A stretch of 64,000 nucleotides of DNA, taken from positions 62,001 through 126,000 of the forward strand of contig NZ_FOSG01000014.1 in NCBI RefSeq assembly GCF_900114215.1. Reading direction: 5' to 3'. The translations under genes and the position numbers were made by a program. This stretch comes from Streptomyces mangrovi. Lineage in GTDB: Bacteria; Actinomycetota; Actinomycetes; Streptomycetales; Streptomycetaceae. Below the pieces are notes generated by a model. The model was not told the origin of the DNA. It worked only from the letters and a program-made list of their open reading frames with translations, and did not search any database. Of the stretch, positions 1 to 64,000 are shown piece after piece. How positions within the stretch are numbered: position 1 is the first letter of the stretch; the number at the start of each line of letters is the position of its first letter.

Positions 1-1046
1 ACGCCGCCGCCATCGCCCGCCTGCTGGTCAGGACCGGTATCGAGCTGGTCGAGGTCGGAATGGTCTCCGGCCCGGACTCGAAGGACGCCGACCTCGTCCT
101 GGCCACCCATGAGGCCGTCGGTCCCGAACGCAGCATGACGCTCGTGGTCGTACGGGACCGCCGGCAGGTCGCCACGGCACTCGACGAGGCCGAGCGACTG
201 GGCGTGCGCCACATCATGTACTCCATCCCCACCTCCGAGCAGCACGCCGGACTCAAGCTGGGCTCGTCCAGCCCCAAGTTCCTCCAGGCACTCGCCCGTT
301 CGGCGATCACGCAGGCCAAGGAGCGCGGCTTCCACGTCACCTTCAGCGGCGAGGACGGCGCCCGCACCCCCAGGGAGCGGCTCGTCCCGTACGTCACCGC
401 GGGCTTCGAGGCCGGGGCCGACCGGTTCCGCCTCGCGGAGACCGTGGCGTACCTCTCGCCCTGGCAGATGGAGCGGGTGGTCTCCGATCTCACCGCGATC
501 GACGGGTCCGAGATCGAGATCCACTCGCACAACATGCTGGGCATGGCCGTCGCCAACTCGCTCGCCGCCGTCCGCGCCGGCGCGCAGTGGATCTCGGTCA
601 CCGTCGGCGGCATCGGTGAGCGCGGCGGCAACGCCCCGCTGGCGGAGCTGCTCACCGCCCTGCACGTCATCCACGGCGACAACCGCTTCGACCTGGGACA
701 TCTGACGGAGCTGTCGCGGATCGCCCTGAGGGGGGCCGGTCTCGGCGACGCCTTCCAGTCCGGGCCGACCACGCCGCACGCCTTCGCCTACGAGTTGCCG
801 GGCCAGCTCACCCACCCGGAGGCGTACGAGACGCTGCCCGCCGAACTCGTCGGCAACCAGCGCGAGCTGCGGGTCCGCAGCCGTCTGACGCCCAGCCTGG
901 TCACCTGGGCGCTGAGCGGGTCCGGAATCCTCGCCGACCCGGACGCCCTCACGTCATGGCTGATCAAGCGGCAGGAACGCGACGGCCGTCCGCTGCTCGA
1001 CCGGGACGCCATCCGCAAGGCCGCCATCGACTTCCAGGCCGTCTGA
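1..1046 (+). CDS. Homocitrate/2-isopropylmalate synthase-like (HMGL/DRE-TIM barrel) enzyme, 5' truncated
   Basis: The open frame begins at base 3 and runs off the left edge, so the real start and the N-terminal catalytic Arg segment are not visible. The visible 347 residues are DRE-TIM metallolyase: GIELVEVG near the start, the metal-binding HSHN motif, and GIGERGGNAPLAEL, as in isopropylmalate and homocitrate synthases. Such enzymes condense acetyl-CoA with a 2-oxo acid. The C-terminus is short and lacks the LeuA-type allosteric domain, which fits a homocitrate-synthase-like role better than leucine synthesis. It lies 115 bp upstream of lysW, so it probably makes the carbon skeleton fed to the carrier-protein pathway. 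Substrate is unknown; citramalate or other condensations are alternatives. Confidence 0.85.
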   Translation, partial: AAAIARLLVRTGIELVEVGMVSGPDSKDADLVLATHEAVGPERSMTLVVVRDRRQVATALDEAERLGVRHIMYSIPTSEQHAGLKLGSSSPKFLQALARSAITQAKERGFHVTFSGEDGARTPRERLVPYVTAGFEAGADRFRLAETVAYLSPWQMERVVSDLTAIDGSEIEIHSHNMLGMAVANSLAAVRAGAQWISVTVGGIGERGGNAPLAELLTALHVIHGDNRFDLGHLTELSRIALRGAGLGDAFQSGPTTPHAFAYELPGQLTHPEAYETLPAELVGNQRELRVRSRLTPSLVTWALSGSGILADPDALTSWLIKRQERDGRPLLDRDAIRKAAIDFQAV

Positions 1047-1161
1047 CCCCGTCCTCCACCGGGTTCCCGGCCTCCTCCGCACCTCCCCGCACCTCCCCGT
1101 ACCCCCCCCGCCCCACCCCGTCCCGCCTCACCCACCCACCTCACCCCACCGGGAGTCGTCC

Positions 1162-1347
1162 ATGTCCACCGCAGCCCTTGCCGGTTCCTGCCCCGAGTGC
1201 GAGACCGATCTGACCGTGCCGCCGATGGTCCACGGCGAGACCCTGTCCTGCCCCGAGTGCATGCTCACCCTCCGTGTCGAGGACGTGCGCGACGGCGTGC
1301 TCACCCTCCAGATGGTCGAGGTGCAGCTGCGCGACTGGGGCCAGTGA
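1162..1347 (+). CDS. lysW: LysW-type amino-group carrier protein with C-terminal Gln
   Basis: This 61-residue acidic protein has two CPEC knuckles (residues 10-13 and 30-33) forming the LysW zinc ribbon, and ends in RDWGQ. Known LysW/AmCP proteins end in EDWGE, where the side-chain carboxyl of the last Glu forms an isopeptide bond with the amino group of aminoadipate or glutamate, protecting it during reduction. Here the last codon is CAG (Gln), followed directly by TGA. Either the amide must first be hydrolysed, another carboxylate is used, or this is a sequence change of one base. The start ATG follows GGGAG. LysX, LysY and LysZ genes follow immediately, so the family call is secure. Confidence 0.93.
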   Translation: MSTAALAGSCPECETDLTVPPMVHGETLSCPECMLTLRVEDVRDGVLTLQMVEVQLRDWGQ

Positions 1348-1373
1348 GCGACGACCCGCGGAGGAGACGATCC

Positions 1374-2225
1374 ATGGGTACCACCATCGCCGTCGTCGCG
1401 GACCGGCTCGGCTGGGAGGAGCGCCGGCTGATCCAGGTCGCGCCCGAGGCCGGCCTGACCGCCGAGTGGGTCAACGACGAATCACTGTGCCTCGGCGACG
1501 CGGACCCCGCGTCGCTGTCCGGGTACGACGCCGTCCTCGTCCGGAGCCGCAGCTACACCCGTGGCGGCCTGGTCGCCACGCTGGCCGAGGCGTCCGGCAT
1601 CCGTACCGTCAACTCCGCCGCGGCCATCCGGGCCTGTGAGAACAAGCTCGAACTGCGCACCGTCCTGCGCCGGGCCGGCGTCCCGGCCGCGCCCTTCCGG
1701 CTCGTGCTGTCCCGCCGGGACTTCCAGCGGGCACTGGAGGACATGCCGCCGCCCGTGGTGCTCAAGCCCGTCTTCGGCGGCATGGGCAAGCGGGTCACCC
1801 TGATCCGGGACGCCGACACGGCCCAGTCCGTCTACGACTACGTCGAGGATCTCGGGCACGGCTTCGAGCAGGCCGCGCTGGTGGAGCCGTACCTGGACAA
1901 AGGCACCTCCGTCCGGTGCTTCGTCGTCGGCCGTGAGCTGGTCGCCACCGCCCGGTTCGCGAGCGCCGGCGGGGACTGGCGCAGCAACGCGGCACTCGGC
2001 AACCAGAGCCGGGCCCTGGACCACGATCCCGCCATCACCGGGATCGTCGACCGTGTGGTGGACGTGCTCGGCGCCGGCGTCTACGGCATCGACCTGTTCG
2101 AGACCCCCGACGGGCACGTCGTCAACGAGGTCAACCACGCCCCCGCGTTCAAGGCGATAGCCGAGGCGACCGGGGCGGACATCCCGCGGGCCCTCGCCCG
2201 CCACCTGCAGGAGGCACTCACGTGA
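1374..2225 (+). CDS. lysX: LysX-family ATP-grasp ligase (LysW conjugating enzyme)
   Basis: This 283-residue RimK/LysX-type ATP-grasp ligase should activate the carrier protein's C-terminal carboxylate and link it to the amino group of an amino acid. Visible signatures are NSAAAIRACENK (substrate/ATP lid region), VVLKPVFGGMGKRV (ATP-binding Lys and Gly loop), WRSNAALG, and a C-terminal NEVNHAPAFK metal/substrate motif typical of LysX (EVN-x-PEFK). The start was chosen at the ATG 9 bases after GGAGGAG; longer frames upstream have no such site and overlap lysW. The stop overlaps the lysY start by 4 bp (GTGA), so the genes are translationally coupled. Which amino acid is loaded cannot be read from the sequence. 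Confidence 0.93.
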   Translation: MGTTIAVVADRLGWEERRLIQVAPEAGLTAEWVNDESLCLGDADPASLSGYDAVLVRSRSYTRGGLVATLAEASGIRTVNSAAAIRACENKLELRTVLRRAGVPAAPFRLVLSRRDFQRALEDMPPPVVLKPVFGGMGKRVTLIRDADTAQSVYDYVEDLGHGFEQAALVEPYLDKGTSVRCFVVGRELVATARFASAGGDWRSNAALGNQSRALDHDPAITGIVDRVVDVLGAGVYGIDLFETPDGHVVNEVNHAPAFKAIAEATGADIPRALARHLQEALT

Positions 2226-3286
2226 TCCGGGTAGGAGTCGTCGGCGCCTCCGGGCTGGCCGGCGGTGAACTCATCAGGCTGATCACCCAACATCCCGACC
2301 TGGAGCTGACCTTCCTCGGCGGCTCCTCCAACATCGGCAGGCGCCCGGCCCAGCTGCACCCGGGCCTCCGCCTCGATCTGGGCCTGACCGTGCAGCCGGT
2401 CACCACGGACATCGCCGACCGGGTCGACGTCGTCCTGCTGGCGACCCCGGCGCCGGTCTCGGCGGAACTGGCCGCGCTGCTCGCGGACCGGGTCCCCGCC
2501 GTGATCGACCTCAGCGGCGCCTTCCGCATCCGCACACCGGAACTGCACGACCGCTGGTACCCCGGGGTGAAGCGGCGCGACGACCTCGTGGACCGCTTCG
2601 TGTACGGCGTGCCGGAACTGGTCGGCGACCAGATGGCGGACGCCGCGCTGATCTCGCTGCCGGGCTGCTACGCCACCTCGATCACCCTGGCTCTCGCCCC
2701 CCTGACCCTCGGGCTGGGCCTGACCCTGAAGACCGTGGTGGTGGACGGCAAGAGCGGCTCCAGCGGCGGCGGCCTGAAGTTGCGCACCGCGGACCTGCAC
2801 CCGCTGCGCAACGGCGCCATCGCACCGTACGCACCCGTGGGTCACCGGCACGCCGCGGAGGTCGGCGACTTCCTGGACCGCGGCAAGCCGGGCGCCGTCG
2901 GACACCTGTCGATGTCCGCCTACGGTGTCTCGCACGTCCGCGGCCTGCTCACCAGCTCCTACGCCTTCACCGACGAGGACATCGACCAGCGCGAGCTCCA
3001 ACGCGCGTACCTGCGCTTCTACAAGGGGCACCGGTTCGTGCGGGTCCGGCGGCACACGGAGACCCTGATCCCGGTGCCCGACCCGCAGGCCGTGCTCGGT
3101 TCCAACTTCTGCGACGTGACGGTCCTGCGGGACGAGGACGACAGGGCCGGCGGCCGGATCGTCGTCCTGGCCGCCCTGGACAACCTCGTCAAGGGCGCCG
3201 CGGGCCAGGCCGTACAGGCCGTGAACAAGCGCTTCGGACTGCCCGAGGAGACGGGTCTGGCGATGCAGCCGGTGATGCCGGCATGA
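2222..3286 (+). CDS. lysY: LysY/ArgC-type acyl-phosphate reductase
   Basis: This 354-residue protein is of the N-acetyl-gamma-glutamyl-phosphate reductase family. An N-terminal Rossmann motif (VGVVGASGLAGGEL) binds NADPH, and SLPGCYATS carries the catalytic Cys that forms the thiohemiacetal. In LysW pathways LysY reduces the carrier-bound acyl phosphate made by LysZ to a semialdehyde. The gene starts with GTG overlapping the lysX stop, and its own stop overlaps lysZ (ATGA). An arginine-pathway ArgC is the only realistic alternative, but the LysW/X/Z context argues strongly for LysY. Confidence 0.93.
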   Translation: MIRVGVVGASGLAGGELIRLITQHPDLELTFLGGSSNIGRRPAQLHPGLRLDLGLTVQPVTTDIADRVDVVLLATPAPVSAELAALLADRVPAVIDLSGAFRIRTPELHDRWYPGVKRRDDLVDRFVYGVPELVGDQMADAALISLPGCYATSITLALAPLTLGLGLTLKTVVVDGKSGSSGGGLKLRTADLHPLRNGAIAPYAPVGHRHAAEVGDFLDRGKPGAVGHLSMSAYGVSHVRGLLTSSYAFTDEDIDQRELQRAYLRFYKGHRFVRVRRHTETLIPVPDPQAVLGSNFCDVTVLRDEDDRAGGRIVVLAALDNLVKGAAGQAVQAVNKRFGLPEETGLAMQPVMPA

Positions 3287-4086
3287 GCGGAACCTCCCGT
3301 GACCGGACCCCCACCGTCGTGAAACTGGGCGGCAGCTGCCTCGACGATCTGGCCGAGTCCTGGTGGGACGACCTGGCCCGGCACGGGCGGGAACACCCGC
3401 TGGTGCTCGTGCACGGCTGGTCCAGACCCCTGAGAGAGCTGAGCCCCCGCTACCGCGACCCCTCGGCGATCCTGCGCGACCGGTACGGCAACCAGAGCAG
3501 ATGGACCACCCCCGAGGTCATCGCGGACATCAAGGCCGTCAGCGCACGGCTGGGCGAGGAGGTCATCGGCCGGCTGGAGCGGCACGGCATCACCGCGGAG
3601 CGGCTCCTGGGCAGCGACGGCCTGGTCCACGCCGGCGAGGGCGAGCGCTGGTGGTGGCGGAACAAGCAGCTGGTCGAACTGGAGAACCTGGTCGGCCCGA
3701 TCACCGCCGTGGACCCCTCACGGCTGAAGAACCTCCAGCCCGGTCACGCCTGCCTGGTGACCCCGCTGGCCCGCGACGCCGGGGGCCGGGAGGTGAACAC
3801 CGACGCCGACCGGGCGGCGGCCGCCCTGGCCGCCGCCACCGGTGCCACCGATCTCGTCCTCGTCACCGACGTCGCCCACCTGCTGATCGACGGCGAGCCG
3901 GTGTCCCGGATCGGCGCCCGGGCCGCGGCCGAGTTCCGCGACAAGGGCGCCACCGGCGGCATGCGCAAGAAGCTGCGCGCGGCCGGCGAGGCCCTCGACG
4001 GCGGAGTGGACCGGGTCGTCATCGGCAGCGCACCGGTCACCGATCTGCTCGCCGGCCGCACCGGAACCGTCATCACCCGTACGTGA
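3283..4086 (+). CDS. lysZ: LysZ-type carrier-bound amino acid kinase
   Basis: This 267-residue amino-acid-kinase-fold protein resembles N-acetylglutamate kinase. It shows the N-terminal VVKLGGSCLDDL phosphate-binding loop, the VNTDADRAAAALAAATGA nucleotide region, LVLVTDVAHLL, and a GGMRKKLRAAGEAL helix carrying the conserved Lys. In LysW systems LysZ phosphorylates the distal carboxyl of the carrier-bound amino acid, giving LysY its substrate. It is the last gene of the tightly overlapping lysX-Y-Z block. The TWW/WWWRNKQ segment (around residues 119-126) is basic and aromatic, plausible for docking the acidic carrier, but that is inference. Confidence 0.92.
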   Translation: MSGTSRDRTPTVVKLGGSCLDDLAESWWDDLARHGREHPLVLVHGWSRPLRELSPRYRDPSAILRDRYGNQSRWTTPEVIADIKAVSARLGEEVIGRLERHGITAERLLGSDGLVHAGEGERWWWRNKQLVELENLVGPITAVDPSRLKNLQPGHACLVTPLARDAGGREVNTDADRAAAALAAATGATDLVLVTDVAHLLIDGEPVSRIGARAAAEFRDKGATGGMRKKLRAAGEALDGGVDRVVIGSAPVTDLLAGRTGTVITRT

Positions 4087-4098
4087 GGAGTCCCGCGC

Positions 4099-4662
4099 AT
4101 GGCGCAATCCCGTGTACTCGTCGTCAACAACGGCACGTTGTCCCTGAAACAGCTCCGCGCACGCTTCGAGAAGCTGGGGTCGCGGACCGACGCGGTGGAC
4201 GTGGCGTCCGTACCCGCCACCCTCGGGGGCCGCTACCAGGCCATCGTGCTGAGCGGCACCAAGGTGCGGGCCTGTGACACCGCGTTCTACCGGCCGCTCG
4301 TCGACCTCGTCATGGGGTCCGGCGTCCCGGTCCTCGGCATCTGCGGCGGTATGCAGCTCATGGCCGTGGCGGCGGGCGGCCGGCTGGCGGAGGGCCCGCA
4401 GCGGGTCGGCGGCTACGACGCCCAGGTCGACAAGGAAGAGCCGCTGTTCACCTACGTCAAACCCACCGTGACCGTCTTCCACCGCCACACCCTGTACCTG
4501 CGGGAGGCCCCCGAGGGCTTCCGGTCCATCGGCCGCTCCGGGCACGCGCCCGTGGAGTTCCTGCGCTCCGACGACGGGAGGATCTTCGGCTCCCAGGCGC
4601 ATCTGGAGTTCCGCAGCGACGGCCTGGAGATCCTGCGCGGCTTCGCCCAGCTCTACCGGTGA
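4099..4662 (+). CDS. Stand-alone class I glutamine amidotransferase-like protein
   Basis: This 187-residue GATase1-fold protein starts 12 bp after lysZ. The nucleophile elbow GICGGMQLM places the Cys at 82; His168 and Glu170 (QAHLE) complete the triad, so it should be active as a glutaminase. It has no synthase domain and no recognisable partner (GuaA, HisF, CarB) in the window. Its position inside the LysW operon makes two roles plausible: supplying ammonia to another cluster enzyme, or hydrolysing a protein- or peptide-linked glutamine such as the terminal Gln of the LysW protein. Both are inferences; only the fold and triad are visible. Confidence 0.85.
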   Translation: MAQSRVLVVNNGTLSLKQLRARFEKLGSRTDAVDVASVPATLGGRYQAIVLSGTKVRACDTAFYRPLVDLVMGSGVPVLGICGGMQLMAVAAGGRLAEGPQRVGGYDAQVDKEEPLFTYVKPTVTVFHRHTLYLREAPEGFRSIGRSGHAPVEFLRSDDGRIFGSQAHLEFRSDGLEILRGFAQLYR

Positions 4663-4741
4663 CCGCCGCCGGCCGCGGACGCGATCCGGCGCCCCCCCGT
4701 ACTCGTCCACGCACCTCACCTACACAACGAAGGACTTGGCA

Positions 4742-5860
4742 ATGAGCGTTGTGGAAAACCCGCAGGAGCCGGCGTTCACCGTGCGCCTGAACGGCAGCGG
4801 CGGCGTTCTGAAGGGCTGGGTCGTCGTCGACACGCTCGTCGACGGCCTGGCGATGGGCGGCACCCGTATGACCGCCGGGGTCACCGAGGAGGAGGTCGCC
4901 GGCCTCGCACGGGACATGACCGAGAAGTTCACGCTCGCCGGGCTGCGCATCGGCGGCGCCAAGGCCGGCATCGTCTCCGACGGCAGCGACCGCGAGGAGA
5001 CCTTCCGCACCTTCGGCCGTACCGTCAAGCCCCTGCTGCACGGCGGCATCCACCTCGGCATCGACATGGGCGTCACCCCCGCGGACCGGGCCGTCTTCTT
5101 CGCCGAGGCCGGTTACGACCCGCGCTACCGGCTGGGCGCCCCGGACATGCCGATCGACTGGCGCACGTACTACGAGCCGCTGATCGACGCCACCGGGCAC
5201 GGCGTCGGGGTCGCCGCGCTCACCGCCCTGGAGGCGGGCGGCCGCACGACGTCGGCGCGTGTCGTGGTCCAGGGCTTCGGCGCCGTGGGCCGCTCGGTCG
5301 CCCGGTTCCTGGAGGAGCGCGGGCACGTGGTCGTGGGCGTCGCCGACGTGCACGGCACCATCAGCGCGGACCGGCTGCCGGTCGCCGACCTGGTCGCCGT
5401 CACCGACGAGTTCGGGCGGATCGACCGCTCCCGCCTGCCGCAGCACGTCACCGTGTCCGCCGAGCCGGACGCCTGGCTCGGACTCGACGCCGACGTGCTG
5501 GTCCTCGCGGCGCAGAAGCACGCGCTCAACGCCGAGAACGCCCACCGCCTGCGCGCCCGCCTGGTGGTGGAGGGCGCCAACCTCGCCTCGAGTGCCGAGG
5601 CCAAGGAGAAGGTCCGGGCCACGGGTGCCACCCTGGTCCCGGGCGTGATCGCCAACATCGGCGGGGCCGCGTCGGCCGCCCTGGCCGTCACCCGGGTCGT
5701 CCCGTTCGACCTGGCGGCCGACGCGCGCAAGGAGTGGGTCTTCGGCTGGGTCGCCGACCGGGTGCGCCACAACACCCGGGCCCTGCTGGAGATCGCCGCC
5801 TCCCGGGCGGGCGACCCGCTGCCCGAACTGCTCGCGGCCCGGCGCGGGGACCTGCGATGA
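4742..5860 (+). CDS. Glu/Leu/Phe/Val dehydrogenase-family oxidoreductase
   Basis: This 372-residue protein has the two-domain layout of NAD(P)-dependent amino acid dehydrogenases. The N-terminal domain has GGTRM and GGAKAGI (catalytic Lys), and the Rossmann domain has VQGFGAVGRSVA. The GGAKAG motif departs slightly from the usual GGAKGG. Members interconvert 2-oxo acids and L-amino acids with ammonia. In this cluster it may aminate a 2-oxo acid intermediate, or oxidise an amino acid to feed the synthase. ATG at 4742 was chosen because AAGGA lies 8 bases upstream; a TTG two codons earlier is an alternative. The stop overlaps the ligase start (ATGA). Confidence 0.9.
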   Translation: MSVVENPQEPAFTVRLNGSGGVLKGWVVVDTLVDGLAMGGTRMTAGVTEEEVAGLARDMTEKFTLAGLRIGGAKAGIVSDGSDREETFRTFGRTVKPLLHGGIHLGIDMGVTPADRAVFFAEAGYDPRYRLGAPDMPIDWRTYYEPLIDATGHGVGVAALTALEAGGRTTSARVVVQGFGAVGRSVARFLEERGHVVVGVADVHGTISADRLPVADLVAVTDEFGRIDRSRLPQHVTVSAEPDAWLGLDADVLVLAAQKHALNAENAHRLRARLVVEGANLASSAEAKEKVRATGATLVPGVIANIGGAASAALAVTRVVPFDLAADARKEWVFGWVADRVRHNTRALLEIAASRAGDPLPELLAARRGDLR

Positions 5861-7512
5861 CGCCCACGACCACGGCCGTCCTGGCCACGGCCTCGGCGGC
5901 GGACCGCATGGCCGAGTACCGGCGGCGCGGATGGTGGCGGGACGCCACGTTCCTCGACGACCTGCGCCGTCAGGCCCTGGCACGGCCGCGCAAGCTGGCC
6001 ATCGCCGGACGCCGGCTCGACGAGGCCCGCACCGACACGCTCGACTACACCGAACTGTCCCGGCTGACCGACCGGTTCGCCGGAGCACTGCTCGAACTGG
6101 GCGTCCGGCGCGGCGACATCGTCGCCGTCCAACTGCCCAACCGGTGGGAGATGGTGCCGCTGATGTTCGCCTGCATGGCGGTCGGCGCGGTCATCTGCCC
6201 CATCGCGCCCGTCTGCCGGGAGGAGGAGCTGCGCCACCGCCTCACGCTCACCGAGGCCAGGGTGTGCGTCACCCTGCCGGAGTGGGAGGGCTACCCGCTC
6301 GCCGAGGCCATCAACGCGCTGCGGCCCGAGCTGCCGCTGGAGCACCTGGTGGTCGTCGACGGGCACGCCCCGCGGGGAGCGGTCGACTTCCACGACCACT
6401 TCGTCTCCACACACTGGGAGAAGCAGCACATGGGCGACCTGGAAGGCCGCGCGCTGCGGCCCGACGAGCCGTTCGTGGTGCTGTTCACCTCGGGCACGAC
6501 CGGTTTCTCCAAGGGCGTGGTGCACAGCCAGAACACCGTGCACTCGGGCGTGCGCGGCTACGTGGACACGTTCATGCTCCGCGACGACATGGTGGCCGTG
6601 GTCACCACGCCGCTGGTGCACTACTCCGGCTTCGGCCAGGGGGTGCTCGCCGGGGTGATGCTCGGCGGGACGATCGTCTTCCAGGACGGCCACGACCACG
6701 CCGGCCTGCTGGACCTGGTCGAGAGGTACCGCGGCACCCTGCTGTACGGACCGCCGCCCACGCTCTCCGGTGTGGCGGCCGCCCAGCAGACCGACCCGCA
6801 CGACGTGTCCAGCCTGCGTCACACGGTCACCGGAGCGGCGCCGGTGCTCCAGGAGCTGGTGGACGAGCTGCGGGACACCTTCGGGGCCCGTACGTACTCG
6901 GTGTGGGGCATGTCCGAGTTCGGTCCGGTCACCATCAGCCGGCTCGACTACAACCAGGACTGGGCCGCGCACAGCCACGGGCGGCCGATCGACTCCATGG
7001 AGATCCGCATCGACCTGTGCCACGACCCCGACAAGCGGGCCCCGGTGGGCCGGCTGCGGGTGCGCGGGGCCTCACAGGCCCTCGGCTACCACAAGCAACA
7101 GGACGCCTTCGACGCCGAGACGACCGCGGACGGCTGGTTCGACACCGGCGACGTGGCGCGCGAGGACGGCCGCGGCGGCATCCGCATCCTGGGCCGGGCG
7201 AGGGACACCATCCTGCGTGACGGGATCGTCGTCCCGATGGCGGAGCTGGAGGCGATCATCTCGCGGCACCCGAAGGTGACCGAGGCGGCGCTGGTCGGTC
7301 CCACCGGCAAGGTGGACGACCCGATCCTGGCGGTCGCCGTGCCCTGCGGCGGCGCCCGGCCCACGCTCCAGGAGGTCCGGGAGCACCTGCGGGACCACGG
7401 ACAGGACCCCCGGTTCCTCCCCGAGCGGCTGGAGGTCGTCGAGGCGCTGCCCAAGACCCTGACGGGCAAGGTCCGCAAGGTGGAGCTGAGACGGCGCTAC
7501 GCCGCCCGGTGA
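5857..7512 (+). CDS. Class I adenylate-forming ligase (acyl-CoA/aryl-AMP ligase family)
   Basis: This 551-residue ANL-superfamily enzyme activates a carboxylic acid as its adenylate. Visible motifs are the P-loop TSGTTGFSKGVV (A3), WGMSEFG (A5), GWFDTGDVAR (A7), GRARDTILRDG (A8 hinge) and the C-terminal catalytic Lys in KTLTGKVRK (A10). Its length matches cyclohexanecarboxylate-CoA or dihydroxybenzoate-AMP ligases. No free carrier domain (ACP/PCP) or condensation domain is encoded in the window, so transfer is probably to CoA, an amine, or a carrier encoded to the left. It is translationally coupled to the dehydrogenase. Confidence 0.9.
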   Translation: MTPTTTAVLATASAADRMAEYRRRGWWRDATFLDDLRRQALARPRKLAIAGRRLDEARTDTLDYTELSRLTDRFAGALLELGVRRGDIVAVQLPNRWEMVPLMFACMAVGAVICPIAPVCREEELRHRLTLTEARVCVTLPEWEGYPLAEAINALRPELPLEHLVVVDGHAPRGAVDFHDHFVSTHWEKQHMGDLEGRALRPDEPFVVLFTSGTTGFSKGVVHSQNTVHSGVRGYVDTFMLRDDMVAVVTTPLVHYSGFGQGVLAGVMLGGTIVFQDGHDHAGLLDLVERYRGTLLYGPPPTLSGVAAAQQTDPHDVSSLRHTVTGAAPVLQELVDELRDTFGARTYSVWGMSEFGPVTISRLDYNQDWAAHSHGRPIDSMEIRIDLCHDPDKRAPVGRLRVRGASQALGYHKQQDAFDAETTADGWFDTGDVAREDGRGGIRILGRARDTILRDGIVVPMAELEAIISRHPKVTEAALVGPTGKVDDPILAVAVPCGGARPTLQEVREHLRDHGQDPRFLPERLEVVEALPKTLTGKVRKVELRRRYAAR

Positions 7513-7664
7513 CCGGGCCGGCGGACGGCGTCCCCCGCCCGTCCGCCGGCTCCGCCCGGCCGCCCCGAAGCCTCCCGCCCGTCCTTCGCCGCTCCTCCCC
7601 GTCTTCCCCGCCCGCCCTTCGCAGCCCGGCCGGCCCCACCGCCGAACCGTCTGGAGGAAACACC

Positions 7665-8933
7665 ATGCTCGAAGCCCCATCGGTGACCGTGTCGGCGACA
7701 CTGGCCGCCGACGAGGCGCTGGCCCGCCGGCGCGATGCCGGGGAACGGGTCCTGTCCCTGGCGAGTGGGGAGATCGGCCTGCCGGTCCTCCCCGCGCTGC
7801 GGGAACGGCTCGCCGCGGCGGCGGGCCGCAACGCCTACGGCCCGGTCGCCGGCAGTGCGGCGCTGCGCACCGCCGCCGCCGGGTACTGGGCGCGGCGGGG
7901 TCTGGAGACCGACCCCGGGCTGGTGGTGTGCGGGCCCGGCAGCAAGCCGCTGCTGTTCGCGCTGCTGCTGGCGATCGGCGGCGACGTGGTGGTGCCCGTG
8001 CCGAGCTGGGTCAGCTACGCGGCGCAGGCGCGACTGGCCGGGGCCCGGCCGGTTCCGGTGCCCGTCCTGCCGGGCCAGGGCGGTGTGCCCGATCCGGCGG
8101 CGCTGCGCGAGGCGGTGGCCCGTGCCCGCGCCGCCGGGCGCGACACGCGCTGTGTGGTGGTCACCCTGCCCGACAACCCGACCGGCACCATCGCGGCACC
8201 CGCCACCGTGCGGCGCCTCGCGGAGGCGGCCCGTGAGCTGGACCTGGTCGTCATCTCCGACGAGATCTACCACGACCTGGTCTTCGACCCGGCGGACCGG
8301 CCGCCCTCCCCGGCCGTCTTCGCGCCCGAGCGTACGGTGGTCACCACCGGCCTGGCCAAGAACCTGGCGCTCGGCGGCTGGCGGGCAGGGGTCGCCCGGC
8401 TCCCGGAAGGCCCGCTCGGCCGCGGGACGCACGACCGGCTGGTCGCCGTCGCCAGCCAGATCTGGTCGAGTGCCGCCGCCCCCGTGCAGGCCGCCGCGGC
8501 CTACGCCTTCGAGGAGCCGCCCGAGGTGGTCGAGCACCTCGCCGCCGGCCGGCGGCTGCACGAGACGGTGGCGCGCGCCGTGGCCGAACGATTCACCGCC
8601 GTCGGCGCCGAACTGCCGCCCGTACGCGCGACCTGCTACCTGTACCCCGACTTCGAGCCGCTGCGCGAACACCTCGGCCGGGCACACGGGGTGCACGACA
8701 GCGGTGGACTCACCACCCTGCTCGCCGAGCGGTACGGCGTGGGACTGCTGCCGGGCGCCGCCTTCGGCGAGCCCGGGCGGTACCTGCGCGTCCGTGCCGC
8801 CACCGGCCGGCTCTACGGCGAGACGGAGGCCGAGCGCACCGGCGCCCTGTCCGCCGCGGACCCACTCCGGCTCCCGTGGATCCGGGATTCCCTGAACCGC
8901 TTCGACGAGGTCCTGGGCGCCCTGGCGCGCTGA
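7665..8933 (+). CDS. Class I/II PLP-dependent aminotransferase
   Basis: This 422-residue fold-type I aminotransferase resembles aspartate aminotransferase. It shows the DNPTG motif (VVVTLPDNPTG), ISDEIYHDLVF with the PLP-pyridine Asp/Tyr, the Schiff-base Lys in TTGLAKNLALGGWRAG, and a C-terminal YLRVRAA Arg region. The start is the ATG behind GGAGGAAACACC; the frame extends upstream through C-rich spacer without another good site. LysW-lysine pathways use a class III enzyme (LysJ) for the terminal amination, so a class I/II enzyme here implies a different acceptor or a step on another part of the molecule. A 152-bp pyrimidine-rich spacer separates it from the ligase. Confidence 0.92.
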   Translation: MLEAPSVTVSATLAADEALARRRDAGERVLSLASGEIGLPVLPALRERLAAAAGRNAYGPVAGSAALRTAAAGYWARRGLETDPGLVVCGPGSKPLLFALLLAIGGDVVVPVPSWVSYAAQARLAGARPVPVPVLPGQGGVPDPAALREAVARARAAGRDTRCVVVTLPDNPTGTIAAPATVRRLAEAARELDLVVISDEIYHDLVFDPADRPPSPAVFAPERTVVTTGLAKNLALGGWRAGVARLPEGPLGRGTHDRLVAVASQIWSSAAAPVQAAAAYAFEEPPEVVEHLAAGRRLHETVARAVAERFTAVGAELPPVRATCYLYPDFEPLREHLGRAHGVHDSGGLTTLLAERYGVGLLPGAAFGEPGRYLRVRAATGRLYGETEAERTGALSAADPLRLPWIRDSLNRFDEVLGALAR

Positions 8934-9002
8934 CGGACACCCCCGCACCGAGACACTCCCGCACCGCCCCCGCCCCGACTCACCAGGAGGTTCCTCCCAG
9001 CC

Positions 9003-9902
9003 ATGTCCATCATCTTCGAATGCGAGTACCAGGGCCGGCGGTACGCGGGTCTGGGCATACCGGTTCCCGGCGAACCCCACACCCTCCACCGGGTGGCCGA
9101 CGGCCGGCTGGCCGCCGCCCTCGTCGCGGGCGGCGGGCCCGAGGCCCTGAGCGCCGCCGTGGCGCGGGGAACCGAGACGGTCGAGGTGACCCTCGGCGAC
9201 CCGGAACTGCGCTTCCTGCCTCCGCTGCTGCCCACCGCCCCCGACAGCGGCCTGATCAACGGCTTCATGGGCACGCACCGCTCCAAGTTCGACCGCGCCC
9301 CGGAGCCCGACGAGGAGTTCACCCCGCCCAACTACTACATCAAGGGCTTCGGCTCGTGGCTGCGCATGCCGGACGAGCCGCTGACCACCCCCGCCGATCC
9401 GGTCTGGCTGCTGGAGGAGCCGGAGGTGGCCCTGGTGTACGTCAACGACGACCGGGGCGTCCCGCACTACGCGGGCTACACCTTCGGCAACGACCTCAAC
9501 GACATCGGTCTGCACCTGAAGAACCCGTGGGCCTGGACCCCGTACGCGAAGCTGTGCGAGACCTCCCTGACGCCCTGGCTGTTCCTGGGGCCGCCGCCGC
9601 GGACCGCGACCGGCCGGGTCGTCATCGAACGGGACGGCCGGCCCGCGTGGGAGGGCCCCTTCTCGTGCGGCACCGACTCCCTGTTCCACCGCGTGGAGGA
9701 CATGACCGGACATCTGTTCTCGTATCCGGCGCTGCGCCGGCCGGGCCTGGTCAACTACCTGCTGCTCGGCGCGGACAAGGCCACCTACCACGACGGGTTC
9801 CGGATCGAGGACGGCGACCGGATGGTCATCGACGTGACCAGCCACGGCGTCGTGCTGGCGAACCCGGTCCAGTACGGTCAGGCGGAGACGGCCAGGTCGT
9901 AG
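9003..9902 (+). CDS. Fumarylacetoacetate hydrolase (FAH)-fold protein, AraD1/GguC-like
   Basis: This 299-residue protein follows AGGAGG. The pattern NYYIKGFGSWLRMPDEPL, then WLLEEPEVALVYV (acidic metal ligands), AGYTFGNDLNDIGLHLKN and YAKLCETSLTPWLFLG matches the FAH superfamily, particularly the AraD1/GguC branch, which acts on 2-keto-3-deoxy acids. Family members hydrate, dehydrate, decarboxylate or hydrolyse C-C bonds in 2-oxo acids with a divalent metal. In this cluster it could process an oxo acid or a late intermediate. The call rests on motif recognition, so subfamily and reaction are uncertain. Its 3' end overlaps the convergent MerR gene by 25 bp. Confidence 0.7.
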   Translation: MSIIFECEYQGRRYAGLGIPVPGEPHTLHRVADGRLAAALVAGGGPEALSAAVARGTETVEVTLGDPELRFLPPLLPTAPDSGLINGFMGTHRSKFDRAPEPDEEFTPPNYYIKGFGSWLRMPDEPLTTPADPVWLLEEPEVALVYVNDDRGVPHYAGYTFGNDLNDIGLHLKNPWAWTPYAKLCETSLTPWLFLGPPPRTATGRVVIERDGRPAWEGPFSCGTDSLFHRVEDMTGHLFSYPALRRPGLVNYLLLGADKATYHDGFRIEDGDRMVIDVTSHGVVLANPVQYGQAETARS

Positions 9903-10306
9903 TCCGCTGCCGCCGGCCGCTCGGGCCCGCCGGCTCCGGCGGGCCGCCGGGCCCCGCGCACGGCCTCAAGGTAGTCGGAGATGGCGTCCCTGCTGCGGAT
10001 CAGGCACTCGATCCGCTGGGTCATCCGCTCGCGCTCGCGCTCCAGCGTGGTGATCGTCTCCAGGGTCGCCCCGGCGACATGGATGGACCGGGGCTGCTTC
10101 AGGCACGGCAGGATCTGCTTGATGACACGGGTCGGCAGCCCGGAGTCGAGCAGCCCCCTGATCTGCAGTACCCGGTCCACACTGCGCTCGCAGTACTCCC
10201 GGTATCCGTTCGGCGAACGGTCCGGTACCAGCAGGCCCTGTTCCTCGTAGTAGCGCAGCATCCGGCGCGGCGTCCCCGTCCGCTCGGCCAGTTCCCCGAT
10301 CCGCAT
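9878..10306 (-). CDS. MerR-family transcriptional regulator
   Basis: This 142-residue regulator has the N-terminal winged helix MRIGELAERTGTPRRMLRYYEEQGLL typical of MerR, followed by a dimerisation helix (ITTLERERERMTQRIECLI) and a short Ala/Pro-rich tail with no sensor domain. The start chosen is the ATG at 10306, where the MerR consensus begins; an upstream in-frame extension has no family similarity. It diverges from the MFS gene, and the 65-bp shared gap holds an inverted repeat. It is probably the switch for efflux, possibly sensing the cluster's product. Its 3' end overlaps the FAH-fold gene, which is convergent. Confidence 0.93.
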   Translation of the reverse strand: MRIGELAERTGTPRRMLRYYEEQGLLVPDRSPNGYREYCERSVDRVLQIRGLLDSGLPTRVIKQILPCLKQPRSIHVAGATLETITTLERERERMTQRIECLIRSRDAISDYLEAVRGARRPAGAGGPERPAAADYDLAVSA

Positions 10307-10331
10307 GTGACCCACCTCACACAAAATCGAC

Positions 10332-10352
10332 TTGACCTTCACACAGATGTGA
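10332..10352 (+). promoter_or_regulatory. Putative MerR operator and promoter of the MFS gene
   Basis: A -35-like TTGACC (10332-10337) is followed directly by the inverted repeat TCACA-N4-TGTGA (10339-10352). MerR regulators bind dyads in the over-long spacer between -35 and -10, so this position fits activation of the MFS gene at 10372. No convincing -10 element could be placed. Confidence 0.55.
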
Positions 10353-10371
10353 TGGTTGGAGGATAACAGGC

Positions 10372-11589
10372 ATGTCAACGTCCGAAACAGACCTGCTGAC
10401 CGGCGAACCACCGGCCCCGAAGCAGCAGAAGCTGCCTCTGTCACCGCTGCTGGCCCTGTGCACGGCGGCGTTCATGGGAATCCTCACCGAGGCCCTGCCC
10501 GCCGGCGTGCTGCCGGAGATGGCCCGCGATCTCTCCGTGAGCGAGTCCGCGGCGGGGCAGACGCTGACGATCTACGCGATCGCCACGGGCCTCTCGGCGA
10601 TCCCGATGTCCGTGGCGACGGCCACCTGGCGCCGCAAGAGGCTGCTGCTGCTCGCCGTCACGACCTTCGCCGTCGCCAACGTCGTCACCGCCCTCTCCTC
10701 CAGCTACGCCCTGACGATGGTCTTCCGCCTCGCCGCCGGTGTGGCCGCGGCCGTCGTGTGGGCCGAACTCGTCGGTTACGCCCGCCGTCTGGCCCCGCCG
10801 CATCTGCAGGGCCGGGCGATCGCCATCACCATGGCCGGCATCCCGCTCGCGCTCTCCCTGGGCATCCCCCTGGGCACCTTCCTGGGCGAGCTGTTCGGCT
10901 GGCGGCTGACCTTCGGTCTGGTGACCGTGGTGTCCGTACTCCTGCTCGGATGGGTCTCCGTGTCGGTTCCCGACTACCCCGGTCAGCAGGCCGGGAAGCG
11001 GGCACCGATCCTGCAGGCGCTCAAACTGCCCGGTGTGGCGGCGGTGCTGTTCGTGGTCGCCGCCTACGTCCTGGCGCACAACATCCTCTACACCTACATC
11101 GCCACGTTCCTCGACGAGTACGACATGACCGCCTCCCGCGACGTCGTCCTGCTGGTCTTCGGGATCGCCTCCATGGTGAGCATCTTCATCACCGGCGCCC
11201 TGGTCGACCGCCGGCTGCGGGCCCTGACCATCGGCAGCACCGTTCTGTTCCTGGTGGCCGCCGGCATGCTGGCGGTGCTGGCCGACAACACGGCCGCGGT
11301 CTACCTGGCGATGGTGCTGTGGGGCCTCGGCTGGGGCGGTGTGGCCACACTTCTGCAGACCGCCGTCACCGACGCGGGCGGCGACCGGGGGCAGGCCCTG
11401 CTGGTCACCACGTGGAACTCCTTCATGGCCGGCGGCGGTGCGGTCGGCGGCATCCTGCTCGACGGCCTCGGCCCCACCTCCTTCCCGTGGAGCGTCCTGC
11501 TGCTGCTGGCCCCCGTGCTGCTCGTCGTGGTCGGCGCCCGCGCGCACGGCTTCCCCGCCAAGCGGCCGAGCATGATGACGACGGACTGA
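10372..11589 (+). CDS. MFS transporter, DHA1 (AraJ/YdhP-like) drug exporter
   Basis: This 405-residue protein has about twelve hydrophobic segments. The loop between helices 2 and 3 is basic (TWRRKRLL), and helix 4 carries a RLAAGVAAAVVWAEL-type motif B. Proteins of this kind expel drugs, arabinose or amino-acid-like metabolites by proton antiport. The ATG follows GGAGG. Placement beside a MerR gene at the end of the LysW cluster suggests product export or self-protection. A perfect 13-bp hairpin ends the unit 26 bp downstream. Confidence 0.92.
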   Translation: MSTSETDLLTGEPPAPKQQKLPLSPLLALCTAAFMGILTEALPAGVLPEMARDLSVSESAAGQTLTIYAIATGLSAIPMSVATATWRRKRLLLLAVTTFAVANVVTALSSSYALTMVFRLAAGVAAAVVWAELVGYARRLAPPHLQGRAIAITMAGIPLALSLGIPLGTFLGELFGWRLTFGLVTVVSVLLLGWVSVSVPDYPGQQAGKRAPILQALKLPGVAAVLFVVAAYVLAHNILYTYIATFLDEYDMTASRDVVLLVFGIASMVSIFITGALVDRRLRALTIGSTVLFLVAAGMLAVLADNTAAVYLAMVLWGLGWGGVATLLQTAVTDAGGDRGQALLVTTWNSFMAGGGAVGGILLDGLGPTSFPWSVLLLLAPVLLVVVGARAHGFPAKRPSMMTTD

Positions 11590-11614
11590 CGCCACGTCAC
11601 GGCGGCCCTGCGCC

Positions 11615-11651
11615 ACCGGTCCGGCACCCCGCCCCCGTGTGCCGGACCGGT
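11615..11651. terminator. Bidirectional hairpin terminator
   Basis: A perfect 13-bp inverted repeat (arms 11615-11627 and 11639-11651, 11-nt loop) lies between the convergent MFS gene and the NHL-thioredoxin gene. No long T-run follows, as is usual in Streptomyces. Confidence 0.85.
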
Positions 11652-11707
11652 TCCGTCTCCTCCGGCGGCCGGTCCCGGGCCGGTGGGAGCGGGCCGGTGC
11701 GGAACGC

Positions 11708-13618
11708 CTAACCCTCCCGGGCCGCCCCGTCGTCCAGCCCCGCCAGCACCAGCGGCAGCCGGGAGACGCCGTCCGCCGTGACGCGCACGGGAACGCCCCA
11801 GTCCTGCTGGTGGACATGGCAGGCCGGGTACTCCGTCGCAGGGTCGTCGTCGCAGGAGGCGGCCATCGCCGAGACGTGCAGCACACCCTCGGCGACGCCG
11901 TCGGCGAGCACCAGCTCCCGGCTCAGGTCGGTGCCCTGGCCCGCGCCGTCCGCCAGCAGCTCCGGCGGCGTGGAACTGACCAGCAGCCGGGTGGAGGGGC
12001 CGTAGCGGGTGTCGAGCTTCTGGCCGGGCGGGGCCTGGAAGACCACGTCCAGCCGGAGCGCCCCCGGCGCCACCTCGGTCGCCTCGCGCCGGGTGCGGTG
12101 GGCGACGGACTCGACCCGTACCGCCTCCTCGGGCAGCCGCAGCCGGGTCAGCCGGTGGCGGGCGGACTCCACGACCACGATGTCGTCCTCCACCAGGACG
12201 GCGTCGGACGGCTCGCGCAGATCCGTGGCGAGCGTGGTGACCTCGCCGCTCGACGGGTCGTAACGGCGCAGGGCGTGGTTGTAGGTGTCGCAGACCGCCA
12301 CCGATCCGTCGGGCAGCGCGGTGACGCCCAGCGGGTGCTGGAGCAGCGCCTGGCCGGCCGCTCCGTCGCGGTGGCCGAAGTCGAACAGGCCGGTGCCGAC
12401 CGCCGTGCGCAGCACGAACCCGCCGTCGTCACCGCCCTCACCGCCCTCACCGCCGTCACCGTCCGCGGCACGCTCGACCCAGCGCAGCGCCGAGGTCTCG
12501 GAGTCGGCTACCCACAGCCGGTCCCCGGCCGCCGCGAGCCCGGACGGCTGGGCGAACCACGCCTGGTCGGCCGGGCCGTCCACCAGGCCCTCGTTGGTGG
12601 TGCCCGCCGCGACCGAGACCGTCCCCGACTCCGGGTCGTACGCCCAGAGCTGGTGGACGCCCGCCATCGCGACCCACAGCCGCCCCTCCCACCAGGCCAC
12701 GTCCCACGGCGAGGACAGGTCCACCTCGCGCGCGGGCCCGGCCGTCGGCGAGCCCTGCCACCACTGGCGGCCCGTGCCGGCGAGCGTGGTGACCTCGCCG
12801 CTCGTCGGGTCCCAGGCCCGCAGCGCGTGGTTGACGGTGTCGGCGACGGCCACCCTGCCGTCCGGGAGCGGCGCCAGGCCCTGCGGCTCGTTGAAGCGGG
12901 CCTTCCCCCCGGGCCCGTCCGCCAGCCCGCGCGTCCCCTCGCCGATCCGCCGCACCACCGTCTCGCCGTCCGGCTCCAGCTCCACCAGCTGGTGCCGGGT
13001 GGTGTCGGTGACCAGCAGGTTACCCGAGGGCAGGACGAGCGCCTTGCCGGGGAAGCGCAGGTCGGTCGGCTCCGGCTCCGGCGGAACGTACGGGCCGTCG
13101 CCCCGCCGCAGCGTCCCCCTGGCCTCGTGCTCGGCCTCCAGCTCCGTCACCAGCTTCTCGATGGCGTGGACATGGCCCTCGCCCGCGTGCTGGGCGACGA
13201 CGTACCCCTCGGGGTCGATGACGACGAGCGTGGGCCAGGCGCGCACCGCGTACTGCTTCCAGGTCGCCAGCTCGGGGTCGTCCAGGACGGGGTGGTGGAC
13301 ACCGTAGCGCTCGACTGCGTCGACGACGGCCCGGTGCTCGGCCTCGTGGACGAACTTGGGCGAGTGGACGCCGACGACCACCACGGTGTCGCCGTGGCGC
13401 TCCTCCAGCTCGCGCAGCTCGTCGACGACGTGCAGGCAGTTCACGCAGCAGAAGGTCCAGAAGTCGAGGACGGTGATGCGTCCCCGCAGGTCGGCGAGGG
13501 TCAGCTCCTTGCCGCCGGTGTTGAGCCAGCCGCCCTTGCCGATCAGCTCGGGGGCACGGACACGGGCACGTCGGCGGGGCGCGGGCGCGGGGGTGGGCGC
13601 CGGGGCGGCATCGTTCAT
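11708..13618 (-). CDS. Thioredoxin-like/NHL-repeat fusion protein
   Basis: This 636-residue protein has an N-terminal thioredoxin/TlpA-like domain (ITVLDFWTFCCVNCLHVVDEL, redox motif CCVNC) and a C-terminal beta-propeller of NHL repeats (GNLLVTDTTRHQLVEL, GRVAVADTVNHALRAW, GSVAVCDTYNHALRRY). This NHLRC2-like layout is conserved in actinomycetes, with unknown substrate. No signal peptide is evident, so it is probably cytoplasmic. A short in-frame GEGGEGGDDGG insertion around 12420-12460 comes from local tandem repeats. The start ATG overlaps the stop of the upstream DoxX gene by 4 bp, so the two are co-translated. Confidence 0.92.
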   Translation of the reverse strand: MNDAAPAPTPAPAPRRRARVRAPELIGKGGWLNTGGKELTLADLRGRITVLDFWTFCCVNCLHVVDELRELEERHGDTVVVVGVHSPKFVHEAEHRAVVDAVERYGVHHPVLDDPELATWKQYAVRAWPTLVVIDPEGYVVAQHAGEGHVHAIEKLVTELEAEHEARGTLRRGDGPYVPPEPEPTDLRFPGKALVLPSGNLLVTDTTRHQLVELEPDGETVVRRIGEGTRGLADGPGGKARFNEPQGLAPLPDGRVAVADTVNHALRAWDPTSGEVTTLAGTGRQWWQGSPTAGPAREVDLSSPWDVAWWEGRLWVAMAGVHQLWAYDPESGTVSVAAGTTNEGLVDGPADQAWFAQPSGLAAAGDRLWVADSETSALRWVERAADGDGGEGGEGGDDGGFVLRTAVGTGLFDFGHRDGAAGQALLQHPLGVTALPDGSVAVCDTYNHALRRYDPSSGEVTTLATDLREPSDAVLVEDDIVVVESARHRLTRLRLPEEAVRVESVAHRTRREATEVAPGALRLDVVFQAPPGQKLDTRYGPSTRLLVSSTPPELLADGAGQGTDLSRELVLADGVAEGVLHVSAMAASCDDDPATEYPACHVHQQDWGVPVRVTADGVSRLPLVLAGLDDGAAREG

Positions 13619-14097
13619 GCCTTCCAGTGTGTCAATGCCCCGCGCGCGGCCTCGCGCGGCTCCCCGCGGCCCGCGCGGAGGGTGTCCAGCGACCAGCGGC
13701 CGGGGCCGAGGGCGGCTGTCAGCAGGAAGGCCCAGCAGAACAGCGCGGAGGGCTCGCCGCCGTTCTCGATGGGGAACAGGCCCTTGGGCTGGTGCACGAC
13801 GAAGTACGCGTAGGCCATCGAGCCGGAGCAGACCACCGCCGCGGTCCGGGTGAACAGGCCCAGCGCCACCAGGAGGCCGCCGGCGAGCTGGATGACCGCG
13901 GCCCACCAGGAGGGCCACTGGCCGATGTCCGGGACGCGGCCGCCGTGCGGGCCGCCGAGCACGTCGAAGAGGGTGGCCGCGCCGTGGCAGGCGAAGAGGA
14001 GGCCGACGACGGCGCGGAAGAGTCCGACGACGTGGTCGCGGCTCCCGTCCAGGAGGGCCGGGGGGACGGCCGGGGCGGTGGTGGTCTTCCTTCGCAT
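13615..14097 (-). CDS. DoxX-family membrane protein
   Basis: This 160-residue protein has four predicted membrane helices and the DoxX pattern (LFRAVVGLLFACHGAATLFDVLGG; AAVIQLAGGLLVALGLFTR; ALFCWAFLLTAALGPG). DoxX proteins occur with redox enzymes and oxidative-stress systems, and in mycobacteria form membrane oxidoreductase complexes; coupling here to a thioredoxin-like protein fits that. The start ATG at 14097 has a hydrophilic Lys/Arg/Thr leader. Two dre-like DasR sites lie 84-135 bp upstream. Confidence 0.9.
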   Translation of the reverse strand: MRRKTTTAPAVPPALLDGSRDHVVGLFRAVVGLLFACHGAATLFDVLGGPHGGRVPDIGQWPSWWAAVIQLAGGLLVALGLFTRTAAVVCSGSMAYAYFVVHQPKGLFPIENGGEPSALFCWAFLLTAALGPGRWSLDTLRAGRGEPREAARGALTHWKA

Positions 14098-14180
14098 GGT
14101 GTGCTCCTGGGGGGTGGGGGGTCCGCGAGCTTTCCGGACATGCGACGAGGTGCGACTGGGCGGTGCCGGACCGACGAGCA

Positions 14181-14192
14181 TTGGTCTAGACC
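14181..14192. promoter_or_regulatory. dre-like DasR operator, copy 1
   Basis: TTGGTCTAGACC contains the palindromic core GGTCTAGACC of the DasR-responsive element (consensus ACTGGTCTAGACCACT). I count 12 of 16 consensus positions matched. It lies upstream of the doxX gene on the minus strand. Confidence 0.65.
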
Positions 14193-14220
14193 TAGCGCAC
14201 CGTAGCCATGCGCCGACCGG

Positions 14221-14232
14221 TTGTCTAGACCA
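14221..14232. promoter_or_regulatory. dre-like DasR operator, copy 2
   Basis: TTGTCTAGACCA matches 13 of 16 positions of the dre consensus when flanks are included. It lies 40 bp (about four helical turns) from copy 1, which would place two DasR dimers on the same face. Confidence 0.62.
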
Positions 14233-14315
14233 CTCGCGCGTATGTTTCCCGCCGCCGCCCCACAGCCGTTCCCACAGCCGTTCCCGCTGCCGCTCCCATC
14301 CGCCGCGCGGACGCC

Positions 14316-15383
14316 CTACGCGGCCGGGAGCGCGATCCGGGCCGCGACAGGGAGGTGGTCGCTGCCGGTGGCGGGAAGGGTCCACAGGCGGGTGACGGCG
14401 GCGCCGCGGGCCATGACGTGGTCGATCCGGGCGACGGGGAAGGCCGTGGGCCAGCTGAAGGAGAAGCCGTCCGCCGCCTCCCGGCCGGTGGAGTCCACAC
14501 CGGTCAGGACGGGTTCGAGCCCGCGGTCGTCCAGGGCGCCGTTGAAGTCCCCCAGCACGATCACGCGGGCCAGCTCCTCCGCCCGCAGCTCCTCGCCCAG
14601 CAGTGCGGCGCTCTCGTCCCGCCACGCGGTGTCGAAACCGGTCGCGCGGACGCGGACCGAGGGCAGGTGCACCACGTGCACGGCGATGTCGCCGTGCGGG
14701 GTGCGCACCGCGGTGCGCAGTCCGCGGTTCCAGTCCGGGCCGAGGTCCGCGGGACGGATGTCCAGCGGACGGGTGCCGGTCAGAGGGTGCCTGGACCACA
14801 GGCCGACGGTCCCGGCCACCGCGTGGTGGGGGTACTCCCGCGCCAGCGCCTCGCCGTAGGCGGGCAGGGCGGCTGGGGTCAGCTCCTGCAGCGCGACGAT
14901 GTCGGGGCCGACGGCGGCCAGGGCCCGCGCGGTGGCGGCCGGGTCGCGGTTCTCGTCGCTCGCGTTGTGCTGGACGGCCGTGAGGAGGGCGGTACGGGCG
15001 GCGTCGGCGGCGTCCTCACCCCGGGGGGACAGAGCGTCGTGGAAGAGGGCGAGCCAGACCGCCGACGGCAGCGCCAGCGCCACCAGGGCGAGGGCCGAGC
15101 GGCGCACCAGCGCCGCGACCAGCAGCGGGGGTACGGCGAGTCCGAGCCACGGCAGGAAGGACTCCAGCAGGCTGCCCAGACCGAGTACGGCGCCCGGCAC
15201 CAGGGAGTGGAACGCCGCGGCCCCGGCCGTGAGCACGGCGAGCGCGGCGGGGACGCGGCCCCGCGTCCAGGCGGTGCGTCCCGCACCGCCCCGCGCCTCC
15301 CCGCCCCACCGGCGCCGCAGGGCCCTGAGGGCCCTGCGGGCCCACCACAGCCCTACTCGTATCCGCACCCGCGCCCGTGTCAC
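14316..15383 (-). CDS. Membrane-anchored endonuclease/exonuclease/phosphatase-family protein
   Basis: This protein of about 355 residues has a basic N-terminus, two to three hydrophobic segments (residues ~35-110), and then an EEP fold: VQHNASDENRDPAAT, IVALQELTPAALP (metal Glu), VIVLGDFNGALDD (Asp-x-Asn), SFSWPTAFPVARIDHVMA and GSDHLPVAARIAL (catalytic His). The domain probably faces outward and cleaves phosphodiesters or phosphomonoesters of DNA, lipids or inositol phosphates. GTG at 15383 was chosen because GAGGA lies 7 bases upstream; a longer open frame to 15569 lacks support. It ends 218 bp from the doxX start, with the dre sites in between. Confidence 0.85.
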   Translation of the reverse strand: MTRARVRIRVGLWWARRALRALRRRWGGEARGGAGRTAWTRGRVPAALAVLTAGAAAFHSLVPGAVLGLGSLLESFLPWLGLAVPPLLVAALVRRSALALVALALPSAVWLALFHDALSPRGEDAADAARTALLTAVQHNASDENRDPAATARALAAVGPDIVALQELTPAALPAYGEALAREYPHHAVAGTVGLWSRHPLTGTRPLDIRPADLGPDWNRGLRTAVRTPHGDIAVHVVHLPSVRVRATGFDTAWRDESAALLGEELRAEELARVIVLGDFNGALDDRGLEPVLTGVDSTGREAADGFSFSWPTAFPVARIDHVMARGAAVTRLWTLPATGSDHLPVAARIALPAA

Positions 15384-15894
15384 CCTCCGATCCTCGCCGA
15401 AGGGCCACCGACCTGCCGAACCAGTTCCGGGCGAGGCGCCGCACGTCCGGGACTCCGGGACAGGCCCGGACGAATCCGGCCGGAGGCCGGAGAAGGACGG
15501 AAGGAATGTGGCTGGAGGTCCGGGATATCCGCCCCAACACTCCGCGGCCACATCTCGCCCCGCCGTCACACCTCGGCCATGTTCCGTCCGGAACCCACCG
15601 CCCCGAACAGGACAGAGTGATCAAGCTCGTCGGCCGGTGCTCCGACTCCAGGACGTAACCACCAGTGCCACTCCGCAGGCCGATCGACAAGTCGTTCGGC
15701 CAGTTCGGGCGGCAATTGCCGCCCGGCGAACCGGCCTCCAGCCCCACGAACGGAGCCCACGACCCGCCTGTCCTGGCGCGTTTCCAGCGGTCCGGCACAT
15801 CCGTCGCCAGAAATCCCTTGCGTCAACGCTTCCCCCCCTCATGAGCATCTTCGGTGTCCGATCAAGTTCTCGAAATCAGACACTTGGGGGAAAT
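15384..15894. other. 511-bp intergenic region, possible gene remnant
   Basis: No confident gene. A minus-strand frame (15566-15826) encodes a segment reading PELAERLVDRPAEWHWWL that looks protein-like (Trp-rich, balanced composition) but has no start site or family I can name; it may be a decayed small gene. Local GC falls toward the right end, where the promoter and operator of the secreted-protein gene should lie. Confidence 0.35.
15855..15882. promoter_or_regulatory. Imperfect inverted repeat upstream of the secreted-protein gene
   Basis: TGTCCGAT (15855-15862) faces ATCAGACA (15875-15882), with one mismatched position and a 12-nt centre. It lies 12 bp before the ATG of the secreted protein and could be an operator or a 5'-leader hairpin. 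Confidence 0.4.
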
Positions 15895-16239
15895 ATGCGT
15901 TTCGGAAAGCTGGGCATAGCGGTTTTCTCCGCCGGTGCGCTCTTCTTCGGAGCACCCACAGCAGCCACCGCGTTGACGAGTTACAACGGCAACGACTACT
16001 CGTACGACAGCCAGAGCCGCGAGAGAATGACCGCTTGCGATCAGGAGAGCGACTCCACCCCCGTCAAGGGCGAGTACTACAACGTCAACGATGGCACCAA
16101 GCGTGACGTCAAGGACTCCGACGGCAACAACGGCGTCTGCGCCAGCGAGGGCAACGGGGCCGGGAAGGTGCTCAAGCACAAGACCTGCGAGTACCGCTCG
16201 CTGTGGCCGGACGCGTGCGGCAACTGGCAGTCTTACTGA
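15895..16239 (+). CDS. Small secreted four-cysteine protein
   Basis: This 114-residue protein follows GGGGGA. The N-terminus is a classical signal peptide (MRFGKLGIAVFSAGALFF, then an Ala/Thr region), with probable cleavage after ATA at residue 26. The mature ~88 residues are hydrophilic, rich in Asp, Asn, Ser and Tyr, with Cys at 48, 82, 98 and 108 (two possible disulfides) and the C-terminus CGNWQSY. Codon and base composition are less GC-rich than the neighbours. It is followed by a hairpin and by ABC ATPase and permease genes, an arrangement like lactococcin-972-type bacteriocin operons, but the peptide lacks that family's sequence pattern. I do not recognise a family; antimicrobial, signalling and envelope-stress roles are all possible. 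Confidence 0.75.
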   Translation: MRFGKLGIAVFSAGALFFGAPTAATALTSYNGNDYSYDSQSRERMTACDQESDSTPVKGEYYNVNDGTKRDVKDSDGNNGVCASEGNGAGKVLKHKTCEYRSLWPDACGNWQSY

Positions 16240-16248
16240 TCCGATGTC

Positions 16249-16296
16249 CGGCCGGTCCGTGCTCCTGTCACCGCTCGCACGGGCGCGGACCGGCCG
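16249..16296 (+). terminator. Hairpin between secreted protein and ABC genes (attenuator-like)
   Basis: An 11-bp perfect inverted repeat (16249-16259 and 16286-16296) with a 26-nt loop lies 10 bp after the secreted-protein stop. Partial read-through would give much more peptide than transporter from one promoter. Confidence 0.55.
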
Positions 16297-16359
16297 TTCC
16301 GTCCCCGACCGTGCCGTTTTCCCGTGGAAGGGAAGTGAACCGGCATACAGGAGAAGCAC

Positions 16360-17085
16360 GTGAAAGAGCGGACCGAGAACATGGACCCTCTGCTCAACAT
16401 GAGGGAAATCACGGTGGAACTCCCCCGCCGCGTTCTGCTGAGAGGAGTGAATTTAAGCGTCCGGGCGGGCGAGGCCGTGGCGATCGTCGGACCGTCCGGC
16501 AGCGGCAAGACGACACTGCTCAACTGCGCGGCCGGACTGGTGCGCCCGCAGAGCGGCACGGTGGTCGTCGCCGGACGGAACATCGGTGAAACGTCCGACG
16601 ACGAGACGGCGGGGCACCGGCTCTCCCACATCGGAATGGTCTTCCAGTTCGGCGAACTGATGCCCGAGTTGAGCGTCGTCGACAACGTGGCCCTGCCTGC
16701 GCTTTTCGCCGGGTACGCCGATGCGCGGGAGCGAGCGGCGGAACTGCTCTCCCTCGTCGGTCTCGACGGCTACGGCGACCGCGCTCCGGAGGAGTTGTCC
16801 GGAGGTGAGACACAGCGTGCGGCCATCGCTCGGGCGCTGGTGTGCGAGCCGGCCCTGGTGCTGGCGGACGAGCCCACCGGATCACTCGACGAGGAGAACG
16901 TCCGGCTGGTGACCGGAGTACTGCTGGATGCCTGCCGCCGGCGCGGCGCGGCACTCGTCGTGGCAACGCATGACGCGTCCGTCGCGGCGTCGATGGACCG
17001 GAGTACAAGACTGCGCGGCGGTGTACTGGAATCCTTGGACCTTCTGCCGGACGCCCTGCCGGCCGACGGGGGGCGACGCCCGTGA
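16360..17085 (+). CDS. ABC transporter ATP-binding protein (LolD/MacB type)
   Basis: This 241-residue ATPase is complete: Walker A GPSGSGKTT, Q-loop MVFQFGELMPEL, signature LSGGETQRAAIARAL, Walker B LVLADEPTGSLD, and the H-loop in VVATHDASV. The sequence is closest to ATPases that pair with FtsX-like permeases. The GTG start at 16360 follows AGGAG; an ATG seven codons later is possible. Its stop overlaps the permease start (GTGA). With the permease it would form a mechanotransmission-type (type VII) ABC complex that expels or senses peptides rather than importing solutes. Confidence 0.93.
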   Translation: MKERTENMDPLLNMREITVELPRRVLLRGVNLSVRAGEAVAIVGPSGSGKTTLLNCAAGLVRPQSGTVVVAGRNIGETSDDETAGHRLSHIGMVFQFGELMPELSVVDNVALPALFAGYADARERAAELLSLVGLDGYGDRAPEELSGGETQRAAIARALVCEPALVLADEPTGSLDEENVRLVTGVLLDACRRRGAALVVATHDASVAASMDRSTRLRGGVLESLDLLPDALPADGGRRP

Positions 17086-19214
17086 ACGCGGCTTCGGCCA
17101 CCCGCCGTATGGCGGTACGGCTGGCGTGGGGGGCTCACCGCGAGCAGCGGCTGCGACTGGTGCTGCTCACCGCGGTCGCCGTGATCACCACGGTGGTCTC
17201 CCTGTTCGCCACCGCGGTGGTGTATTCCCTGATGGAGGAACGGGAACGGTTCGACGCACGTGCGGTGCGGCTGGCGGACGAGGGGACCCGCCCTCTGGTG
17301 CGAGTCAACCTCCGGACGGATACCTGGGAACGGGAACAGTTCCCCGTCGTTTGGCTGGACCCGCTGGACGACCGCGACCCGCGCGCGCTTCCACCCGGTA
17401 TGAAGGAGTGGCCCCGGCCCGGCGGCTGGTACGTGTCCCCCGGGCTGGCCTCACTGGCCGCCGGGGAGCCGCGGCTGGCCGAGCGCTTCCCCGGCGCCTC
17501 CGTGCTCGCCGACGAGGGAGTCCTGCACCCTGGTGAGCTCCTGGCCTACCGGCTCATGCCCAGCGGCGGGGAGATGGGCGCGGACATCCTCGAGGCCACC
17601 GGATTCGGTGGGGCACGCGAAGGACGCGGCATGCCCATCGGCGACGATACGGAGATCGACGTCCCGGCCATGGCACTCGCCGTCGGCGGCTTCGTCGGCG
17701 TTCCTCTGCTGTTGCTCGCCATGACCGGGACGGCCGTGTCGGCACCGCTGCGGGCACAGCGCATGGCCCTGCTGGGTGCCATCGGGCTGCCTGGGCGCTG
17801 GCGCAGGCGGCTGCTGGGTTACGAGTCTCTGCTGACGACGGGTCCGGGGGTGGTGGCCGGAGCCGCTCTGTGGTGTGCCGTCGGCCCGCTGCCGGACGCT
17901 CTCCCCTTGGTCGGTCGTCCCATAGCCGCCGGCGCGCTGGTACCGCCGTACTGGCTTGTCCTGTCGGTCTCCGCCGCTGTTCTCGTGCTGTTCGCCGGCC
18001 TTTCCCTGGTTACAGACCAGATCCGCCGTACCCGGCGCGACCGGCAGTCGCCGCGGCCGCGTGCCGGACGGCCGGCGCTGCGCGCGCTCCGGCTTGCTCC
18101 GGCCGCCGCGGGAGCCGGTCTGCTGGTGGCGGCTTCGCTGCGGGAAGGACACGCCGCGGCGGTCAGCGCCCTGTCCGGCACCGTTCTGCTGGCCGCCGGA
18201 GTGCCTCTCGCCCTGCCTGTCGTCGCCCGGCTGCTGGCGGCCCGGCTGGCCGACACATCGGCCGATCCGGTGAGGATGATGGCCGGACGCAGGCTTCAGT
18301 ACGATCCGCGGTCCGCCGTCAAACCGCTGTACGGGATCGCCGCACTGCTCGTGGTCGTGCCGGTGGTCGCGGCCTGGATGGCCAGCGCCCGCCAGGCCGA
18401 CCCGCCGGCGCCGCGGGATGAGCGGGTGGAGTCCGTCGTCCTCCGGGGTGCACTCGACCGGCTCGACATAGAGAAGTTCACAGGCCGGGTGCCCGGCACT
18501 GTGGCCGCCCGGATTCACATCGTCGAATCGGCCACCGCCAATGCCGAGCCCTCGGCCCGGCTGTCCGCAGCCTGTTCGGACCTCGGCTCCGTACTCGGTG
18601 GCGAAGCGTGTTCACGTCCCGGGACGCTGCGCCCCGCCGCTGCGGAGCGTCTGCGGCGCATCGCCGGCCTGCCGATGCCCCTCGACCCGAAGCTGCGTCC
18701 GCCGCCGCTGCGGGAGGAACTCACCAAGACCGACTCATTGCTGGTGTTGGGAGCGCGGAGCCCTGCCTTCGAACTCGAACTGCGTACCGCCGCTCTGCGG
18801 CAACCCGTCGCACTGACTGTGCTCTCCGAGGATGATCTGGCGACTCGGGAATCGAAACTCGTCGCCTGGATCTTCGGCGGACTGGCCGTACTGGTCTCAC
18901 TGGTGTTCTGCACGCTCGCGATCGGAGTCGTCGACCGGAGCGCCGCCGGCCGGCGTGACGCACGGTTGCTGATCGCGATCGGACTGACCAGGAACCGGGT
19001 GCGGGAGATCGCCGGGCGTGAATTCCTGCTGGGATACGGAGCCGTGGTGGGATCGGGACTCACCGTGGGAGTCATCGCGGCCGCCGTCTGGAACTCCCTC
19101 GACCCCGCGGTTCCCTACCCGGCCGGTGTGACGCTGGTGACCGCCGCGGTGGCCACCGCTCTCGGTGCGATCGGTCTGCTCGGCGTGCGCGGTTACGGGA
19201 CCGCCCGCCCCTGA
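17082..19214 (+). CDS. FtsX-like ABC permease, 710 aa
   Basis: The protein has a hydrophobic N-terminal helix (residues ~20-45), an extracytoplasmic domain (~45-190), a central block of helices (~190-310), a second block (~330-430), another extracytoplasmic stretch (~430-590) and a final three-helix FtsX-type block (~590-700, with ERRD-like RSAAGRRDARLLIAIGLTRNRVREI). This duplicated FtsX layout matches permeases of antimicrobial-peptide resistance or bacteriocin-associated ABC systems. It is translationally coupled to the ATPase and lies downstream of the secreted Cys-rich protein, so export, immunity or sensing of that protein is the simplest reading. Substrate unknown. Confidence 0.85.
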   Translation: MNAASATRRMAVRLAWGAHREQRLRLVLLTAVAVITTVVSLFATAVVYSLMEERERFDARAVRLADEGTRPLVRVNLRTDTWEREQFPVVWLDPLDDRDPRALPPGMKEWPRPGGWYVSPGLASLAAGEPRLAERFPGASVLADEGVLHPGELLAYRLMPSGGEMGADILEATGFGGAREGRGMPIGDDTEIDVPAMALAVGGFVGVPLLLLAMTGTAVSAPLRAQRMALLGAIGLPGRWRRRLLGYESLLTTGPGVVAGAALWCAVGPLPDALPLVGRPIAAGALVPPYWLVLSVSAAVLVLFAGLSLVTDQIRRTRRDRQSPRPRAGRPALRALRLAPAAAGAGLLVAASLREGHAAAVSALSGTVLLAAGVPLALPVVARLLAARLADTSADPVRMMAGRRLQYDPRSAVKPLYGIAALLVVVPVVAAWMASARQADPPAPRDERVESVVLRGALDRLDIEKFTGRVPGTVAARIHIVESATANAEPSARLSAACSDLGSVLGGEACSRPGTLRPAAAERLRRIAGLPMPLDPKLRPPPLREELTKTDSLLVLGARSPAFELELRTAALRQPVALTVLSEDDLATRESKLVAWIFGGLAVLVSLVFCTLAIGVVDRSAAGRRDARLLIAIGLTRNRVREIAGREFLLGYGAVVGSGLTVGVIAAAVWNSLDPAVPYPAGVTLVTAAVATALGAIGLLGVRGYGTARP

Positions 19215-19443
19215 GCCCCCGTTCTTCCACCAGTCGGCGGCCGCCGGGAGGAACTCCCGGAAGAGCACGGGCCGGAGGGGAGCGCGACGGTCGCGGACCA
19301 CCACACCGGTGGTGTGGGCGGGGCGCGGGGAACGCGGCACCGCCGCCCGGGCGAGCACGGCACGGCGATCCACCCGTGCCCCCGGAGGCCCAGCCCCGTC
19401 CTCCATGCCCCACCACCGCTGCGGTGCTGGGCCGGAGCGGGGC

Positions 19444-19734
19444 TCAGATGTTCTTGGGGTCGAACGGGTCGTGCTCGGTGATCAGCTTGTCCAGCCGGGC
19501 CTTGTCCACGCGGGTGGTCACCTCCTGCATCTCCTGCCGGTCCCGCACGCACTTGGCCAGCGTGAAGGTGGAGGAGATCAGGAAGAGGACGCCGACCGCC
19601 AGGAAGCCGCGCTCCCACGGCCCCATCGGCATGTAGGCGACACCGAGGCCCACGGCGAGCAGCGAGAGCGCGAAGGAGGCGGCGGCCTGCACGAAGAACG
19701 CGGCGGTGGTGGGCCGCTGGACTGGTGTGGTCAT
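19444..19734 (-). CDS. YiaA/YiaB-like small membrane protein
   Basis: This 96-residue protein has two membrane helices (AAFFVQAAASFALSLLAVGLG and GFLAVGVLFLISSTFTLAK) and a charged C-terminal tail (VDKARLDKLITEHDPFDP). It matches the YiaA/YiaB inner-membrane family common in Streptomyces, of unknown function. The start chosen is MTTPVQRP at 19734; a 12-codon upstream extension is less likely. The 229 bp between it and the convergent permease gene contain only a weak CCGGGAG/CTCCCGG hairpin (19244-19260). Confidence 0.8.
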   Translation of the reverse strand: MTTPVQRPTTAAFFVQAAASFALSLLAVGLGVAYMPMGPWERGFLAVGVLFLISSTFTLAKCVRDRQEMQEVTTRVDKARLDKLITEHDPFDPKNI

Positions 19735-19841
19735 GGCCACCACGGTGGCGCGGCCCGGCGGCGTCCGCATGAGTACGGCTACTCAACGCCTCCGGGGGCA
19801 GGGGCGGGGACGACGGCGGCGGACGGCGGGGACTCGCGCGC

Positions 19842-20666
19842 TCAGCGCAGCACCCGGTCCCGCAGGACGGGGAAGTCCTCGCGGACCCTGTCGACGTACG
19901 CCGGGTCCAGTTCGGCGGTGACGACCCGCTCCCCGGCGTCCGGTGCCTCGGCCAGGGTCTCGCCCCAGGGGTCGATGATCGCGCTGCGGCCCGCCTGGGG
20001 GACGCCCGCGTGGGTGCCCGCGGTGCCGCAGGCCAGGACGTACGCCTGGTTCTCCACGGCGCGGGCGCGGGCCAGCAGGGACCAGTGGGAGGCGCGGCGG
20101 GCGGGCCAGCCCGCCGGGATCACCAGCGCCCGGGCGCCGGCGTCGGTCAGCGCGCGGAACAGTTCGGGGAAGCGCAGGTCGTAGCAGGTGGCCAGGCCCA
20201 GGGTGATGCCGGGCAGATCGACGGTGACCGGTTCGGCTCCGGCGGACATCAAGGTGGCCTCGCCGCGGTCGAAGCCGAAGCGGTGGATCTTGCGGTACGC
20301 GGCGGCCCGTTCACCGTCGGGGGAGAAGACCAGGGAGGTGTTGTACAGGGCCGTTCCCCCTCCCGTTCCGCCGGGGCCGCCGGCGTGCTCGGCGCGTTCC
20401 ACGACGGACCCGGCGTGCAGCCAGACGCGCGCCTCGCGGGCCGCCTCGGACATGGCCCGCGCGGTGGGCCCGTCCAGCGGCTCGGCGCCGGCCTCGAAGG
20501 AGTCGAAGGCGAAGGCCCCGACCGTCCACAGCTCGGGCAGGACGACCAGATCGGAGGCGGTCTGCTCGCGGACGAGCGAGGCGGCCCGCGCGCGGCGCGC
20601 TTCGACCGTTTCGTCCCCGTCCACACCGATCTGAATGAGGGAGGCGCGCACCGTACCACCGTCCAT
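19842..20666 (-). CDS. Carbon-nitrogen hydrolase (nitrilase superfamily)
   Basis: This 274-residue protein has the catalytic triad Glu (VVLPELW), Lys (YRKIHRFGFD) and Cys (GLATCYDLRFPE) of the nitrilase/amidase superfamily. Family members hydrolyse amides such as omega-amidic acids or deaminated glutathione; this one's substrate is not evident. The start ATG at 20666 follows the natural N-terminus (VRASLIQIGVD). It diverges from a mycothiol-dependent enzyme gene; the 162-bp gap contains an 11-bp tandem repeat (GGTCGAAAGCA-type, around 20689-20710). Confidence 0.9.
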   Translation of the reverse strand: MDGGTVRASLIQIGVDGDETVEARRARAASLVREQTASDLVVLPELWTVGAFAFDSFEAGAEPLDGPTARAMSEAAREARVWLHAGSVVERAEHAGGPGGTGGGTALYNTSLVFSPDGERAAAYRKIHRFGFDRGEATLMSAGAEPVTVDLPGITLGLATCYDLRFPELFRALTDAGARALVIPAGWPARRASHWSLLARARAVENQAYVLACGTAGTHAGVPQAGRSAIIDPWGETLAEAPDAGERVVTAELDPAYVDRVREDFPVLRDRVLR

Positions 20667-20828
20667 GGGTTCGAGGGGGCCAAACGCCGGTCGAAAGCAG
20701 GTCGAAAGCAGCCTACGATCGTCACCCGAAAGGCCTGTCAGGCTGCTCGCCCGCAGCGTAACTTGAGAGCACCCAGTCCGCGAACCCACACCATCCACAC
20801 GTATTCAGCACGTATCCGAGGGGTCCCG

Positions 20829-21653
20829 TTGACCGACCACCCTAGCCTTCAGCCCTACGCCGACGCCTGGGCCCACTCCATCGAGGCGATATCCGAGCTG
20901 GTCTCCCCGCTGGTCGAGGGCGAGTGGAACCGCGCGACCGAGTGCCCGGGATGGTCGGTCCGCGACATCGTCTCCCATGTCATCGGGTCGGAGTGCGAGA
21001 TGCTGGGCGACCCCCGCCCTATCCACACGCTGCCGCGGGACCTGTTCCATGTGAAGGACGAGGTCAGCCGCCGCGTCGAGGTCCAGGTGGACGTGCGGCG
21101 CTGCCACACCGCCCCGGAGATGACCAGCGAGCTGGAGTACACGATCATCCGCCGCTCCCGCCAGCTGCGGAACGAGAAGCGCGACCCGTCGACGATGGTG
21201 ATGACCCCGCTCGGCCGGGAGATGACGCTGGAGCGGGCGCTGCGGCTGCGGGCGTTCGACGTGTGGGTGCACGAGCAGGACCTGCGGCGGGCGCTGGGCA
21301 AGCCGGGCAACCTCGACTCCCCCGGCGCCCACGTGGCGCGGGACGTGCTGGTGGACGGGCTGCCCAAGGTGGTCGCCAAGGACGCCGGGGCGCCGCCGAA
21401 CTCGGCCGTCGTCATCGATGTGAGCGGGCCGATGGAGTTCATGCGGACCGTGCGCGTGGACGCCGAGGGCCAAGGCACGGTGGACGCCAGCGTCTCGCTG
21501 GGGCCGGCGGCCACGCTGGCGACGGACTGGGAGACGTATCTGCGGCTGGCCTGCGGGCGGGTGCGGCCCGCGGCGGTGCGCGAGAACCTCAAGATCGAGG
21601 GCGACCAGGCCCTCGCGGACGCGATCCTCGCGCACTTCGCCGTCACGCCCTGA
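20829..21653 (+). CDS. Maleylpyruvate isomerase-family mycothiol-dependent enzyme
   Basis: This 274-residue protein has a DinB-like four-helix bundle at the N-terminus (EWNRATECPGWSVRDIVSHVIGSE, with the metal-binding His), a middle helix FDVWVHEQDLRRALGKPG with the second and third ligands, and a C-terminal SCP2-like domain. Such enzymes use mycothiol, the actinobacterial thiol, for isomerisation or S-transfer. The start is TTG at 20829 behind GAGGGG. Substrate unknown. It ends convergent to an MFS gene with a hairpin between. Confidence 0.88.
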   Translation: MTDHPSLQPYADAWAHSIEAISELVSPLVEGEWNRATECPGWSVRDIVSHVIGSECEMLGDPRPIHTLPRDLFHVKDEVSRRVEVQVDVRRCHTAPEMTSELEYTIIRRSRQLRNEKRDPSTMVMTPLGREMTLERALRLRAFDVWVHEQDLRRALGKPGNLDSPGAHVARDVLVDGLPKVVAKDAGAPPNSAVVIDVSGPMEFMRTVRVDAEGQGTVDASVSLGPAATLATDWETYLRLACGRVRPAAVRENLKIEGDQALADAILAHFAVTP

Positions 21654-21685
21654 CCCGCTCCGGTCAGCGGCCGCGGGCCCGTGTC

Positions 21686-21711
21686 CGGGCCGCAGCCGCG
21701 GCCGCGGCCCG
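21686..21711. terminator. GC-rich hairpin between convergent genes
   Basis: CGGGCCGC (21686-21693) pairs with GCGGCCCG (21704-21711) across a 10-nt loop, between the stops at 21653 (plus) and 21714 (minus). Confidence 0.5.
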
Positions 21712-21713
21712 TC

Positions 21714-23057
21714 TCAGACCGGTACGTGCACCGCCTCGACGCGGCTGGCCACCACCCGCTCGCGCTCGCGGCGGTGCGCCCGGCCGCGCAGCCGGAGGAT
21801 CTGGGCGGTGCCCAGCGCCTGGAGGACGAAGACGGAGGCGAAGGCGATCCGGTAGTCGTCGCCGGTCGCGTCCAGCAGCACGCCCACCGCCAGCAGCGTG
21901 GCCATGGACGCCGTGAAGCCGCCGATGTTGACGATGCCCGACGCCGTGCCCTGCCGCTCGGGCGGATTGGCGGGGCGGGCGAAGTCGAAGCCGATCATCG
22001 AGCCCGGGCCGCAGGCGCCGAGCACCACGCACAGCAGGACCAGCGCCCACAGCGGCGCCCGCCCCGGCCAGCACAGCACCATCGCCCAGACGGCGGCCGT
22101 GGCCAGCACCGTGCCGAGCGCGATCGGCGCCCGCGCGCTGTGGTGCCGGGCTATGACCTGGCCGTAGACCAGGCCGATGGCCATGTTGGAGAGCACCACC
22201 ACGGTCAGCAGGGTGCCGGCCTCGGCGCGGGTGCGGCCCTGCGCCTCGACGAGGAACGGCATCCCCCACAGCAGCAGGAAGACCATGCCGGGGAACTGGG
22301 TGGTGAAGTGCACCCACATGCCCAGCCGGGTGCCCGGCTCGCGCCACGCCTCGGCGAGCTGGCGGCGTACGTAGCCGGGTTCCCGCGCCGGCCCCGGCCC
22401 GGACGTGGTGGCGGGGGCGGGGGCGGGAGTGCCTTCGGGCCGGTCCCGGAGGAAGAGCAGGACGAGTACCAGGACCAGCACGCCCAGCCCGGCGCTGCCC
22501 GCGAAGGTCGGCGTCCAGCCGAAGGCGGCCAGCAGACGCGCCAGGACCAGCGTGGTCAGCAGGTTGCCCGCCATCCCGAACAGCGCGGCCACCTGGGCGA
22601 TCAGCGGACCGCGGCGGGGCGGGAACCAGTTGGAGCCCAGCCGCAGCACGCTGATGAACGTCATGGCGTCACCGCAGCCCAGCAGCGCGCGGGCGGCCAG
22701 CGCCATGGCGTACGAGCCGGAGAGGGCGAAGGCGAACTGTCCGGTGGTGAACAGCACGATGCCCAGGAGCAGGACCTTCCTGGTGCCCCAGCGGTCCACC
22801 AGCAGGCCGACGGGTATCTGCATCCCGGCGTAGACCAGGAGCTGGAGGATGGAGAAGGTCGACAGGGCCGAGGCGTTGATGTGGAAGCGGTCGGCGGCGT
22901 CGATGCCCGCGACGCCCAGGCCGGTGCGGTAGGTGATGGCGGTGAAGTAGACGGCGACGCCCAGGCCCCACACGAAGGCGGCCCGCGGGCCGCCGAGCCG
23001 CACTCCGGGGGCCGGTGTCCCGGAAGCCGGCGCTCCGGGCGGGTTCCCGCCGCTCAC
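21714..23057 (-). CDS. MFS transporter (metabolite/H+ symporter type)
   Basis: This 447-residue protein has twelve predicted helices, with motif A DRWGTRKVLLLG after helix 2. FSILQLLVYAGMQIPVGLL and an early conserved Arg resemble NarK/ACS-type and oxalate-formate-like carriers. It is translationally coupled to the upstream GntR regulator (GTGA overlap), so the regulator very likely controls its expression in response to the substrate or a catabolite. No catabolic enzyme is adjacent, so the substrate cannot be inferred. Confidence 0.9.
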   Translation of the reverse strand: MSGGNPPGAPASGTPAPGVRLGGPRAAFVWGLGVAVYFTAITYRTGLGVAGIDAADRFHINASALSTFSILQLLVYAGMQIPVGLLVDRWGTRKVLLLGIVLFTTGQFAFALSGSYAMALAARALLGCGDAMTFISVLRLGSNWFPPRRGPLIAQVAALFGMAGNLLTTLVLARLLAAFGWTPTFAGSAGLGVLVLVLVLLFLRDRPEGTPAPAPATTSGPGPAREPGYVRRQLAEAWREPGTRLGMWVHFTTQFPGMVFLLLWGMPFLVEAQGRTRAEAGTLLTVVVLSNMAIGLVYGQVIARHHSARAPIALGTVLATAAVWAMVLCWPGRAPLWALVLLCVVLGACGPGSMIGFDFARPANPPERQGTASGIVNIGGFTASMATLLAVGVLLDATGDDYRIAFASVFVLQALGTAQILRLRGRAHRRERERVVASRVEAVHVPV

Positions 23058-23719
23058 CGGACCTCACCGCGCAGCAGGTGCCGCACGGAGCCGACGTGGC
23101 CGCGCACCGCCTCGGCGGCGGCCTCCGCGTCCCCCGTGCGCAGTGCGCGCAGGATCTCGGTGTGCTCGGTGATGTTCTTGGCGATGCGGTCGGGGTGGGA
23201 GTGCATCACGGCGACGCCCATGCGCAGCTGGCGGTCGCGGAGCTGGTCGTACAGGCGCTCCAGGATCCGGTTGCCGGCCGCCCCGACCACGGTGGCGTGG
23301 AAGCAGCGGTCGGTTGCGGCCACCGCCGCCAGGTCGCCGGTCTCGGCCTGGCGCCGCTGCTGCTCCAGGAGTTCGCCGAGCCGGTCCAGCAGGTCGCGCG
23401 GCGCGGGGGTGACCTTGCGCACGGCGTGTTCCTCGACCAGCAGCCTGGTCTCGACGACGTCGCCGATCTCCTGGACGGAGACGGGCAGGACGAGCGCGCC
23501 CTTCTTGGGGTAGAGCCTGAGCAGGCCCTCGGCCTCCAGGCGCAGCAGCGCCTCCCGCACGGGAGTGCGGGAGACCCCGACCGCTTTGGCCAGCTCGCCC
23601 TCGGTGAGCAGGGTGCCGCCCTCGTAGCGGCGCTCCAGGACGGCCTGTTTGACGTGGGTGTAGACGCGTTCGGCCGCGGGCGGCACCAAGGGCGAGGACG
23701 GGGAGGACTGGGAGGGCAT
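23054..23719 (-). CDS. GntR-family regulator, FCD type
   Basis: This 221-residue regulator has an N-terminal winged helix (TLLTEGELAKAVGVSRTPVREALLRLEAEGLL) and an FCD effector domain (VVETRLLVEEHAV, DRCFHATVVGAAGN, ITEHTEILRALRTGDAEAA) with His/Asp metal and carboxylate ligands. FCD-GntR proteins usually repress organic-acid uptake or catabolism genes. The start ATG at 23719 was preferred; an upstream in-frame ATG at 23755 would add 12 residues. It is the first gene of a two-gene operon with the MFS transporter. Confidence 0.93.
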   Translation of the reverse strand: MPSQSSPSSPLVPPAAERVYTHVKQAVLERRYEGGTLLTEGELAKAVGVSRTPVREALLRLEAEGLLRLYPKKGALVLPVSVQEIGDVVETRLLVEEHAVRKVTPAPRDLLDRLGELLEQQRRQAETGDLAAVAATDRCFHATVVGAAGNRILERLYDQLRDRQLRMGVAVMHSHPDRIAKNITEHTEILRALRTGDAEAAAEAVRGHVGSVRHLLRGEVR

Positions 23720-23732
23720 GGACACACCATAG

Positions 23733-23745
23733 ATACAACAGGTAT
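23733..23745. promoter_or_regulatory. Putative GntR operator
   Basis: ATAC-N5-GTAT (23733-23745), in an A/T-rich pocket just upstream of the GntR start, resembles FCD-GntR half-sites (T-GTAT/ATAC-A). Autoregulation is inferred. Confidence 0.45.
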
Positions 23746-23840
23746 GCGTTCCCATCCCCGTCCGTCATGCGGGACGGCGGCAGGGGCCGGGCAGGGCAGG
23801 GCCGGAAGGGGGTTGGGCCGGACGAGGTGGGCCGGACATG

Positions 23841-23881
23841 CGGCGGGACCCGGCGCACGGTGCGTGCGCCGGGTCCCGCCG
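23841..23881. terminator. Strong hairpin terminator of the bkd1 operon
   Basis: A perfect 18-bp inverted repeat (23841-23858 and 23864-23881) with a 5-nt loop lies downstream of bkdC1 on the minus strand and ahead of the GntR promoter. Confidence 0.85.
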
Positions 23882-23930
23882 TGGTCCGCCGGTCCGGACG
23901 GAGCCGGACGGCCGTCAGACCCGCGGGCCC

Positions 23931-23966
23931 GTCAGGCCCGTCAGGCCCGTCAGGCCCGTCAGGCCC
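23931..23966. repeat. Four tandem 9-bp repeats carrying in-frame stop codons
   Basis: GTCAGGCCC is repeated exactly four times at the 3' end of bkdC1. On the coding (minus) strand each unit reads GGGCCTGAC, so the in-frame stop TGA recurs every 9 nt, giving the gene its natural stop at 23961-23959 and three more directly behind it. Confidence 0.9.
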
Positions 23967-25473
23967 AGGTGATCAGGCGCTTGGGGTGCTCCAGGACGGC
24001 CGCGATGTCGGCCAGCACCTTGGAGCCCAGCTCGCCGTCGACCAGGCGGTGGTCGAAGGAGAGCGCCAGGGTGGTGACCTGGCGCGGCTTGACCTTGCCC
24101 TTGTGGACCCACGGCTGGAGCTTGACCGCGCCGAAGGCCAGGATCGCCGACTCCCCGGGGTTGAGGATCGGGGTGCCGGTGTCGACGCCGAAGACGCCGA
24201 CGTTGGTGATCGTGGCCGTGCCGCCCTGCATGTCCGCCGGAGGGGTCTTCCCCTCCCTGGCGGTGGCGACCAGCTCGCCCAGCGCCCGCGCCAGCTCCGG
24301 CAGGGTCTTGGCGTGCGCGTCCTTGATGTTCGGCACGATCAGACCGCGCGGGGTGGCCGCGGCGATGCCCAGGTTCACGTAGTCCTTGTGGACGATCTCC
24401 TGGCTGGCCCCGTCCCAGGCGGCGTTGATCTCCGGGTTGCGGCGGATGGCGACCAGGAAGGCCCTGGCCACCAGCAGCAGCGGGTTGACCCGCAGGCCCG
24501 CCATGTCCGGGTCCTGCTTGAGCTCCTGCACCAGCTTCATCGTGCGGGTGACGTCGACGGTGATGAACTCCGTGACGTGCGGCGCGGTGAAGGCGCTGGA
24601 GGACACCGCCTGGGCGGTCGCCTTGCGCACGCCCTTGATCGGCACCCGGCGCTCGCGCTCGCCGGTGCTCCACACCGCCGGAGCCGGGACCTCGGCCGGA
24701 GCGGGAGCCGCCTCGGGAGCCGCCTCGGGGACGGTCCCGGTCACGGCGGCGGCCTCGTGCGAGGGCGCCGGGGCCGCGGCGGCGTGCACGTCCTCGCGGG
24801 TGATGATCCCGTTCGGGCCGGTCGGCACGATCGCGGCCAGGTCCACGCCCAGGTCCTTGGCGAGCTTGCGCACCGGCGGCTTGGCCAGCGGGCGCTGCGG
24901 GGAGCGCTCGGCCTCCGGGACGGCGGGCGCCGCGGCCGGGGGCGTGGTGGTGGCGTCCATCTCGGCCTGGACGGCGGCCTGCGCGTCCCGCACGTGGCCC
25001 TGCTGCTTGCGCGGACGCCGCTTGGTCGAGGCGGTGCCGACGCCGTAGCCCACCAGCACCGGCTGGCGCTTGGCGCCCTCCTCCTCCGCGGCCGCCTCCG
25101 CCGCGGCCGCCTCCGGCTCGGCCGCGGCGGGCGCGGCGGGCGCCGCCTCCCCGGCGGCCGGTGCTCCGGCGGGAGCGGCCGGTCCCGCCGACGGGTCGGT
25201 GTCCACCGTGATGATCGGGGTGCCCACGTCCACGGTGACGCCCTCTTCGAAGTGCAGCTCGTGCACCACGCCGTTGTACGGGATGGGCAGCTCGACGGCC
25301 GCCTTGGCCGTCTCCACCTCGCACACCACCTGGCCGTCGGTCACCGTGTCACCGGGCCCCACGTACCACTTGAGGATCTCGGCCTCGGTCAGGCCCTCGC
25401 CCACGTCCGGCATCCTGAACTCGCGGATGCGCTGGGCAGCGGCCCCGGCGGCAGCCGTATCAGTCATCGTCAC
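23959..25473 (-). CDS. bkdC1: BCKDH E2, dihydrolipoamide acyltransferase (copy 1)
   Basis: This 504-residue E2 has a lipoyl domain (lipoyl Lys in EVETAKAAVEL), an Ala/Pro/Glu-rich linker, a peripheral-subunit-binding domain (VRKLAKDLGVDLAAIVPTGPNG), and a catalytic acyltransferase domain ending in SFDHRLVDGELG. It transfers branched acyl groups (isobutyryl, 2-methylbutyryl, isovaleryl) to CoA, providing primers for branched fatty acids and polyketides. The start is GTG 25473 or ATG 25467; AGGAG lies 4 or 10 bases upstream respectively. It is last of three genes in the operon. An E2 of another 2-oxo acid complex is possible, but E1 alpha/beta architecture and two-copy organisation favour BCKDH. 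Confidence 0.92.
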   Translation of the reverse strand: MTMTDTAAAGAAAQRIREFRMPDVGEGLTEAEILKWYVGPGDTVTDGQVVCEVETAKAAVELPIPYNGVVHELHFEEGVTVDVGTPIITVDTDPSAGPAAPAGAPAAGEAAPAAPAAAEPEAAAAEAAAEEEGAKRQPVLVGYGVGTASTKRRPRKQQGHVRDAQAAVQAEMDATTTPPAAAPAVPEAERSPQRPLAKPPVRKLAKDLGVDLAAIVPTGPNGIITREDVHAAAAPAPSHEAAAVTGTVPEAAPEAAPAPAEVPAPAVWSTGERERRVPIKGVRKATAQAVSSSAFTAPHVTEFITVDVTRTMKLVQELKQDPDMAGLRVNPLLLVARAFLVAIRRNPEINAAWDGASQEIVHKDYVNLGIAAATPRGLIVPNIKDAHAKTLPELARALGELVATAREGKTPPADMQGGTATITNVGVFGVDTGTPILNPGESAILAFGAVKLQPWVHKGKVKPRQVTTLALSFDHRLVDGELGSKVLADIAAVLEHPKRLITWA

Positions 25474-25494
25474 GACTCTCCTCAGCCCCTACTC

Positions 25495-26475
25495 TCAGTA
25501 CGCCAGCGCGCGGTCGACGGCATCGAGCACCCGGTCCAGGTTCGGCAGGTACTCGTCCTCCAGCCTGGCCGGCGGATACGGCGCGTGGAACCCGCCCACC
25601 CGCAGCACCGGCGCCTCCAGGTGGTAGAAGCACCGCTCGGTGATCCGGGCGGCGATCTCCGAGCCCGTGCCCAGGAAGACCGGCGCCTCGTGGACCACCA
25701 CCAGGCGGCGGGTCCTCTCCACCGACGCCTGGATCGCGTCGAAGTCGACCGGGGACATCGACCGCAGGTCCAGCACCTCCAGCGACCTGCCCTCCTCCTC
25801 GGCCGCCGCGGCGGCCTCCAGGCAGGTCTTCACCATCGGCCCGTAGGCCGCCAGCGTCAGGTCGGTGCCCTCGCGGGCTACGACCGCCCTGTGCAGCGGT
25901 CCGGGGATGGCCTCGGTGTCGACCTCGCCCTTGTCCCAGTAGCGGCGCTTGGGCTCGAAGAAGATCACCGGGTCGTCGGAGGCGATCGCCTGCTGCATCA
26001 TCCAGTACGCGTCCGAGGCGTTGGACGGCGAGACGCACTTCAGGCCCGCCACGTGCGCGAACAGCGCCTCGGGCGACTCGCTGTGGTGCTCCACCGCGCC
26101 GATGCCGCCGCCGTAGGGGATGCGGATGACGACCGGCAGCTTGACCTTGCCCAGCGCGCGGGCGTGCATCTTCGCGAGCTGGGTGACGATCTGGTCGTAG
26201 GCGGGGAAGACGAACCCGTCGAACTGGATCTCCACCACCGGCCGGTAGCCGCGCAGGGCCATGCCGATCGCGGTGCCGACGATGCCGGACTCGGCCAGCG
26301 GGGTGTCGATGACCCGGTCCTCGCCGAAGTCCTTCTGCAGGCCGTCGGTGATGCGGAAGACGCCGCCGAGCTTGCCGACGTCCTCACCCATGATCAGGAC
26401 CTTGGGGTCGGTCTCCAGGGCTTTGCGCAGCGACTCGTTGAGCGCCTTGGCCATGGGCATCTTGGTGCTGGCCAT
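25495..26475 (-). CDS. bkdB1: BCKDH E1 beta subunit (copy 1)
   Basis: This 326-residue E1 beta forms the alpha2beta2 thiamine-diphosphate decarboxylase with BkdA1. Conserved stretches include VLIMGEDVGKLGGVFR, DTPLAESGIVGTAIGMA, VVIRIPYGGGIGAVEHHS and EAPVFLGTGSEIAARI. Its start lies one base from the bkdA1 stop, and bkdC1 follows after about 20 bp, so the order A-B-C is a single transcript. It shares extensive similarity with the copy-2 subunit at 41157-42281. Confidence 0.94.
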   Translation of the reverse strand: MASTKMPMAKALNESLRKALETDPKVLIMGEDVGKLGGVFRITDGLQKDFGEDRVIDTPLAESGIVGTAIGMALRGYRPVVEIQFDGFVFPAYDQIVTQLAKMHARALGKVKLPVVIRIPYGGGIGAVEHHSESPEALFAHVAGLKCVSPSNASDAYWMMQQAIASDDPVIFFEPKRRYWDKGEVDTEAIPGPLHRAVVAREGTDLTLAAYGPMVKTCLEAAAAAEEEGRSLEVLDLRSMSPVDFDAIQASVERTRRLVVVHEAPVFLGTGSEIAARITERCFYHLEAPVLRVGGFHAPYPPARLEDEYLPNLDRVLDAVDRALAY

Positions 26476-26476
26476 C

Positions 26477-27646
26477 TCAGCGGCCCTCCTCGTCGGCGAA
26501 GGACGCCAGGTACTCGGCGAACTGGGCGCGCTCCTCGTCCACCAGCGCGTGCCCGTCGGCGTAGACGTTCTCGAAGATGGCCATGGTGTCCGGGTCCGGC
26601 ATGGTCCGGATGGCCTCGCGCACCCGCAGCGCCATCGCGTCGCTCTCCTGGTCGAGCCCGGCGAGCCACTCGGCGTCGACCAGGCCCTCCTTCTCCAGGT
26701 AGGTGCGCAGCCGCAGGATCGGGTCCTTGGCCTCCCACTCCTCGCGCTCGGCGTCCTTGCGGTAGCGGGTGGGGTCGTCGGAGGTGGTGTGGGCGCCCAT
26801 CCGGTAGGTGAACGCCTCGACCAGGGTCGGGCCCTCGCCGGCGCGGGCGCGCTCCAGGGCGGCCCGGGTCACGGCCAGCACCGCCAGCACGTCGTTGCCG
26901 TCCACCCGGACGCCGGGGAAGCCGAAGCCCGCGGCGCGCTGGTAGATCGGAACGCGGGACTGCTTCTCGGTGGGCTCGGAGATCGCCCACTGGTTGTTCT
27001 GGCAGAAGAACACCACCGGCGCGTTGTAGACCGCGGAGAAGGTGAACGCCTCCGCCACGTCGCCCTGGCTGGACGCGCCGTCGCCGAAGTAGGCGATCAC
27101 CGCGCTGTCCGCGCCGTCCTTGGCCACGCCCATCGCGTAGCCCGTGGCGTGCAGCGCCTGCGAGCCGATGACGATGGTGTAGAGGTGGAAGTTGTTGCTG
27201 TTGGGATCCCAGCCGCCGTTGTTGACGCCGCGGAACATGCCCAGCAGGTTGGTCGGGTCCACCCCGCGGCACCAGGCCACGCCGTGCTCCCGGTAGGTCG
27301 GGAAGACGTAGTCGTCGTCCCGCAGCGCCCGGCCCGAGCCGATCTGCGCGGCCTCCTGTCCCAGCAGCGACGCCCACAGGCCCAGCTCGCCCTGTCGCTG
27401 CAGCGCGGTGGCCTCGGCGTCGAACCGGCGGGTGAGGACCATGTCGCGGTACAGACCGCGCAACTCGTCGGGGGTCAGGTCCAGCGAGTAGTCCGGGTGC
27501 TCGACCCGCTCGCCCTCCGGCGTCAGCAGTTGTACGAGCTCGGGGCGCGCGGCCGACTGCGAGCGCTTCCTCGCCCCGCTCGTCGTGGTGCGCTTTCCGC
27601 TGCTGCGGCGCGGCTTGCTGCGCGCGGCAGTGCTCTCCACGGTCAC
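26477..27646 (-). CDS. bkdA1: BCKDH E1 alpha subunit (copy 1)
   Basis: This 389-residue E1 alpha has the thiamine-diphosphate motif GDGASSQGDVAEAFTFSAVYNAPVVF (GDG to NN: CQNNQWAIS) and the phosphorylation-loop region MGAHTTSDDPTRYR. A Lys/Arg-rich N-terminal extension (RSKPRRSSGKRTT) precedes the catalytic domain. The GTG start follows GGAGGAG. It is the first gene of bkd1; the upstream 490 bp has an Lrp-type palindrome. It oxidatively decarboxylates 2-oxo acids from Val, Leu and Ile. Confidence 0.94.
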   Translation of the reverse strand: MTVESTAARSKPRRSSGKRTTTSGARKRSQSAARPELVQLLTPEGERVEHPDYSLDLTPDELRGLYRDMVLTRRFDAEATALQRQGELGLWASLLGQEAAQIGSGRALRDDDYVFPTYREHGVAWCRGVDPTNLLGMFRGVNNGGWDPNSNNFHLYTIVIGSQALHATGYAMGVAKDGADSAVIAYFGDGASSQGDVAEAFTFSAVYNAPVVFFCQNNQWAISEPTEKQSRVPIYQRAAGFGFPGVRVDGNDVLAVLAVTRAALERARAGEGPTLVEAFTYRMGAHTTSDDPTRYRKDAEREEWEAKDPILRLRTYLEKEGLVDAEWLAGLDQESDAMALRVREAIRTMPDPDTMAIFENVYADGHALVDEERAQFAEYLASFADEEGR

Positions 27647-27858
27647 TTGTGCTCCTCCGTCTGTCCGGCCCCCGGGGTCGCCGGGAAGCCTGGGGATTCC
27701 CCGCCGGTGGCAGGGAGAGGCTCGCCCGGATCCGTACGGCCCACGGGGTAGGTGCGGCGCGGACGGAACCGAGCGGTGACAGGTGTCCCGTTCGACGGCC
27801 CGCTGTCAGCACGTTACCCAGTACCTCCGCACATGCGCGAAGGGTCCCTGACCTGCAA

Positions 27859-27889
27859 TTTTGCTTGGGTTTCCAAGTAAATCGCAAAA
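27859..27889. promoter_or_regulatory. Lrp/BkdR-like palindromic operator upstream of bkd1
   Basis: In an A/T-rich pocket, TTTTGC (27859-27864) and GCAAAA (27884-27889) flank CTTGG-N4-CCAAG (27864-27877). Lrp/AsnC operators are A/T-rich dyads of this type. It lies about 215 bp upstream of bkdA1, and an Lrp-family gene (bkdR) is present at 43635. Confidence 0.55.
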
Positions 27890-28135
27890 GCCTGGAACGT
27901 CACTGGTCACAGCCTCGCAAGCGCCTGGGACAAACGCACGTTATCCCGGTACCGAAGTGACGGGAAGAGCTGTGGATGGGTGACGCGGAGATGGTGCGTG
28001 ATCGATATATGAGATGGATACGGAGGGTGAAGGGGCATACAGTCCAGCAGAAGCCGTATACCACCCATACACCTCCCGCATGCACAAACACGGTCACACC
28101 CGCAGACGGAACTACGGCCAGAACCACAGACAGAA
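27890..28135. other. Gene-free, relatively A/T-rich spacer
   Basis: No frame with start site and coding character is visible between the bkd1 operator and the phosphotransferase stop. The tract has lower GC than its surroundings and short repeats such as CAGAACTAC/CAGGCAGAA near 28120. It may hold an untranslated RNA or distal promoter, but nothing specific can be supported. Confidence 0.4.
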
Positions 28136-29164
28136 CTACAGGCAGAAGGCGTCGCGTACCGCCTCGTAACGACCGGTCCACCACACCACCAGCGCGGAGG
28201 CCGCCGGGAACTGCGGATCGGTGCGGCGGTCGCGCAGCTGGTAGCGCCAGCGCAGCATCCAGAAGTCGTTGAGCCGCTCCCACCACACCCGGTGGACGGC
28301 CGCGGCCATCTCGTCCGCCCCGGCCCCGGTGGCGGCACGGTAGGCGCGTGCGTAGGCCCGGATCTTGGCCAGGTCCAGGGTGCCGCCGGGCCGCAGGAAG
28401 AAGATGACGGCGGCCCGCACCGCCTCCTCCGCGCGCGGCCGCACGGCGAGCCGGTCCCAGTCCACGATCGCGACGGGTTCCCAGGGGGCCCGGTCCCGGT
28501 AGAGCAGGTTGAAGGGGTGGAAGTCGCCGTGCACCCATCCGGCGACCGGCTCGGCCCCGGCGGGCGGGCGGCGGTGGGCGTGGCGCTCCAGCAGGGTGCG
28601 GCGCTCGCGCAGCCGGTGGTCGGCCAGCTCGTCGAAGCAGTCGCGCCGGGCCCGGGTGCGCACCCGGGCCAGCAACTCGTCGATGAGGCCGAAGGTCACC
28701 TCCGGGTCGGCGCTGGGCTCGGCCGCGCACTCGGCGTCGGGCACGGGCGCGACCTGACCCAGCCGTACGTGCACCAGGCCCAGCAGCGCGCCCAGACGGC
28801 GCGACTGCCCGCGCGAGAGCTCGCCGCCGTCGCGGTGGCGGCCGTCCACCCACGGGTGGAGGGCGTAGCAGCGGTCCTCCACCACCGCGACGGTCCGTCC
28901 GGAGTCGTCCTCGACCGCCGGCACGACCGGGACTCCGAGGTCGCCGAGGCGGACGGTGACGCGGTGCTGGTGCTCGATGCGGGCCGGGTCGCGCGGATCG
29001 CCGTCGAGGTGGTGCTTGAGGAAGAACCGGCCCCGCGTGGTGGACAGCCGGTAGCCGCGGTTCAGCAGCCCCTGGGCCACCGGCTCGCAGGAGATCGGCT
29101 CCCCGGCGCCGAACCGCCGCACCAGCGTGGCGAGGGTGAAACGGGAGAGGTGGGGAGACTGCAC
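28136..29164 (-). CDS. Aminoglycoside phosphotransferase-fold (APH/HipA-like kinase) protein
   Basis: This 342-residue protein has the APH kinase core: GLLNRGYRLSTTRGRFFLKHH (glycine-rich loop and ATP Lys), the catalytic loop VHGDFHPFNLLY and the metal motif IVDWDRL. This family includes homoserine, choline and fructosamine kinases, spectinomycin phosphotransferases and CotS-like spore proteins, so substrate cannot be fixed. The GTG start at 29164 precedes QSPHLSRFTLATL. It lies alone between bkd1 and a kinase gene, transcribed in the same direction as both. Confidence 0.88.
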   Translation of the reverse strand: MQSPHLSRFTLATLVRRFGAGEPISCEPVAQGLLNRGYRLSTTRGRFFLKHHLDGDPRDPARIEHQHRVTVRLGDLGVPVVPAVEDDSGRTVAVVEDRCYALHPWVDGRHRDGGELSRGQSRRLGALLGLVHVRLGQVAPVPDAECAAEPSADPEVTFGLIDELLARVRTRARRDCFDELADHRLRERRTLLERHAHRRPPAGAEPVAGWVHGDFHPFNLLYRDRAPWEPVAIVDWDRLAVRPRAEEAVRAAVIFFLRPGGTLDLAKIRAYARAYRAATGAGADEMAAAVHRVWWERLNDFWMLRWRYQLRDRRTDPQFPAASALVVWWTGRYEAVRDAFCL

Positions 29165-29431
29165 GCCGGGGATCGTAGATCACCGAGAGCTACCGTCCGG
29201 ACGCGTTGTGCGCCGGGGGCGCGAAGGTGGTATGGGCGGCCGGGGCCGCCCGGGGTTGCCGGCTGGCCACCGGGCCTCCGGTGGCCCGGAGGTGCCGGGC
29301 TCTGCCCGAGCCCGGCGACCCCGCCGGCCGGGAGCCGGGGGTCGGGGCAGGTGCCGGAGCCGCCGCCGGGCCCGCCCGGAGGCGGGACCGCCCGGAGGCG
29401 GGACCGCCCGGGGGCCGTGGCTGCGGAGGTT

Positions 29432-29632
29432 GCCGGACGTGGGCCGGTTCAGCCGCCGGGGCGGGGCGGAGATGCCGGGCCGCCCGGGGCGGGGCTGCGG
29501 AGGTTGCCGGCCAGGAGCGGGACCGACCGGGGTCGCCGACCTGGGGCCGGGTCAGCCGCCGGGCGCGGCCCGGGGGCGGGGCCAGGCGCGGCGCTGCGGG
29601 GACTGCCGACCTGGGGCCGGGTCAGCCGCCGG
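29432..29632. repeat. Degenerate repeats of the kinase gene's 3' end
   Basis: A block reading CGACCTGGGGCCGGGTCAGC plus CGCCGG occurs at 29606-29632, where it contains the kinase stop, and again 70 bp away at 29536-29562. A more diverged copy with TCAGCCGCCGGG lies at 29449-29460. The whole 29165-29621 tract is about 85-90% GC and shows no convincing gene. Confidence 0.75.
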
Positions 29633-31379
29633 AGCCGCCGCCGGGCCCGCCCGGCGCTCCCCCGGCCGTGGCCGCCCCGTCGCCGGCGGTGGTGCCGCCG
29701 GTGGTGGTGGTGTCCGCGCCGCCGGTGGTGGCGCCGGTGTCGCCGCCGGCGCCGCCCTCGGTGGTGCCGCCGTCGCCCGGGCCACCGGTGTCCGTGCCGC
29801 CCTCGGTGGTGCCGCCGTCGCCCGTGCCACCGGTGTCCGTGCCACCGGTGTCGGTGCCGCCGTCGGTGGTGCCCTCGTCGGTGCCGCCGTCGGGCTCGCT
29901 GGGCTCGCCGCTGGTCGAGGGCTCCGGGCTGAGCTGCCCGCCGCCCGTGCCGCCGGTGTTCCCGCCGCCGTTCTGCCAGCCGCCCGTGCCGCCGGGCTCG
30001 GTGTTGCCGCCCCGGCCGGGCTCCTCGGTCTCCTCCTCGTCGGGTGAGGGCTCCGACGAGCTCTCCTCCGGGGAGGGCGTGGAGGTGGTCTTCTCCGGTC
30101 CCTTCTGGTCCTGGCCGCCCTCGTTGCCGTTGACGGCCAGGAAGATGCCCGCGGCGATGGCGAGGACGGAGAAGAAGGCGATCAGCCCGTACTTCAGGCC
30201 GCTGCCGCCCCGGCGCCCGTCCCCGTAGCCGCCGCCCGTGTCGTATCCACCGCCGTCGTACGAGCCGCCGCCGGGGGCGCCCATCAGCAGCGGGGGGCCG
30301 ACCCGGGTCGCGGAGTCGTCGGGGTAGCCGCCCGCGGGGGTGGCGGAGGGGGTGTCGCCGCCCTGGTAGGCGCCCGGGGTGCCCATGGCGGGAGTGGCGC
30401 CGGTGGAGACCACCGCGCCGGTGTTCCACAGGCCACCGGTGTGGCCGCCCTGCTCCTGGAGCATGCGCAGCGCGTACTGCACCAGGCCGCGCATCTCCTC
30501 GGCGGTCTGGAAGCGGTCGTCCGGGTCCTTGGCCAGCGCCCGCATCACCAGGCCGTCCAGCTCCGGCGGCACCGAGTCGTTCACCCGCGAGGGCTGCACC
30601 GGCTCGTCCTGGACGTGCTGGTAGACCACCGACAGCGGGGTCTCGCCGGTGAACGGCGGACGCAGCGAGAGCAGCTCGTAGAGCATGCAGCCCGTGGCGT
30701 ACAGGTCGGAGCGGGCGTCCACCGTCTTGCCGAGCGCCTGCTCGGGGGAGAGGTACTGCGGGGTGCCCATGACCATGCCCGTCTGGGTCATGGTGGTGGA
30801 CGCGCCGTGCAGGGCGCGGGCGATTCCGAAGTCCATCACCTTCACGGCGCCGTTGCCGGTGATGATGACGTTGGCGGGCTTGATGTCGCGGTGCACGATG
30901 CCGTGCTGGTGGCTGTAGGCGAGCGCCTCCAGCACCCCGGAGATGATGATCAGCGCCTGCTCGGGCGGCGGCGCGTCGGCGTTGAGCAGGAGGTCGCGGA
31001 TGGTGCGGCCCTCGACCAGCTCCATGACGATGTACGGCACGGTGTTGCCGCCGACCACGTCCTCGCCGGAGTCGTAGACGGCCACCACCGCGTGGTGGTT
31101 GAGGCCGGCGACGGACTGCGCCTCGCGCGTGAAGCGGGCCTTGGAGATCGGGTCCTCGGCGAGGTCCGCGCGCAGCAGCTTGACGGCGACGGTGCGGCCC
31201 AGGCGTACGTCCTCGGCGGCGAACACCTCCGCCATGCCGCCGCGGCCGAGCCGGCGCGTGAGGCGGTAGCGTCCGTCGCCCACCACACCGCCACTGCCCC
31301 ACGACTCGGGCGAATCGGACACCCCACCAGCAGTCTCGTCGGGCTCCGAAGGCCCTCCGGCGGCTTGTGTCTGTGCCAT
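29622..31379 (-). CDS. Membrane Ser/Thr protein kinase with Thr/Gly-rich ectodomain
   Basis: This 585-residue Hanks-type kinase has its catalytic domain at ~38-300 (G-loop GRGGMAEV, Lys67, HRDIKPAN with Asp165, DFG 183-185, SPEQALG), then a Gly-rich juxtamembrane linker, a single helix (~LIAFFSVLAIAAGIFLAV, near residue 400) and an external tail of ~165 residues built from imperfect Asp-Gly-Gly-Thr repeats. No PASTA domain is present, so signal sensing is unclear; the tail may associate with the wall. Start ATG at 31379 was chosen at MAQTQAAGG. It diverges from a second kinase at 31819, a conserved pairing in Streptomyces. Confidence 0.92.
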   Translation of the reverse strand: MAQTQAAGGPSEPDETAGGVSDSPESWGSGGVVGDGRYRLTRRLGRGGMAEVFAAEDVRLGRTVAVKLLRADLAEDPISKARFTREAQSVAGLNHHAVVAVYDSGEDVVGGNTVPYIVMELVEGRTIRDLLLNADAPPPEQALIIISGVLEALAYSHQHGIVHRDIKPANVIITGNGAVKVMDFGIARALHGASTTMTQTGMVMGTPQYLSPEQALGKTVDARSDLYATGCMLYELLSLRPPFTGETPLSVVYQHVQDEPVQPSRVNDSVPPELDGLVMRALAKDPDDRFQTAEEMRGLVQYALRMLQEQGGHTGGLWNTGAVVSTGATPAMGTPGAYQGGDTPSATPAGGYPDDSATRVGPPLLMGAPGGGSYDGGGYDTGGGYGDGRRGGSGLKYGLIAFFSVLAIAAGIFLAVNGNEGGQDQKGPEKTTSTPSPEESSSEPSPDEEETEEPGRGGNTEPGGTGGWQNGGGNTGGTGGGQLSPEPSTSGEPSEPDGGTDEGTTDGGTDTGGTDTGGTGDGGTTEGGTDTGGPGDGGTTEGGAGGDTGATTGGADTTTTGGTTAGDGAATAGGAPGGPGGGSGG

Positions 31380-31818
31380 CAGTCCTCGCCGTAGATCAGG
31401 TCCGCGAGCGCGGATCCGTACGCTCTGCTCCCTGAGCACGCTAACAGGGTCCGGGGGCCGTGCCCCTCGGCGAAGGCGAAGAGACGCGGCGCGGGATGTG
31501 GCACCGAGAGCGCTGGGGGCAGCAACGGACCATCCAACCCGCTCGGGCGTCCAACTGGCAAGTTACGATGTCACACGCCCCCGCGAGCGTGTGTGACGCG
31601 TATGCGCGCATCGGGTCACGGAACGGGCAAGCGCCTTGACGTGTCCGGCCGCTGGGGCAGACTTGGCCTGGAATCACGGGTGGAGTCCACGGGTGGACCG
31701 GTGCCCCGCCCGGCGTTCTCGAAGGTCGGCCGGCGGCACCACGGGCACCAGCAGAGCAACCGCACACGCGCAGGCCCGTAAGACGGCAGTCCTGCGGCGC
31801 CGAGGGGGAAGCAGTCAG
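31380..31818. other. Divergent promoter region between two kinase genes
   Basis: This 439-bp region has no supported gene. Moderately A/T-rich pockets (around 31550-31570 and 31600) would suit promoters for both kinases. I could not define -35/-10 pairs confidently. Confidence 0.4.
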
Positions 31819-33555
31819 ATGAGCGACGACGGCGCGCAGGCCGCGTACCAGGGGCGTACGGTCGGCGGCGGGCGCTACCAGCTGCGCGACCTGCTGGGCC
31901 AGGGCGGCATGGCGTCGGTGCACCTGGCCTACGACACGGTGCTCGACCGGCAGGTGGCGGTCAAGACCCTCCACACCGAGCTGGGCCGCGAGCAGTCCTT
32001 CCGGGAGCGCTTCCGCCGCGAGGCGCAGGCGGTCGCCAAGCTGACGCACACCAACATCGTCTCGGTCTTCGACTCCGGCGAGGACGAGATCGACGGCGCG
32101 ACGGTGCCCTACATCGTCATGGAGTACGTCGAGGGCAAGCCGCTGCGCACCGTCCTCGACGAGGACGTGGCCCGGCTCGGGGCGATGCCGAGCGACAAGG
32201 CGCTGACGATCGTCTCCGAGGTGCTCGCCGCACTGGAGGCCAGCCACGAGATGGGCCTGGTGCACCGGGACATCAAGCCGGGCAACGTCATGCTGAACAG
32301 GCGCGGCACGGTCAAGGTGATGGACTTCGGCATCGCCCGCGCCATGCAGTCCGGCGTCACCTCGATGACGCAGACGGGCATGGTCGTCGGCACCCCGCAG
32401 TACCTCTCCCCCGAGCAGGCGCTGGGGCGCGGCGTGGACGCCCGCTCCGACCTGTACTCGGTGGGCATCATGCTCTTCGAACTGCTCACCGGGCGCCTCC
32501 CCTTCGACGCGGACTCGCCGCTGGCCATCGCGTACGCGCACGTCCAGGAGGAGCCGCCCGCACCCTCGTCGATCAACCGGTCGCTGCCCCCGGCCGTGGA
32601 CGCGCTGGTCGCGCGGACGCTGCGGAAGAACCCCAACGAGCGGTTCCCGACGGCCGAGTCGATGCGCCAGGAGTGCGAGCGCGTCCGCAACTCGGTGGTC
32701 GCCTCGAACACCACCCCGCTGATCGCCGGCGGCGCTCCCGGCCCCAACAGCGGCGCGGCCGTCTCCCAGTCGGTCTTCCCGCCGGTGGACGCCCAGGCCA
32801 CCCCGCCGCCGCCGAACGTGCAGCAGCCGTACCAGCCGCACTACGCGCCGGCGGCCGGCTTCGGGGCCGCGGGGCCGGTCCAGCAGGGCTACTCCACACC
32901 GGCGCCGGGCCCGTACGGCCCTCAGGGCGGCGCGCCGACCCCGCCGCCCTACACCGTCTCGCCCCAGCCCCAGCCCTCCGGCGGCGGCAGGAACACCGGG
33001 GTGATCGTCGGATCGGCGGTCGCGGCGATCATCGTCGTCGCCGCCGTGATCATCGCGGTGACGCTCAACGGCGGTGGCGGTGGCGGGGAGGACCCGCGGG
33101 CGGGCGAGTCCCCGGGGCCCGTCCGGACGGCTGAGCAGCCCGCGGGCACCGGCGGGGCCGACTCCGCCGACTCCGGCGGCGGCACAGGTGGCCAGGAGAC
33201 CGACGGCGACAGCGCCGGCACGGACACCGACGACGGCGGAGATGACGGCGGAGATGACGGCTTCAAGGACGAGGACACCTCGAAGACCATCGACCCGGCC
33301 AAGTGCACGGAGGCGTCGGACAGCCTCTTCGACAAGGGCAAGACGAGCATGCCCGACCTGACTTTCAAGCACCTGGACTCGGTCAAGGAGTGCGTCCGCG
33401 AGGCGGGCTGGATCCTGGACGACGTCGAGTACGAGGACGAGAACCTGTACGGGAAGAACACCGTCCTCAAGCAGTCCCCGGAGGCCTACGAGGGCTTCGA
33501 CCCGAAGAAGGACAAGATCACGCTGACCGTCTCCACCGGTCACCCGGAGGGCTGA
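31819..33555 (+). CDS. Membrane Ser/Thr protein kinase with single PASTA-like domain
   Basis: This 578-residue Hanks-type kinase has the catalytic domain at ~18-285 (GQGGMASV, Lys49, HRDIKPGN with Asp151, DFG 169-171, SPEQALG). A Pro/Gln-rich linker precedes one helix (~VGSAVAAIIVVAAVIIAV, residues ~400) and a Gly/Asp-rich stretch. The last ~70 residues (MPDLTFKHLDSVKECVREAG, then NTVLKQSPEAYEGF and KITLTVSTG) show a single divergent PASTA-like fold. PASTA domains bind muropeptides, so this may sense peptidoglycan. ATG at 31819 has a GGGGGAA site. A 3x17-bp repeat and hairpin follow. Confidence 0.9.
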   Translation: MSDDGAQAAYQGRTVGGGRYQLRDLLGQGGMASVHLAYDTVLDRQVAVKTLHTELGREQSFRERFRREAQAVAKLTHTNIVSVFDSGEDEIDGATVPYIVMEYVEGKPLRTVLDEDVARLGAMPSDKALTIVSEVLAALEASHEMGLVHRDIKPGNVMLNRRGTVKVMDFGIARAMQSGVTSMTQTGMVVGTPQYLSPEQALGRGVDARSDLYSVGIMLFELLTGRLPFDADSPLAIAYAHVQEEPPAPSSINRSLPPAVDALVARTLRKNPNERFPTAESMRQECERVRNSVVASNTTPLIAGGAPGPNSGAAVSQSVFPPVDAQATPPPPNVQQPYQPHYAPAAGFGAAGPVQQGYSTPAPGPYGPQGGAPTPPPYTVSPQPQPSGGGRNTGVIVGSAVAAIIVVAAVIIAVTLNGGGGGGEDPRAGESPGPVRTAEQPAGTGGADSADSGGGTGGQETDGDSAGTDTDDGGDDGGDDGFKDEDTSKTIDPAKCTEASDSLFDKGKTSMPDLTFKHLDSVKECVREAGWILDDVEYEDENLYGKNTVLKQSPEAYEGFDPKKDKITLTVSTGHPEG

Positions 33556-33560
33556 CGGCG

Positions 33561-33611
33561 GCGGACGCGAACGAGGGGCGGACGCGAACGAGGGGCGGAC
33601 GCGAACGAGGG
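33561..33611. repeat. Three tandem 17-bp repeats
   Basis: The unit GCGGACGCGAACGAGGG is repeated three times without error just after the kinase stop, running into the terminator hairpin. Confidence 0.92.
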
Positions 33612-33642
33612 GCCGGCACGCGGATCGCGTGCCGGCCCCTCG
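33606..33642. terminator. Bidirectional hairpin terminator
   Basis: A perfect 17-bp inverted repeat (33606-33622 and 33626-33642) with a 3-nt loop lies between the convergent kinase and bpa genes. Confidence 0.88.
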
Positions 33643-33686
33643 CACGTACGGGGTCCGGGCCGCTCGGAGGCGGCCGCTCGGAGATG

Positions 33687-34256
33687 TCAGAGGTAGGGGC
33701 CGCCGGAGCGGATCTGGCCGCCGCGCCCGTCGCCCTCCTCCTCGGGCAGCGCGCCCGCCGGAAGCGCGCGGCGCATCTGCTCCAGCTGGGCGCGGGCCGC
33801 CATCTGCTGGGCGAACAGCGCCGTCTGGATACCGTGGAACAGCCCCTCCAGCCAGCCCACGAGCTGGGCCTGGGCGATCCGCAGCTCGGCGTCGGTGGGC
33901 ACCACGTCGTCGGTGAACGGCAGCGAGATCCGCTCCAGCTCCTCGATCAGCTCGGGCGCCAGACCGTCCTCCAGCTCCTTGACCGAGCTGGCGTGGATCT
34001 CCTTGAGCCGGGCACGGCTGGCCTCGTCCAGGGGAGCCGACTTGACCTCCTCCAGGAGCTGCTTGATCATGCTGCCGATCCGCATGACCTTCGCGGGCTG
34101 CTCGACCATCTCCGTCACGGGGATCTCACGCGGCTCGTCGTCGGAGCCGCCGTCCCCGCTCCTGGGAGCGGCGGTGCTGCCGAGGGCCATTCCGTCCGGC
34201 CCCACGACCAGGACGTGCTGGCCCTCCTGCGAGCGTTCGTTCATCGGCTGAGTCAT
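33687..34256 (-). CDS. bpa: Bacterial proteasome activator
   Basis: This 189-residue protein matches the ATP-independent actinobacterial proteasome activator (Rv3780 in M. tuberculosis). Nearly invariant stretches include MVEQPAKVMRIGSMIKQLL, PLDEASRARLKEIH, AELRIAQAQLVGWLEGLFHG and IQTALFAQQMAARAQLEQMR. Bpa forms a dodecameric ring that docks on the 20S core through a C-terminal penultimate Tyr; here the end is SGGPYL rather than the mycobacterial GQYL, keeping the Tyr-Leu. The N-terminal ~45 residues are disordered. The start was set at 34256 (MTQPMNERS). Confidence 0.95.
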   Translation of the reverse strand: MTQPMNERSQEGQHVLVVGPDGMALGSTAAPRSGDGGSDDEPREIPVTEMVEQPAKVMRIGSMIKQLLEEVKSAPLDEASRARLKEIHASSVKELEDGLAPELIEELERISLPFTDDVVPTDAELRIAQAQLVGWLEGLFHGIQTALFAQQMAARAQLEQMRRALPAGALPEEEGDGRGGQIRSGGPYL

Positions 34257-34275
34257 ACCCCCATTCTGCAATGCC

Positions 34276-34316
34276 CGTCCCCGCGGCCGGAGGGCGATCC
34301 CCCGGGAGCGGGGACG
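34276..34316 (-). terminator. Weak hairpin upstream of bpa
   Basis: CGTCCCCGC (34276-34284) pairs with GCGGGGACG (34308-34316) across a 23-nt loop, downstream of the Pro-rich surface protein gene. Confidence 0.4.
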
Positions 34317-34322
34317 CCCGTC

Positions 34323-34994
34323 TCAGCGCCGCAGCCGCAGGGCGAGCGAGGCCAGGCCCAGACCGAGGAAGGTCAGCCCCGCACCGAGCGGCAGCACCGG
34401 GAGGAGCTGGCCGCCGGTGGCGGGCGTCGCACGGTTCCGGTCGGGCTCCTCGCCGCTTCGGCCGTCGTCGTACACGTAGTCGTCGTAGTGGTCGCCGGCG
34501 CCGCTGCGCCGGTCGACGATCTGCTCGGCCCGGCCCTGGGGGGTCTGCCGCGGCGTGCCCGGCGGACCGGCGGATCCGGTGGGACCGCGCTCCCCGTCGC
34601 CGTCCCCGCCGGGGGCCGTACCGGACGGTTGGCCGGAGGGCTCACCGGAGGTGGGCTCCGGCGTGGGAGTGGGCGTGGACGACGGGTCCGGGCCGGGGGA
34701 GGAGCTGCCCGGCCACGGCGGCAGGGTGAAGCGCGGGGGGCGCTTCGTCTCCTCGGGATCGTCCGGCTCCCGCGGTTCGTCCGGCTCCCCGCTCTCCTGC
34801 GGGTCGTCCGGGTCGTCCGGAGAGGCGGTGGGGGAGGACGAGGACTTGGCCGGGCCCTCCGCCCCGGGCTCCACCCCGTCCCGCGCGCCGCCGGGAACGG
34901 CCGCCACGGCCGCGGACTGCTGGGAGGCCAGGGCGACGGGTGCCGGAACGAGCACCATCGCGCAGGCCAGCAGGGTGATCGCGGCTTCCCTCAC
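34323..34994 (-). CDS. Pro/Asp-rich surface protein with sortase-like C-terminus
   Basis: This 223-residue protein has an N-terminal signal peptide (AAITLLACAMVLVPAPVALAS), about 130 low-complexity residues (DPDDPQESGEPDEPREPDD; SSTPTPTPEPTSGEPSGQPSG), and a C-terminal ATPATGG followed by a hydrophobic helix and RLRR. That end looks like a sortase sorting signal but lacks the Leu of LPxTG/LAxTG, so wall anchoring is uncertain; the helix may simply anchor it. GTG at 34994 was chosen because GGGAGGGGG lies 6 bases upstream. Function unknown. Confidence 0.75.
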   Translation of the reverse strand: MREAAITLLACAMVLVPAPVALASQQSAAVAAVPGGARDGVEPGAEGPAKSSSSPTASPDDPDDPQESGEPDEPREPDDPEETKRPPRFTLPPWPGSSSPGPDPSSTPTPTPEPTSGEPSGQPSGTAPGGDGDGERGPTGSAGPPGTPRQTPQGRAEQIVDRRSGAGDHYDDYVYDDGRSGEEPDRNRATPATGGQLLPVLPLGAGLTFLGLGLASLALRLRR

Positions 34995-35086
34995 CGCTAC
35001 GCCCCCTCCCGTACCAGGCATCGAATGGTGTAACAAGCGTCACACGAACGCGCGGGCCCGGCATCCCGGACCGGCGGACCGGCGTC

Positions 35087-36076
35087 TCAGACGGTGAGGA
35101 CGACCTTGCCCACGTGATCGCTCTCCTCGAGTACCCGGTGAGCCCGGGAGGCATTACTCATCGGCACCGTGCGATCCACGACCGCGCGGACCCGCCCGGC
35201 GGCGATCAGCGGCCAGACGTGCTCCCGCACCGCCGCGACGATCTCCGCCTTCTCCCCCGGCGGGCGGCCGCGCAGCGATGTGGCCGAGACCGTACCGCAC
35301 TTGGCGAGCAGCGCCCCCAGGTTCAACTCCCCCTTGACGCCGCCCTGGAGGCCGATGACGACGATCCGGCCGCCGCGGGCGAGCGCCTTGACGTTCCGCT
35401 CCAGGTACTTGGCGCCGATGATGTCGAGGACGACGTCCGCGCCGCGTCCGCCGGTGGCCGCCCGGACCTCCTCGGCGAAGTCCTGCTCGCGGTAGTCGAT
35501 CAGGACGTCCGCGCCCAGCTCCGCGCAGCGCTCCAGCTTCCTACGGCTGCCCGCGGTGACCGCCACCCGCGCGCCGACGGCCTTGGCGAGCTGGATCGCC
35601 ATGGTGCCGATGCCGCTGGCCCCGCCGTGGACCAGCAGGGTCTCGCCGGGGCGCAGCCTCGCGTGCATGAAGACGTTCGACCAGACCGTGCACACGACCT
35701 CGGGGAGGGCGGCGGCGGTGACCGGGTCGAGCGGGCCGTCGGGAGTGTCGGGCAGCGGCAGGAGCTGGCCGTGCGGCACGACGACCTTCTCCGCGTACCC
35801 GCCGCCGGCGAGCAGCGCGCACACCCCGTCGCCGGCCTTCCAGCCGCCCACACCCGGCCCCAGCTCGGCGATCCGGCCCGCGCACTCCAGCCCGGGATGG
35901 GGCGAGGCGCCCGGGGGCGGGTCGTAGAAGCCCTGCCGCTGGAGGATGTCGGCGCGGTTGACGGCGCCGGCCGCCACCTCGACCAGGACCTCGCCGTCGC
36001 CGGGCACGGGGTCGTCCACCTCCGTCCAGGCGAGGACGTCGGGGCCGCCGGGTTCGGTGATGGTGATCGCGTGCAT
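35087..36076 (-). CDS. NAD(P)H-quinone oxidoreductase (PIG3-type MDR)
   Basis: This 329-residue zinc-free medium-chain dehydrogenase/reductase has the N-terminal GroES-like domain (VEVAAGAVNRADILQRQGFYDPPPG), the NADPH motif HGGASGIGTMAIQLAKA, and the C-terminal VVDRTVPMSNASRAHRVLEES helix. This pattern fits quinone oxidoreductases of the PIG3/TP53I3 group, which reduce ortho-quinones by one electron. It starts 9 bp after the potassium-channel stop, suggesting joint transcription, though a functional link is not obvious. Confidence 0.92.
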   Translation of the reverse strand: MHAITITEPGGPDVLAWTEVDDPVPGDGEVLVEVAAGAVNRADILQRQGFYDPPPGASPHPGLECAGRIAELGPGVGGWKAGDGVCALLAGGGYAEKVVVPHGQLLPLPDTPDGPLDPVTAAALPEVVCTVWSNVFMHARLRPGETLLVHGGASGIGTMAIQLAKAVGARVAVTAGSRRKLERCAELGADVLIDYREQDFAEEVRAATGGRGADVVLDIIGAKYLERNVKALARGGRIVVIGLQGGVKGELNLGALLAKCGTVSATSLRGRPPGEKAEIVAAVREHVWPLIAAGRVRAVVDRTVPMSNASRAHRVLEESDHVGKVVLTV

Positions 36077-36085
36077 GGGGTGACG

Positions 36086-37147
36086 CTACCTCCGCGGGTT
36101 CTCCGAGGGCATGACGGTGGTGGAGGGGGTGGCACGACGGATGACGACGAGGCGGTCGGTGAGCTCCAGGACGGCCGCGTCCGGGTCGTCGTAGCCCAGC
36201 ACCCGGTGGCCGCGCACCACGGAGACCACGAGGTCCTTGCACTCGCGCGGGGAGCGGCCGGCCTCGGCCTTGGTGACCGGGCGCTCGGTGAGGTTCAGCC
36301 CCGTGCCCTGGTGGATCAGGTCCTCCATGACCGCGCCCGCGCTCGGGCTGAGCATGGACATGCCGAGCAGCCGTCCGGCGGCACTGGCGCTGGTGATCAC
36401 GGAGTCCGCGCCGGACTGCCGCAGCAGCGGCGCGTTCTCCTCCTCGCGCACCGCCGCGACGATGCGCAGATTGCGGTTGAGCTGACGGGCGGTGAGCGTC
36501 ACCAGGACCGCGGTGTCGTCGCGCTGGGTGGAGATGACCACCTGGGCCGCCCGCTGCACCTCCGCCTTCAGCAGGACGTCGCTGCGGGTCGCGTCGCCGA
36601 CGACGCCGGTGTAGCCGTCGGCGTTCGCCGCCTCGACGACCTTGCGGCTCGGATCGATTATCACGATCCGCTCCCGGGGGACCCCGGTCGAGATGAGCGT
36701 CTCGGCCGCGGAGCGCCCCTTCGTGCCGAAGCCGATGATGACGGTGTGGTCGCGCAAGGAGGACCTCCAGCGGGCCAGGCGGAACTGCTGGCGGGTCCGC
36801 TCGGCCAGCACCTCCAGGGTGGTGCCGATCAGGATGATCAGGAACAGGACGCGCAGCGGGGTGATGACCAGGACGTTGACCAGCCGGGCGCTGTCGCTGA
36901 CCGGGGCGATGTCGCCGTAGCCGGTCGTGGAGAGGCTGACGGTGGTGTAGTAGAAGCAGTCCAGCAGCGAGACCTCGCCGTCGGCGTTGTCGGTGTAGCC
37001 GTCGCGCTCGAGGTAGACCAGGAACACCGTCACGAGCAGGACGATCAGCGCGGCCACCAGCCGCCGCAGCACCTGCCGCAGCGGCCCGGCCGCGGGCTCG
37101 GGGAGCTGCACGAAGTGCTGCAGCTCTTCGGGCGAGGTGTGGTTCAT
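36086..37147 (-). CDS. Potassium channel with RCK/TrkA-N domain
   Basis: This 353-residue channel has two membrane helices around a pore loop with the K+ selectivity filter TTGYGD, then a cytoplasmic RCK domain (VIIGFGTKGRSAAETLI, Rossmann GxGxxG) and a TrkA-C-like end. This MthK-like two-helix plan forms a tetramer gated by nucleotide or ions. The start ATG at 37147 lies 4 bp after the moeA stop, so it is probably co-transcribed with moeA. Confidence 0.94.
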   Translation of the reverse strand: MNHTSPEELQHFVQLPEPAAGPLRQVLRRLVAALIVLLVTVFLVYLERDGYTDNADGEVSLLDCFYYTTVSLSTTGYGDIAPVSDSARLVNVLVITPLRVLFLIILIGTTLEVLAERTRQQFRLARWRSSLRDHTVIIGFGTKGRSAAETLISTGVPRERIVIIDPSRKVVEAANADGYTGVVGDATRSDVLLKAEVQRAAQVVISTQRDDTAVLVTLTARQLNRNLRIVAAVREEENAPLLRQSGADSVITSASAAGRLLGMSMLSPSAGAVMEDLIHQGTGLNLTERPVTKAEAGRSPRECKDLVVSVVRGHRVLGYDDPDAAVLELTDRLVVIRRATPSTTVMPSENPRR

Positions 37148-37151
37148 GCCG

Positions 37152-38648
37152 TCACGCCCACGGGAGTCTCAGGAGGTGTACACCGGCGCCGGTGGGGACG
37201 CCGCCGGGCGGCACGACCGCCAAAGCGGTGGCCGCCGCGATACCGCGGAGCATCGCGGGGCCGCTGAACCGCAGCGGCCGTACGCCACCGCCATCCTGCA
37301 CGACCGGGACCAGCCGGGTGTCACGGGGGTGGCCCTGGATCTCGCCGAGGAGGGCGGCGGTGGGCAGTGCGTCGTCTCCGGTGCGCTGTTCGGTGCGCGG
37401 TCCGGTGGGCTGTCCGGTGCGCTGTTCGGTGCGCGGTCCGGTGGGCCGCGCTTCGGACGGGCCGGCGCCGGTGGCGGCCCGCAGCAGTGGTTCGGCGAGG
37501 GTGAGCAGCCCGGACACGGCCGCCAGCGGGTTGCCGGGCAGCCCGACCAGATGCGCGCCCGAGGGCAGCCGTGCCAGCAGCATCGGGTGGCCGGGGCGTA
37601 CCCGCACCCCGTCGACCAGCAGCTCCGCCCCCAGGCGGCGCAGGGCCGGGTGGACGTGGTCGACGGGGCCGGCGGCCGTGCCGCCGGTGGTGACGACGAG
37701 GTCGGCGGCGGTCCCCTCCAGCGCGGCGTACAGCGCCCCGGCGTCGTCGCCGAGCCGGCGGGTGGCGGTGACCTCGGCGCCCAGAGCCGTCAGCCAGGGG
37801 CCGACCATCGGGCCGAGCGCGTCGCGGACCCGGCCGCCGGACGGGATGCCGGAGGCCAGCAGCTCGTCGCCCAGCACCAGGATTTCGACGCGGAGACGGC
37901 GTACGACCGGCAGCTCGTCCCAGCCCGCGGCGGCGGCCAGGCCCAGCACGGCCGGGGTGACCGGCGTACCGCCGGGCAGCAGATGGTCGCCCGCCCGGCA
38001 CTCCTGGCCGCGCGGGCGGATGTCCGCGCCGTGCTGGGGCGCGCCGTTCGCACGCAGCCGCCGGTCGCGGACCTCGCCGTACTCGGAGCGCAGTACGGCG
38101 GTGGTGCCGGGCGGGATGCGGGCGCCCGTGGCGATGCGGACGGCGTGGCCGTCCGGGAGCGGGGCCGGGCGGTCGTCGCCGGCCAGGATGCCGTGTGGCG
38201 TGCCGGGGGCTGTGTCTCCGGTGTCTCCGGTGTCTCCGGCGTGCCCGGCGTGCCCGGCGTCCCGCGTGCCGTCCTCGGGGTCGAGCGGCTCCCACGGGCC
38301 GGGCCCGGAGACGGCCCAGCCGTCCATGGCCGAGGTGTCGAACGCCGGCAGATCGGTGAGCGCGGTCAGTGGGGCGGCGAGACGGTGGCCGAGGGCCTCG
38401 TCCAGGGGGACGGTGGCGGGCTCGGCCCGCCGGCCGGCACCGGCGCGGGCGGCGGCGGCACGGGCCGCGGGCCAGTCGCGGTGCCGTGCGCCGTCCCGCG
38501 GGCCGTGGGGGCCGCTCTTCCCGGGAGCCGGGCCGGGTTCCCGGCCCCCGGGCCGGCCGCCACCGCCGGCGGTGCCGTGCGTGTCGCCGTACGTGTCGCC
38601 GCGGCCGTTGGCCAGGGCCAGGGCGTCGGCCAGCTCATCGCCGCTCAT
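37152..38648 (-). CDS. moeA: Molybdopterin molybdenumtransferase MoeA
   Basis: This 498-residue protein has MoeA signatures: PAFDTSAMDGWAV (insertion of Mo into adenylated molybdopterin), AVRIATGARIPPGTTAVL, VLGDELLASG, VVTTGGTAAGPVDHVHPAL and LVGLPGNPLAAVSG. It releases molybdenum cofactor from adenylated molybdopterin. It is longer than typical (~410): the N-terminal ~60 residues are Gly/Pro-rich with no domain, and two low-complexity insertions arise from repeats (AGHAGHAGDTGDTGDT; TGPRTEQRTGQP twice). Start ATG overlaps the mobA-like stop (ATGA). Confidence 0.93.
   Translation of the reverse strand: MSGDELADALALANGRGDTYGDTHGTAGGGGRPGGREPGPAPGKSGPHGPRDGARHRDWPAARAAAARAGAGRRAEPATVPLDEALGHRLAAPLTALTDLPAFDTSAMDGWAVSGPGPWEPLDPEDGTRDAGHAGHAGDTGDTGDTAPGTPHGILAGDDRPAPLPDGHAVRIATGARIPPGTTAVLRSEYGEVRDRRLRANGAPQHGADIRPRGQECRAGDHLLPGGTPVTPAVLGLAAAAGWDELPVVRRLRVEILVLGDELLASGIPSGGRVRDALGPMVGPWLTALGAEVTATRRLGDDAGALYAALEGTAADLVVTTGGTAAGPVDHVHPALRRLGAELLVDGVRVRPGHPMLLARLPSGAHLVGLPGNPLAAVSGLLTLAEPLLRAATGAGPSEARPTGPRTEQRTGQPTGPRTEQRTGDDALPTAALLGEIQGHPRDTRLVPVVQDGGGVRPLRFSGPAMLRGIAAATALAVVPPGGVPTGAGVHLLRLPWA
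37377..37448 (-). repeat. 36-bp in-frame tandem duplication in moeA
   Basis: Two copies of a 36-bp unit (37377-37412 and 37413-37448), differing only in the last two bases, encode a duplicated 12-residue segment (TGPRTEQRTGQP-like) in a surface region of MoeA. Confidence 0.9.
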
Positions 38649-39604
38649 CCGGCGTCCGTTCCCTCTCCGCCGCGGGACTCCCCGCTCCCGCCGGCCTTTC
38701 CCGTCCCCTCCGCCTCCGCGGCACCGGCGGCCTCCGCGGCCCAGCGCCGGGCCAGTTCGGCGGCCTTGCGCGCGGCCTCGGCCACGTCCTCGGGGCTCCC
38801 GCCCGCCCGCGCCGCCGCGTATCCGACGAGGAAGGTCGTCAGCGGGGCGGCGGGCCGGGCCACGCCGTGCGCGGCGTCCCGCGCGAGATCGAGAAGGGCG
38901 GCGGTGTCGACGTCGAGGTCGATACCGAGTTCGGCCTTGGCCGCGGTCATCCATTCGTTCAGCACGCGTCCATGCTCCCTGATGCGGGAGCGGGCCGAGG
39001 CGAGTTCCTCCCAGGTGTCGCAGTCGCGGGCCTCCTCGGGGCCGGCGGGGGCGATGCGGCGCAGCACGAGCTCATCGGTGAGCAACCGCAGGGGGAGGTT
39101 CGCCGGCCGTCCGTGCTCGGCGGTGAGCAGGGCCAGTTCGCGGCGGAGGGACTCGGCACGGTAGGCGCCCAGAAGGGGCTGGGCACACCCGTCGTCCACC
39201 ACGATCGCCCCGTCGGGGGCGTCGGGGCCGGGGGCCGTGCCGTGGTGGATGCCGTGCGTACCGTCCGTGCCGTGCACGGCGTCCAGCAGCGCCCGCACGG
39301 TGGCGGGCGTCAGGAACGGCAGATCGGCGGAGAGCACCAGCACCGTCCCGCTCCCGGTGCGGCGCAGTCCGGCGTCGAGGGCCGCCAGCGGCCCGCCGCC
39401 GGGCGGATCCTCGCGCACCCAGTCCACCGGCCGGGCCGTCGGCCTGCGCGGGCCGACGACCACCGTCCGCGCCGCGTCCGCGCAGGCGTCCAGCACCCGG
39501 TCGAGCAGCGTCCGGCCCCCGACGGTGAGGGCGGGCTTGTCCGCCCCGCCGAGCCGGCGGGCGGCGCCGCCGGCGATGACGACGGCGTCGTACACATGAG
39601 TCAT
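38645..39604 (-). CDS. MobA-like NTP transferase with DUF6457-like C-terminal domain
   Basis: This 319-residue protein has a MobA-type nucleotidyltransferase core: VVIAGGAARRLGGADKPAL (nucleotide loop with Lys), VVVGPRRP, VLVLSADLPFLTPATV and QPLLGAYRAE. The C-terminal ~110 residues (LNEWMTAAKAELGIDLDVDTAALLDLARDAAHG, ending in the TTFLVGYAAARAGG region) match a small domain common in Streptomyces next to MobA proteins. With moeA downstream (4-bp overlap) it likely makes molybdopterin guanine dinucleotide. The domain naming of the C-terminus is from memory and less sure. Confidence 0.85.
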   Translation of the reverse strand: MTHVYDAVVIAGGAARRLGGADKPALTVGGRTLLDRVLDACADAARTVVVGPRRPTARPVDWVREDPPGGGPLAALDAGLRRTGSGTVLVLSADLPFLTPATVRALLDAVHGTDGTHGIHHGTAPGPDAPDGAIVVDDGCAQPLLGAYRAESLRRELALLTAEHGRPANLPLRLLTDELVLRRIAPAGPEEARDCDTWEELASARSRIREHGRVLNEWMTAAKAELGIDLDVDTAALLDLARDAAHGVARPAAPLTTFLVGYAAARAGGSPEDVAEAARKAAELARRWAAEAAGAAEAEGTGKAGGSGESRGGEGTDAG

Positions 39605-39615
39605 GACCCGAGTGT

Positions 39616-39649
39616 GACCCTCTCCGCCCCGGCCCGGGCGGAGAGGGTC
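39616..39649. terminator. Hairpin terminator of the bkd2 operon
   Basis: A perfect 14-bp inverted repeat (39616-39629 and 39636-39649, 6-nt loop) lies downstream of bkdC2 and upstream of the mobA-like gene on the minus strand. Confidence 0.85.
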
Positions 39650-39675
39650 CCCGGCCGGGGCCGGCGGGGGAGGAG

Positions 39676-41156
39676 TCAAAGAGTGCGCAGCAGTACGGCC
39701 GGGTGCTCGACGCAGTCCGCCACGTACCGCAGGAAGCCGCCCGCCGTACCTCCGTCGCACACCCGGTGGTCGAAGGTGAAGGAGAGCTGCACGACCTGGC
39801 GTACCGCCAGCTCGCCCTCGTGCACCCACGGCTTGGGGGTGATGCGGCCGACCCCGAGCATCGCCGCCTCGGGGTGGTTGATGATCGGAGTCGAGCCGTC
39901 CACCCCGAACACGCCGTAGTTGTTGAGGGTGAAGGTGCCTCCGGTCAGCTCGGCGGGCGTCAGCCTTCCCGCGCGGGCGGACTCGGTCAGCCGGGCGATC
40001 TCCTCGGACAGCTCGGCCGCGCCGCGGGTGTGGGCGTCGCGTACGACGGGGACCACGAGCCCGCGGTCGGTCTGCGCGGCGAAGCCCAGGTGGACCTCGG
40101 GCAGCCGGACGATCTCGCGCGCGGCCGTGTCCACCGTCGCGTTCAGCTCGGGGAACCGGGCGAGGGCGGCCGTGCAGATCCGGGCGAGGAGCGCGAGCAG
40201 GGAGATCTTCGGTCCCGCGGCGTTCATCGCCCGCCGGGCGGCGAGCAGTTCGGTGGCGTCGGCGTCCACCCAGCAGGTGGCGTCGGGGATCTCGCGCCGG
40301 GAGGTGGAGAGCTTGTCGGCGACCGTACCGCGCAGCCCGCGCAGCGGGATCCGCTCGCCGCGCGCGGCGGCACCGGCGGCGGGTACGGGCGCGGATGCGG
40401 GTGCGGACACGGCGGCGCCGTCGGCCGGGGCGGCCGAGGCGGGCACGGCATGTGCCTCCGCCACCGCGCGCTCGACGTCGGCGCGCAGGATCAGCCCCCG
40501 CGGGCCGGAGCCGGCGACCTGCCGCAGGTCGATCCCGTGCTCCCGCGCGAGCCGCCGCACCAGCGGCGAGATCACCGGGACGGGGCCGTCGGCGGGACGG
40601 GTCTCCACGGGCGCGGCGGGCGCGGCGGGCGCGGCGGGCGCGGACGCCTCCGGGGCCGGAGCCGCGGGGGCCGCGGGGGCAGCCGGCGCGGGGGGAGCTG
40701 CGGGGGCAGCCGGCGCGGAGGGGGCTGCGGACACGACGGCGGACGCCGGGACGGGCACGCCGTTCGCCGGGCGGACCCGCCTGCGGCGGGCGGCGGGCGC
40801 ACCCGTGCCGTATCCCACCAGTACGTTCCCGGACTTCTCCGAGGTCTCGGCCGACACCTCGGCCGGTGCCCCGGCGGGGGCCCCGGCCGGCTCGCCCGCC
40901 GGGGCGGCGGACGCTCCGACGGCCACCGTCACCAGCGGCGCGCCGACGGGGATCTCGGCACCCTCCTCCCCGAACCGGGCGGTGACCACACCGCCGTACG
41001 GGCACGGCACCTCGACCATCGCCTTGGCCGTCTCGACCTCCACCACCGGCTGGTCGACGGCGACGGCGTCGCCGACGGACACCAGCCAGCGGACGATCTC
41101 GGCCTCCGTCAGGCCCTCGCCCAGATCGGGCAGGGCGAACTCGCGGACCTCGGCCA

Positions 41157-41157
<1 letters not shown>
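39676..41157 (-). CDS. bkdC2: BCKDH E2, dihydrolipoamide acyltransferase (copy 2)
   Basis: This 493-residue E2 has a lipoyl domain (EVETAKAMVEV), an Ala/Pro-rich linker of ~120 residues (repetitive APAAPAAPAA), a subunit-binding domain (VRRLAREHGIDLRQVAGSGPRG) and a catalytic domain with SFTFDHRVCDGGTAG. In the catalytic motif Cys replaces the usual Val/Leu of copy 1 (DHRVCDG versus DHRLVDG). The start ATG overlaps the bkdB2 stop by one base. Third gene of bkd2; a hairpin follows. Confidence 0.92.
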
Positions 41158-42277
<1,120 letters not shown>

Positions 42278-42281
<4 letters not shown>

Positions 42282-43456
42282 CGCTCGCCTCCCGCTGCGT
42301 TCCCGGCGGCCCCGCCGTGCCCGGCGGTCCCGTCCTGTCCGTCGTTCTCCGCGTCCAGCTCGGCGCGCAGCTGTGCGGCCTGCTCCCTGAGCTGCGTGGT
42401 CTTCTCCGCGTAGACGTGGTCGAAGAGATCCGCCGGGTCGAGCGCCGGATCCTCGTTCATCGCCTCGCGCAGCCGCGCGGCCATCTCCTCGGCCTCCTCG
42501 TGCGCCCCGTCGCGTGTCGCGTCGTCGAACAGGCCGCGCTCGGTCAGCTCACGCTCCAGCAGCGCCACGGGGTCGTGTTCGAGCCATGCGCCGACCTCGT
42601 CGTCGCCGCGGTAGCGGGTGGCGTCGTCGGCGTTGGTGTGGGCGTCGATCCGGTAGGTCACGGCCTCCACGAGGGTGGGCCCCTCGCCGCGCCGGGCGCG
42701 CTCGACGGCCTCGGCCAGGACGCGGTGGACGGCCGCCGCGTCGTTGCCGTCCACCAGCCGGCCGGGGACGCCGTAGCCGACGGCCTTGTGGGCCAGCGAG
42801 GGCGCGGCGGTCTGCTTGGCCAGGGGGACGGAGATCGCGAACCCGTTGTTCTGCACGAGGAAGACCGTCGGGGTGCGCCAGACGGCGGCGAAGTTCAGCG
42901 CCTCGTGGAAGTCGCCCTCGCTGGTGCCGCCGTCGCCGACCATGGCCAGCGCCACCACGTCGTCGCCCTTGAGCCGGGCGGCGTGGGCGAGCCCGACGGC
43001 GTGCGGCAGATGGGTGGCCAGCGGGGTGGACAGCGGGGCGACGCGGTGCCGGTGCGGGTCGTAGCCGGTGTGCCAGTCGCCGCGCAGCAGCCCCAGCGCC
43101 TCGGCCGGGTCCATGCCGCGGGCGACGGCGGCGAGGGTGTCGCGGTAGCTGGGGAAGAGCCAGTCCCGTTCCTCCAGCACCAGCGCCGCGGCCACCTCGC
43201 ACGCCTCCTGCCCGGTGGAGGAGGGGTAGACGGCGAGCCTGCCCTGCTTGGTGAGCGCGGTGGCCTGCCGGTTGTACCGGCGGCCCCTCACCAGCTGCGC
43301 GTAGAGCGTCCTGAGCAGGCCGGGATCGAGGTCGGCACCGGTGCCCAGCAGTCGGTACGGCTCGGAGTCCGGCAGCAGCGGCACGGGGTCCGTGCGCGGC
43401 TGCCAGGCGGGCGGCGGCGCGGGGCGGTATGCGCCTGGCTGCTCCAGGACTGTCAT
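42278..43456 (-). CDS. bkdA2: BCKDH E1 alpha subunit (copy 2)
   Basis: This 392-residue E1 alpha has the thiamine motif MVGDGGTSEGDFHEALNFAAVWRTPTVF, VQNNGFAIS, and the phosphorylation-loop-like IDAHTNADDATRYR. The ATG at 43456 has AGGAGG 6 bases upstream. It is the first gene of bkd2 and diverges from bkdR, with a PaaR-like palindrome in the gap. Confidence 0.94.
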
Positions 43457-43519
43457 GCGGCACCTCCTGGTAGGGGGCATCTGCGGGCAGGGGGCCGCAC
43501 TGGATCCGGCGATCCCCCT

Positions 43520-43533
43520 ACCGATTGTTCGGT
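43520..43533. promoter_or_regulatory. PaaR-type palindrome in the bkdA2-bkdR gap
   Basis: ACCGATTGTTCGGT differs by one base from the 14-bp palindromes upstream of tetR/paaN (44886-44899) and paaA (49779-49792). It lies 64 bp upstream of the bkdA2 start. Confidence 0.6.
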
Positions 43534-43634
43534 CGCCGACTCATTTTGGCTACGGGTGGCACCGCCCTGTGGACAAACGGTTCTGCGCGGCGTGGGATGT
43601 CGGCAGGACGTCCATGGAGGGGAGGCGGCAGGCC

Positions 43635-44135
43635 ATGCCGGAAGAACAGATGGCCCCCGAGGCGCCGGAGGAGGGGGACCGGCCACCCGCCAGACCGCTC
43701 GATCCCGTCGACCGGTCCATCCTGCGGATGCTGCAGCTGGACGGGCGCGCCTCGATACGGTCGGTCGCCGAAAGGGTGCACGTGTCCCGGGCGAACGCGT
43801 ACGCCCGGATCAACCGCCTCGTGGAGGACGGGGTGATACGCGGCTTCACGGCCCGGGTGGACCACGAGCGCGCCGGCCAGGGCGCGGCGGCGTACATCAC
43901 ACTGAAGATCGTGCAGAACTCCTGGCGCGCGGTGCGCGAGAAGCTCCAGGCGCTGCCGGGTGCCGCGCACATCGCGCTGGTCAGCGGCGACTTCGATGTA
44001 CTGCTGCTGGTGCACACCGCCGACAACCGGGCGCTGCGGGAACTGGTGCTCACCCGGATACAGGCGATGCCGGAGGTGCTGAGCACCCGCACCCTGCTGG
44101 TCTTCGAGGAGACCGACCTCGAACCCGAGCCGTGA
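43635..44135 (+). CDS. bkdR: Lrp/AsnC-family regulator BkdR
   Basis: This 166-residue regulator has the N-terminal helix-turn-helix (LDPVDRSILRMLQLDGRASIRSVAERVHVSRANAYARINRLVEDGVI) and the C-terminal RAM/ligand domain (AAYITLKIVQNSWRAV; IALVSGDFDVLLLVHTADN; EVLSTRTLLVF). Lrp-type BkdR proteins next to bkd operons are known regulators of branched-chain keto acid dehydrogenases. ATG at 43635 is used; an ATG at 43614 would add seven residues. It is divergent from bkdA2. Confidence 0.92.
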   Translation: MPEEQMAPEAPEEGDRPPARPLDPVDRSILRMLQLDGRASIRSVAERVHVSRANAYARINRLVEDGVIRGFTARVDHERAGQGAAAYITLKIVQNSWRAVREKLQALPGAAHIALVSGDFDVLLLVHTADNRALRELVLTRIQAMPEVLSTRTLLVFEETDLEPEP

Positions 44136-44198
44136 GCGGCGCGCCGGGCGGCCCGCTCCGACCCCCTCGCCGTGCGCCCCGCCCTCGCCCCCGTGCCG

Positions 44199-44843
44199 CT
44201 ACTGCCTGCGCAGCCCCTCGAAGGCCAGCCGCACCACCGCGTCGGCGACCCGCTCGCGGTCCGCGGCGTCCCCGGGCTGCGGGCGGTACCACTCCACGAT
44301 GGAGTTGATCATTCCGAACAGCAGCCGGGTGGCCAGCCGGGCGTCGAGGTCCGAGCGGATGTCGCCCTCGGCCGCGGCGGCCTTCAGCAGCCCGGCCACC
44401 CGGTGGTCGAACTCCCGGCGGCGCTCCATCGCCCAGCGCTCGGTGCGGGTGTTGCCCCGCACCCGCAGCAGCAGGGTGACGTAGGGCAGCTCGGCCATCA
44501 GCACCTCGGTGGTGCGGCGGGTGACGTGTTCCAGCCGCTCGATCGCCCGTCCCCGGCCGGCGTCCGGTTCGTCCAGGATGGCGAAGAGGCCGTCGAGGGC
44601 GCGGGCTATCGCCCGGCGCAGCAGCTCCTCCTTGCTCCGCACGTGGTGGTAGATGGAGGACTTGGAGATCCCCGCCGCACGGGAGAGGTGCTCCATCGAA
44701 GTGCCGTCGTAACCGCGCTCGTTGAACACCTCCACGGCCACCGCGAGGAGCGACTCGGGCGTGTAGGTGTCGCGCCCCGGCGACTTGGCCGGTGACTTGG
44801 CCGACGGCTCGGCTGGCGGCTTGGCTGGCGGCTTGACTGGCAT
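44199..44843 (-). CDS. TetR-family regulator of phenylacetate genes (PaaR-type)
   Basis: This 214-residue regulator has a TetR HTH (ESLLAVAVEVFNERGYDGTSMEHLSRAAGISKSSIYHHVRSKEELL) and a C-terminal ligand domain ending in FGMINSIVEWYRPQPGD. The first ~25 residues form a Lys/Pro/Ala repeat (KPPAKPPAEPSAKSPAKSP) of recent tandem origin. It diverges from paaN, and a 14-bp palindrome lies in the shared promoter, so it probably represses paa genes until phenylacetyl-CoA accumulates. The effector is inferred from known PaaR proteins. Confidence 0.88.
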   Translation of the reverse strand: MPVKPPAKPPAEPSAKSPAKSPGRDTYTPESLLAVAVEVFNERGYDGTSMEHLSRAAGISKSSIYHHVRSKEELLRRAIARALDGLFAILDEPDAGRGRAIERLEHVTRRTTEVLMAELPYVTLLLRVRGNTRTERWAMERRREFDHRVAGLLKAAAAEGDIRSDLDARLATRLLFGMINSIVEWYRPQPGDAADRERVADAVVRLAFEGLRRQ

Positions 44844-44885
44844 GGCCTCGATGTTATCCACAGGCGGCCTGCCCCTCTTGCCCCG

Positions 44886-44899
44886 ACCGATCGTTCGGT
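44886..44899. promoter_or_regulatory. 14-bp TetR operator between tetR and paaN
   Basis: ACCGATCGTTCGGT is an imperfect dyad. The exact reverse complement (ACCGAACGATCGGT) is found upstream of paaA at 49779-49792. Shared exact sites in one locus support a single TetR/PaaR regulator. Confidence 0.8.
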
Positions 44900-45026
44900 A
44901 GCAGTATCTACCTGTCCGTCCGTCCGCGCACGGCCGCCCGCGCGCCCTCCACGGCCCGCCCGGGCGCCGTCCGTACGGGCGCCGCCGCCCGCCCGCTCGA
45001 CAAGCTCGACGAGGAGTTGGTCCCCG

Positions 45027-46739
45027 ATGGCCGCCGCACCCACCCAGGCCCCGCCGCTGACCCCGGAGGAACTCGCGGACAAGCACCGCCCGACGCTCGA
45101 GAGGGCACTGGAGGCGATCCGCACCCGGGAGTACTGGTCCCCGTATCCGGAGCACCCCAAGGCGTACGGCGAGGAGCACGGCACCCTCGGCCCCGCCGAG
45201 GGGAAGTCCGCTTTCGACACCCTGCTGGGCGGCCGTTTCGAGCTGGACCAGCCCGGCACGGACGGCTGGGTGGGCGGCGAGGTCTCGCCGTACGGCGTCG
45301 AGCTGGGCGTGGAGTACCCGCACGCCGATGTCGGGGCGCTGCTGCCCGCGATGCGTGCCGCGCTGCCCGCCTGGCGGGACGCCGGGCCTCGGGTGAGGGC
45401 GCTGGTGTGCCTGGAGATCCTGGCCCGGATCAACGCGCGCACCCACGAGTTCGCCCACGCGGTGATGCACACCAGCGGGCAGGCGTATCTGATGGCGATG
45501 CAGGCCGGCGGCCCGCACGCCCAGGACCGCGGTCTGGAGGCGGTGGCGTACGCCTACGCCGAGCAGACCCGCACCCCGGCCTCGGCGCGGTGGTCCAAGC
45601 CACAGGGCAAGCGGGATCCGCTGGAGCTGGGCAAGGAGTTCACGCCGGTGCCGCGCGGCGTCTCGCTGATGATCGGCTGCAACACCTTCCCCACCTGGAA
45701 CGGCTACCCGGGGCTGTTCGCCTCCCTGGCCACGGGCAATCCGGTGCTGGTCAAGCCGCACCCGCGCGCGGTCCTGCCGCTGGCGATGACGGTGCGGGTC
45801 GCCCGTGAGGTCCTCGCCGAGGCGGGATTCGACCCGAACACGGTGGCGCTGGCCGCCGAGCGGGACGGCGAGGGCATCGCCAGGGAGCTGGCTCTGCGCC
45901 CCGAGGTCCGGATCATCGACTACACGGGGTCGACCGCCTTCGGCGACTGGCTGGAGGCCAACGCCCGCCAGGCCCAGGTCTTCACCGAGAAGGCCGGTGT
46001 GAACACGATCGTCGTCGACTCCACCGACGACTACCGGGGCATGCTGGGCAATCTGGCCTTCTCCCTGTCCCTCTACAGCGGCCAGATGTGCACCACCCCG
46101 CAGAACCTGCTGGTCCCACGCGGCGGCATCGACACGGACGCGGGCCACAAGTCCTACGAGGAGTTCACCGCGGACCTGGCGGGCGCGGTGGACAAGCTGC
46201 TGGGCGACGACCAGCGGGCGGCGGCGCTGCTGGGCGCGATCGTCAACCCCGGGGTGCGCGAGCGGCTGGAGGGCGCTTCGGAGCTGGGCGAGACCATTCT
46301 CGCCTCGCGCGCGGTGGAGCATCCGGAGTTCCCCGGCGCCACGGTCCGCACCCCGGCGATCGTCGGGTTGGACGGGGCGAAGCCCGAGTCGGAGGAGGTC
46401 TGCATGTCGGAGTGCTTCGGCCCGGTCTCCTTCGCCGTCGCCGTGGACTCCACGGCCGAGGCGGTCGAGCTGCTGCGCCGCACCGTCCGGGAGAAGGGCG
46501 CGATGACGGTCGGCGCCTACACCACCTCGCCCGAGGTGGAGCGACTGGTGGAGGAGGCCTGCCTGGAGGAGTGCGCCCAGCTCTCGCTGAACCTCACCGG
46601 CGGGGTGTACGTGAACCAGACCGCGGCGTTCTCCGACTTCCACGGCTCCGGCGGCAACCCGGCGGCCAACGCCGCGCTGTGCGACGGGGCGTTCGTGGCG
46701 AGCCGCTTCCGCGTGGTGGAGGTCCGCCGGCAGGCCTGA
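45027..46739 (+). CDS. paaN: PaaN-type aldehyde dehydrogenase of phenylacetate degradation
   Basis: This 570-residue protein has the aldehyde dehydrogenase fold: TFPTWNGYPGLFASLATGNPVLVKPHP (cofactor region), DYTGSTAFGDWLEANA, and the catalytic Cys in SLYSGQMCTTPQN, with EECAQLSLNLTGGVYVNQTAAFSDFHGSGGNP near the end. It oxidises the ring-opened aldehyde after hydrolysis of the oxepin. The enoyl-hydratase domain of E. coli PaaZ is absent; this is the actinobacterial stand-alone form. Start ATG 45027 lies 10 bases after GAGGAG. Confidence 0.9.
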   Translation: MAAAPTQAPPLTPEELADKHRPTLERALEAIRTREYWSPYPEHPKAYGEEHGTLGPAEGKSAFDTLLGGRFELDQPGTDGWVGGEVSPYGVELGVEYPHADVGALLPAMRAALPAWRDAGPRVRALVCLEILARINARTHEFAHAVMHTSGQAYLMAMQAGGPHAQDRGLEAVAYAYAEQTRTPASARWSKPQGKRDPLELGKEFTPVPRGVSLMIGCNTFPTWNGYPGLFASLATGNPVLVKPHPRAVLPLAMTVRVAREVLAEAGFDPNTVALAAERDGEGIARELALRPEVRIIDYTGSTAFGDWLEANARQAQVFTEKAGVNTIVVDSTDDYRGMLGNLAFSLSLYSGQMCTTPQNLLVPRGGIDTDAGHKSYEEFTADLAGAVDKLLGDDQRAAALLGAIVNPGVRERLEGASELGETILASRAVEHPEFPGATVRTPAIVGLDGAKPESEEVCMSECFGPVSFAVAVDSTAEAVELLRRTVREKGAMTVGAYTTSPEVERLVEEACLEECAQLSLNLTGGVYVNQTAAFSDFHGSGGNPAANAALCDGAFVASRFRVVEVRRQA

Positions 46740-46751
46740 CGCCTCCCGCTT

Positions 46752-46779
46752 CCGGGGCCCGCCGTTCGGCGGGCCCCGG
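46752..46779. terminator. Hairpin between convergent paaN and TrmH-family gene
   Basis: A perfect 12-bp inverted repeat (46752-46763 and 46768-46779) with loop GTTC. Confidence 0.88.
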
Positions 46780-46805
46780 GCCGGACGGTTCCCGGCGGGG
46801 CGCTC

Positions 46806-47477
46806 TCAGCCGATGTCGGCGTGTGCGCGGATCCAGGCGTGCATGGCGATGGCCGCCGCCGCGCCCGCGTTGATGGACCGGGTGGAGCCGAACTGGGCGA
46901 TCGAGCAGACGCGTTCGGCGTGCTTCCACGCCTCCTGTGTCAGCCCCGGGCCCTCCTGGCCGAAGAGCAGCACACAGCGGCGGGGCAGTTCGGTCGTCTC
47001 CAGCGGGACGGCGCCGGGGAGGTTGTCGATCCCGATGACCGGCAGCCCCTCGGCCCGTGCCCAGTCGGCCAGCGCGGCCACGTCCGGGTGGTGGGTGATG
47101 TGCTGGTACCGGTCGGTGACCATCGCACCGCGCCGGTTCCACCGGCGCTTTCCGACGATGTGGATCTCCCTGGCCAGGAAGGCGTTGGCGGTGCGCACGA
47201 CACTGCCGATGTTGAAGTCGTGGTTCCAGTTCTCCACCGCGACGTGGAAGTCGTGCCGCCGGGTGTCGAGATCGGCGACGATCGCCTCCCGGGTCCAGTA
47301 GCGGTAGCGGTCCGCGACGTTGCGCCGGTCGCCGCCGGCCAGCAGTTCCGGGTCGTATCGCTCACCGGCCGGCCACGGCTCGGGATGGGGGCCGACGCCC
47401 ACCTCCGTGCCGTAGCCCTCGTCGTACTGCACGGGCTCGTCCCGCACGGGCCGGCCCTCCCTCTCGCCTTCGCTCAC
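46806..47477 (-). CDS. TrmH/SpoU-family RNA methyltransferase
   Basis: This protein of 223 residues has the SPOUT knot: NHDFNIGSVVRTANAFLAREIHIVG (motif 1), RCVLLFGQEGPGLTQEAW (motif 2) and IAQFGSTRSINAGAAAAIAMHAWI (motif 3). It should 2'-O-methylate rRNA or tRNA using S-adenosylmethionine. The GTG at 47477 overlaps the HTTM stop (GTGA); a GTG at 47447 behind AGGGAGGG is an alternative. It is third in an overlapping operon with HTTM and DUF5819 genes. Confidence 0.9.
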   Translation of the reverse strand: MSEGEREGRPVRDEPVQYDEGYGTEVGVGPHPEPWPAGERYDPELLAGGDRRNVADRYRYWTREAIVADLDTRRHDFHVAVENWNHDFNIGSVVRTANAFLAREIHIVGKRRWNRRGAMVTDRYQHITHHPDVAALADWARAEGLPVIGIDNLPGAVPLETTELPRRCVLLFGQEGPGLTQEAWKHAERVCSIAQFGSTRSINAGAAAAIAMHAWIRAHADIG

Positions 47478-48883
47478 CCCACGAGGGTACGTGCGGGGCT
47501 GTCGTCCCCCGACGGCTCCGTCTCCTCCTCCGGCTCGCGCGGGCGGCCGCGGCGCAGCCGTCCGGCCGCCCGGGACACCCTGGCTCCGATCCAGACCAGG
47601 AGGACCGTCGGCAGGAAGACGGCGTCGGCCGCGATCATGGCGAGCGAGAAGAAGGGCAGCCCGAGAACGACGGCGATGGAGGCGTGCTCCAGCATCATCA
47701 CGGCGAGCAGCACGTTCTTCACCCGGCGGTTGAAGAGGGTGAAGGGGAAGGCGACCTGGGCGATCACCGTGCCGTAGGTGAGCAGCAGGACCATCAGCCC
47801 ACTGCTGCCCAGCACCTCGGCGAGGGCCGGCCAGGGGGAGAAGTAGTCCAGGTGCAGGGGGTAGTAGACGGCGGTGCCGTCCTGCCAGCGGGAGCCCTGG
47901 ATCTTGTACCAGCCCGCGGTCGCGTAGATCAGGCAGACCTCGGCCATGATGATCAGCAGGACGGCGTTGTGGACGATGTTGCCCAGGACGTCCATCAGCC
48001 GACGGACGTTCTCCCGCCCGGCCCGTCCGCCCGCGGGGCGGGTGACGTACCACCACAGTCCGTACACCAGCCACAGACCCCACAGGAAGGTCGCCCAGCC
48101 CACGTAGAGCACCGGTCCGTCGTCGCCGAACCAGCTCAGCCGGCCGCCCGCGGTGGCCACCAGCAGGACGGCGCCGAGCAGCGACCACAGCGCGATGCCG
48201 ACCAGATCGGTCCCCCCGGCTCCGGCGCCGCTCCCGGCACCGAAGCGGCGGGCGCGGCGGGCGTCGAGCGACCAGACCCGGCCGCAGCGGGTGAGCACCA
48301 GGTACATCGCCATCAGATGGATGACGTTGTCGCCGCCGTCGCCCATGAAGACGCTGCGGTTCTGCAGGGACAGCACACCGACCATGAACAGCACCGACAT
48401 GGTCCTGGTGCGCCAGCCGACCAGCAGCGCGGCGGAGGAGAGGACGGCGAGGGCGTAGACGGCCTCGAACCAGACGGCGCTGTCGGACCACAGCAGCACC
48501 GTGAAGGCGTGGTTGCTCGCCACCAGCCGCTCGCCCAGCTCCCAGCTCCACGGGCCGTCCGGGCCGTACAGCTCGCGCCGGTGGGGCCACTCGAAGAGCA
48601 GGAAGACCAGCCAGGTGAAGGAGAAGCCGATCCGGACGACCGCGCTCTGGTACGGGCCCAGCGCCCGGTCGCTGACCTTGACGATGCCGCTCACGACCGC
48701 TTCGTCGGCCCTCGACAGCAGGCGCCGCGACCACGGACCGGCCGGTGCGGCGGTCGGTTCGCCGGGCGACCGCTCCCCGGCCCCGGACGGCTGCTCCCCG
48801 GCCCGCCGGGCGCCGGGGACGGACGCGGTGGAGGCGGGGACGGAGGTGGAGGGGGCGGGGGAGCCGTTCTCGGACTGTGTCAC
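47474..48883 (-). CDS. HTTM-domain membrane protein
   Basis: This 469-residue protein has an N-terminal Ala/Pro/Ser-rich ~50-residue region, then about 10 hydrophobic segments including FSFTWLVFLLFEWPHRR and SVFMGDGGDNVIHLMAMYLVL. This layout matches the HTTM family, related to the membrane portion of vitamin-K-dependent gamma-carboxylase. The gene pairs with DUF5819 by GTGA overlap, a widespread actinobacterial pairing of unknown function. GTG at 48883 follows GGAGGA. Confidence 0.85.
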   Translation of the reverse strand: MTQSENGSPAPSTSVPASTASVPGARRAGEQPSGAGERSPGEPTAAPAGPWSRRLLSRADEAVVSGIVKVSDRALGPYQSAVVRIGFSFTWLVFLLFEWPHRRELYGPDGPWSWELGERLVASNHAFTVLLWSDSAVWFEAVYALAVLSSAALLVGWRTRTMSVLFMVGVLSLQNRSVFMGDGGDNVIHLMAMYLVLTRCGRVWSLDARRARRFGAGSGAGAGGTDLVGIALWSLLGAVLLVATAGGRLSWFGDDGPVLYVGWATFLWGLWLVYGLWWYVTRPAGGRAGRENVRRLMDVLGNIVHNAVLLIIMAEVCLIYATAGWYKIQGSRWQDGTAVYYPLHLDYFSPWPALAEVLGSSGLMVLLLTYGTVIAQVAFPFTLFNRRVKNVLLAVMMLEHASIAVVLGLPFFSLAMIAADAVFLPTVLLVWIGARVSRAAGRLRRGRPREPEEETEPSGDDSPARTLVG

Positions 48884-49632
48884 TGGTCCTCCGGGATGTC
48901 CGTGCGGTCGACCGGCCACCAGGGCAGCACCCGGTACGTGGTCCCGGCGTCCGCGCTCTCACCGCTCCACGGCGGCGGCGCGACCGGTGTGGTCGCCGAC
49001 CGCACCTGCACGCGCCGGATCTCGCCGCCGTTCAGCTCGGGTCCGAACCGCGACATCACGATCCGCCGCAGATACTCCTCGGAGAGGTCCCCGCGCAGCC
49101 CGTTGGAGCGGTTCTCCGCGTCGTGCGAGCCGGTGAAGAAGTCCCAGGCGCGGCGGAGCTCGTTCTGGTCGGTGTGGCTGGGGAAGGGGTTGCCGCGGAT
49201 GTTGCCGATGTCCATCGCCGTCAGGTCCACCCAGCCGGTCCGCTCGCGTCCGCCGTCCGGCCGGACCACCTCCGCGCGGGCGTGGACGGCGATGTTCTGC
49301 TGGAGCGGGTTGGGGGCGAACAGCTTCCAGTTCTGCTCGAACTCGGGGTTGACGTAGTCCGAGACCGTCGAACCGTGCTGCTTGCTGAGGGTGTTGTCCG
49401 GCGCGACGTGCAGGAAGACCATCGCCAGGTGTACGCCGGTGAGCACGGTGACGACGCCCAGCGCCACCGCGACGGCGATCCGCGCCGCGGGCGGGAGCGA
49501 CATCACCCCCGGGGCGCCCCCGGGGGGCGTCCCCGAAGACTCCTCCGGAGGCGTCCCGGAGGGTGCGCCGTCCGCCGCCGGGGGCGGCGCGTCCGGGGGC
49601 GCCTCCTGGCGCGTCTGTGCTTGTGGATCCAT
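48880..49632 (-). CDS. DUF5819 membrane-anchored protein
   Basis: This 250-residue protein has a Pro/Gly-rich N-terminus, one membrane helix (~[23 protein letters not shown]) and a ~170-residue external domain ([42 protein letters not shown]). The NWKLFAPNP pattern is typical of the DUF5819 family, which travels with HTTM proteins. It could be an assembly partner of the HTTM protein. First gene of the operon, transcribed away from paaA. Function unknown. Confidence 0.85.
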
Positions 49633-49778
49633 GCCCTCCCCGATCTCGGGCCCGGCCGGGCCCCGCTCTCACGACCCCGCGACACCGGTCGCGCTCCCCC
49701 GCGGCCGCCCCGGTCCGCGGCGGCCCTACGAGGTTATCCACAGCCTTGACACCTTGGGGCCCGGACGACCACCATTGA

Positions 49779-49792
49779 ACCGAACGATCGGT
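49779..49792. promoter_or_regulatory. 14-bp TetR operator upstream of paaA
   Basis: ACCGAACGATCGGT, the exact reverse complement of the tetR/paaN site, lies 39 bp upstream of the paaA start and is followed by CGGTTGGTTGGTT. Confidence 0.8.
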
Positions 49793-49831
49793 CGGTTGGT
49801 TGGTTCCTCGCCAGGAGCAAGGGAGCTCTGC

Positions 49832-50818
49832 ATGACGACGCTGCTGCCGGAGACGGACCGGGGCGGAGGTCCCGGAGCGCACGAGGAGGCGTTCGACGCG
49901 GCGATCGCGGCGGACGAGCGGATCGAGCCGCGCGACTGGATGCCCGACGCCTACCGCGCCACGCTGGTGCGCCAGATCGCCCAGCACGCCCACTCCGAGA
50001 TCATCGGCATGCAGCCGGAGGCCAACTGGATCACGCGTGCGCCCTCGCTGCGCCGCAAGGCGATCCTGATGGCCAAGGTGCAGGACGAGGCGGGGCACGG
50101 GCTCTATCTCTACAGCGCCGCCGAGACGCTCGGCGCCAGTCGCGACGAGCTGCTGGACAAGCTGCACTCCGGGCGCCAGAAGTACTCCTCGATCTTCAAC
50201 TACCCCACCCTGACCTGGGCCGACGTCGGCGCGATCGGCTGGCTTGTGGATGGCGCGGCCATCACCAACCAGGTGCCGCTGTGCCGCTGCTCCTACGGGC
50301 CCTACGCGCGGGCCATGGTCCGTGTCTGCAAGGAGGAGTCCTTCCACCAGCGCCAGGGATACGAGCTGCTGCTCGCGCTGAGCCGGGGCACCGAGGCCCA
50401 GCACGCCATGGCGCAGGACGCCGTGGACCGCTGGTGGTGGCCGTCGCTGATGATGTTCGGGCCGCCCGACGACGCCTCGAAGCACTCCGCCCAGTCGATG
50501 GCCTGGAAGATCAAGCGGCACTCCAACGACGAGCTGCGGCAGCGCTTCGTGGACATCTGCGTGCCCCAGGCCGAGTCCCTCGGGCTGACCCTGCCCGACC
50601 CCGAGCTGCGGTGGAACGAGGAGCGCGGGCACTACGACTTCGGGCCGATCGACTGGTCCGAGTTCCACGAGGTGCTGCGCGGCAACGGCCCCTGCAACGA
50701 GCAGCGGCTGGACCGCCGCCGCCGCGCCCACGAGGAGGGCGCCTGGGTGCGCGAGGCCGCCGCGGCGTACGCCCGCAAGCACGGCGAGCAGGACGGCGAC
50801 GGAAGGACGGCGGCATGA
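49832..50818 (+). CDS. paaA: Phenylacetyl-CoA 1,2-epoxidase subunit PaaA
   Basis: This 328-residue catalytic subunit of the multicomponent monooxygenase has a ferritin-like bundle with di-iron ligands in [12 protein letters not shown] and KVQDEAGHG, and later EESFHQRQG and the [14 protein letters not shown] region. It epoxidises the ring of phenylacetyl-CoA at C1-C2. The start ATG follows GGGAGCTCTGC. It leads the overlapping paaABCDE operon (paaB start overlaps by 4 bp). Confidence 0.95.
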
Positions 50819-51102
50819 CCACCAGCGAATGGCCCCTGTGGGAGGTCTTCGTCCGCAGCAGGCGCGGCCTGTCCCACACCCACGCCGGGAGCCTGCACGC
50901 GCCCGACGCCGAGATGGCCCTGCGCAACGCGCGGGACCTGTACACCCGGCGGTCGGAGGGCGTCTCGATCTGGGTGGTGCCGTCGTCCGCGGTCACCGCC
51001 TCCTCGCCCGACGAGAAGGATCCGTTCTTCGAGCCCGCCGCCGACAAGCCCTACCGCCACCCCACCTTCTACGAGGTCCCGGAAGGGGTGCGGCACCTGT
51101 GA
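50815..51102 (+). CDS. paaB: Phenylacetyl-CoA epoxidase subunit PaaB
   Basis: This 95-residue structural subunit has the conserved [22 protein letters not shown] and [12 protein letters not shown]. It bridges PaaAC dimers. Overlaps paaA (ATGA) and paaC (GTGA). Confidence 0.95.
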
Positions 51103-51821
51103 GCGCTCCCCGTACGGCCGTGCTGGCCCTCGGCGACGACGCGCTGGTCCTCTCCCATCGGCTGGGGGAGTGGGCCGGGAACGCGCCCGTTCTGGAGGAG
51201 GAGGTCGCCCTCGCCAACATCGCGCTGGATCTCCTGGGCCAGGCCCGCACCCTGCTGTCGATGGCCGGGGACGAGGACGAGCTGGCGTACCTCCGCGAGG
51301 AGCGGGCCTTCACCAACGTGCAGCTCGTCGAGCAGCCGAACGGCGACTTCGCCCACACCATCGCCCGCCAGCTGTACTTCTCCGCCTACCAGGAGCTGCT
51401 GTACGAGCGGCTGGCCGGTGGCGGCACCGACGACGCGGAGCTCGCCGCGCTGGCCGCCAAGGCGGTCAAGGAGGTCGCCTACCACCGCGACCACGCCGAG
51501 CACTGGACGCTGCGCCTGGGTGACGGCACCGAGGCGAGCCACAGGCGCATGAAGGACGCGCTGGAGGGGCTGTGGCGCCACACCGGCGAGCTGTTCCGGC
51601 CCGTCGAGGGCCTGGACGTCGACTGGGCCGGGCTGGACGAGGAGTGGACGCGGCGCATCACCGCCGTGTTGGAGCGTGCGACCCTCGCCGTCCCCGAAGG
51701 GCCGCGGAGCAGCCCCTGGGCCGCCGGCGCCGGACGGCAGGGCGTCCACACCGAGCCGTTCGGCCGGATGCTCGCCGAGATGCAGCATCTGCACCGCAGC
51801 CACCCGGGAGCATCGTGGTGA
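51099..51821 (+). CDS. paaC: Phenylacetyl-CoA epoxidase structural subunit PaaC
   Basis: This 240-residue ferritin-like subunit has LGDDALVLSHRLGEWAG, ALANIALDLLGQARTLL, and VAYHRDHAEHWTLRLGDGT. It pairs with PaaA to form the substrate channel but lacks a working di-iron centre in characterised systems. GTG start overlaps paaB. Confidence 0.95.
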   Translation: MSAPRTAVLALGDDALVLSHRLGEWAGNAPVLEEEVALANIALDLLGQARTLLSMAGDEDELAYLREERAFTNVQLVEQPNGDFAHTIARQLYFSAYQELLYERLAGGGTDDAELAALAAKAVKEVAYHRDHAEHWTLRLGDGTEASHRRMKDALEGLWRHTGELFRPVEGLDVDWAGLDEEWTRRITAVLERATLAVPEGPRSSPWAAGAGRQGVHTEPFGRMLAEMQHLHRSHPGASW

Positions 51822-52381
51822 CGCTCCCGGCAAAGGCGGCAGAAGCGACGGCGGAGACAACGGCGGAGACAACGGCGGAGGCGACGGTGCTGGAGGCGGA
51901 GCTGCGCGAGGTCGCCGGCTCCGTCCCGGACCCGGAGCTGCCGGTGGTGTCCCTGGCCGAGCTGGGAGTGCTGCGCGGTCTGCACATCCTTGGACCCGGC
52001 CGGGTGGAGGTCGAGCTGACCCCCACCTACACCGGCTGCCCGGCGGTGGAGGCGATGTCCGCCGACGTGGAGCGGGCGCTGCGTGAGCACGGCGTGGCGG
52101 AGGTGACGGTCCGCACGGTCCTCTCCCCGCCCTGGACGACGGACGCGATCACCGCCGAGGGCCGCCGCAAGCTGGCCGAGTTCGGGATAGCCCCGCCCCG
52201 GCCCGGTGCGGGTGCCTCCGACGGTGGTGGTCCGGTCGCGGTGGACCTGGCCATCCGCTGTCCCCACTGCGGCTCGACCGATACCACCCTGCTCAGCCGC
52301 TTCTCCTCCACCGCCTGCAAGGCGCTGCGCCGCTGCGCCTCCTGCCGGGAGCCGTTCGACCACTTCAAGGAGCTGCTATGA
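51818..52381 (+). CDS. paaD: PaaD, Fe-S/epoxidase maturation protein
   Basis: This 187-residue DUF59/MIP18-type protein has LREVAGSVPDPELPVVSLAELG and the TYTGCPAVEAM motif, then a C-terminal zinc ribbon (CPHCGS, CASCRE). PaaD is thought to support assembly of the epoxidase cofactor. A repetitive N-terminus (TAETTAETTAEAT, from 12-bp tandem repeats) is unusual. GTG at 51818 overlaps the paaC stop; a second GTG precedes it by one codon. Confidence 0.93.
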   Translation: MTLPAKAAEATAETTAETTAEATVLEAELREVAGSVPDPELPVVSLAELGVLRGLHILGPGRVEVELTPTYTGCPAVEAMSADVERALREHGVAEVTVRTVLSPPWTTDAITAEGRRKLAEFGIAPPRPGAGASDGGGPVAVDLAIRCPHCGSTDTTLLSRFSSTACKALRRCASCREPFDHFKELL

Positions 52382-53445
52382 GGTTCCATCCGCTCCGGGT
52401 CCGCGAGGTCGAGCGGCTCACGGACGACTCGGTGGCCGTGGCGTTCGAGGTGCCGCCCGAGCTGCACGGCACCTTCCGCCACGTCCCGGGCCAGCACGTC
52501 ACCCTGCGGCGCGAGGTGGACGGCGCGGAGGTGCGCCGCACCTACTCCGTCTGCTCCCCCGCCGTCCCCGCACCCGCCGAGCCGGTGCTGCGGGTCGGCA
52601 TCCGGCTGGTGGAGGGCGGCGCGTTCTCCGCCCACGCCGTCAAGGAGCTGTCCGCCGGGGACACGGTCGACGTGATGCCCCCGACGGGCCGCTTCACCCT
52701 GCGTCCCCGCCCCGGCCGCTTCGCGGCGGTCGTCGGCGGCAGCGGCATCACACCGGTGCTGTCCATCGCCGCCACGCTGCTGGCCGAGGAGCCGGACGCC
52801 CGGTTCTGCCTGGTCCGCACCGACCGCACCGCGGCGTCGGCGATGTTCCTGGACGAGGTCGCCGAGCTGAAGGACCGCCACCCGGACCGCTTCCATCTGG
52901 TGCACACGCTCTCCCGCGAGGAGCGCCAGGCGGGCCTGCCCACCGGGCGGCTCGACGCCGAGCGCCTCGCCGCCCTGCTGCCCGCCCTGCTGCCGGTGCC
53001 CGACGTGGACGGCTGGTTCCTGTGCGGGCCGCACGGGCTGGTCCGGGAGTCCGAGCGCGCACTGACCGCGCTCGGGGTGCCCGCCGCCGCGGTCCACCAG
53101 GAGATCTTCCATGTGGACGACGCCTCCCCGGCCGAGGAGAAGCGGACCGCCGCCCGTACCGCGCCCGGCGGCTCCAAGCTCACCGCCACGCTCGACGGCC
53201 GGATGGGCGTCTGGCCCGCCGCCGAGGGCGAGACGCTGCTGGAGACGGTGCTGCGCAACCGCTCCGACGCGCCCTACGCCTGCAAGGGCGGGGTGTGCGG
53301 CACCTGCCGTGTGCGGCTGGTGTCCGGCGAGGTGAGCATGGACCGCAACTTCGCCCTGGAGCCGGAGGAGGTCTCGGCGGGGTATGTGCTGGCCTGCCAG
53401 TCACGGCCGGTCACCGAGACCGTCGAGGTGGACTTCGACGCCTGA
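52378..53445 (+). CDS. paaE: PaaE, phenylacetyl-CoA epoxidase reductase
   Basis: This 355-residue reductase has an FAD domain (RRTYSVCSP), an NAD(P)H domain (VVGGSGITPVLSI, WFLCGPHGLV) and a C-terminal plant-type [2Fe-2S] domain with CKGGVCGTCRVRL and a distal Cys (LACQSRP). It passes electrons from NADPH to PaaA. Last gene of the operon; short direct repeats and a hairpin follow. No paaK, paaG, paaZ, paaF/H or thiolase gene is in the window. Confidence 0.94.
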   Translation: MRFHPLRVREVERLTDDSVAVAFEVPPELHGTFRHVPGQHVTLRREVDGAEVRRTYSVCSPAVPAPAEPVLRVGIRLVEGGAFSAHAVKELSAGDTVDVMPPTGRFTLRPRPGRFAAVVGGSGITPVLSIAATLLAEEPDARFCLVRTDRTAASAMFLDEVAELKDRHPDRFHLVHTLSREERQAGLPTGRLDAERLAALLPALLPVPDVDGWFLCGPHGLVRESERALTALGVPAAAVHQEIFHVDDASPAEEKRTAARTAPGGSKLTATLDGRMGVWPAAEGETLLETVLRNRSDAPYACKGGVCGTCRVRLVSGEVSMDRNFALEPEEVSAGYVLACQSRPVTETVEVDFDA

Positions 53446-53448
53446 GGG

Positions 53449-53477
53449 CACCTCAGGACACCTCAGGACACCTCAGG
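53449..53477. repeat. Three 10-bp direct repeats
   Basis: The unit CACCTCAGGA is repeated three times (the last lacks its final base) directly after the paaE stop. Confidence 0.85.
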
Positions 53478-53526
53478 CGGTACGGGCCCACGGCCCTTCC
53501 GTACGGCCGGCTTTCGCACAGCCGGC

Positions 53527-53559
53527 GGGCCCGGCGCGCTCCGACCCCGCGCCGGGCCC
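53527..53559. terminator. Hairpin after paaE
   Basis: A perfect 12-bp inverted repeat (53527-53538 and 53548-53559) with a 9-nt loop lies between the convergent paaE and rhodanese genes. Confidence 0.85.
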
Positions 53560-53594
53560 CTCTCGCTCACGCCTCACGTCACACGGCACGCGAC

Positions 53595-53936
53595 TCACGC
53601 CACGTGGGCGGGCCCCCGCCCGTTGTTCACCAGCGGCTTCCCGGCCGCCTCCCAGGCCAGCATGCCGCCGTCGACGTTCACCGCGTCGATGCCCTGCCCC
53701 AGCAGATACCGCGTGACCTGCGCCGACCGGCCGCCGACCCGGCAGACCACGTACACCCGCCGGTCCGCGGCCTTCTCGGTCACTTCGCCGAACCGCTCCA
53801 CGAACTCGCTCATCGGCACGTGCAGGGCCGCCTCGGCGTGCCCGGCCGCCCACTCGTCGTCCTCCCTGACGTCCAGCAGCAGGCCCTCCGACGGCACCGC
53901 CGTGGCCTCCACCGAAGGAATCCGGCCGTACTGCAT
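53595..53936 (-). CDS. Single-domain rhodanese-like sulfurtransferase
   Basis: This 113-residue rhodanese domain has LLLDVREDDEWAAGHAEAALHVPM and the active-site loop YVVCRVGGRSAQ (Cys nucleophile, loop of CRVGGRS). It transfers sulfane sulfur to cyanide or thiol acceptors. The start ATG precedes QYGRIPSVEA. No partner gene is obvious. Confidence 0.93.
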   Translation of the reverse strand: MQYGRIPSVEATAVPSEGLLLDVREDDEWAAGHAEAALHVPMSEFVERFGEVTEKAADRRVYVVCRVGGRSAQVTRYLLGQGIDAVNVDGGMLAWEAAGKPLVNNGRGPAHVA

Positions 53937-54041
53937 CAGGTCACGCCCCTCTCACCCGGCCCCGGTCCTCCGGCGCCGTCTCGCACACTCGCACACTCGC
54001 ACGTTCCGGCCGGACGCCCCGCCCGGCCACCGGCCGGGAAC

Positions 54042-54974
54042 CTAAACCGTCGGCCCCGGCCGCTCCGCCTGGTGGCCGGTCCACCCCGCCTGCCCCATCC
54101 GGCCGTTCAGCTCGGCCAGACGCGCCTCCTTCTCGGCGATCCGCTCACGCAGCCGCCCGGCGATCTCCTCCAGCAGGCCGTCCGGATCGTCGGGCGCGAG
54201 CCTGAGCATGGAGCCGATCGCGCCCTCCTCCAGCTCCGCCACGGCCGCGGCCAGCATCTCCTTGCGCCGCGCCAGCCACTCCAGGCGCGCGTACAGTTCC
54301 TCACCGCGGACGGCCGCCCGCTCCTCCCCGGTCGGCGGCCCGGCGGCCCACTCCTCGGCCAGCGCGGCGAGCGCCTCCTCGTCGCCGTCGGAGTACGCCT
54401 TGTTCACCCGGGTCATGAACTCCTCGCGCCGCCCGCGCTCCGCGTCGTCCTGCACCAGGTCCGGATGCGCGGAGCGCACCAGCTCCCGGTACAGGCGCCT
54501 GGCCCGCTCGCTGGGCCGCACCCGCTCCGGAGGCCGCACACGCTGCCCGGTGAGCATCGCGACGGCCTCCGGCGGCAGCCCGGCGGAGTCCATCCAGCCC
54601 TGGTACAGCTCCTCCACGGCCGGCATCGGCAGGAAGGACGCACGGGCCTCGCGCGCCCTGCGCACATCCTCGGGATCGCCGGTGCACGCGGCCAGCGCCT
54701 CGGCGATCAGGACGTCCAGTTCCTCGATGCGGCCGTACAGCGGGCCGAGCCGCTGCTCGTGCAGCCGGGAGAAGTTCTCCACCTCGACCCGGAAGGTCTC
54801 CACGGCGATCTCGTACTCGATCAGCGCCGTCTCGGCCGCGCGCACGGCCCGCTCCAGACGCTCGACGGCCTCCCCGTCGGCGCTCGGGACGGCCTCCGGC
54901 GCGTCCTGCGGCTCGTGCGGTTCGTGCGGTTCGTGCCCGGCCTGCCGGGCTTCCTGCTGGGCTTCCGGTTCCAC
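54042..54974 (-). CDS. Coiled-coil protein with internal J domain
   Basis: This 310-residue protein has an HEPHEPHEP repeat at the N-terminus, a predicted coiled coil (~38-115, RLERAVRAAETALIEYEIAVE), a J-domain-like helix pair with the HPD tripeptide (RRLYRELVRSAHPDLV) near the middle, and a second coiled coil at the C-terminus (GRLRERIAEKEARLAELNGRM). It lacks the zinc-finger of DnaJ, so it may be a specialised co-chaperone that recruits DnaK. The GTG start is at 54974. Function inferred only from the J domain. Confidence 0.8.
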   Translation of the reverse strand: MEPEAQQEARQAGHEPHEPHEPQDAPEAVPSADGEAVERLERAVRAAETALIEYEIAVETFRVEVENFSRLHEQRLGPLYGRIEELDVLIAEALAACTGDPEDVRRAREARASFLPMPAVEELYQGWMDSAGLPPEAVAMLTGQRVRPPERVRPSERARRLYRELVRSAHPDLVQDDAERGRREEFMTRVNKAYSDGDEEALAALAEEWAAGPPTGEERAAVRGEELYARLEWLARRKEMLAAAVAELEEGAIGSMLRLAPDDPDGLLEEIAGRLRERIAEKEARLAELNGRMGQAGWTGHQAERPGPTV

Positions 54975-55196
54975 GGGCTTCCTCGCGACGGCGTTCCACT
55001 GCGCCCCGGCCCTGACCGTGACCCTGACCGGGATTCACGCCGCGGCCACCGGGAAAGCTCCCCGGCCGGACGGCGGCGCCACCCGGCCAGCCTACGGCTC
55101 CCCCGGCCCGGGCCTCACATCCCGCCCGCGCTCCCGCCTCCGCGCGAGCCCTCCCAGACCCTCGCGGACCCTCAGGCGCGGCCCCGCGTCCCGTCC

Positions 55197-56618
55197 TCAC
55201 ACCTCCCGCTCGGCCGGCAGCCGCCCGGCGCGCACCGCGGCCGCCAGCTCCGCGTGGTCCCTCTCGGTACGGTCGGCGTAGGCGACCGCGAAGGCGGCCA
55301 CCGCCTCGTCCAGCTCCTCCGACTTGCCGCAGTACCCCGCCAGCAGCAGCGGGTCGGCGCTGTGGGAGTGCGCACGGGCCAGCAGGGCCCCGGTCATCCG
55401 CGCGTAGTCGTCGATCTCGCCGGCGCCCAGCGCCGCGGGGTCCACGCTGCCCTTGCGGTTGCGGAACTGCCTCACCTGGTAGGGCCGCCCCTCCACCGTC
55501 GTCCACCCCAGCAGCGTGTCGGAGACCACCTGCATGCGCTGCTGTCCCAGCACCACCCGGCGCCCCTCGTGCTCCGGCCCCTGCCCCGGCCCCTGCCCCG
55601 ATCCCGAATCCGGCCCGGTGATGCCCGCCAGGGCCGTGTACGGCCGCAGCACCGACGGCCGCGCCTCCTTCACCTGGAGCACCAGCGGCTTGCCCCGGTG
55701 GTCCAGGAGCAGCACCACGTACGAGCGCGTGCCCACGCTGCCGGTGCCCACGACCCGGAACGCCACGTCGTGGATCGCGTACCGCGCCAGCAGCGGCAGC
55801 CGGTCCTCGGGCAGCGTTCCCAGGTACTCCTCCAGCGAGGCGGCCACGGCCGCCGCCTCCTCGTCCGACGCCCTGCGCAGCACCGGCGGGGCGTCCACGA
55901 AGACCCGGCCGCCGTCGCCGGTCTCCCGGGTGGACTTGGCGGCGAAGCGCGCACTGGTGTTGCGCCGGGCCTTCTCCGAGACCCGCCGGAGGGTGCCCAG
56001 CAGGTCGTGGGCGTCGGCGTGCGAGACGAGCTCCTCGTCGGCGACGGCGTTCCAGGCGTCGGCCGCCGGCATCCTCGCCAGCAGCCGCAGGGTGTGCCGG
56101 TAGGCGCCGGCCGCGTCGCGGGCCGCCGCCCGGCACACGTCCTCGTCCGCACCCGCCTCCCGCCCGGCCAGCACCAGGGAGGCGGCCAGCCGCTTGAGGT
56201 CCCACTCCCAGGGGCCGCGCACGGTCTCGTCGAAGTCGTTCAGGTCGATGGTCAGACCGCCGCGGGCGTCGCCGTAGAGGCCGAAGTTCGCGGCGTGCGC
56301 GTCACCGCAGATCTGCGCGCCGACACCGGTGGCGGGTGTGCCGTGCGCCAGGTCGTACGCCATCAGCCCGGCGGAGCCGCGCAGGAACGCGAAGGGCGAG
56401 GCGACCATCCGGCCGACCCGGATCGGCACCAGTTCCCCGATCCGGCCCCGGTTGGACTCCTCCACGGCCTTCACCGCGTCCGGCCGCCCCGGAGCCTCGG
56501 AGAACCCGGCGTGCGCCCGCCTGGGCACCGCCTCCCGCAGCGCTCTGCCCTCCCGCTTCGGTGCCCGCGGGCTCCTCCGGTCCGCGAAGCCCGGCACATA
56601 CGGCAGCCGCTCGTCCAC
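55197..56618 (-). CDS. DUF2252 family protein
   Basis: This 473-residue protein has the DUF2252 pattern: FLRGSAGLMAYDLAHGTPAT, CGDAHAANFGLYGD, DLNDFDETVRGPWEWDLKRLAASL and LLARAHSHSADPLLLAGYCG. The GDAHAANFG/DLNDFDE pair resembles the catalytic and metal motifs of APH-like kinases, so a kinase fold is likely though substrate is unknown. GTG at 56618 follows a purine-rich AGGGGGTGGGG. Confidence 0.88.
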   Translation of the reverse strand: MDERLPYVPGFADRRSPRAPKREGRALREAVPRRAHAGFSEAPGRPDAVKAVEESNRGRIGELVPIRVGRMVASPFAFLRGSAGLMAYDLAHGTPATGVGAQICGDAHAANFGLYGDARGGLTIDLNDFDETVRGPWEWDLKRLAASLVLAGREAGADEDVCRAAARDAAGAYRHTLRLLARMPAADAWNAVADEELVSHADAHDLLGTLRRVSEKARRNTSARFAAKSTRETGDGGRVFVDAPPVLRRASDEEAAAVAASLEEYLGTLPEDRLPLLARYAIHDVAFRVVGTGSVGTRSYVVLLLDHRGKPLVLQVKEARPSVLRPYTALAGITGPDSGSGQGPGQGPEHEGRRVVLGQQRMQVVSDTLLGWTTVEGRPYQVRQFRNRKGSVDPAALGAGEIDDYARMTGALLARAHSHSADPLLLAGYCGKSEELDEAVAAFAVAYADRTERDHAELAAAVRAGRLPAEREV

Positions 56619-56788
56619 GGCCCCACCCCCTGCTACTTACCAGCGGCCGGCTGCGGCCCGGCACCGACCGGGCCGCCCCGTGCCGACCGCGACGATCAGC
56701 GGGTTCGAAGGTACCCCTCGGCCCGGAGCCGGGCAGCCCCCGGAACCGCCCGGACCACTCCGGAGCCGCGACCGGCCCGGAAAACGAA

Positions 56789-56830
56789 GCGAGCCTCTCA
56801 CGGTGACTTCCGTCACCGTGAGAGGCTCGC
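56789..56830 (-). terminator. Intrinsic terminator of tRNA-Leu
   Basis: A perfect 19-bp inverted repeat (56789-56807 and 56812-56830) with 4-nt loop lies 7 bp downstream of the tRNA on the minus strand and is followed there by TTCGTTTTCC. It is one of the few classical stem-plus-T-tract terminators in the window. Confidence 0.93.
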
Positions 56831-56836
56831 TCTCTG

Positions 56837-56920
56837 TGCGCGAGGGGGGAGTTGAACCCCCACGCCCTTTCGGGCACTGGAACCTGAATCCAGCGCGTCT
56901 GCCTATTCCGCCACCCGCGC
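56837..56920 (-). tRNA. tRNA-Leu (anticodon CAG)
   Basis: This 84-nt minus-strand tRNA has a long variable arm (class II). The acceptor GCGCGGG pairs with CTCGCGC; the D arm is TGGCGGAATAGGCAGACGCG, the anticodon stem CTGGA..TCCAG flanks the loop with CAG, and the T arm GGGGGTTCAACTCCCCC is intact. The discriminator is A, and CCA is not encoded. CAG-anticodon Leu reads the CTG codon that dominates high-GC genes. Confidence 0.96.
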
Positions 56921-57243
56921 ATGGGTGTTGCCGCTCTGATTCTCCCACACCTTCCGGACTGCTCTCGTCCGGTCCGGTGGGATCGCCTGGCGACACACAG
57001 AACATTAGCACGCTGTCCGGGGTGGTCTCACACCCATATCGACCGCCCACGGTTTGGGACACTGGTCCCGTGCCACCTCTACGATCCGTGTGAGGGTTGA
57101 CACCCGCGCGCCGGGCCCCGGTGGGGAACCAGCCGTTCACCCCGCGCGTGGATACGATCAGTAAGCAGTATCGGAAGGCAACGCGTCGTGCGCGACCGCG
57201 ACCGGCGCACTAGAGCCGTGGACATCGGGGAAGGAGGTGCACC
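56921..57243. other. Promoter region of tRNA-Leu and the fhaA cluster
   Basis: This 323-bp region has no supported gene. It contains several TACGAT/TTGACA-like elements (for example TTGACA near 57097 and TACGAT near 57154) that could drive the cluster, and GGGAC-N2-TGGTCCC-like dyad near 57056. No single promoter can be chosen from sequence alone. Confidence 0.4.
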
Positions 57244-58059
57244 GTGGGAGTTCTGAAGCGCTTCGAGCAGCGTCTCGAGGGTCTCGTCAACGGCACCTTC
57301 GCCAAGGTGTTCAAGTCCGAGGTGCAACCCGTCGAGATCGCGGGCGCCCTCCAGCGCGAGTGCGACAACAACGCCACCATCTGGAACCGGGAGCGGACGG
57401 TCGTCCCCAACGACTTCGTCGTCCAGCTCAGCGCACCGGACTTCGAGCGCCTCAGCCCCTACTCCGGGCAGCTCGGCGACGAGCTGGCCGGCATGGTGCG
57501 CGAGTACGCCAAGCAGCAGCGCTACACGTTCATGGGCTCGGTCAAGGTCGGCCTGGAGCGGGCCGACGACCTCGACACCGGCCTGTACCGGGTGCGCAGC
57601 CGCACCCTCGCCGCCAGCACCTCCCAGCACCAGCCCCCGCACGGCGCGCCGCCTCCCGCACACGCCCCCGGCGCCCCCGGCGGCTACGGGTACCCGCCGC
57701 AGCGCCCGGCCGGTCCGCCTCCCATGCCTGCCGGACCGCCCCCCGGGCACGCCCCCGGCGCTCCGGTGCCGCCCGGCCGTACCCGCCGCTGGATCGAGAT
57801 CAACGGCACCCGCCACCAGATCTCCCGCCCCACCCTGGTGCTGGGCCGCTCCACCGAGACCGACGTGCGGATCGACGATCCCGGCGTCTCGCGGCGCCAC
57901 TGCGAGATCAGGGCGGGAGATCCGGCGACGATCCAGGATCTGGGCTCCACCAACGGCATCGTGGTGGACGGACAGCACACCACGCGCGCTACGCTCCGCG
58001 ACGGCTCACGCATCGTCGTGGGCAGCACCACGATCATTTACCGGCAAGCCGAAGGGTGA
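57244..58059 (+). CDS. fhaA: FhaA-like DUF3662/FHA-domain protein
   Basis: This 271-residue protein has an N-terminal DUF3662 domain (MGVLKRFEQRLEGLVNGTFAKVFKS-type, first 125 residues), a Pro/Gly-rich linker, and a C-terminal FHA domain (LVLGRSTETDVRIDDPGVSRRHCEI; DLGSTNGIVVDG) that binds phosphothreonine. In mycobacteria FhaA is phosphorylated by PknB and binds MviN/MurJ. The GTG start has an excellent AAGGAGGTGCACC site. It leads the growth cluster. Confidence 0.94.
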   Translation: MGVLKRFEQRLEGLVNGTFAKVFKSEVQPVEIAGALQRECDNNATIWNRERTVVPNDFVVQLSAPDFERLSPYSGQLGDELAGMVREYAKQQRYTFMGSVKVGLERADDLDTGLYRVRSRTLAASTSQHQPPHGAPPPAHAPGAPGGYGYPPQRPAGPPPMPAGPPPGHAPGAPVPPGRTRRWIEINGTRHQISRPTLVLGRSTETDVRIDDPGVSRRHCEIRAGDPATIQDLGSTNGIVVDGQHTTRATLRDGSRIVVGSTTIIYRQAEG

Positions 58060-58069
58060 AGCGGGGGCA

Positions 58070-58570
58070 ATGTCAGAGCTGACCCTGACGGTCATGCGGT
58101 TGGGTTTTCTCGCCGTACTGTGGCTGTTCGTCATCGTGACCGTGCAGGTCATCAGGAGCGACCTCTTCGGCACCCGCGTGACCCAGCGCACGGCCCGCCG
58201 CGCCGAGGCCCAGCGCCCTCCCCAGCCGCGCCAGGCCCCGCAGCAGGCGGCCCGCGGCGGGCGGCAGCGCCGCGGCGCCCCGACCAAGCTGGTGGTCACC
58301 GAGGGGTCGCTCACCGGCACCACCGTGGCCCTCCAGGGCCAGACCATCACGCTCGGCCGGGCCCACGACTCGACGATCGTGCTGGACGACGACTACGCCT
58401 CCAGCCGCCACGCCAGGATCTACCCGGACCGCGACGGCCAGTGGATCGTCGAGGACCTGGGCTCCACCAACGGCACGTACCTGGACCGGACCCGGCTCAC
58501 CACACCGACACCGATCCCGCCCGGTGCGCCGATCCGCATCGGCAAGACGGTCATCGAGCTGCGGAAGTAG
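58070..58570 (+). CDS. fhaB: FhaB-like membrane FHA protein
   Basis: This 166-residue protein has an N-terminal membrane helix (LTVMRLGFLAVLWLFVIVTVQVI), a basic Arg/Gln linker, and a C-terminal FHA domain (ITLGRAHDSTIVLDDDYASSRHARI; DLGSTNGTYLD). FhaB/FipA partners with division proteins and is a PknB/PknA substrate in mycobacteria. It lies 10 bp after fhaA. Confidence 0.94.
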   Translation: MSELTLTVMRLGFLAVLWLFVIVTVQVIRSDLFGTRVTQRTARRAEAQRPPQPRQAPQQAARGGRQRRGAPTKLVVTEGSLTGTTVALQGQTITLGRAHDSTIVLDDDYASSRHARIYPDRDGQWIVEDLGSTNGTYLDRTRLTTPTPIPPGAPIRIGKTVIELRK

Positions 58571-58604
58571 TGAACGCGACCATGACGACCGGAGGGTGGG
58601 CACC

Positions 58605-60197
58605 GTGCGGATGTACCCGGAGCCGACGGGCGAGGTGCGCATGAGTCTGTCACTGCGCTTCGCCGCCGGATCGCACAGAGGCATGATCCGCGAGGGCAAC
58701 GAGGACTCCGGCTACGCCGGTCCCCGGCTGCTCGCGATCGCCGACGGGATGGGCGGCCAGGCCGCCGGCGAGGTCGCCAGCTCGGAGGTGATCTCGATCC
58801 TCGTGCAGCTGGACGACGACGTCCCCGGCTCCGACCTGCTCACCTCGCTGGGCACGGCGGTGCAGCGCGCCAACGAGCAGCTGCGCGTCATGGTCGAGGA
58901 GGACCCGCAGCTGGAGGGCATGGGCACCACGCTCACCGCCCTGCTGTGGACGGGCCGGCGGCTCGGCCTGGTGCACGTCGGCGACTCCCGCGCGTACCTG
59001 CTGCGCGACGACCGGCTCACCCAGATCACCCAGGACCACACCTGGGTCCAGCGCCTGGTGGACGAGGGCCGGATCACCGAGGAGGAGGCCACCACCCACC
59101 CGCAGCGCTCCCTGCTGATGCGCGCGCTGGGCAGCGGCGACCACGTGGAGCCGGACCTGTCCATCCGCGAGGTGCGGGCCGGGGACCGCTATCTGCTGTG
59201 CTCCGACGGCCTGTCCGGCGTCGTCAGCCACCAGACGATGGAGGAGACCCTCGCCGCCCACCAGGAACCGCACGAGACCGTGCAGGACCTGATCCAGCTC
59301 GCCCTGCGCGGCGGCGGTCCCGACAACATCACCTGCATCGTCGCGGACGTCCTGGACGTCGGCGACGACACCCTCGCCGGCCGGCTCAACGACACCCCGG
59401 TCATCGTCGGCGCCGTCGCCGAGAACCAGCAGCAGCTCGGCGACCCCGGCACCCTCCGGACCCCCGCCGCCCGCGCCGCCGAGCTCGGCCGCGGCGGAGT
59501 GCCCCAGCAGCAGTCGCCCGAAGGGCCGCAGGGGAGCTTCGGCCCGCCCGGAAGCGGTGGCGCCACCCCGCCCGCCGGGGCGTTCGGCGCCTACGCCGAG
59601 GGCGACTTCGCCAAGCCGCGCAAGCGGTTCAGGTGGCTGAAGCGGATCTTCCTCGCCCTGCTCGTCCTCGGCCTGCTCGGCGGCGGCCTGTACGGCGCCC
59701 ACAGATGGACCCAGACCCAGTTCTACGTCGGAGCCGACGGCGACCGCGTCGCGATCTACCGCGGCATCAGCCAGAAGCTGGCCTGGATCCAGCTCAGCGA
59801 GGTCGAGCGGAGTTCGCCGGTCGAACTCAAGTACCTTCCGACCTACCAGCGCAACGAGGTCGAGGCCGGAATCTCCATGGACAGCCTCGCCCAGGCGGAG
59901 AACCGGCTGGAGAAGCTGGCGGAGCAGGCCGAGGTCTGCGAGATCGTCGCCGCCCAGCGCAGGGAGAAGGAGCGCGCGGAGGCGGAGGCCGGGAAGGCCG
60001 AGGAGAGCGGCTCCGCCCGCGAGGGCGCCGGGGCCGGCGAGCGCTCCGAGCCGTCCGCCTCCCCCGACCCGACCGCGTCCTCTCCCGACTCCCTCAACTC
60101 CGCCGCCACCGCCAGCGTCAAGAGCCCGACCGCTCCCACTCCCGGCCCCACCCTCCCGGAGGAGCAGCAGCGGCTCGCCAAGCAGTGCACCACGTGA
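58605..60197 (+). CDS. pstP: PP2C-family Ser/Thr phosphatase (PstP-like)
   Basis: This 530-residue protein has a PP2C domain at ~10-250 (GNEDSGYAG, LLAIADGMGGQAAGE, GMGTTLTALL, HVGDSRAYLLRD, CSDGLSGVVS, GPDNITCIVAD), a Pro/Gly linker, a membrane helix (~IFLALLVLGLLGGGLYG, near residue 350) and an external tail rich in Glu, Ala, Ser and Pro. It reverses kinase phosphorylation of FHA proteins and PBPs. GTG 58605 was chosen (VRMYPEPTGEV); ATG 58611 and ATG 58641 (behind GAGG) are alternatives. Confidence 0.93.
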   Translation: MRMYPEPTGEVRMSLSLRFAAGSHRGMIREGNEDSGYAGPRLLAIADGMGGQAAGEVASSEVISILVQLDDDVPGSDLLTSLGTAVQRANEQLRVMVEEDPQLEGMGTTLTALLWTGRRLGLVHVGDSRAYLLRDDRLTQITQDHTWVQRLVDEGRITEEEATTHPQRSLLMRALGSGDHVEPDLSIREVRAGDRYLLCSDGLSGVVSHQTMEETLAAHQEPHETVQDLIQLALRGGGPDNITCIVADVLDVGDDTLAGRLNDTPVIVGAVAENQQQLGDPGTLRTPAARAAELGRGGVPQQQSPEGPQGSFGPPGSGGATPPAGAFGAYAEGDFAKPRKRFRWLKRIFLALLVLGLLGGGLYGAHRWTQTQFYVGADGDRVAIYRGISQKLAWIQLSEVERSSPVELKYLPTYQRNEVEAGISMDSLAQAENRLEKLAEQAEVCEIVAAQRREKERAEAEAGKAEESGSAREGAGAGERSEPSASPDPTASSPDSLNSAATASVKSPTAPTPGPTLPEEQQRLAKQCTT

Positions 60198-60213
60198 TAG
60201 GGGGCCGCACGCC

Positions 60214-61653
60214 ATGAGCACCAGTCAAGCCACCGGGAACACCGGCAGCAACACGACGATCTCCCCCGGAGGCCTGCCCAGCCGCCGCAACACCGAGCTG
60301 GCGATGCTCGTCTTCGCCGTGCTGATCCCGGTTTTCGCCTACGCCAACGTGGGCCTGGCCATCAACGGCGAGATGCCCGCGGGCATGCTCGGCTACGGCC
60401 TCGGCCTCGGTCTGATGGCCGGCGTGGCCCACCTGGTGGTGCGCAGATTCGCGCCGTACGCCGACCCGCTGATGCTGCCGATCGCCACGCTCCTCAACGG
60501 GCTGGGGCTGGTGCTGATCTGGCGGCTCGACCAGTCGGAGAGACTCGCCCTGCGCGGGGACGGGATCGCCGCGCCCAACCAGCTGATGTGGTCCGCGCTG
60601 GGGATAGCGCTCTTCCTGGCGGTGCTGGTCTTCCTCAAGGACCACCGCATTCTGCAGCGCTACACCTACATCTCCATGGTCGTCGCGCTGATCCTGCTGG
60701 CGGCGCCGGCCTTCTTCCCGGCCAGTGAGGCGAACTTCGGCGCCAAGATCTGGATCCGTTTCGGTTCCTTCTCCATCCAGCCCGGCGAGTTCGCCAAGAT
60801 CATCATCACGATCTTCTTCGCGGGTTACCTGATGGTCAAGCGGGACGCCCTCGCACTGGCCAGCCGTCGCTTCATGGGGCTGTACCTGCCGCGAGGCCGC
60901 GACCTCGGCCCGATCCTGGTGGTCTGGGCGATGAGCATCCTCATCCTCGTCTTCGAGACCGACCTGGGCACCTCGCTGCTGTTCTTCGGCATGTTCGTGG
61001 TCATGCTCTACGTGGCCACGGAGCGCACCAGCTGGATTCTGTTCGGCTTGCTCATGGCCGCGGGGGGAGCCGCGTTCGTGGCCACCTTCGAGGCGCATGT
61101 GCGAGGCCGCATCATGGCGTGGCTGCACCCGATGGACATCTTCCTCCCCGAGGACCAGCGGCCGGAGGGGCTGATCTCCGACCAGGCCGCCCAGGCCCTC
61201 TTCGCCTTCGGCTCCGGCGGCACGCTCGGCTCCGGCCTCGGCCAGGGACACTCCGATCTGATCGGATTCGCCGCCAAGAGCGACTTCATCCTCGCCACCG
61301 TCGGTGAGGAACTGGGGCTCACCGGGACGATGGCGATACTGCTGCTGTACGGCCTGCTGGTGGAGCGCGGCATCCGCACGGCCCTGGCCGCCCGGGATCC
61401 GTTCGGAAAGCTGCTGGCCATTGGCTTGTCCTCAGCCTTCGCACTCCAGGTCTTCGTCGTCGCGGGCGGGGTCATGGGGCTCATTCCGCTGACCGGTATG
61501 ACCATGCCCTTCATGGCGCAGGGTGGTTCGTCCGTCATCACCAACTGGGCCCTGGTGGCCATCCTGCTACGAATCAGTGATACCGCGCGGCGACCCGCGC
61601 CCGCCCCCGTTCCCTCACCCGATGCAGAGATGACTCAGGTGGTACGACCGTGA
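60214..61653 (+). CDS. rodA: SEDS-family peptidoglycan glycosyltransferase RodA/FtsW
   Basis: This 479-residue protein has about ten to twelve membrane helices with SEDS signatures: IWIRFGSFSIQPGEFAKI (catalytic loop with the Glu/Asp region), FETDLGTSLLFFGMF, SGLGQGHSDLIGFAAKSDFI and PLTGMTMPFMAQGGSS. It polymerises glycan strands with its cognate class B PBP. Stop overlaps the pbpA start (GTGA), so they are stoichiometrically coupled. Confidence 0.95.
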   Translation: MSTSQATGNTGSNTTISPGGLPSRRNTELAMLVFAVLIPVFAYANVGLAINGEMPAGMLGYGLGLGLMAGVAHLVVRRFAPYADPLMLPIATLLNGLGLVLIWRLDQSERLALRGDGIAAPNQLMWSALGIALFLAVLVFLKDHRILQRYTYISMVVALILLAAPAFFPASEANFGAKIWIRFGSFSIQPGEFAKIIITIFFAGYLMVKRDALALASRRFMGLYLPRGRDLGPILVVWAMSILILVFETDLGTSLLFFGMFVVMLYVATERTSWILFGLLMAAGGAAFVATFEAHVRGRIMAWLHPMDIFLPEDQRPEGLISDQAAQALFAFGSGGTLGSGLGQGHSDLIGFAAKSDFILATVGEELGLTGTMAILLLYGLLVERGIRTALAARDPFGKLLAIGLSSAFALQVFVVAGGVMGLIPLTGMTMPFMAQGGSSVITNWALVAILLRISDTARRPAPAPVPSPDAEMTQVVRP

Positions 61654-63107
61654 ACAAGCCCCTGCGCCGGATCGCCATCTTCTGCGGCCTGCTCGTACTC
61701 GCCCTGCTGATCCGGGACAACTGGATCCAGTTCGCCCAGGCCGACGAGTACAAGACACACAAGAACAACCGCCGTGTCGCCATCGAGCGGTATGCCCAGC
61801 CGCGCGGCAACATCATCGTCGACGGCAAGGCCGTCACCGGATCGAAGGCGACCAAGGGCACCGACTTCAAGTACAAGCGGACGTACAAGAACGGCGAGAT
61901 CTGGGCCCCGGTGACCGGATACGCCTCCCAGGCCTTCGGCGCCACCCAGCTCGAGTCCATCTACGACGGCATCCTCACCGGCGACGACGACCGGCTGTTC
62001 TTCAACCAGACCATCGACATGTTCACCGGCGAGGACCAGAAGGGCGGCAACGTCGTCACGACGCTGGACGCCGACGTCCAGAAGGCCGGCTTCGAGACGA
62101 TGGGCGACAAGAAGGGCGCGGCCGTCGCGATCAACCCCGAGACGGGCGCGATCCTGGGCCTGGTCAGCACCCCCTCGTACGACCCGTCCTCCTTCGCGGG
62201 GAACTCCTCCAAGGACGCGGAGAAGTGGAACGGGCTGCTGAAGGACGAGGACGAGCCGATGCTCAACCGGGCGCTGCGCCAGACCTACCCGCCCGGCTCG
62301 ACGTTCAAGGTCGTCACGGCCGCCGCGGCGCTGGAGAGCGGCATGTACGACATCGACGAGAAGACCGACACCCCGGACCCGTACCGGCTGCCGCAGAGCA
62401 CCACCGACCTGGGCAACGACGGCAACCACCCCTGTGAGGACGCCTCGCTGCGGGTGGCCATGCAGTGGTCGTGCAACACCGTCTTCGCCAAGATCAGCGA
62501 CGAGCTCGGCAACGAGAAGATGATCGAGTACTCCGAGCGGTTCGGCTTCAACCAGGAGCACTTCGTCCCGGTCCGCGCCGCCGAGTCCGTCTACCCCGAG
62601 GACAACCGGCCGCAGAACGCCATGGCCGGCATCGGTCAGGCGTCCAACCGCGCCACCCCGCTCCAGATGGCCATGGTGGCCGCCGCCGTCGCCAACGACG
62701 GCAAGCTGATGGAGCCGTACATGATGGACCAGCTCATCGCGCCGGGCCTCAGCGTCGTCGAGGAGCACAAGCCCCGGGAGATGGGCGAGATCGCCTCGGC
62801 GGAGAACGCCCAGAAGCTCCAGCAGATGATGGAGACGGTCGTCGAGAAGGGCACGGGAGTCCCCGCGCAGATCGACGGCGTCACGGTGGGCGGCAAGACC
62901 GGTACCGCACAGCACGGCGAGAACAACGAGAAGAACCCGTACGCGTGGTTCATCTCGTACGCCAAGACCTCCGACGGCTCGACCCCGATCGCCGTCGCGG
63001 TCGTCGTCGAGAGCGCCGACGTCCTCCGCGACGACATCGCGGGCAGCAAGCTGGCCGCCCCGGTGGCCAAGGCCATGATGGAGGCGGCTCTCGACGGCAA
63101 GAGGTGA
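61650..63107 (+). CDS. pbpA: Class B penicillin-binding protein PbpA
   Basis: This 485-residue transpeptidase has one N-terminal membrane helix (RRIAIFCGLLVLALLI), a PBP dimerisation region (~50-150) and the catalytic domain with SxxK (PGSTFKV), SxN (WSCNTV) and KTG (GGKTGTAQH). It cross-links peptidoglycan with RodA. GTG start at 61650 overlaps rodA. Actinobacterial PbpA lacks PASTA domains, as here. Confidence 0.95.
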   Translation: MNKPLRRIAIFCGLLVLALLIRDNWIQFAQADEYKTHKNNRRVAIERYAQPRGNIIVDGKAVTGSKATKGTDFKYKRTYKNGEIWAPVTGYASQAFGATQLESIYDGILTGDDDRLFFNQTIDMFTGEDQKGGNVVTTLDADVQKAGFETMGDKKGAAVAINPETGAILGLVSTPSYDPSSFAGNSSKDAEKWNGLLKDEDEPMLNRALRQTYPPGSTFKVVTAAAALESGMYDIDEKTDTPDPYRLPQSTTDLGNDGNHPCEDASLRVAMQWSCNTVFAKISDELGNEKMIEYSERFGFNQEHFVPVRAAESVYPEDNRPQNAMAGIGQASNRATPLQMAMVAAAVANDGKLMEPYMMDQLIAPGLSVVEEHKPREMGEIASAENAQKLQQMMETVVEKGTGVPAQIDGVTVGGKTGTAQHGENNEKNPYAWFISYAKTSDGSTPIAVAVVVESADVLRDDIAGSKLAAPVAKAMMEAALDGKR

Positions 63108-63256
63108 CCGGGAGGCCCGGTCGCCTCGGCGGTCACGCCGACGGTCACATCAGCGGTCGCATCCCGGCCCAGCACACGGTCCGGGTACCGTATGCCGAGC
63201 AGCACCGCCGGACCGCGCAGGGAGACGGTCAGGACGCACGGAGAGGGCTGGAGACT

Positions 63257-64000
<744 letters not shown>

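Follow-up and report, generated by a model that had tools for sequence, protein, structure and literature searches.

Iso-maleimycin is a small bicyclic imide that is assembled while attached to a very small carrier protein. Its gene set was characterised in 2025 as BGC23a of Streptomyces sp. QL37, which contains a gene resembling isopropylmalate synthase (IPMS), lysW, rimK and an AMP ligase and is adjoined by a gamma-butyrolactone subcluster; deletion of lysW-rimK abolishes iso-maleimycin production (PMC12022981). BGC23a-like clusters were named in Streptomyces sp. SM11, S. filamentosus and S. shenzhenensis (PMC12022981). In LysW-type amino-group carrier protein (AmCP) systems the C-terminal Glu of the EDWGE tail is the attachment residue, and ArgW with an E54A mutation is inactive (PMC10433800). 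For azinomycin, an AmCP or an N-acetyl route is described (PMC9570651).

The window analysed here is a 64,000-nucleotide stretch of Streptomyces mangrovi DNA, in which the original prediction placed an uncharacterised-looking LysW cluster at positions 1-11589. Profile searches recovered all the genes it named, in the same order and with matching families. All are on the forward strand except the MerR gene. The first, a homocitrate synthase (HCS)/IPMS-like DRE-TIM metallolyase (1..1046; 384 amino acids; PF00682, 1.4e-42), has to be corrected in that its start lies outside the window, 109 bases to the left (L004:19892). It is followed by a 61-residue LysW-type amino-group carrier (1162..1347; NF041070, 3.3e-10, below the cut-off; PF21344, 6e-5) with a CPEC...CPEC zinc ribbon, a LysX/ArgX-like ATP-grasp ligase of the RimK/LysX type (1374..2225; TIGR02144, 3.4e-51; PDB 3vpd, 1e-35), a LysY/ArgC-like reductase with the PGCY catalytic motif (2222..3286; TIGR01850, 4e-95) and a LysZ/ArgB-like AA-kinase (3283..4086; TIGR00761, 1e-31; [LysW]-aminoadipate kinase, 1e-30). 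A small zinc-ribbon carrier adjoining homologues of LysX, LysY and LysZ is the arrangement of a LysW/AmCP system. Next come a stand-alone class-I GATase (4099..4662; GICGGMQ ... HLEF; PF00117, 4.7e-18; nearest PDB entry GMP synthase), a Glu/Leu/Phe/Val dehydrogenase family enzyme (4742..5860; PF00208, 3.5e-31), an AMP-forming acyl-CoA/adenylate ligase (5857..7512; PF00501, 2.9e-69; TIGR03208, 3e-107, below the cut-off) and a class I/II PLP aminotransferase (7665..8933; PF00155, 2.1e-45), for which the nearest NCBIfam model, below the cut-off, is the GntC cyclodehydratase. The predicted FAH-fold protein (9003..9902) is of the AraD1/GguC type (NF040903, NCBIfam GguC, 6.9e-33, below the cut-off). 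The Pfam search returned no match for it, but its AlphaFold model (pLDDT 91) bears the assignment out: the best Foldseek match is the FAH-fold 2-keto-3-deoxy-arabinonate dehydratase 2q19 (2.2e-15). A MerR regulator (9878..10306, reverse strand; PF13411, 1.2e-18) and an MFS transporter (10372..11589; PF07690, 2.1e-43) complete the set. The tight packing also held, with 4-base overlaps at LysX/LysY/LysZ and at dehydrogenase/ligase and most other genes close together.

Extending the sequence leftwards, as the original prediction had proposed, uncovered two acyl-CoA dehydrogenases (ACADs), TetR, AfsA and an SDR, and no complete lysine or arginine pathway; aconitase, an isocitrate-type dehydrogenase and the LysK set were not found in this flank. 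Given this flank, there is a negligible probability that the cluster serves primary, LysW-based synthesis of lysine or arginine, a role that its homologues of LysW, LysX, LysY and LysZ would allow. ArgJ is encoded on another contig of the genome, the HCS gene was found in 25 of 393 Streptomyces, and in a conspecific genome it is missing and the cluster largely deleted. The cluster is a strain-variable accessory cluster that was lost from the conspecific genome, and its reading as a specialised LysW/AmCP system stands.

The label "uncharacterised" does not. The genes HCS-like–LysW–LysX–LysY–LysZ–GATase–dehydrogenase–ligase–aminotransferase–FAH, in this order, form a conserved cassette, which was found complete in the three species named as BGC23a carriers (PMC12022981): SM11 (L076), S. 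filamentosus (L119) and S. shenzhenensis (L117). The window shares with BGC23a an IPMS-like gene adjoining lysW and rimK, as well as a gene for an AMP ligase. The ligase had been thought to set the locus apart; together with the IPMS-like gene and the LysW/RimK pair it is instead a hallmark of the QL37 cluster. We consider it probable that the window cluster is of the maleimycin/iso-maleimycin type, a divergent amino-group-carrier class, in an ACAD-bearing subtype, judged from the published descriptions of the QL37 cluster and that of S. showdoensis, neither of which was among the named loci scanned. A PsuG-type gene, expected of a showdomycin producer, was not found in the window genome, which is therefore probably not that of S. 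showdoensis.

Across named actinobacterial loci the six-gene core (HCS-like, LysW, X, Y, Z and GATase) is collinear in 70/70 complete cases, and 56 loci have all ten genes, 51 of them in collinear order. The six-gene collinearity and the 56 complete sets argue that the gene set is not a chance assembly. Core-only loci couple the core to other tails. The GATase occurs in every core locus not truncated by a contig end, and it is retained where ligase, dehydrogenase and FAH are all missing (L098, L100, L114), which argues that it belongs to the carrier module. Its presence where the ligase is absent weakens the idea that it serves solely as the ammonia partner of the ligase. Two other candidates were rejected: AfsA/TetR as part of the core cluster, with AfsA-like matches in few of 74 loci, and FAH alone as a cluster marker, with FAH relatives in L042-L048 that are part of another gene set.

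The two ACADs were not found in the flanks of the SM11, S. filamentosus and S. shenzhenensis loci. The window copy is therefore regarded as a subtype, and its end product may differ from iso-maleimycin. The ACAD pair is syntenic in 15 named loci, and its presence is clustered in the tree of the ligase (5 changes, compared with 12.1 after shuffling; 0/500 shuffles); the MerR gene is likewise syntenic in the ACAD-bearing subtype. This clustering, and the core-only loci in which the core feeds other tails, would fit an ACAD-bearing subtype in which the shared early intermediate goes on to a compound other than maleimycin, for example an amino acid or imide that is more oxidised or cyclised in another way. 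We find this rather unlikely, as both subtypes retain the ten cassette genes, ligase, aminotransferase and FAH included, in mostly collinear order. The product is likely a maleimycin-type cyclopentene-fused imide and not a free aminated amino acid.

The carrier itself is unusual. Its C-terminus is RDWGQ, with Gln in place of the terminal Glu of characterised carriers; Gln ends 69 of 72 related carriers and Glu the other 3, whereas EDWGE was read in 30/30 other Streptomyces carriers. The LysX motif that reads the carrier tail, KPVFGGMGK in the window, is GG[ML]G[KR] in 72/72 relatives as against GSWGR, and a branch with 99% support separates the window LysX from canonical ones. The HCS-like enzyme lacks the hallmarks of homocitrate and isopropylmalate synthases: the Gln of RDGEQ is replaced by His27, with TLRDSAH or TLRDTAH in all 74 relatives, and the catalytic AGxH/SGIH segment is deleted, visible as a gap in PDB alignments. 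Judged by sequence, the RDWGQ tails, the GG[ML]G[KR] ligase motif and these active-site changes are new here. They may reflect a new carrier chemistry, an idea that we put forward tentatively. The Glu side chain would not be the loading site as encoded; either the GATase would deamidate the terminal Gln and later, again by way of a gamma-glutamyl thioester, free the product, or the Gln alpha-carboxyl would be used by LysX. In addition, a neofunctionalised HCS-like enzyme would perform an aldol addition on a protein-bound aldehyde.

While membership in the maleimycin-type class is probable, the individual enzymatic steps are proposals that we hold with less than even confidence. LysX would load glutamate onto LysW, and LysZ and LysY would convert the side-chain carboxyl of the bound glutamate to an aldehyde. 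The HCS-like enzyme would add a two-carbon unit, giving carrier-bound 2-amino-5-hydroxypimelate; as it lacks the His segment of its acetyl-CoA-condensing relatives, acetyl-CoA is only a possible source of this unit. The GATase may release the product, mature the Gln-ended carrier, or both. Dehydrogenase and aminotransferase would turn the 2-amine into a 2-ketone, and the ligase would activate the distal carboxyl. Aldol closure from C6 to C2 with dehydration, for which the AraD1-like protein is a candidate, would yield 3-hydroxycyclopentene-1,2-dicarboxylate, which ammonia would close to an imide, C7H7NO3. The two ACADs may oxidise a CoA-bound intermediate further, with MerR presumably for control and MFS for export. 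The "reduced, aminated" amino acid of the original prediction probably survives only as an intermediate on the way to the bicyclic imide expected as end product. By our own working the carbon count fits. Bacillimide has a hydroxyl adjacent to the ring junction (PMC8878140), where the proposed C5 hydroxyl would end, which supports the route. Against it counts that it gives no account of the need for both aminotransferase and dehydrogenase, and in the literature searched no assay of any enzymatic step of this pathway was found.

The proposed intermediate is a beta-hydroxy acid, and antiSMASH labelled BGC23a beta-lactone-like from its IPMS plus AMP ligase (PMC12022981). The IPMS/HCS-like enzyme could thus make the beta-hydroxy acid and the AMP ligase close a beta-lactone, as for belactosin or cystargolide, with LysW supplying a building block only. 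This is improbable: what the QL37 cluster is required for is iso-maleimycin and no beta-lactone, the His segment of condensing enzymes is gone from the HCS-like enzyme, and no cassette gene except LysX is a peptide-bond-forming partner.

With the maleimycin-type assignment, a cluster that looked unknown joins a pathway class established only recently, and that class now extends across many actinobacterial genera, with a defined core and variable tails. Two departures from textbook carrier chemistry stand out: a carrier lacking the attachment residue, together with a ligase lacking the tail-reading motif, and a condensing enzyme without condensing residues. Explaining both would show step by step how maleimycin-type imides, among them the dienophile of lugdunomycin, are made.

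Among known systems, the Thermus and archaeal LysW pathways for lysine and arginine share carrier, ligase, kinase and reductase homologues with the window cluster, but the latter lacks the C-terminal Glu and a downstream LysK-type pathway and is a strain-variable accessory cluster. The AmCP clusters for vazabitide A, azinomycin and ficellomycin share the LysW, LysX, LysZ, LysY logic on glutamate. A vazabitide/azinomycin-type DADH pathway, which also has an aminotransferase in common with the window, is nonetheless disfavoured as very improbable. Transketolase, needed there for two-carbon transfer, did not occur among the cluster genes scanned, and the cassette has instead the HCS-like enzyme and GATase, homologues of which were not detected in 14 canonical Streptomyces AmCP neighbourhoods. 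No M20 peptidase occurred among the scanned cluster genes either. The window carrier ends in RDWGQ and not EDWGE, its ligase carries GGMGK and not GSWGR, and its LysX lies across the well-supported branch from canonical ones. With QL37 BGC23a, known here from its published description, the window cluster shares an IPMS/HCS-like gene, LysW and RimK/LysX on consecutive locus tags, an AMP ligase and a nearby gamma-butyrolactone gene (AfsA near the window cluster); what the window copy has in addition is a pair of divergent ACADs to the left and MerR/MFS to the right. The putative maleimycin cluster of S. showdoensis ATCC 15227 is reported to be homologous to BGC23a in both sequence and gene arrangement.

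The cluster is compact and operon-like and lies on contig C15 of the 6.3-Mb genome, with the window start falling within its first gene. This homocitrate/isopropylmalate synthase-like (HCS/IPMS-like) gene starts 109 bases left of the window on the plus strand and is followed on that strand by LysW, LysX, LysY, LysZ, and a stand-alone GATase. Then come, also on the plus strand, a Glu/Leu/Phe/Val-type dehydrogenase, an AMP-forming ligase, a class I/II aminotransferase, and an AraD1/FAH-like protein, and past these MerR (minus) and MFS (plus) genes. In the left flank (stretch L004), a divergent gap separates the HCS/IPMS-like gene from two minus-strand acyl-CoA dehydrogenase (ACAD) genes (L004:17055-18284 and L004:18432-19598); beyond these, still on the left, lie TetR regulator, AfsA-type butyrolactone, and SDR genes. 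All gene families named for the cluster in the original prediction were borne out by family assignment.

Judged by gene content and order, the ten genes from HCS-like to FAH are a conserved cassette. The HCS-like query matched 25 of 393 Streptomyces genomes. The FAH query matched 23 of 296 genomes of the genus; the cassette surrounded the match in 13 other genomes (including one rearrangement and one contig cut), and 7 further genomes examined carry an FAH relative without the cassette, in an unrelated gene set. Searching named genomes with the HCS alignment gave 74 loci, the majority in Streptomyces, with others in Kitasatospora, Streptacidiphilus, Kribbella, Nocardiopsis, Actinoplanes, Saccharothrix, Nocardia, Rhodococcus, Brevibacterium, and further genera. 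HCS-LysW-X-Y-Z-GATase is complete in 70 of the 74 and collinear in 70; for the full cassette the corresponding counts are 56 and 51. Loci L098, L100, L114, and L122 possess the six-gene core but no ligase, dehydrogenase, or FAH gene, as does L112 (distant aminotransferase only); the contig-cut L121 has a core relative without GATase. Neighbours at core-only loci include HxlR, luciferase-like monooxygenase, radical SAM, aminotransferase, and ATP-grasp genes. Since core-only loci keep the six genes amid different neighbours, the core, with GATase belonging to it, would build an intermediate and the tail is exchangeable. Other products are probably made from the same intermediate at L098, L100, L112, L114, L121, and L122.

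At loci L042-L048, FAH relatives (42-48%) occur in a separate conserved gene set with a GH3-family protein, an enolase-like enzyme, an alpha/beta hydrolase, an SDR, and an aminotransferase, which may represent a further specialised pathway.

Synteny of the ACAD pair holds in 15 named loci, and the closest ligase relatives of the window copy (L063 and L087) come from ACAD-bearing loci. On the ligase tree 5 changes account for the presence of the pair; shuffled labels needed 12.1, and none of 500 shuffles was as low. The pair therefore travels with the cluster and was gained or lost several times. Two canonical EDWGE-type AmCP loci (L159 and L164) have a ligase 38-40% like the window's with an ACAD pair adjoining. 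They are a different cluster type sharing a similar tail.

The original prediction called the cluster uncharacterised-looking, a description that does not hold: it is of a known kind, with the layout of BGC23a and a complete cassette in three named carriers of BGC23a-like clusters. BGC23a, the iso-maleimycin cluster of Streptomyces sp. QL37, contains an IPMS-like gene (QL37_30710), lysW (30715), rimK (30720), and an AMP ligase, and a gamma-butyrolactone subcluster adjoins it; BGC23a is required for iso-maleimycin, which lysW-rimK deletion abolished, and the putative maleimycin cluster of S. showdoensis is its homologue (PMC12022981). Five strains are named as having both BGC23a-like and angucycline clusters: QL37, MBT70, SM11, S. 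filamentosus, and S. shenzhenensis (PMC12022981). The last three possess the complete cassette (L076, L119, and L117) in the named-genome scan, whose query, the window's HCS-like family, was selected without regard to them; QL37 and MBT70 did not turn up in that scan. The ACAD pair was not found within 10 kb of the cassette in these three loci. Assignment of the window cluster to the maleimycin-type class is well supported, the QL37 and S. showdoensis clusters being compared by published description only. A PsuG-type gene, expected in a showdomycin producer, was not found in the window genome, which is thus probably not that of S. showdoensis. The same genome has two TcmI-type polyketide cyclases (G000:C53:246380 and G000:C25:4423) and therefore type II PKS loci; lugdunomycin is the precedent for pairing an angucycline with iso-maleimycin.

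The cluster was lost in a conspecific genome (G392). A 15.0-kb deletion (window -5936 to 9051; site on contig C5, L170:15930-16000) takes out the genes from AfsA to the aminotransferase together with the first 16 FAH codons but spares MerR and MFS. The cluster is therefore accessory. Near the deletion a 13.3-kb Tn3-family transposon (L170:2178-15438) interrupts the SDR gene; the element encodes a 1055-aa transposase, a resolvase, MerB, and disulfide oxidoreductases (mercury-resistance type) and has terminal inverted repeats ACGGCCTCGGGGAACAATGGAAC. A role in primary metabolism is ruled out by this accessory status and by ArgJ, which is encoded elsewhere in the window genome.

In canonical carriers the final Glu of the EDWGE tail bears the amino acid on its gamma-carboxyl; the GSWGR motif of LysX reads this tail, and an ArgW E54A mutant is an arginine auxotroph (PMC10433800). 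The window LysW, in contrast, ends in RDWGQ. Among 72 relatives' carriers the terminal residue is Gln in 69 and Glu in 3, a difference that takes 3 changes within the family on the LysX tree. All 30 other Streptomyces carriers read have EDWGE or close kin with the final WGE kept, and no second LysW-like carrier was detected in the window genome at the threshold used. All 72 relatives have the ligase motif GG[ML]G[KR]; beside EDWGE carriers it is GSWGR wherever found. A single branch with 99% support divides the two ligase sets, so the difference reflects one evolutionary event and not covariation that occurred repeatedly. In 14 canonical AmCP neighbourhoods no homologue of either the HCS-like enzyme or the GATase was detected. 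The GATase may be a gamma-glutamyl hydrolase acting in carrier maturation and release, as its retention in core-only clusters favours, or it may supply ammonia for an imide, as favoured by its resemblance to GMP synthase glutaminase subunits. Its presence at L105, L115, and L122, the three relatives with Glu-ended carriers, argues against Gln deamidation as its sole task.

In the HCS-like enzyme the metal-site residues D19, H211, H213, and N247 are invariant. The Gln of RDGEQ is replaced by His in the relatives (TLRDSAH, once TLRDTAH), and alignments with PDB entries place a four-residue gap at the AGxH/SGIH segment of condensing enzymes. Pyruvate aldolases also have His at the Gln position. 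The AlphaFold model (pLDDT 85, weak at 290-297) matched both HCS/IPMS structures and 4-hydroxy-2-oxovalerate aldolases. Given these residue changes, the aldolase matches, and the shared His, the enzyme may be aldolase-like, acting on a carrier-bound aldehyde.

The individual enzymatic steps are proposals. Glutamate would be loaded on LysW, phosphorylated, and reduced, and a two-carbon unit joined to give 2-amino-5-hydroxypimelate. After release and amine loss, the far carboxyl would be activated for C6-C2 ring closure. Dehydration would give 3-hydroxycyclopentene-1,2-dicarboxylate, which would become the imide, C7H7NO3. The AraD1-like protein is a candidate for the dehydration because the structure nearest its model is 2-keto-3-deoxy-arabinonate dehydratase. 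Reaching iso-maleimycin, a constitutional isomer, would require the hydroxyl to move, which this scheme leaves unexplained. The carbon count fits the route, and the route agrees in hydroxyl position with bacillimide, a thiol adduct of the maleimycin-type skeleton whose hydroxyl adjoins the ring junction (PMC8878140).

Follow-up and report, generated by a model that had tools for sequence, protein, structure and literature searches.

A conserved C-terminal glutamine on a LysW-type carrier of actinobacterial gene clusters and a neighboring cysteine hydrolase as its candidate deamidase

The LysW-type amino-group carrier protein encoded in the window (the whole stretch of Streptomyces mangrovi DNA that was analyzed, 64,000 nucleotides) ended in glutamine, and the same residue closed nearly all carriers of its branch; the observation is real, conserved and apparently undescribed in the open-licence literature searched. 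The Gln-tail system can be grouped with the known LysW carrier systems as a variant, for which deamidation and release are well-motivated proposals. We lean, if only somewhat, toward a reading in which a functional carrier of an iso-maleimycin-type pathway would be made as an inert pro-carrier with C-terminal Gln, and in which a hydrolase of the cluster would deamidate Gln61 and later release the product, replacing LysK. This reading draws on the conservation of Gln, on a hydrolase that constantly accompanies the carrier and has an intact triad and a matching predicted fold, and on the lack of M20 genes in the vicinity; from these we infer the enzyme activities and their order.

The carrier and its encoded terminal glutamine

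The carrier gene was located between an isopropylmalate-synthase-like gene (5') and lysX (3'), within the following arrangement (window coordinates):

1 to 1046, plus strand: isopropylmalate/homocitrate-synthase-like protein (HMGL-like), with its probable start upstream of the window, 109 bases ahead of it (L101:17892)
1162 to 1347, plus strand: LysW-type amino-group carrier protein, 61 aa, two CPEC motifs, terminal RDWGQ
1342 to 1344, plus strand: terminal Gln codon CAG (Gln61), then stop codon TGA at 1345-1347
1374 to 2225, plus strand: LysX/ArgX-type ATP-grasp ligase, GGMGK in place of the carrier-recognition motif GSWGR
2222 to 3286, plus strand: LysY/ArgC-type reductase
3283 to 4086, plus strand: LysZ/ArgB-type kinase
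4099 to 4662, plus strand: stand-alone class I glutamine-amidotransferase-like cysteine hydrolase (C82, H168, E170), proposed Gln61 deamidase and releasing enzyme
4742 to 5860, plus strand: Glu/Leu/Phe/Val dehydrogenase family protein
5857 to 7512, plus strand: acyl-CoA/AMP ligase family protein
7665 to 8933, plus strand: PLP-dependent aminotransferase family protein (GntC-like)
9003 to 9902, plus strand: GguC-like/fumarylacetoacetate-hydrolase-like protein, in agreement with the annotation of relatives
9878 to 10306, minus strand: MerR-type regulator
10372 to 11589, plus strand: MFS transporter

Translation of the 186-base carrier reading frame gave the tail MVEVQLRDWGQ followed by a stop, and the terminal Gln reported in a preliminary description of this DNA was borne out, with LRDWGQ as the last residues and CAG as the last sense codon. 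The intergenic DNA ahead of lysW (1070-1160), which follows the isopropylmalate-synthase-like gene, was C-rich and G-poor on the plus strand. The protein contained the four putative zinc-binding cysteines of LysW/ArgW carriers in two CxxC motifs (CPEC...CPEC). It scored 23 bits against PF21344 (cut-off 27) and 39.9 bits against NF041070 (cut-off 75, a value reached in only one of five control genomes with NF041070 matches), so that Pfam and NCBIfam both placed it among LysW-type proteins with significant scores, though under both curated cut-offs. Like the LysW/ArgW carriers of lysine, arginine and DADH biosynthesis, it is small, ends in a D-W-G tail and adjoins LysX, LysY and LysZ homologues. 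It differs from those carriers, which bear their substrate on the gamma-carboxylate of a terminal Glu, in ending as encoded in RDWGQ rather than EDWGE; the cluster further has GGMGK in LysX where theirs has GSWGR, and an amidotransferase-like hydrolase where theirs has an M20/LysK-type peptidase.

A scan of named genomes, using search patterns that left out the last residues of the carrier, returned 69 relative loci, of which 68 encoded RDWGQ and one (L098, Actinopolyspora alba) RDWGE. Among the distinct carrier cores of all collected loci, 80 ended in RDWGQ versus 64 in Glu (59 EDWGE, 3 EDFGE and 2 RDWGE). The Gln tail is therefore confined to the RDWG branch and near-universal there, and a sequencing error at the Gln codon is refuted by this conservation. 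By record titles, the tail extended across 15 actinobacterial genera: Streptomyces, Streptacidiphilus, Actinacidiphila, Kutzneria, Kitasatospora, Spongiactinospora, Amycolatopsis, Nocardia, Kribbella, Lentzea, Streptomonospora, Sphaerisporangium, Actinoplanes, Nocardiopsis and Glycomyces. The last sense codon was CAG in all 102 Gln-carrier matches (duplicates counted), followed by TGA in 98, TAA in 2 and TAG in 2; since the stop varied while CAG stayed, a special recoding at one stop codon could be ruled out.

Among 392 genomes sampled from the host genus, carrier relatives with at least 72% identity occurred 25 times in 24 genomes, including that of the window, and a profile search of the same sample gave LysW-type matches in 74 genomes; for most of the remaining matches the surrounding DNA was also collected. 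Phylum-wide searches added few carriers, with matches in 14 of 396 genomes in one search, several without a carrier-like end, and in 3 of 396 in the other. In G391, the second genome of the host species, no carrier relative was found, and the cluster seems to differ between strains. Some loci possessed two Gln-ending carrier genes separated by approximately 10 kb, one preceding lysX and the other an aminotransferase gene, as at 6583-6768 and 16800-16985 of L221 and in the pairs L043/L045, L054/L081, L039/L060 and L051/L052. The position of the second gene (L221, L043) hints that the aminotransferase may also act on carrier-bound material.

Open-licence literature searched on Gln, deamidation, LysK and amidotransferase described no Gln-ending LysW carrier. 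The available part of PMC13061610 (diazo/s56-p1) contained nothing on the carrier tail, that of PMC12022981 contained no discussion of a Gln tail, and the term "glutamine amidotransferase" was absent from the main text of the latter.

The Gln carriers belong to a single type of cluster, akin to that for iso-maleimycin. Evidence on function came from BGC23a of Streptomyces sp. QL37, which comprises genes for 2-isopropylmalate synthase, lysW, rimK and an AMP ligase, and in which deletion of lysW and rimK abolished iso-maleimycin (PMC12022981, in part). Similar clusters are named in the same source for strain SM11, S. filamentosus and S. shenzhenensis; the loci L036, L061 and L066, from organisms bearing those three names, all ended in RDWGQ, and in each of them nine core proteins were 60-87% identical to their window counterparts. 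Compared through these loci, the window cluster shares with BGC23a the isopropylmalate-synthase-like gene, lysW, rimK/lysX and the AMP ligase, and differs by an acyl-CoA-dehydrogenase pair beside it. As Gln is conserved and the related cluster needs lysW-rimK for its product, the window carrier is very probably functional. The preliminary description had expected the carrier to be inactive unless deamidated or linked by a different bond; plain inactivity is very unlikely for a tail found in 80 distinct sequences, with a related cluster that needs lysW-rimK.

The acyl-CoA-dehydrogenase-like genes lie divergently upstream of the cluster (L101 15055-17598, minus strand), and similar genes accompanied 10-12 of the 68 loci, all longer than 9 kb, on which the gene-conservation counts were made. 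Another EDWGE-type carrier cluster was seen in L109, L110, L112 and L113, with a CoA ligase approximately 40% identical to the window's ligase. A family 3 encapsulin cluster, a setting known for LysW-like carriers (PMC8346489, in part), was rejected, as no capsid-type family appeared among the matches of the scanned genes.

History of the tail and its recognition by LysX

Glu-ending relatives within the RDWG branch were found on Rhodococcus plasmids (L102, L103 and L104), with carriers 56-59% identical to that of the window and ending in RDWGE, and a cluster of the same kind surrounded the RDWGE carriers of both Rhodococcus and Actinopolyspora. In one R. erythropolis strain, copies were present on two plasmids, and the carrier gene lacked annotation. 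A tree was built from LysX, LysY, LysZ and the hydrolase of 74 loci with 12 outgroup loci (other outgroup loci were dropped). Two Rhodococcus loci formed the first branch, the grouping of the remaining ingroup loci having support of 0.985; Actinopolyspora formed the next, beside all 71 Gln loci, with support of only 0.48. The simplest history on this tree would be a single Glu-to-Gln change after the Rhodococcus split; given the weak placement of Actinopolyspora, its Glu could be a reversal. Glu was likely the ancestral state of the tail, at a time when the lineage possessed the hydrolase. Because the Rhodococcus relatives possess the hydrolase, end in Glu and branch first, the hydrolase is probably older than the change to Gln.

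Parsimony on the 74-locus tree, with one carrier per locus (the second carrier of two-carrier loci was dropped), gave one change at the last position, 21 at position -12 and 6 at position -9, while L-R-D-W-G showed no change anywhere. Of the 74 loci, 55 had Q or E at position -12, where other residues occurred as well, and 73 had E or Q at position -9. Because the Gln codon is one base change from Glu and yet the site stays constant, its constancy points to selection for Gln. That the Gln codon reflects a sequencing error or a dead carrier is hardly credible in view of the 80 distinct Gln homologues, the constancy of the tail while nearby sites swap Glu and Gln, and the need for lysW-rimK in the related cluster (PMC12022981, in part).

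Canonical carriers end in EDWGE, a motif recognized by the GSWGR motif of LysX/ArgX, and LysX uses the gamma-carboxylate of the terminal Glu (PMC10433800, in part). The preliminary description was sound on this chemistry, by which the encoded Gln form could not be loaded in the known way. GSWGR was present in 49 of 50 LysX sequences of the EDWGE/EDFGE group, whereas GGMGK or GGMGR (residues 135-139 of the window protein) was present in all 82 Gln-type sequences and in all three RDWGE sequences. After removal of duplicates and of proteins outside 230-340 aa, ten LysX positions split the Gln-type from the EDWGE-type; the Gln-type residue was found in all three RDWGE sequences at six of these positions and in at least one at nine. 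Position 71 separated the groups, with Ala in 80 of 82 Gln-type sequences and Leu or Thr in the three RDWGE sequences, which leaves a little room for a LysX change in step with Gln. Overall, the comparison indicates that LysX changed with the transition from E-D-W-G to R-D-W-G and not with that from Glu to Gln. Since RDWGE and RDWGQ systems have the same LysX motif, the simplest reading is that LysX of the RDWG line acts on a Glu tail, and that Gln would first have to be converted.

RimK adds to the end of protein S6, and a similar reaction in which LysX links the substrate to the alpha-carboxylate of the Gln61 main chain would make deamidation unnecessary. The window ligase passed the cut-off of the RimK family model and not that of the LysX model, and its carrier-recognition motif is altered, both in keeping with such a linkage. 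However, the same altered motif accompanies Glu-ending carriers, a hydrolase of the gamma-glutamyl type could not free a product from an alpha-linkage, and the conserved cluster genes counted included no further dedicated peptidase; we therefore regard an alpha-linkage as doubtful.

The cysteine hydrolase and product release

The gene adjoining lysZ encodes a hydrolase of 187 aa. A tblastn search detected it in 75 of the 76 carrier loci longer than 6 kb; in the single locus without it (L078), the contig ended 1.7 kb past the carrier. In five loci, all with two carriers, the hydrolase lay 7.5-8.4 kb from the best-matching carrier. Its conservation was on par with that of the core enzymes (median identity 82%), and the triad C82, H168 and E170 was invariant in 79 of 79 sequences. 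The predicted structure (mean pLDDT 91.3) matched two gamma-glutamyl amide hydrolases: the glutaminase subunit (subunit A) of GMP synthetase, with Z 26.4 and rmsd 1.8 over 179 aligned residues, and gamma-glutamyl peptidase 1 of Arabidopsis, with Z 21.7 and rmsd 2.5 over 184. With its Cys-His-Glu triad and modeled fold, the protein resembles the class I glutamine amidotransferases and gamma-glutamyl hydrolases, such as GMP synthetase subunit A, PuuD and gamma-glutamyl peptidase 1, and relatives in PLSDB were annotated as gamma-glutamyl-gamma-aminobutyrate hydrolase family proteins. It differs in having R-H-T-L-Y, invariant in its group, where one GMP synthetase has S-H-Q-D-A, and in lacking a synthetase domain; an ammonia-using partner could be a separate protein. 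We take the maleimycin structure to contain an imide nitrogen. Because the nearest relatives by sequence were the glutaminase domains of GMP synthetase, the hydrolase could instead be an ammonia supplier, for example for the maleimide nitrogen.

The usual releasing enzymes of carrier systems are of the LysK type, and LysK belongs to the M20 peptidase family. With 6 kb required on both sides of the carrier (loci with less on either side were dropped), M20 genes were found in none of 68 Gln loci, not all independent, as some repeat others and two-carrier loci count twice, versus 47 of 54 EDWGE/EDFGE loci. The M20 profile had been made from seven proteins of four EDWGE loci in the same set, which favors detection in that group; the distance checks used an independent Pfam model. 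By that model, six of the other seven EDWGE/EDFGE loci (seven genomes) had an M20 gene 16-26 kb off on the same contig, and in 20 Gln-carrier genomes no M20 gene lay within 30 kb of the carrier among the matches listed, which were read by eye. A hydrolase of the window type occurred in none of the 54 EDWGE/EDFGE loci, where two amidotransferase matches resembled PabA/TrpG and PuuD-like proteins. A gene caller that had been trained on genes of the window detected the hydrolase in 67 of 68 Gln loci and one of four RDWGE loci; it missed those of L084 and three Rhodococcus loci, all of which were recovered by tblastn.

The pattern of co-occurrence, on which the release role is based, suggests that the hydrolase takes over from LysK as the releasing enzyme, cleaving the gamma-glutamyl isopeptide bond. 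An enzyme of that kind can also be expected to hydrolyze the terminal Gln amide. Such an activity would account for the appearance of Gln in the hydrolase line and for the fact that it was unseen with an M20 peptidase. Deamidation cannot be the only role of the hydrolase, because the Glu-ending Rhodococcus and Actinopolyspora loci keep it.

The strict keeping of Gln is unaccounted for by the pro-carrier reading, and would be explained if Gln61 were the active form, with the tail activated and not blocked. The hydrolase would then be a transamidase whose Cys82 takes the gamma-glutamyl group with loss of ammonia and passes it to the amine of the substrate, a transglutaminase-like loading through a thioester without ATP that would later be reversed to unload. 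The gamma-glutamyl thioester chemistry of class I amidotransferase-type enzymes permits such a transfer to an amine. Nevertheless, we consider this route improbable: lysX adjoins the carrier in 63 of 68 loci, with shared conserved residues, and would be redundant, and the Glu-ending relatives with the same gene set could not load their carrier in this way.

Deamidation of the pro-carrier and the Pup/Dop comparison

In some actinobacteria, Pup is translated with a terminal Gln, and Dop both deamidates Pup and removes it from its targets (PMC8223512, PMC8599861, both in part); Dop recognizes the Pup tail and is related to glutamine synthetase (same sources, in part). The carrier resembles Pup in being translated with C-terminal Gln, and in the Pup/Dop system a single enzyme performs both tail deamidation and isopeptide cleavage. 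The two systems differ in that LysW is a zinc ribbon carrying a metabolite and in that the candidate deamidase has the class I amidotransferase fold, whereas Dop is kin to glutamine synthetase. Dop-model matches in the host genome were located on contig C26 beside Pup, and the LysW cluster was located on C15 with no Dop or PafA homologue encoded with the carrier. The host's own Pup ends in GGE (L223, contig C26, with Dop-family genes nearby), which rules it out as a precedent for Gln in the same cell; because it ends in Glu, this host lacks a Dop that already handles a Gln-ending substrate. The preliminary description was apt in citing Pup and Dop as a precedent, and this part stood along with its tail chemistry, while the inactivity it had expected did not; deamidation is retained here as a proposal, and the hydrolase in the operon had escaped it.

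A further explanation, which we regard as unlikely but worth weighing, is that the hydrolase only releases product or supplies ammonia, and that Gln61 is deamidated by Dop, by another host amidase or spontaneously. The host does have Dop, the hydrolase resembles GMP synthetase glutaminase domains, Glu-ending relatives keep it, and the product of the related cluster is named a maleimycin (PMC12022981, in part), whose imide nitrogen needs a source. However, Dop recognizes the Pup tail (PMC8223512, PMC8599861, in part) and with a Pup ending in GGE serves no Gln tail in this host, and for a conserved modification a chance enzyme or slow spontaneous loss is less likely than a dedicated neighbor.

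Under the pro-carrier reading, LysW with its encoded Gln61 would be translated as an inert form. Cys82 of the hydrolase would attack the gamma-carboxamide of Gln61, ammonia would leave and water would give Glu61. LysX would then attach an amino acid, perhaps glutamate, as its D-W-R-S-N region resembles that of ArgX, and LysZ and LysY, judging by their families, would yield a carrier-bound semialdehyde. The same hydrolase, by the same chemistry, would finally cleave the gamma-glutamyl isopeptide bond and release the finished intermediate, replacing the M20 metallopeptidase LysK; both tasks in one enzyme would parallel Dop, which deamidates Pup-Gln and removes Pup. A maleimycin-like skeleton could follow: the dehydrogenase-type enzyme would carry out a deamination and the isopropylmalate-synthase-like enzyme a condensation with acetyl-CoA, after which an aldol reaction would close the ring and the imide would form.

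The combination of RDWGQ, GGMGK and the hydrolase would provide a signature for genome mining. If the pro-carrier reading is true, it predicts a +1 Da shift on the carrier that depends on one neighboring gene, and it would tell which enzyme a reconstitution of iso-maleimycin-type pathways should include. A whole actinobacterial branch of carrier pathways would use a pro-carrier that needs to be switched on, and a cysteine hydrolase, maybe performing both tasks, would have replaced the classical releasing metallopeptidase. This would represent a second, unrelated case of the logic of Pup and Dop, now in small-molecule biosynthesis.

Follow-up and report, generated by a model that had tools for sequence, protein, structure and literature searches.

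Our in silico analysis of a 64,000-nucleotide stretch of the Streptomyces mangrovi genome (hereafter, the window) reveals a three-gene cassette that is a real, undescribed and mobile unit composed of a secreted protein and a type VII ABC transporter. As the best, still tentative, explanation we infer that the secreted protein acts on the cell envelope in the manner of a bacteriocin and that the dedicated ABC transporter protects the producer; the proposed toxicity, its target, the self-protection and the function of an intergenic stem all belong to this inference. Gene content, secretion signal, fold model, cysteine covariation, co-inheritance, accessory and plasmid distribution, and transporter class come from computation.

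The cassette lies on the forward strand of the window. Its first gene (15895..16239) encodes a protein of 114 amino acids with a signal peptide at about residues 1-26, as judged from the translation and the homologues. It is followed by a hairpin (16250..16295), the gene for a LolD/MacB-type ABC ATPase (16360..17085), and the gene for a permease of 710 amino acids with a duplicated FtsX domain (17082..19214). A gene for an EEP protein (14316-15569) is oriented divergently, on the minus strand, 5' of the cassette, and a gene for a 108-amino-acid protein (19444-19770), likewise on the minus strand, is found 3' of it. As had been predicted, the ATPase and permease genes are coupled (they overlap by 4 bp) and the cassette is less GC-rich than its surroundings (69.9%, compared to 73% for the window and 62% for the small gene), which places it at about the 5th percentile among equally long stretches of the window. 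The 11-bp hairpin of the original prediction is present as well; its stem, at about 16 bp, is larger than stated.

Consistent with the original prediction, the translation of the small gene starts with a hydrophobic signal, which leaves a mature protein of about 88 residues with four cysteines, and neither the protein nor its relatives (family A6) have a meaningful match in Pfam, NCBIfam or the PDB. A single-sequence search detected relatives with 26-37% identity in 25 of 295 Streptomyces genomes, and further loci were collected by profile and pattern searches. The alignment of the family is characterized by three near-invariant aspartates (D49, D53, D106), a core motif (D-x-E-x-D-G-x-x-V-K-A-E-Y-Y-R) and an end motif (R-x-C-E-x5-P-D-x-C-S-x-W). 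Among 30 diverse members, the first and second cysteines are jointly present or absent in 29 and the third and fourth in 28, the exceptions being due in part to shifted alignment positions. Since the cysteines are gained and lost as pairs, the alignment supports two putative disulfides, C48-C82 and C98-C108. In pairwise comparisons of close homologues, omega was about 0.17 (small protein), 0.12 (ATPase) and 0.20 (permease). This purifying selection indicates that the three are real genes, and the occurrence of such homologues in many Streptomyces takes the cassette beyond chance. Diversifying selection, and with it an arms-race signal, was not found for the small protein (omega 0.17).

An AlphaFold2 model built from a 20-row alignment has a pLDDT of about 90 across most of the mature part and contains seven strands; the mature protein is thus confidently modelled as a beta-sandwich. 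Foldseek returned no match at E values up to 1e-3, and the fold searches yielded generic beta-sandwiches with a single outlier, a secreted-type EEP enzyme from Beutenbergia (4ruw; VIA-align Z 9.4 over 95 residues, rmsd 4.5; all others Z ≤5.8). We treat this match as a fold lead only; 4ruw was not retrieved with the neighboring EEP protein of the window. The solved structure of Lcn972 did not appear among the matches listed, an absence that carries no weight. An enzyme motif was not detected in the small protein, and none of the 45 homologues inspected possesses a lipobox, a sortase motif or a hydrophobic segment in its mature part, so that all 45 are predicted to be soluble and devoid of an anchor. 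The mature homologues are mostly acidic.

The ATPase carries the expected signatures (Walker A GPSGSGKT, signature LSGGE, Walker B LVLADEPTG) and matches PF00005 (E 8.9e-36). Its best NCBIfam match is LolD (195 bits), followed by FtsE, MacB and YbbA, all of them below the curated cut-offs. The permease exceeds the cut-off of the FtsX family (PF02687) in more than one stretch, in keeping with the predicted duplication. Its model (pTM 0.67, with a weaker C-terminal half) contains ten long helices, the first and the seventh of which are each followed by an extracellular domain (residues ~61-193 and ~440-582, respectively), and VIA-align matched it to YbbP (Z 15.5, 343 residues aligned, rmsd 5.1), BceB (Z 15.3), HrtB, LolC/E, MacB and FtsX. 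The permease therefore models as a 10-helix type VII ABC permease of the kind represented by YbbP, BceB, LolCDE and MacB, and the cassette combines the two hallmarks of this class, a LolD/MacB-type ATPase and an FtsX-fold permease with large extracytoplasmic domains. EnvC, LolA, MacA and TesA are partner proteins of such type VII systems in E. coli. Type VII ABC systems carry out mechanical work outside the membrane, typically together with an extracytoplasmic partner (PMC12646458), and this transporter class consequently fits both self-protection and a partner role of the small protein. Export of the small protein by the ABC pair, as the adjacency of the genes might suggest, is highly improbable: 44 of the 45 homologues, like the S. 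mangrovi protein, possess their own N-terminal signal, and type VII systems are reported to lack a transmembrane conduit (PMC12646458). Type VII permeases such as BceAB also sense extracellular ligands, and the match to BceB would be compatible with the small protein being a secreted signal that is perceived via the transporter in a BceAB-like or FtsEX-like relay. We consider this improbable, since the cassette lacks conserved regulatory companions, histidine kinases and response regulators included.

The association of the small protein with the transporter is nearly absolute among close homologues, which bears out the proposal that a family of secreted proteins with a transporter of its own had gone unnoticed. 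In all 48 strong homologue loci that remained after removal of redundancy at 93% permease identity, a permease gene is located directly downstream on the same strand, and in 45 of them the ATPase gene lies in between; the three loci without an ATPase gene (L063, L065, L125) have the small protein and the permease next to each other. The only strong homologue seen to lack any transporter (L119) is itself an N-terminally truncated relic. These loci had been collected on the basis of the small protein; the reverse test started from the permease, with a profile of its N-terminal part (A5) that was run against 121 Streptomyces genomes. It returned 23 matches of at least 148 bits, followed by a gap down to 112 bits. 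Beside these 23 subfamily permeases, the small gene is intact in 18 cases, truncated in two (L139, L157/L213) and was not detected in three (L156/L214, L158/L215, L166/L216). A preponderance of homologues without the transporter, named in the original prediction as evidence against it, is thus not found among the close homologues; it does hold for distant ones (profile E 1e-9 to 1e-13), which are mostly orphans, while a weak homologue, L144, has the cassette. The transporter-less distant homologues include L145, L147 and L148, and some of them (L145, L147) are situated next to integrase-like or conjugation-like genes of mobile elements; a further distant orphan is present in the S. mangrovi genome itself (C10:64088; L105:6044-6418). 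The divergence of the small protein correlates with that of the permease (Mantel rho 0.66, p 0.001), and this correlation is not highest for the extracellular domains of the permease.

These data also bear on the chief competing explanation, according to which the small protein would be an obligate extracytoplasmic partner of a YbbP-like type VII system that aids in the extraction or processing of an envelope or external compound, making the cassette a device for resistance or lipid handling and not a weapon. The near-absolute co-occurrence, the correlated divergence and the persistence of the small protein-permease pair at loci devoid of an ATPase gene are all in line with such a function, as are the YbbP-like topology of the permease (10 helices, two ectodomains) and the habit of type VII transporters to pair with an extracytoplasmic protein (PMC12646458). 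Yet an unanchored protein would be lost to the medium in a Gram-positive host, no enzyme motif is apparent, the small gene is truncated or undetected beside five of the transporters, and the intergenic stem suggests unequal dosage. We regard a partner function as possible but rather unlikely.

The intergenic stem at 16250-16295 has an MFE z of -2.7, and it recurs across the family. For the gaps between the small gene and the ATPase gene at 30 loci, the mean z relative to shuffled sequences was -3.0, compared to -1.1 for 22 control gaps (Mann-Whitney p ~1e-4); values below -1.65 were reached in 24 of the 30 cassettes and in 6 of the 22 controls. The stronger structure of these gaps suggests that the stem is probably an attenuator or a processing stem, which would result in an excess of the small protein over the transporter. 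Upstream of the cassettes, motifs of the ECF or sigma-70 type were not enriched, and an inverted GAA-N16-18-TTC pattern was slightly over-represented (10 occurrences, with 4.5 expected).

The permease subfamily has a patchy distribution (19 of 121 Streptomyces genomes), and the S. mangrovi genome possesses three diverged copies of the cassette. Since a sample of 296 genomes across the phylum contained no permease match at or below 1e-30 outside the window's own genome, the transporter clade is largely Streptomyces-centered; rarer members are found in Streptosporangium (L065) and in two other families. In four relatives, the conserved flanking genes (a thioredoxin/NHL-repeat gene and a nitrilase gene) adjoin without a cassette between them. 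This interval (13618-19842 in the window) is variable, with other content of 0.9-4.1 kb in the four relatives. In L114 the cassette lies between apparent argS-lysA and apparent hom-thrC genes. Four cassettes on annotated Streptomyces plasmids stand alone among unrelated genes, and one of these (L079) is flanked by transposases and contains two tandem small genes.

Under the bacteriocin-like interpretation that we tentatively favor, an unmodified, disulfide-stabilized beta-sandwich protein would leave the cell via the general secretory pathway, produced in excess of the transporter owing to the intergenic stem, and, in related actinomycetes, would attach to a target situated either at the membrane's outer face or in the cell wall. 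The producer would owe its protection to the ATPase-permease pair, which would detach either the small protein or the target of that protein from the membrane surface. We base this interpretation on the fact that strong homologues always adjoin the permease and nearly always the ATPase, and on the survival of 5 of the 23 transporters beside a truncated or missing small gene while the reverse is found only in the relic L119, a pattern that points to an asymmetry in which the toxin is lost and the immunity kept. It is further favored by the plasmid-borne cassettes, the cassette-less interval in four relatives, the patchiness and the three diverged copies, and by the soluble, unanchored nature of the proteins, the recurrent hairpin and the resemblance of the permease to BceAB and MacB. 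Several findings argue against it: the lack of diversifying selection, the mostly acidic mature proteins, a Mantel signal that is not strongest for the ectodomains, and the distant relatives without a transporter. The three ATPase-less loci are likewise awkward for an ATP-driven immunity, unless the ATPase is shared in trans.

Permeases of a sister clade (80-112 bits) are preceded, in the same gene order, by an unannotated second secreted family, A7 (L168, L170, L173-L175, L178, L205, L208-L212, L217). Its members comprise about 135-146 amino acids with the conserved motifs NHGAFEW and RVCRDRGSLxPDNCS. The RVC-x-PD-x-C-S ending is common to A7 and A6, and with an hhalign E value of 7e-5 (probability 63%) the two families are probably homologous. 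More distant permeases (L176, L177, L207) are accompanied by a PadR-like regulator in place of a secreted protein. It is conceivable, if doubtful, that A6 and A7 together form an undescribed, Streptomyces-centered superfamily of secreted beta-sandwich effectors, each clade with its own type VII permease clade, and thus a plasmid-spread, non-lactococcin weapon with immunity by target extraction.

If killing is indeed the function of the cassette, protein bacteriocins that are unmodified and rely on a transporter for immunity would form a class that is common in Streptomyces but unannotated; should the small protein prove to be a partner subunit instead, the type VII ABC systems of Gram-positive bacteria would gain a new kind of accessory protein. 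In both cases the question lends itself to testing, since the unit is compact, plasmid-borne and made up of three genes.

Among known systems, the umbrella toxins of Streptomyces (UmbABC) are similar by description: they are secreted, act against bacteria and have a small protein among their components, whereas the cassette lacks ALF-repeat and trypsin-like genes. An ABC transporter goes unmentioned in the text of the umbrella toxin paper (PMC11062931). The BceAB antimicrobial-peptide transporters share a 10-helix type VII permease with the cassette but have a single large ectodomain (TM7-TM8), whereas the cassette permease has an additional one between TM1 and TM2 (residues ~61-193); a BceS-type sensor kinase or two-component system is absent from the window's cassette and from the annotated plasmid cassettes. 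YbbAP-TesA of E. coli likewise combines a LolD-class ATPase with a 10-helix permease possessing two large extracytoplasmic domains; its partner, however, is a lipase, unlike the modelled beta-sandwich without an enzyme motif found here, and the identity is only about 10%.

The lactococcin 972/streptococcin B loci (PF09683) resemble the cassette in that a small Sec-type precursor is encoded beside a permease of about 700 amino acids and an ABC ATPase. A further trait of the lactococcin 972 family is killing directed at lipid II. The streptococcin B family precursor has been described as a beta-sandwich, and the functions of the B and C genes of these loci are without experimental verification (PMC11796350). 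We reject membership of the cassette in this family on grounds of sequence, permease and gene order. The small protein had no PF09683 match at E values up to 10, and hhalign comparisons with the Streptomyces precursors and between the two permease profiles each gave a probability of 0.3%, so that the predicted difference of the precursor is confirmed. The predicted likeness in gene order fails: where all three genes could be read (L106 and L111 among the loci L106-L108 and L111), Streptomyces lactococcin-972 loci are arranged as precursor, permease (~670-700 amino acids) and ATPase, whereas the order here is precursor, ATPase and permease. One of these loci (L111:6946-8196) contains two divergent, near-identical lactococcin-972 precursors, with the permease and ATPase genes following one of them. 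By analogy, the cassette may nevertheless work like a lactococcin-972 locus to which it is unrelated.
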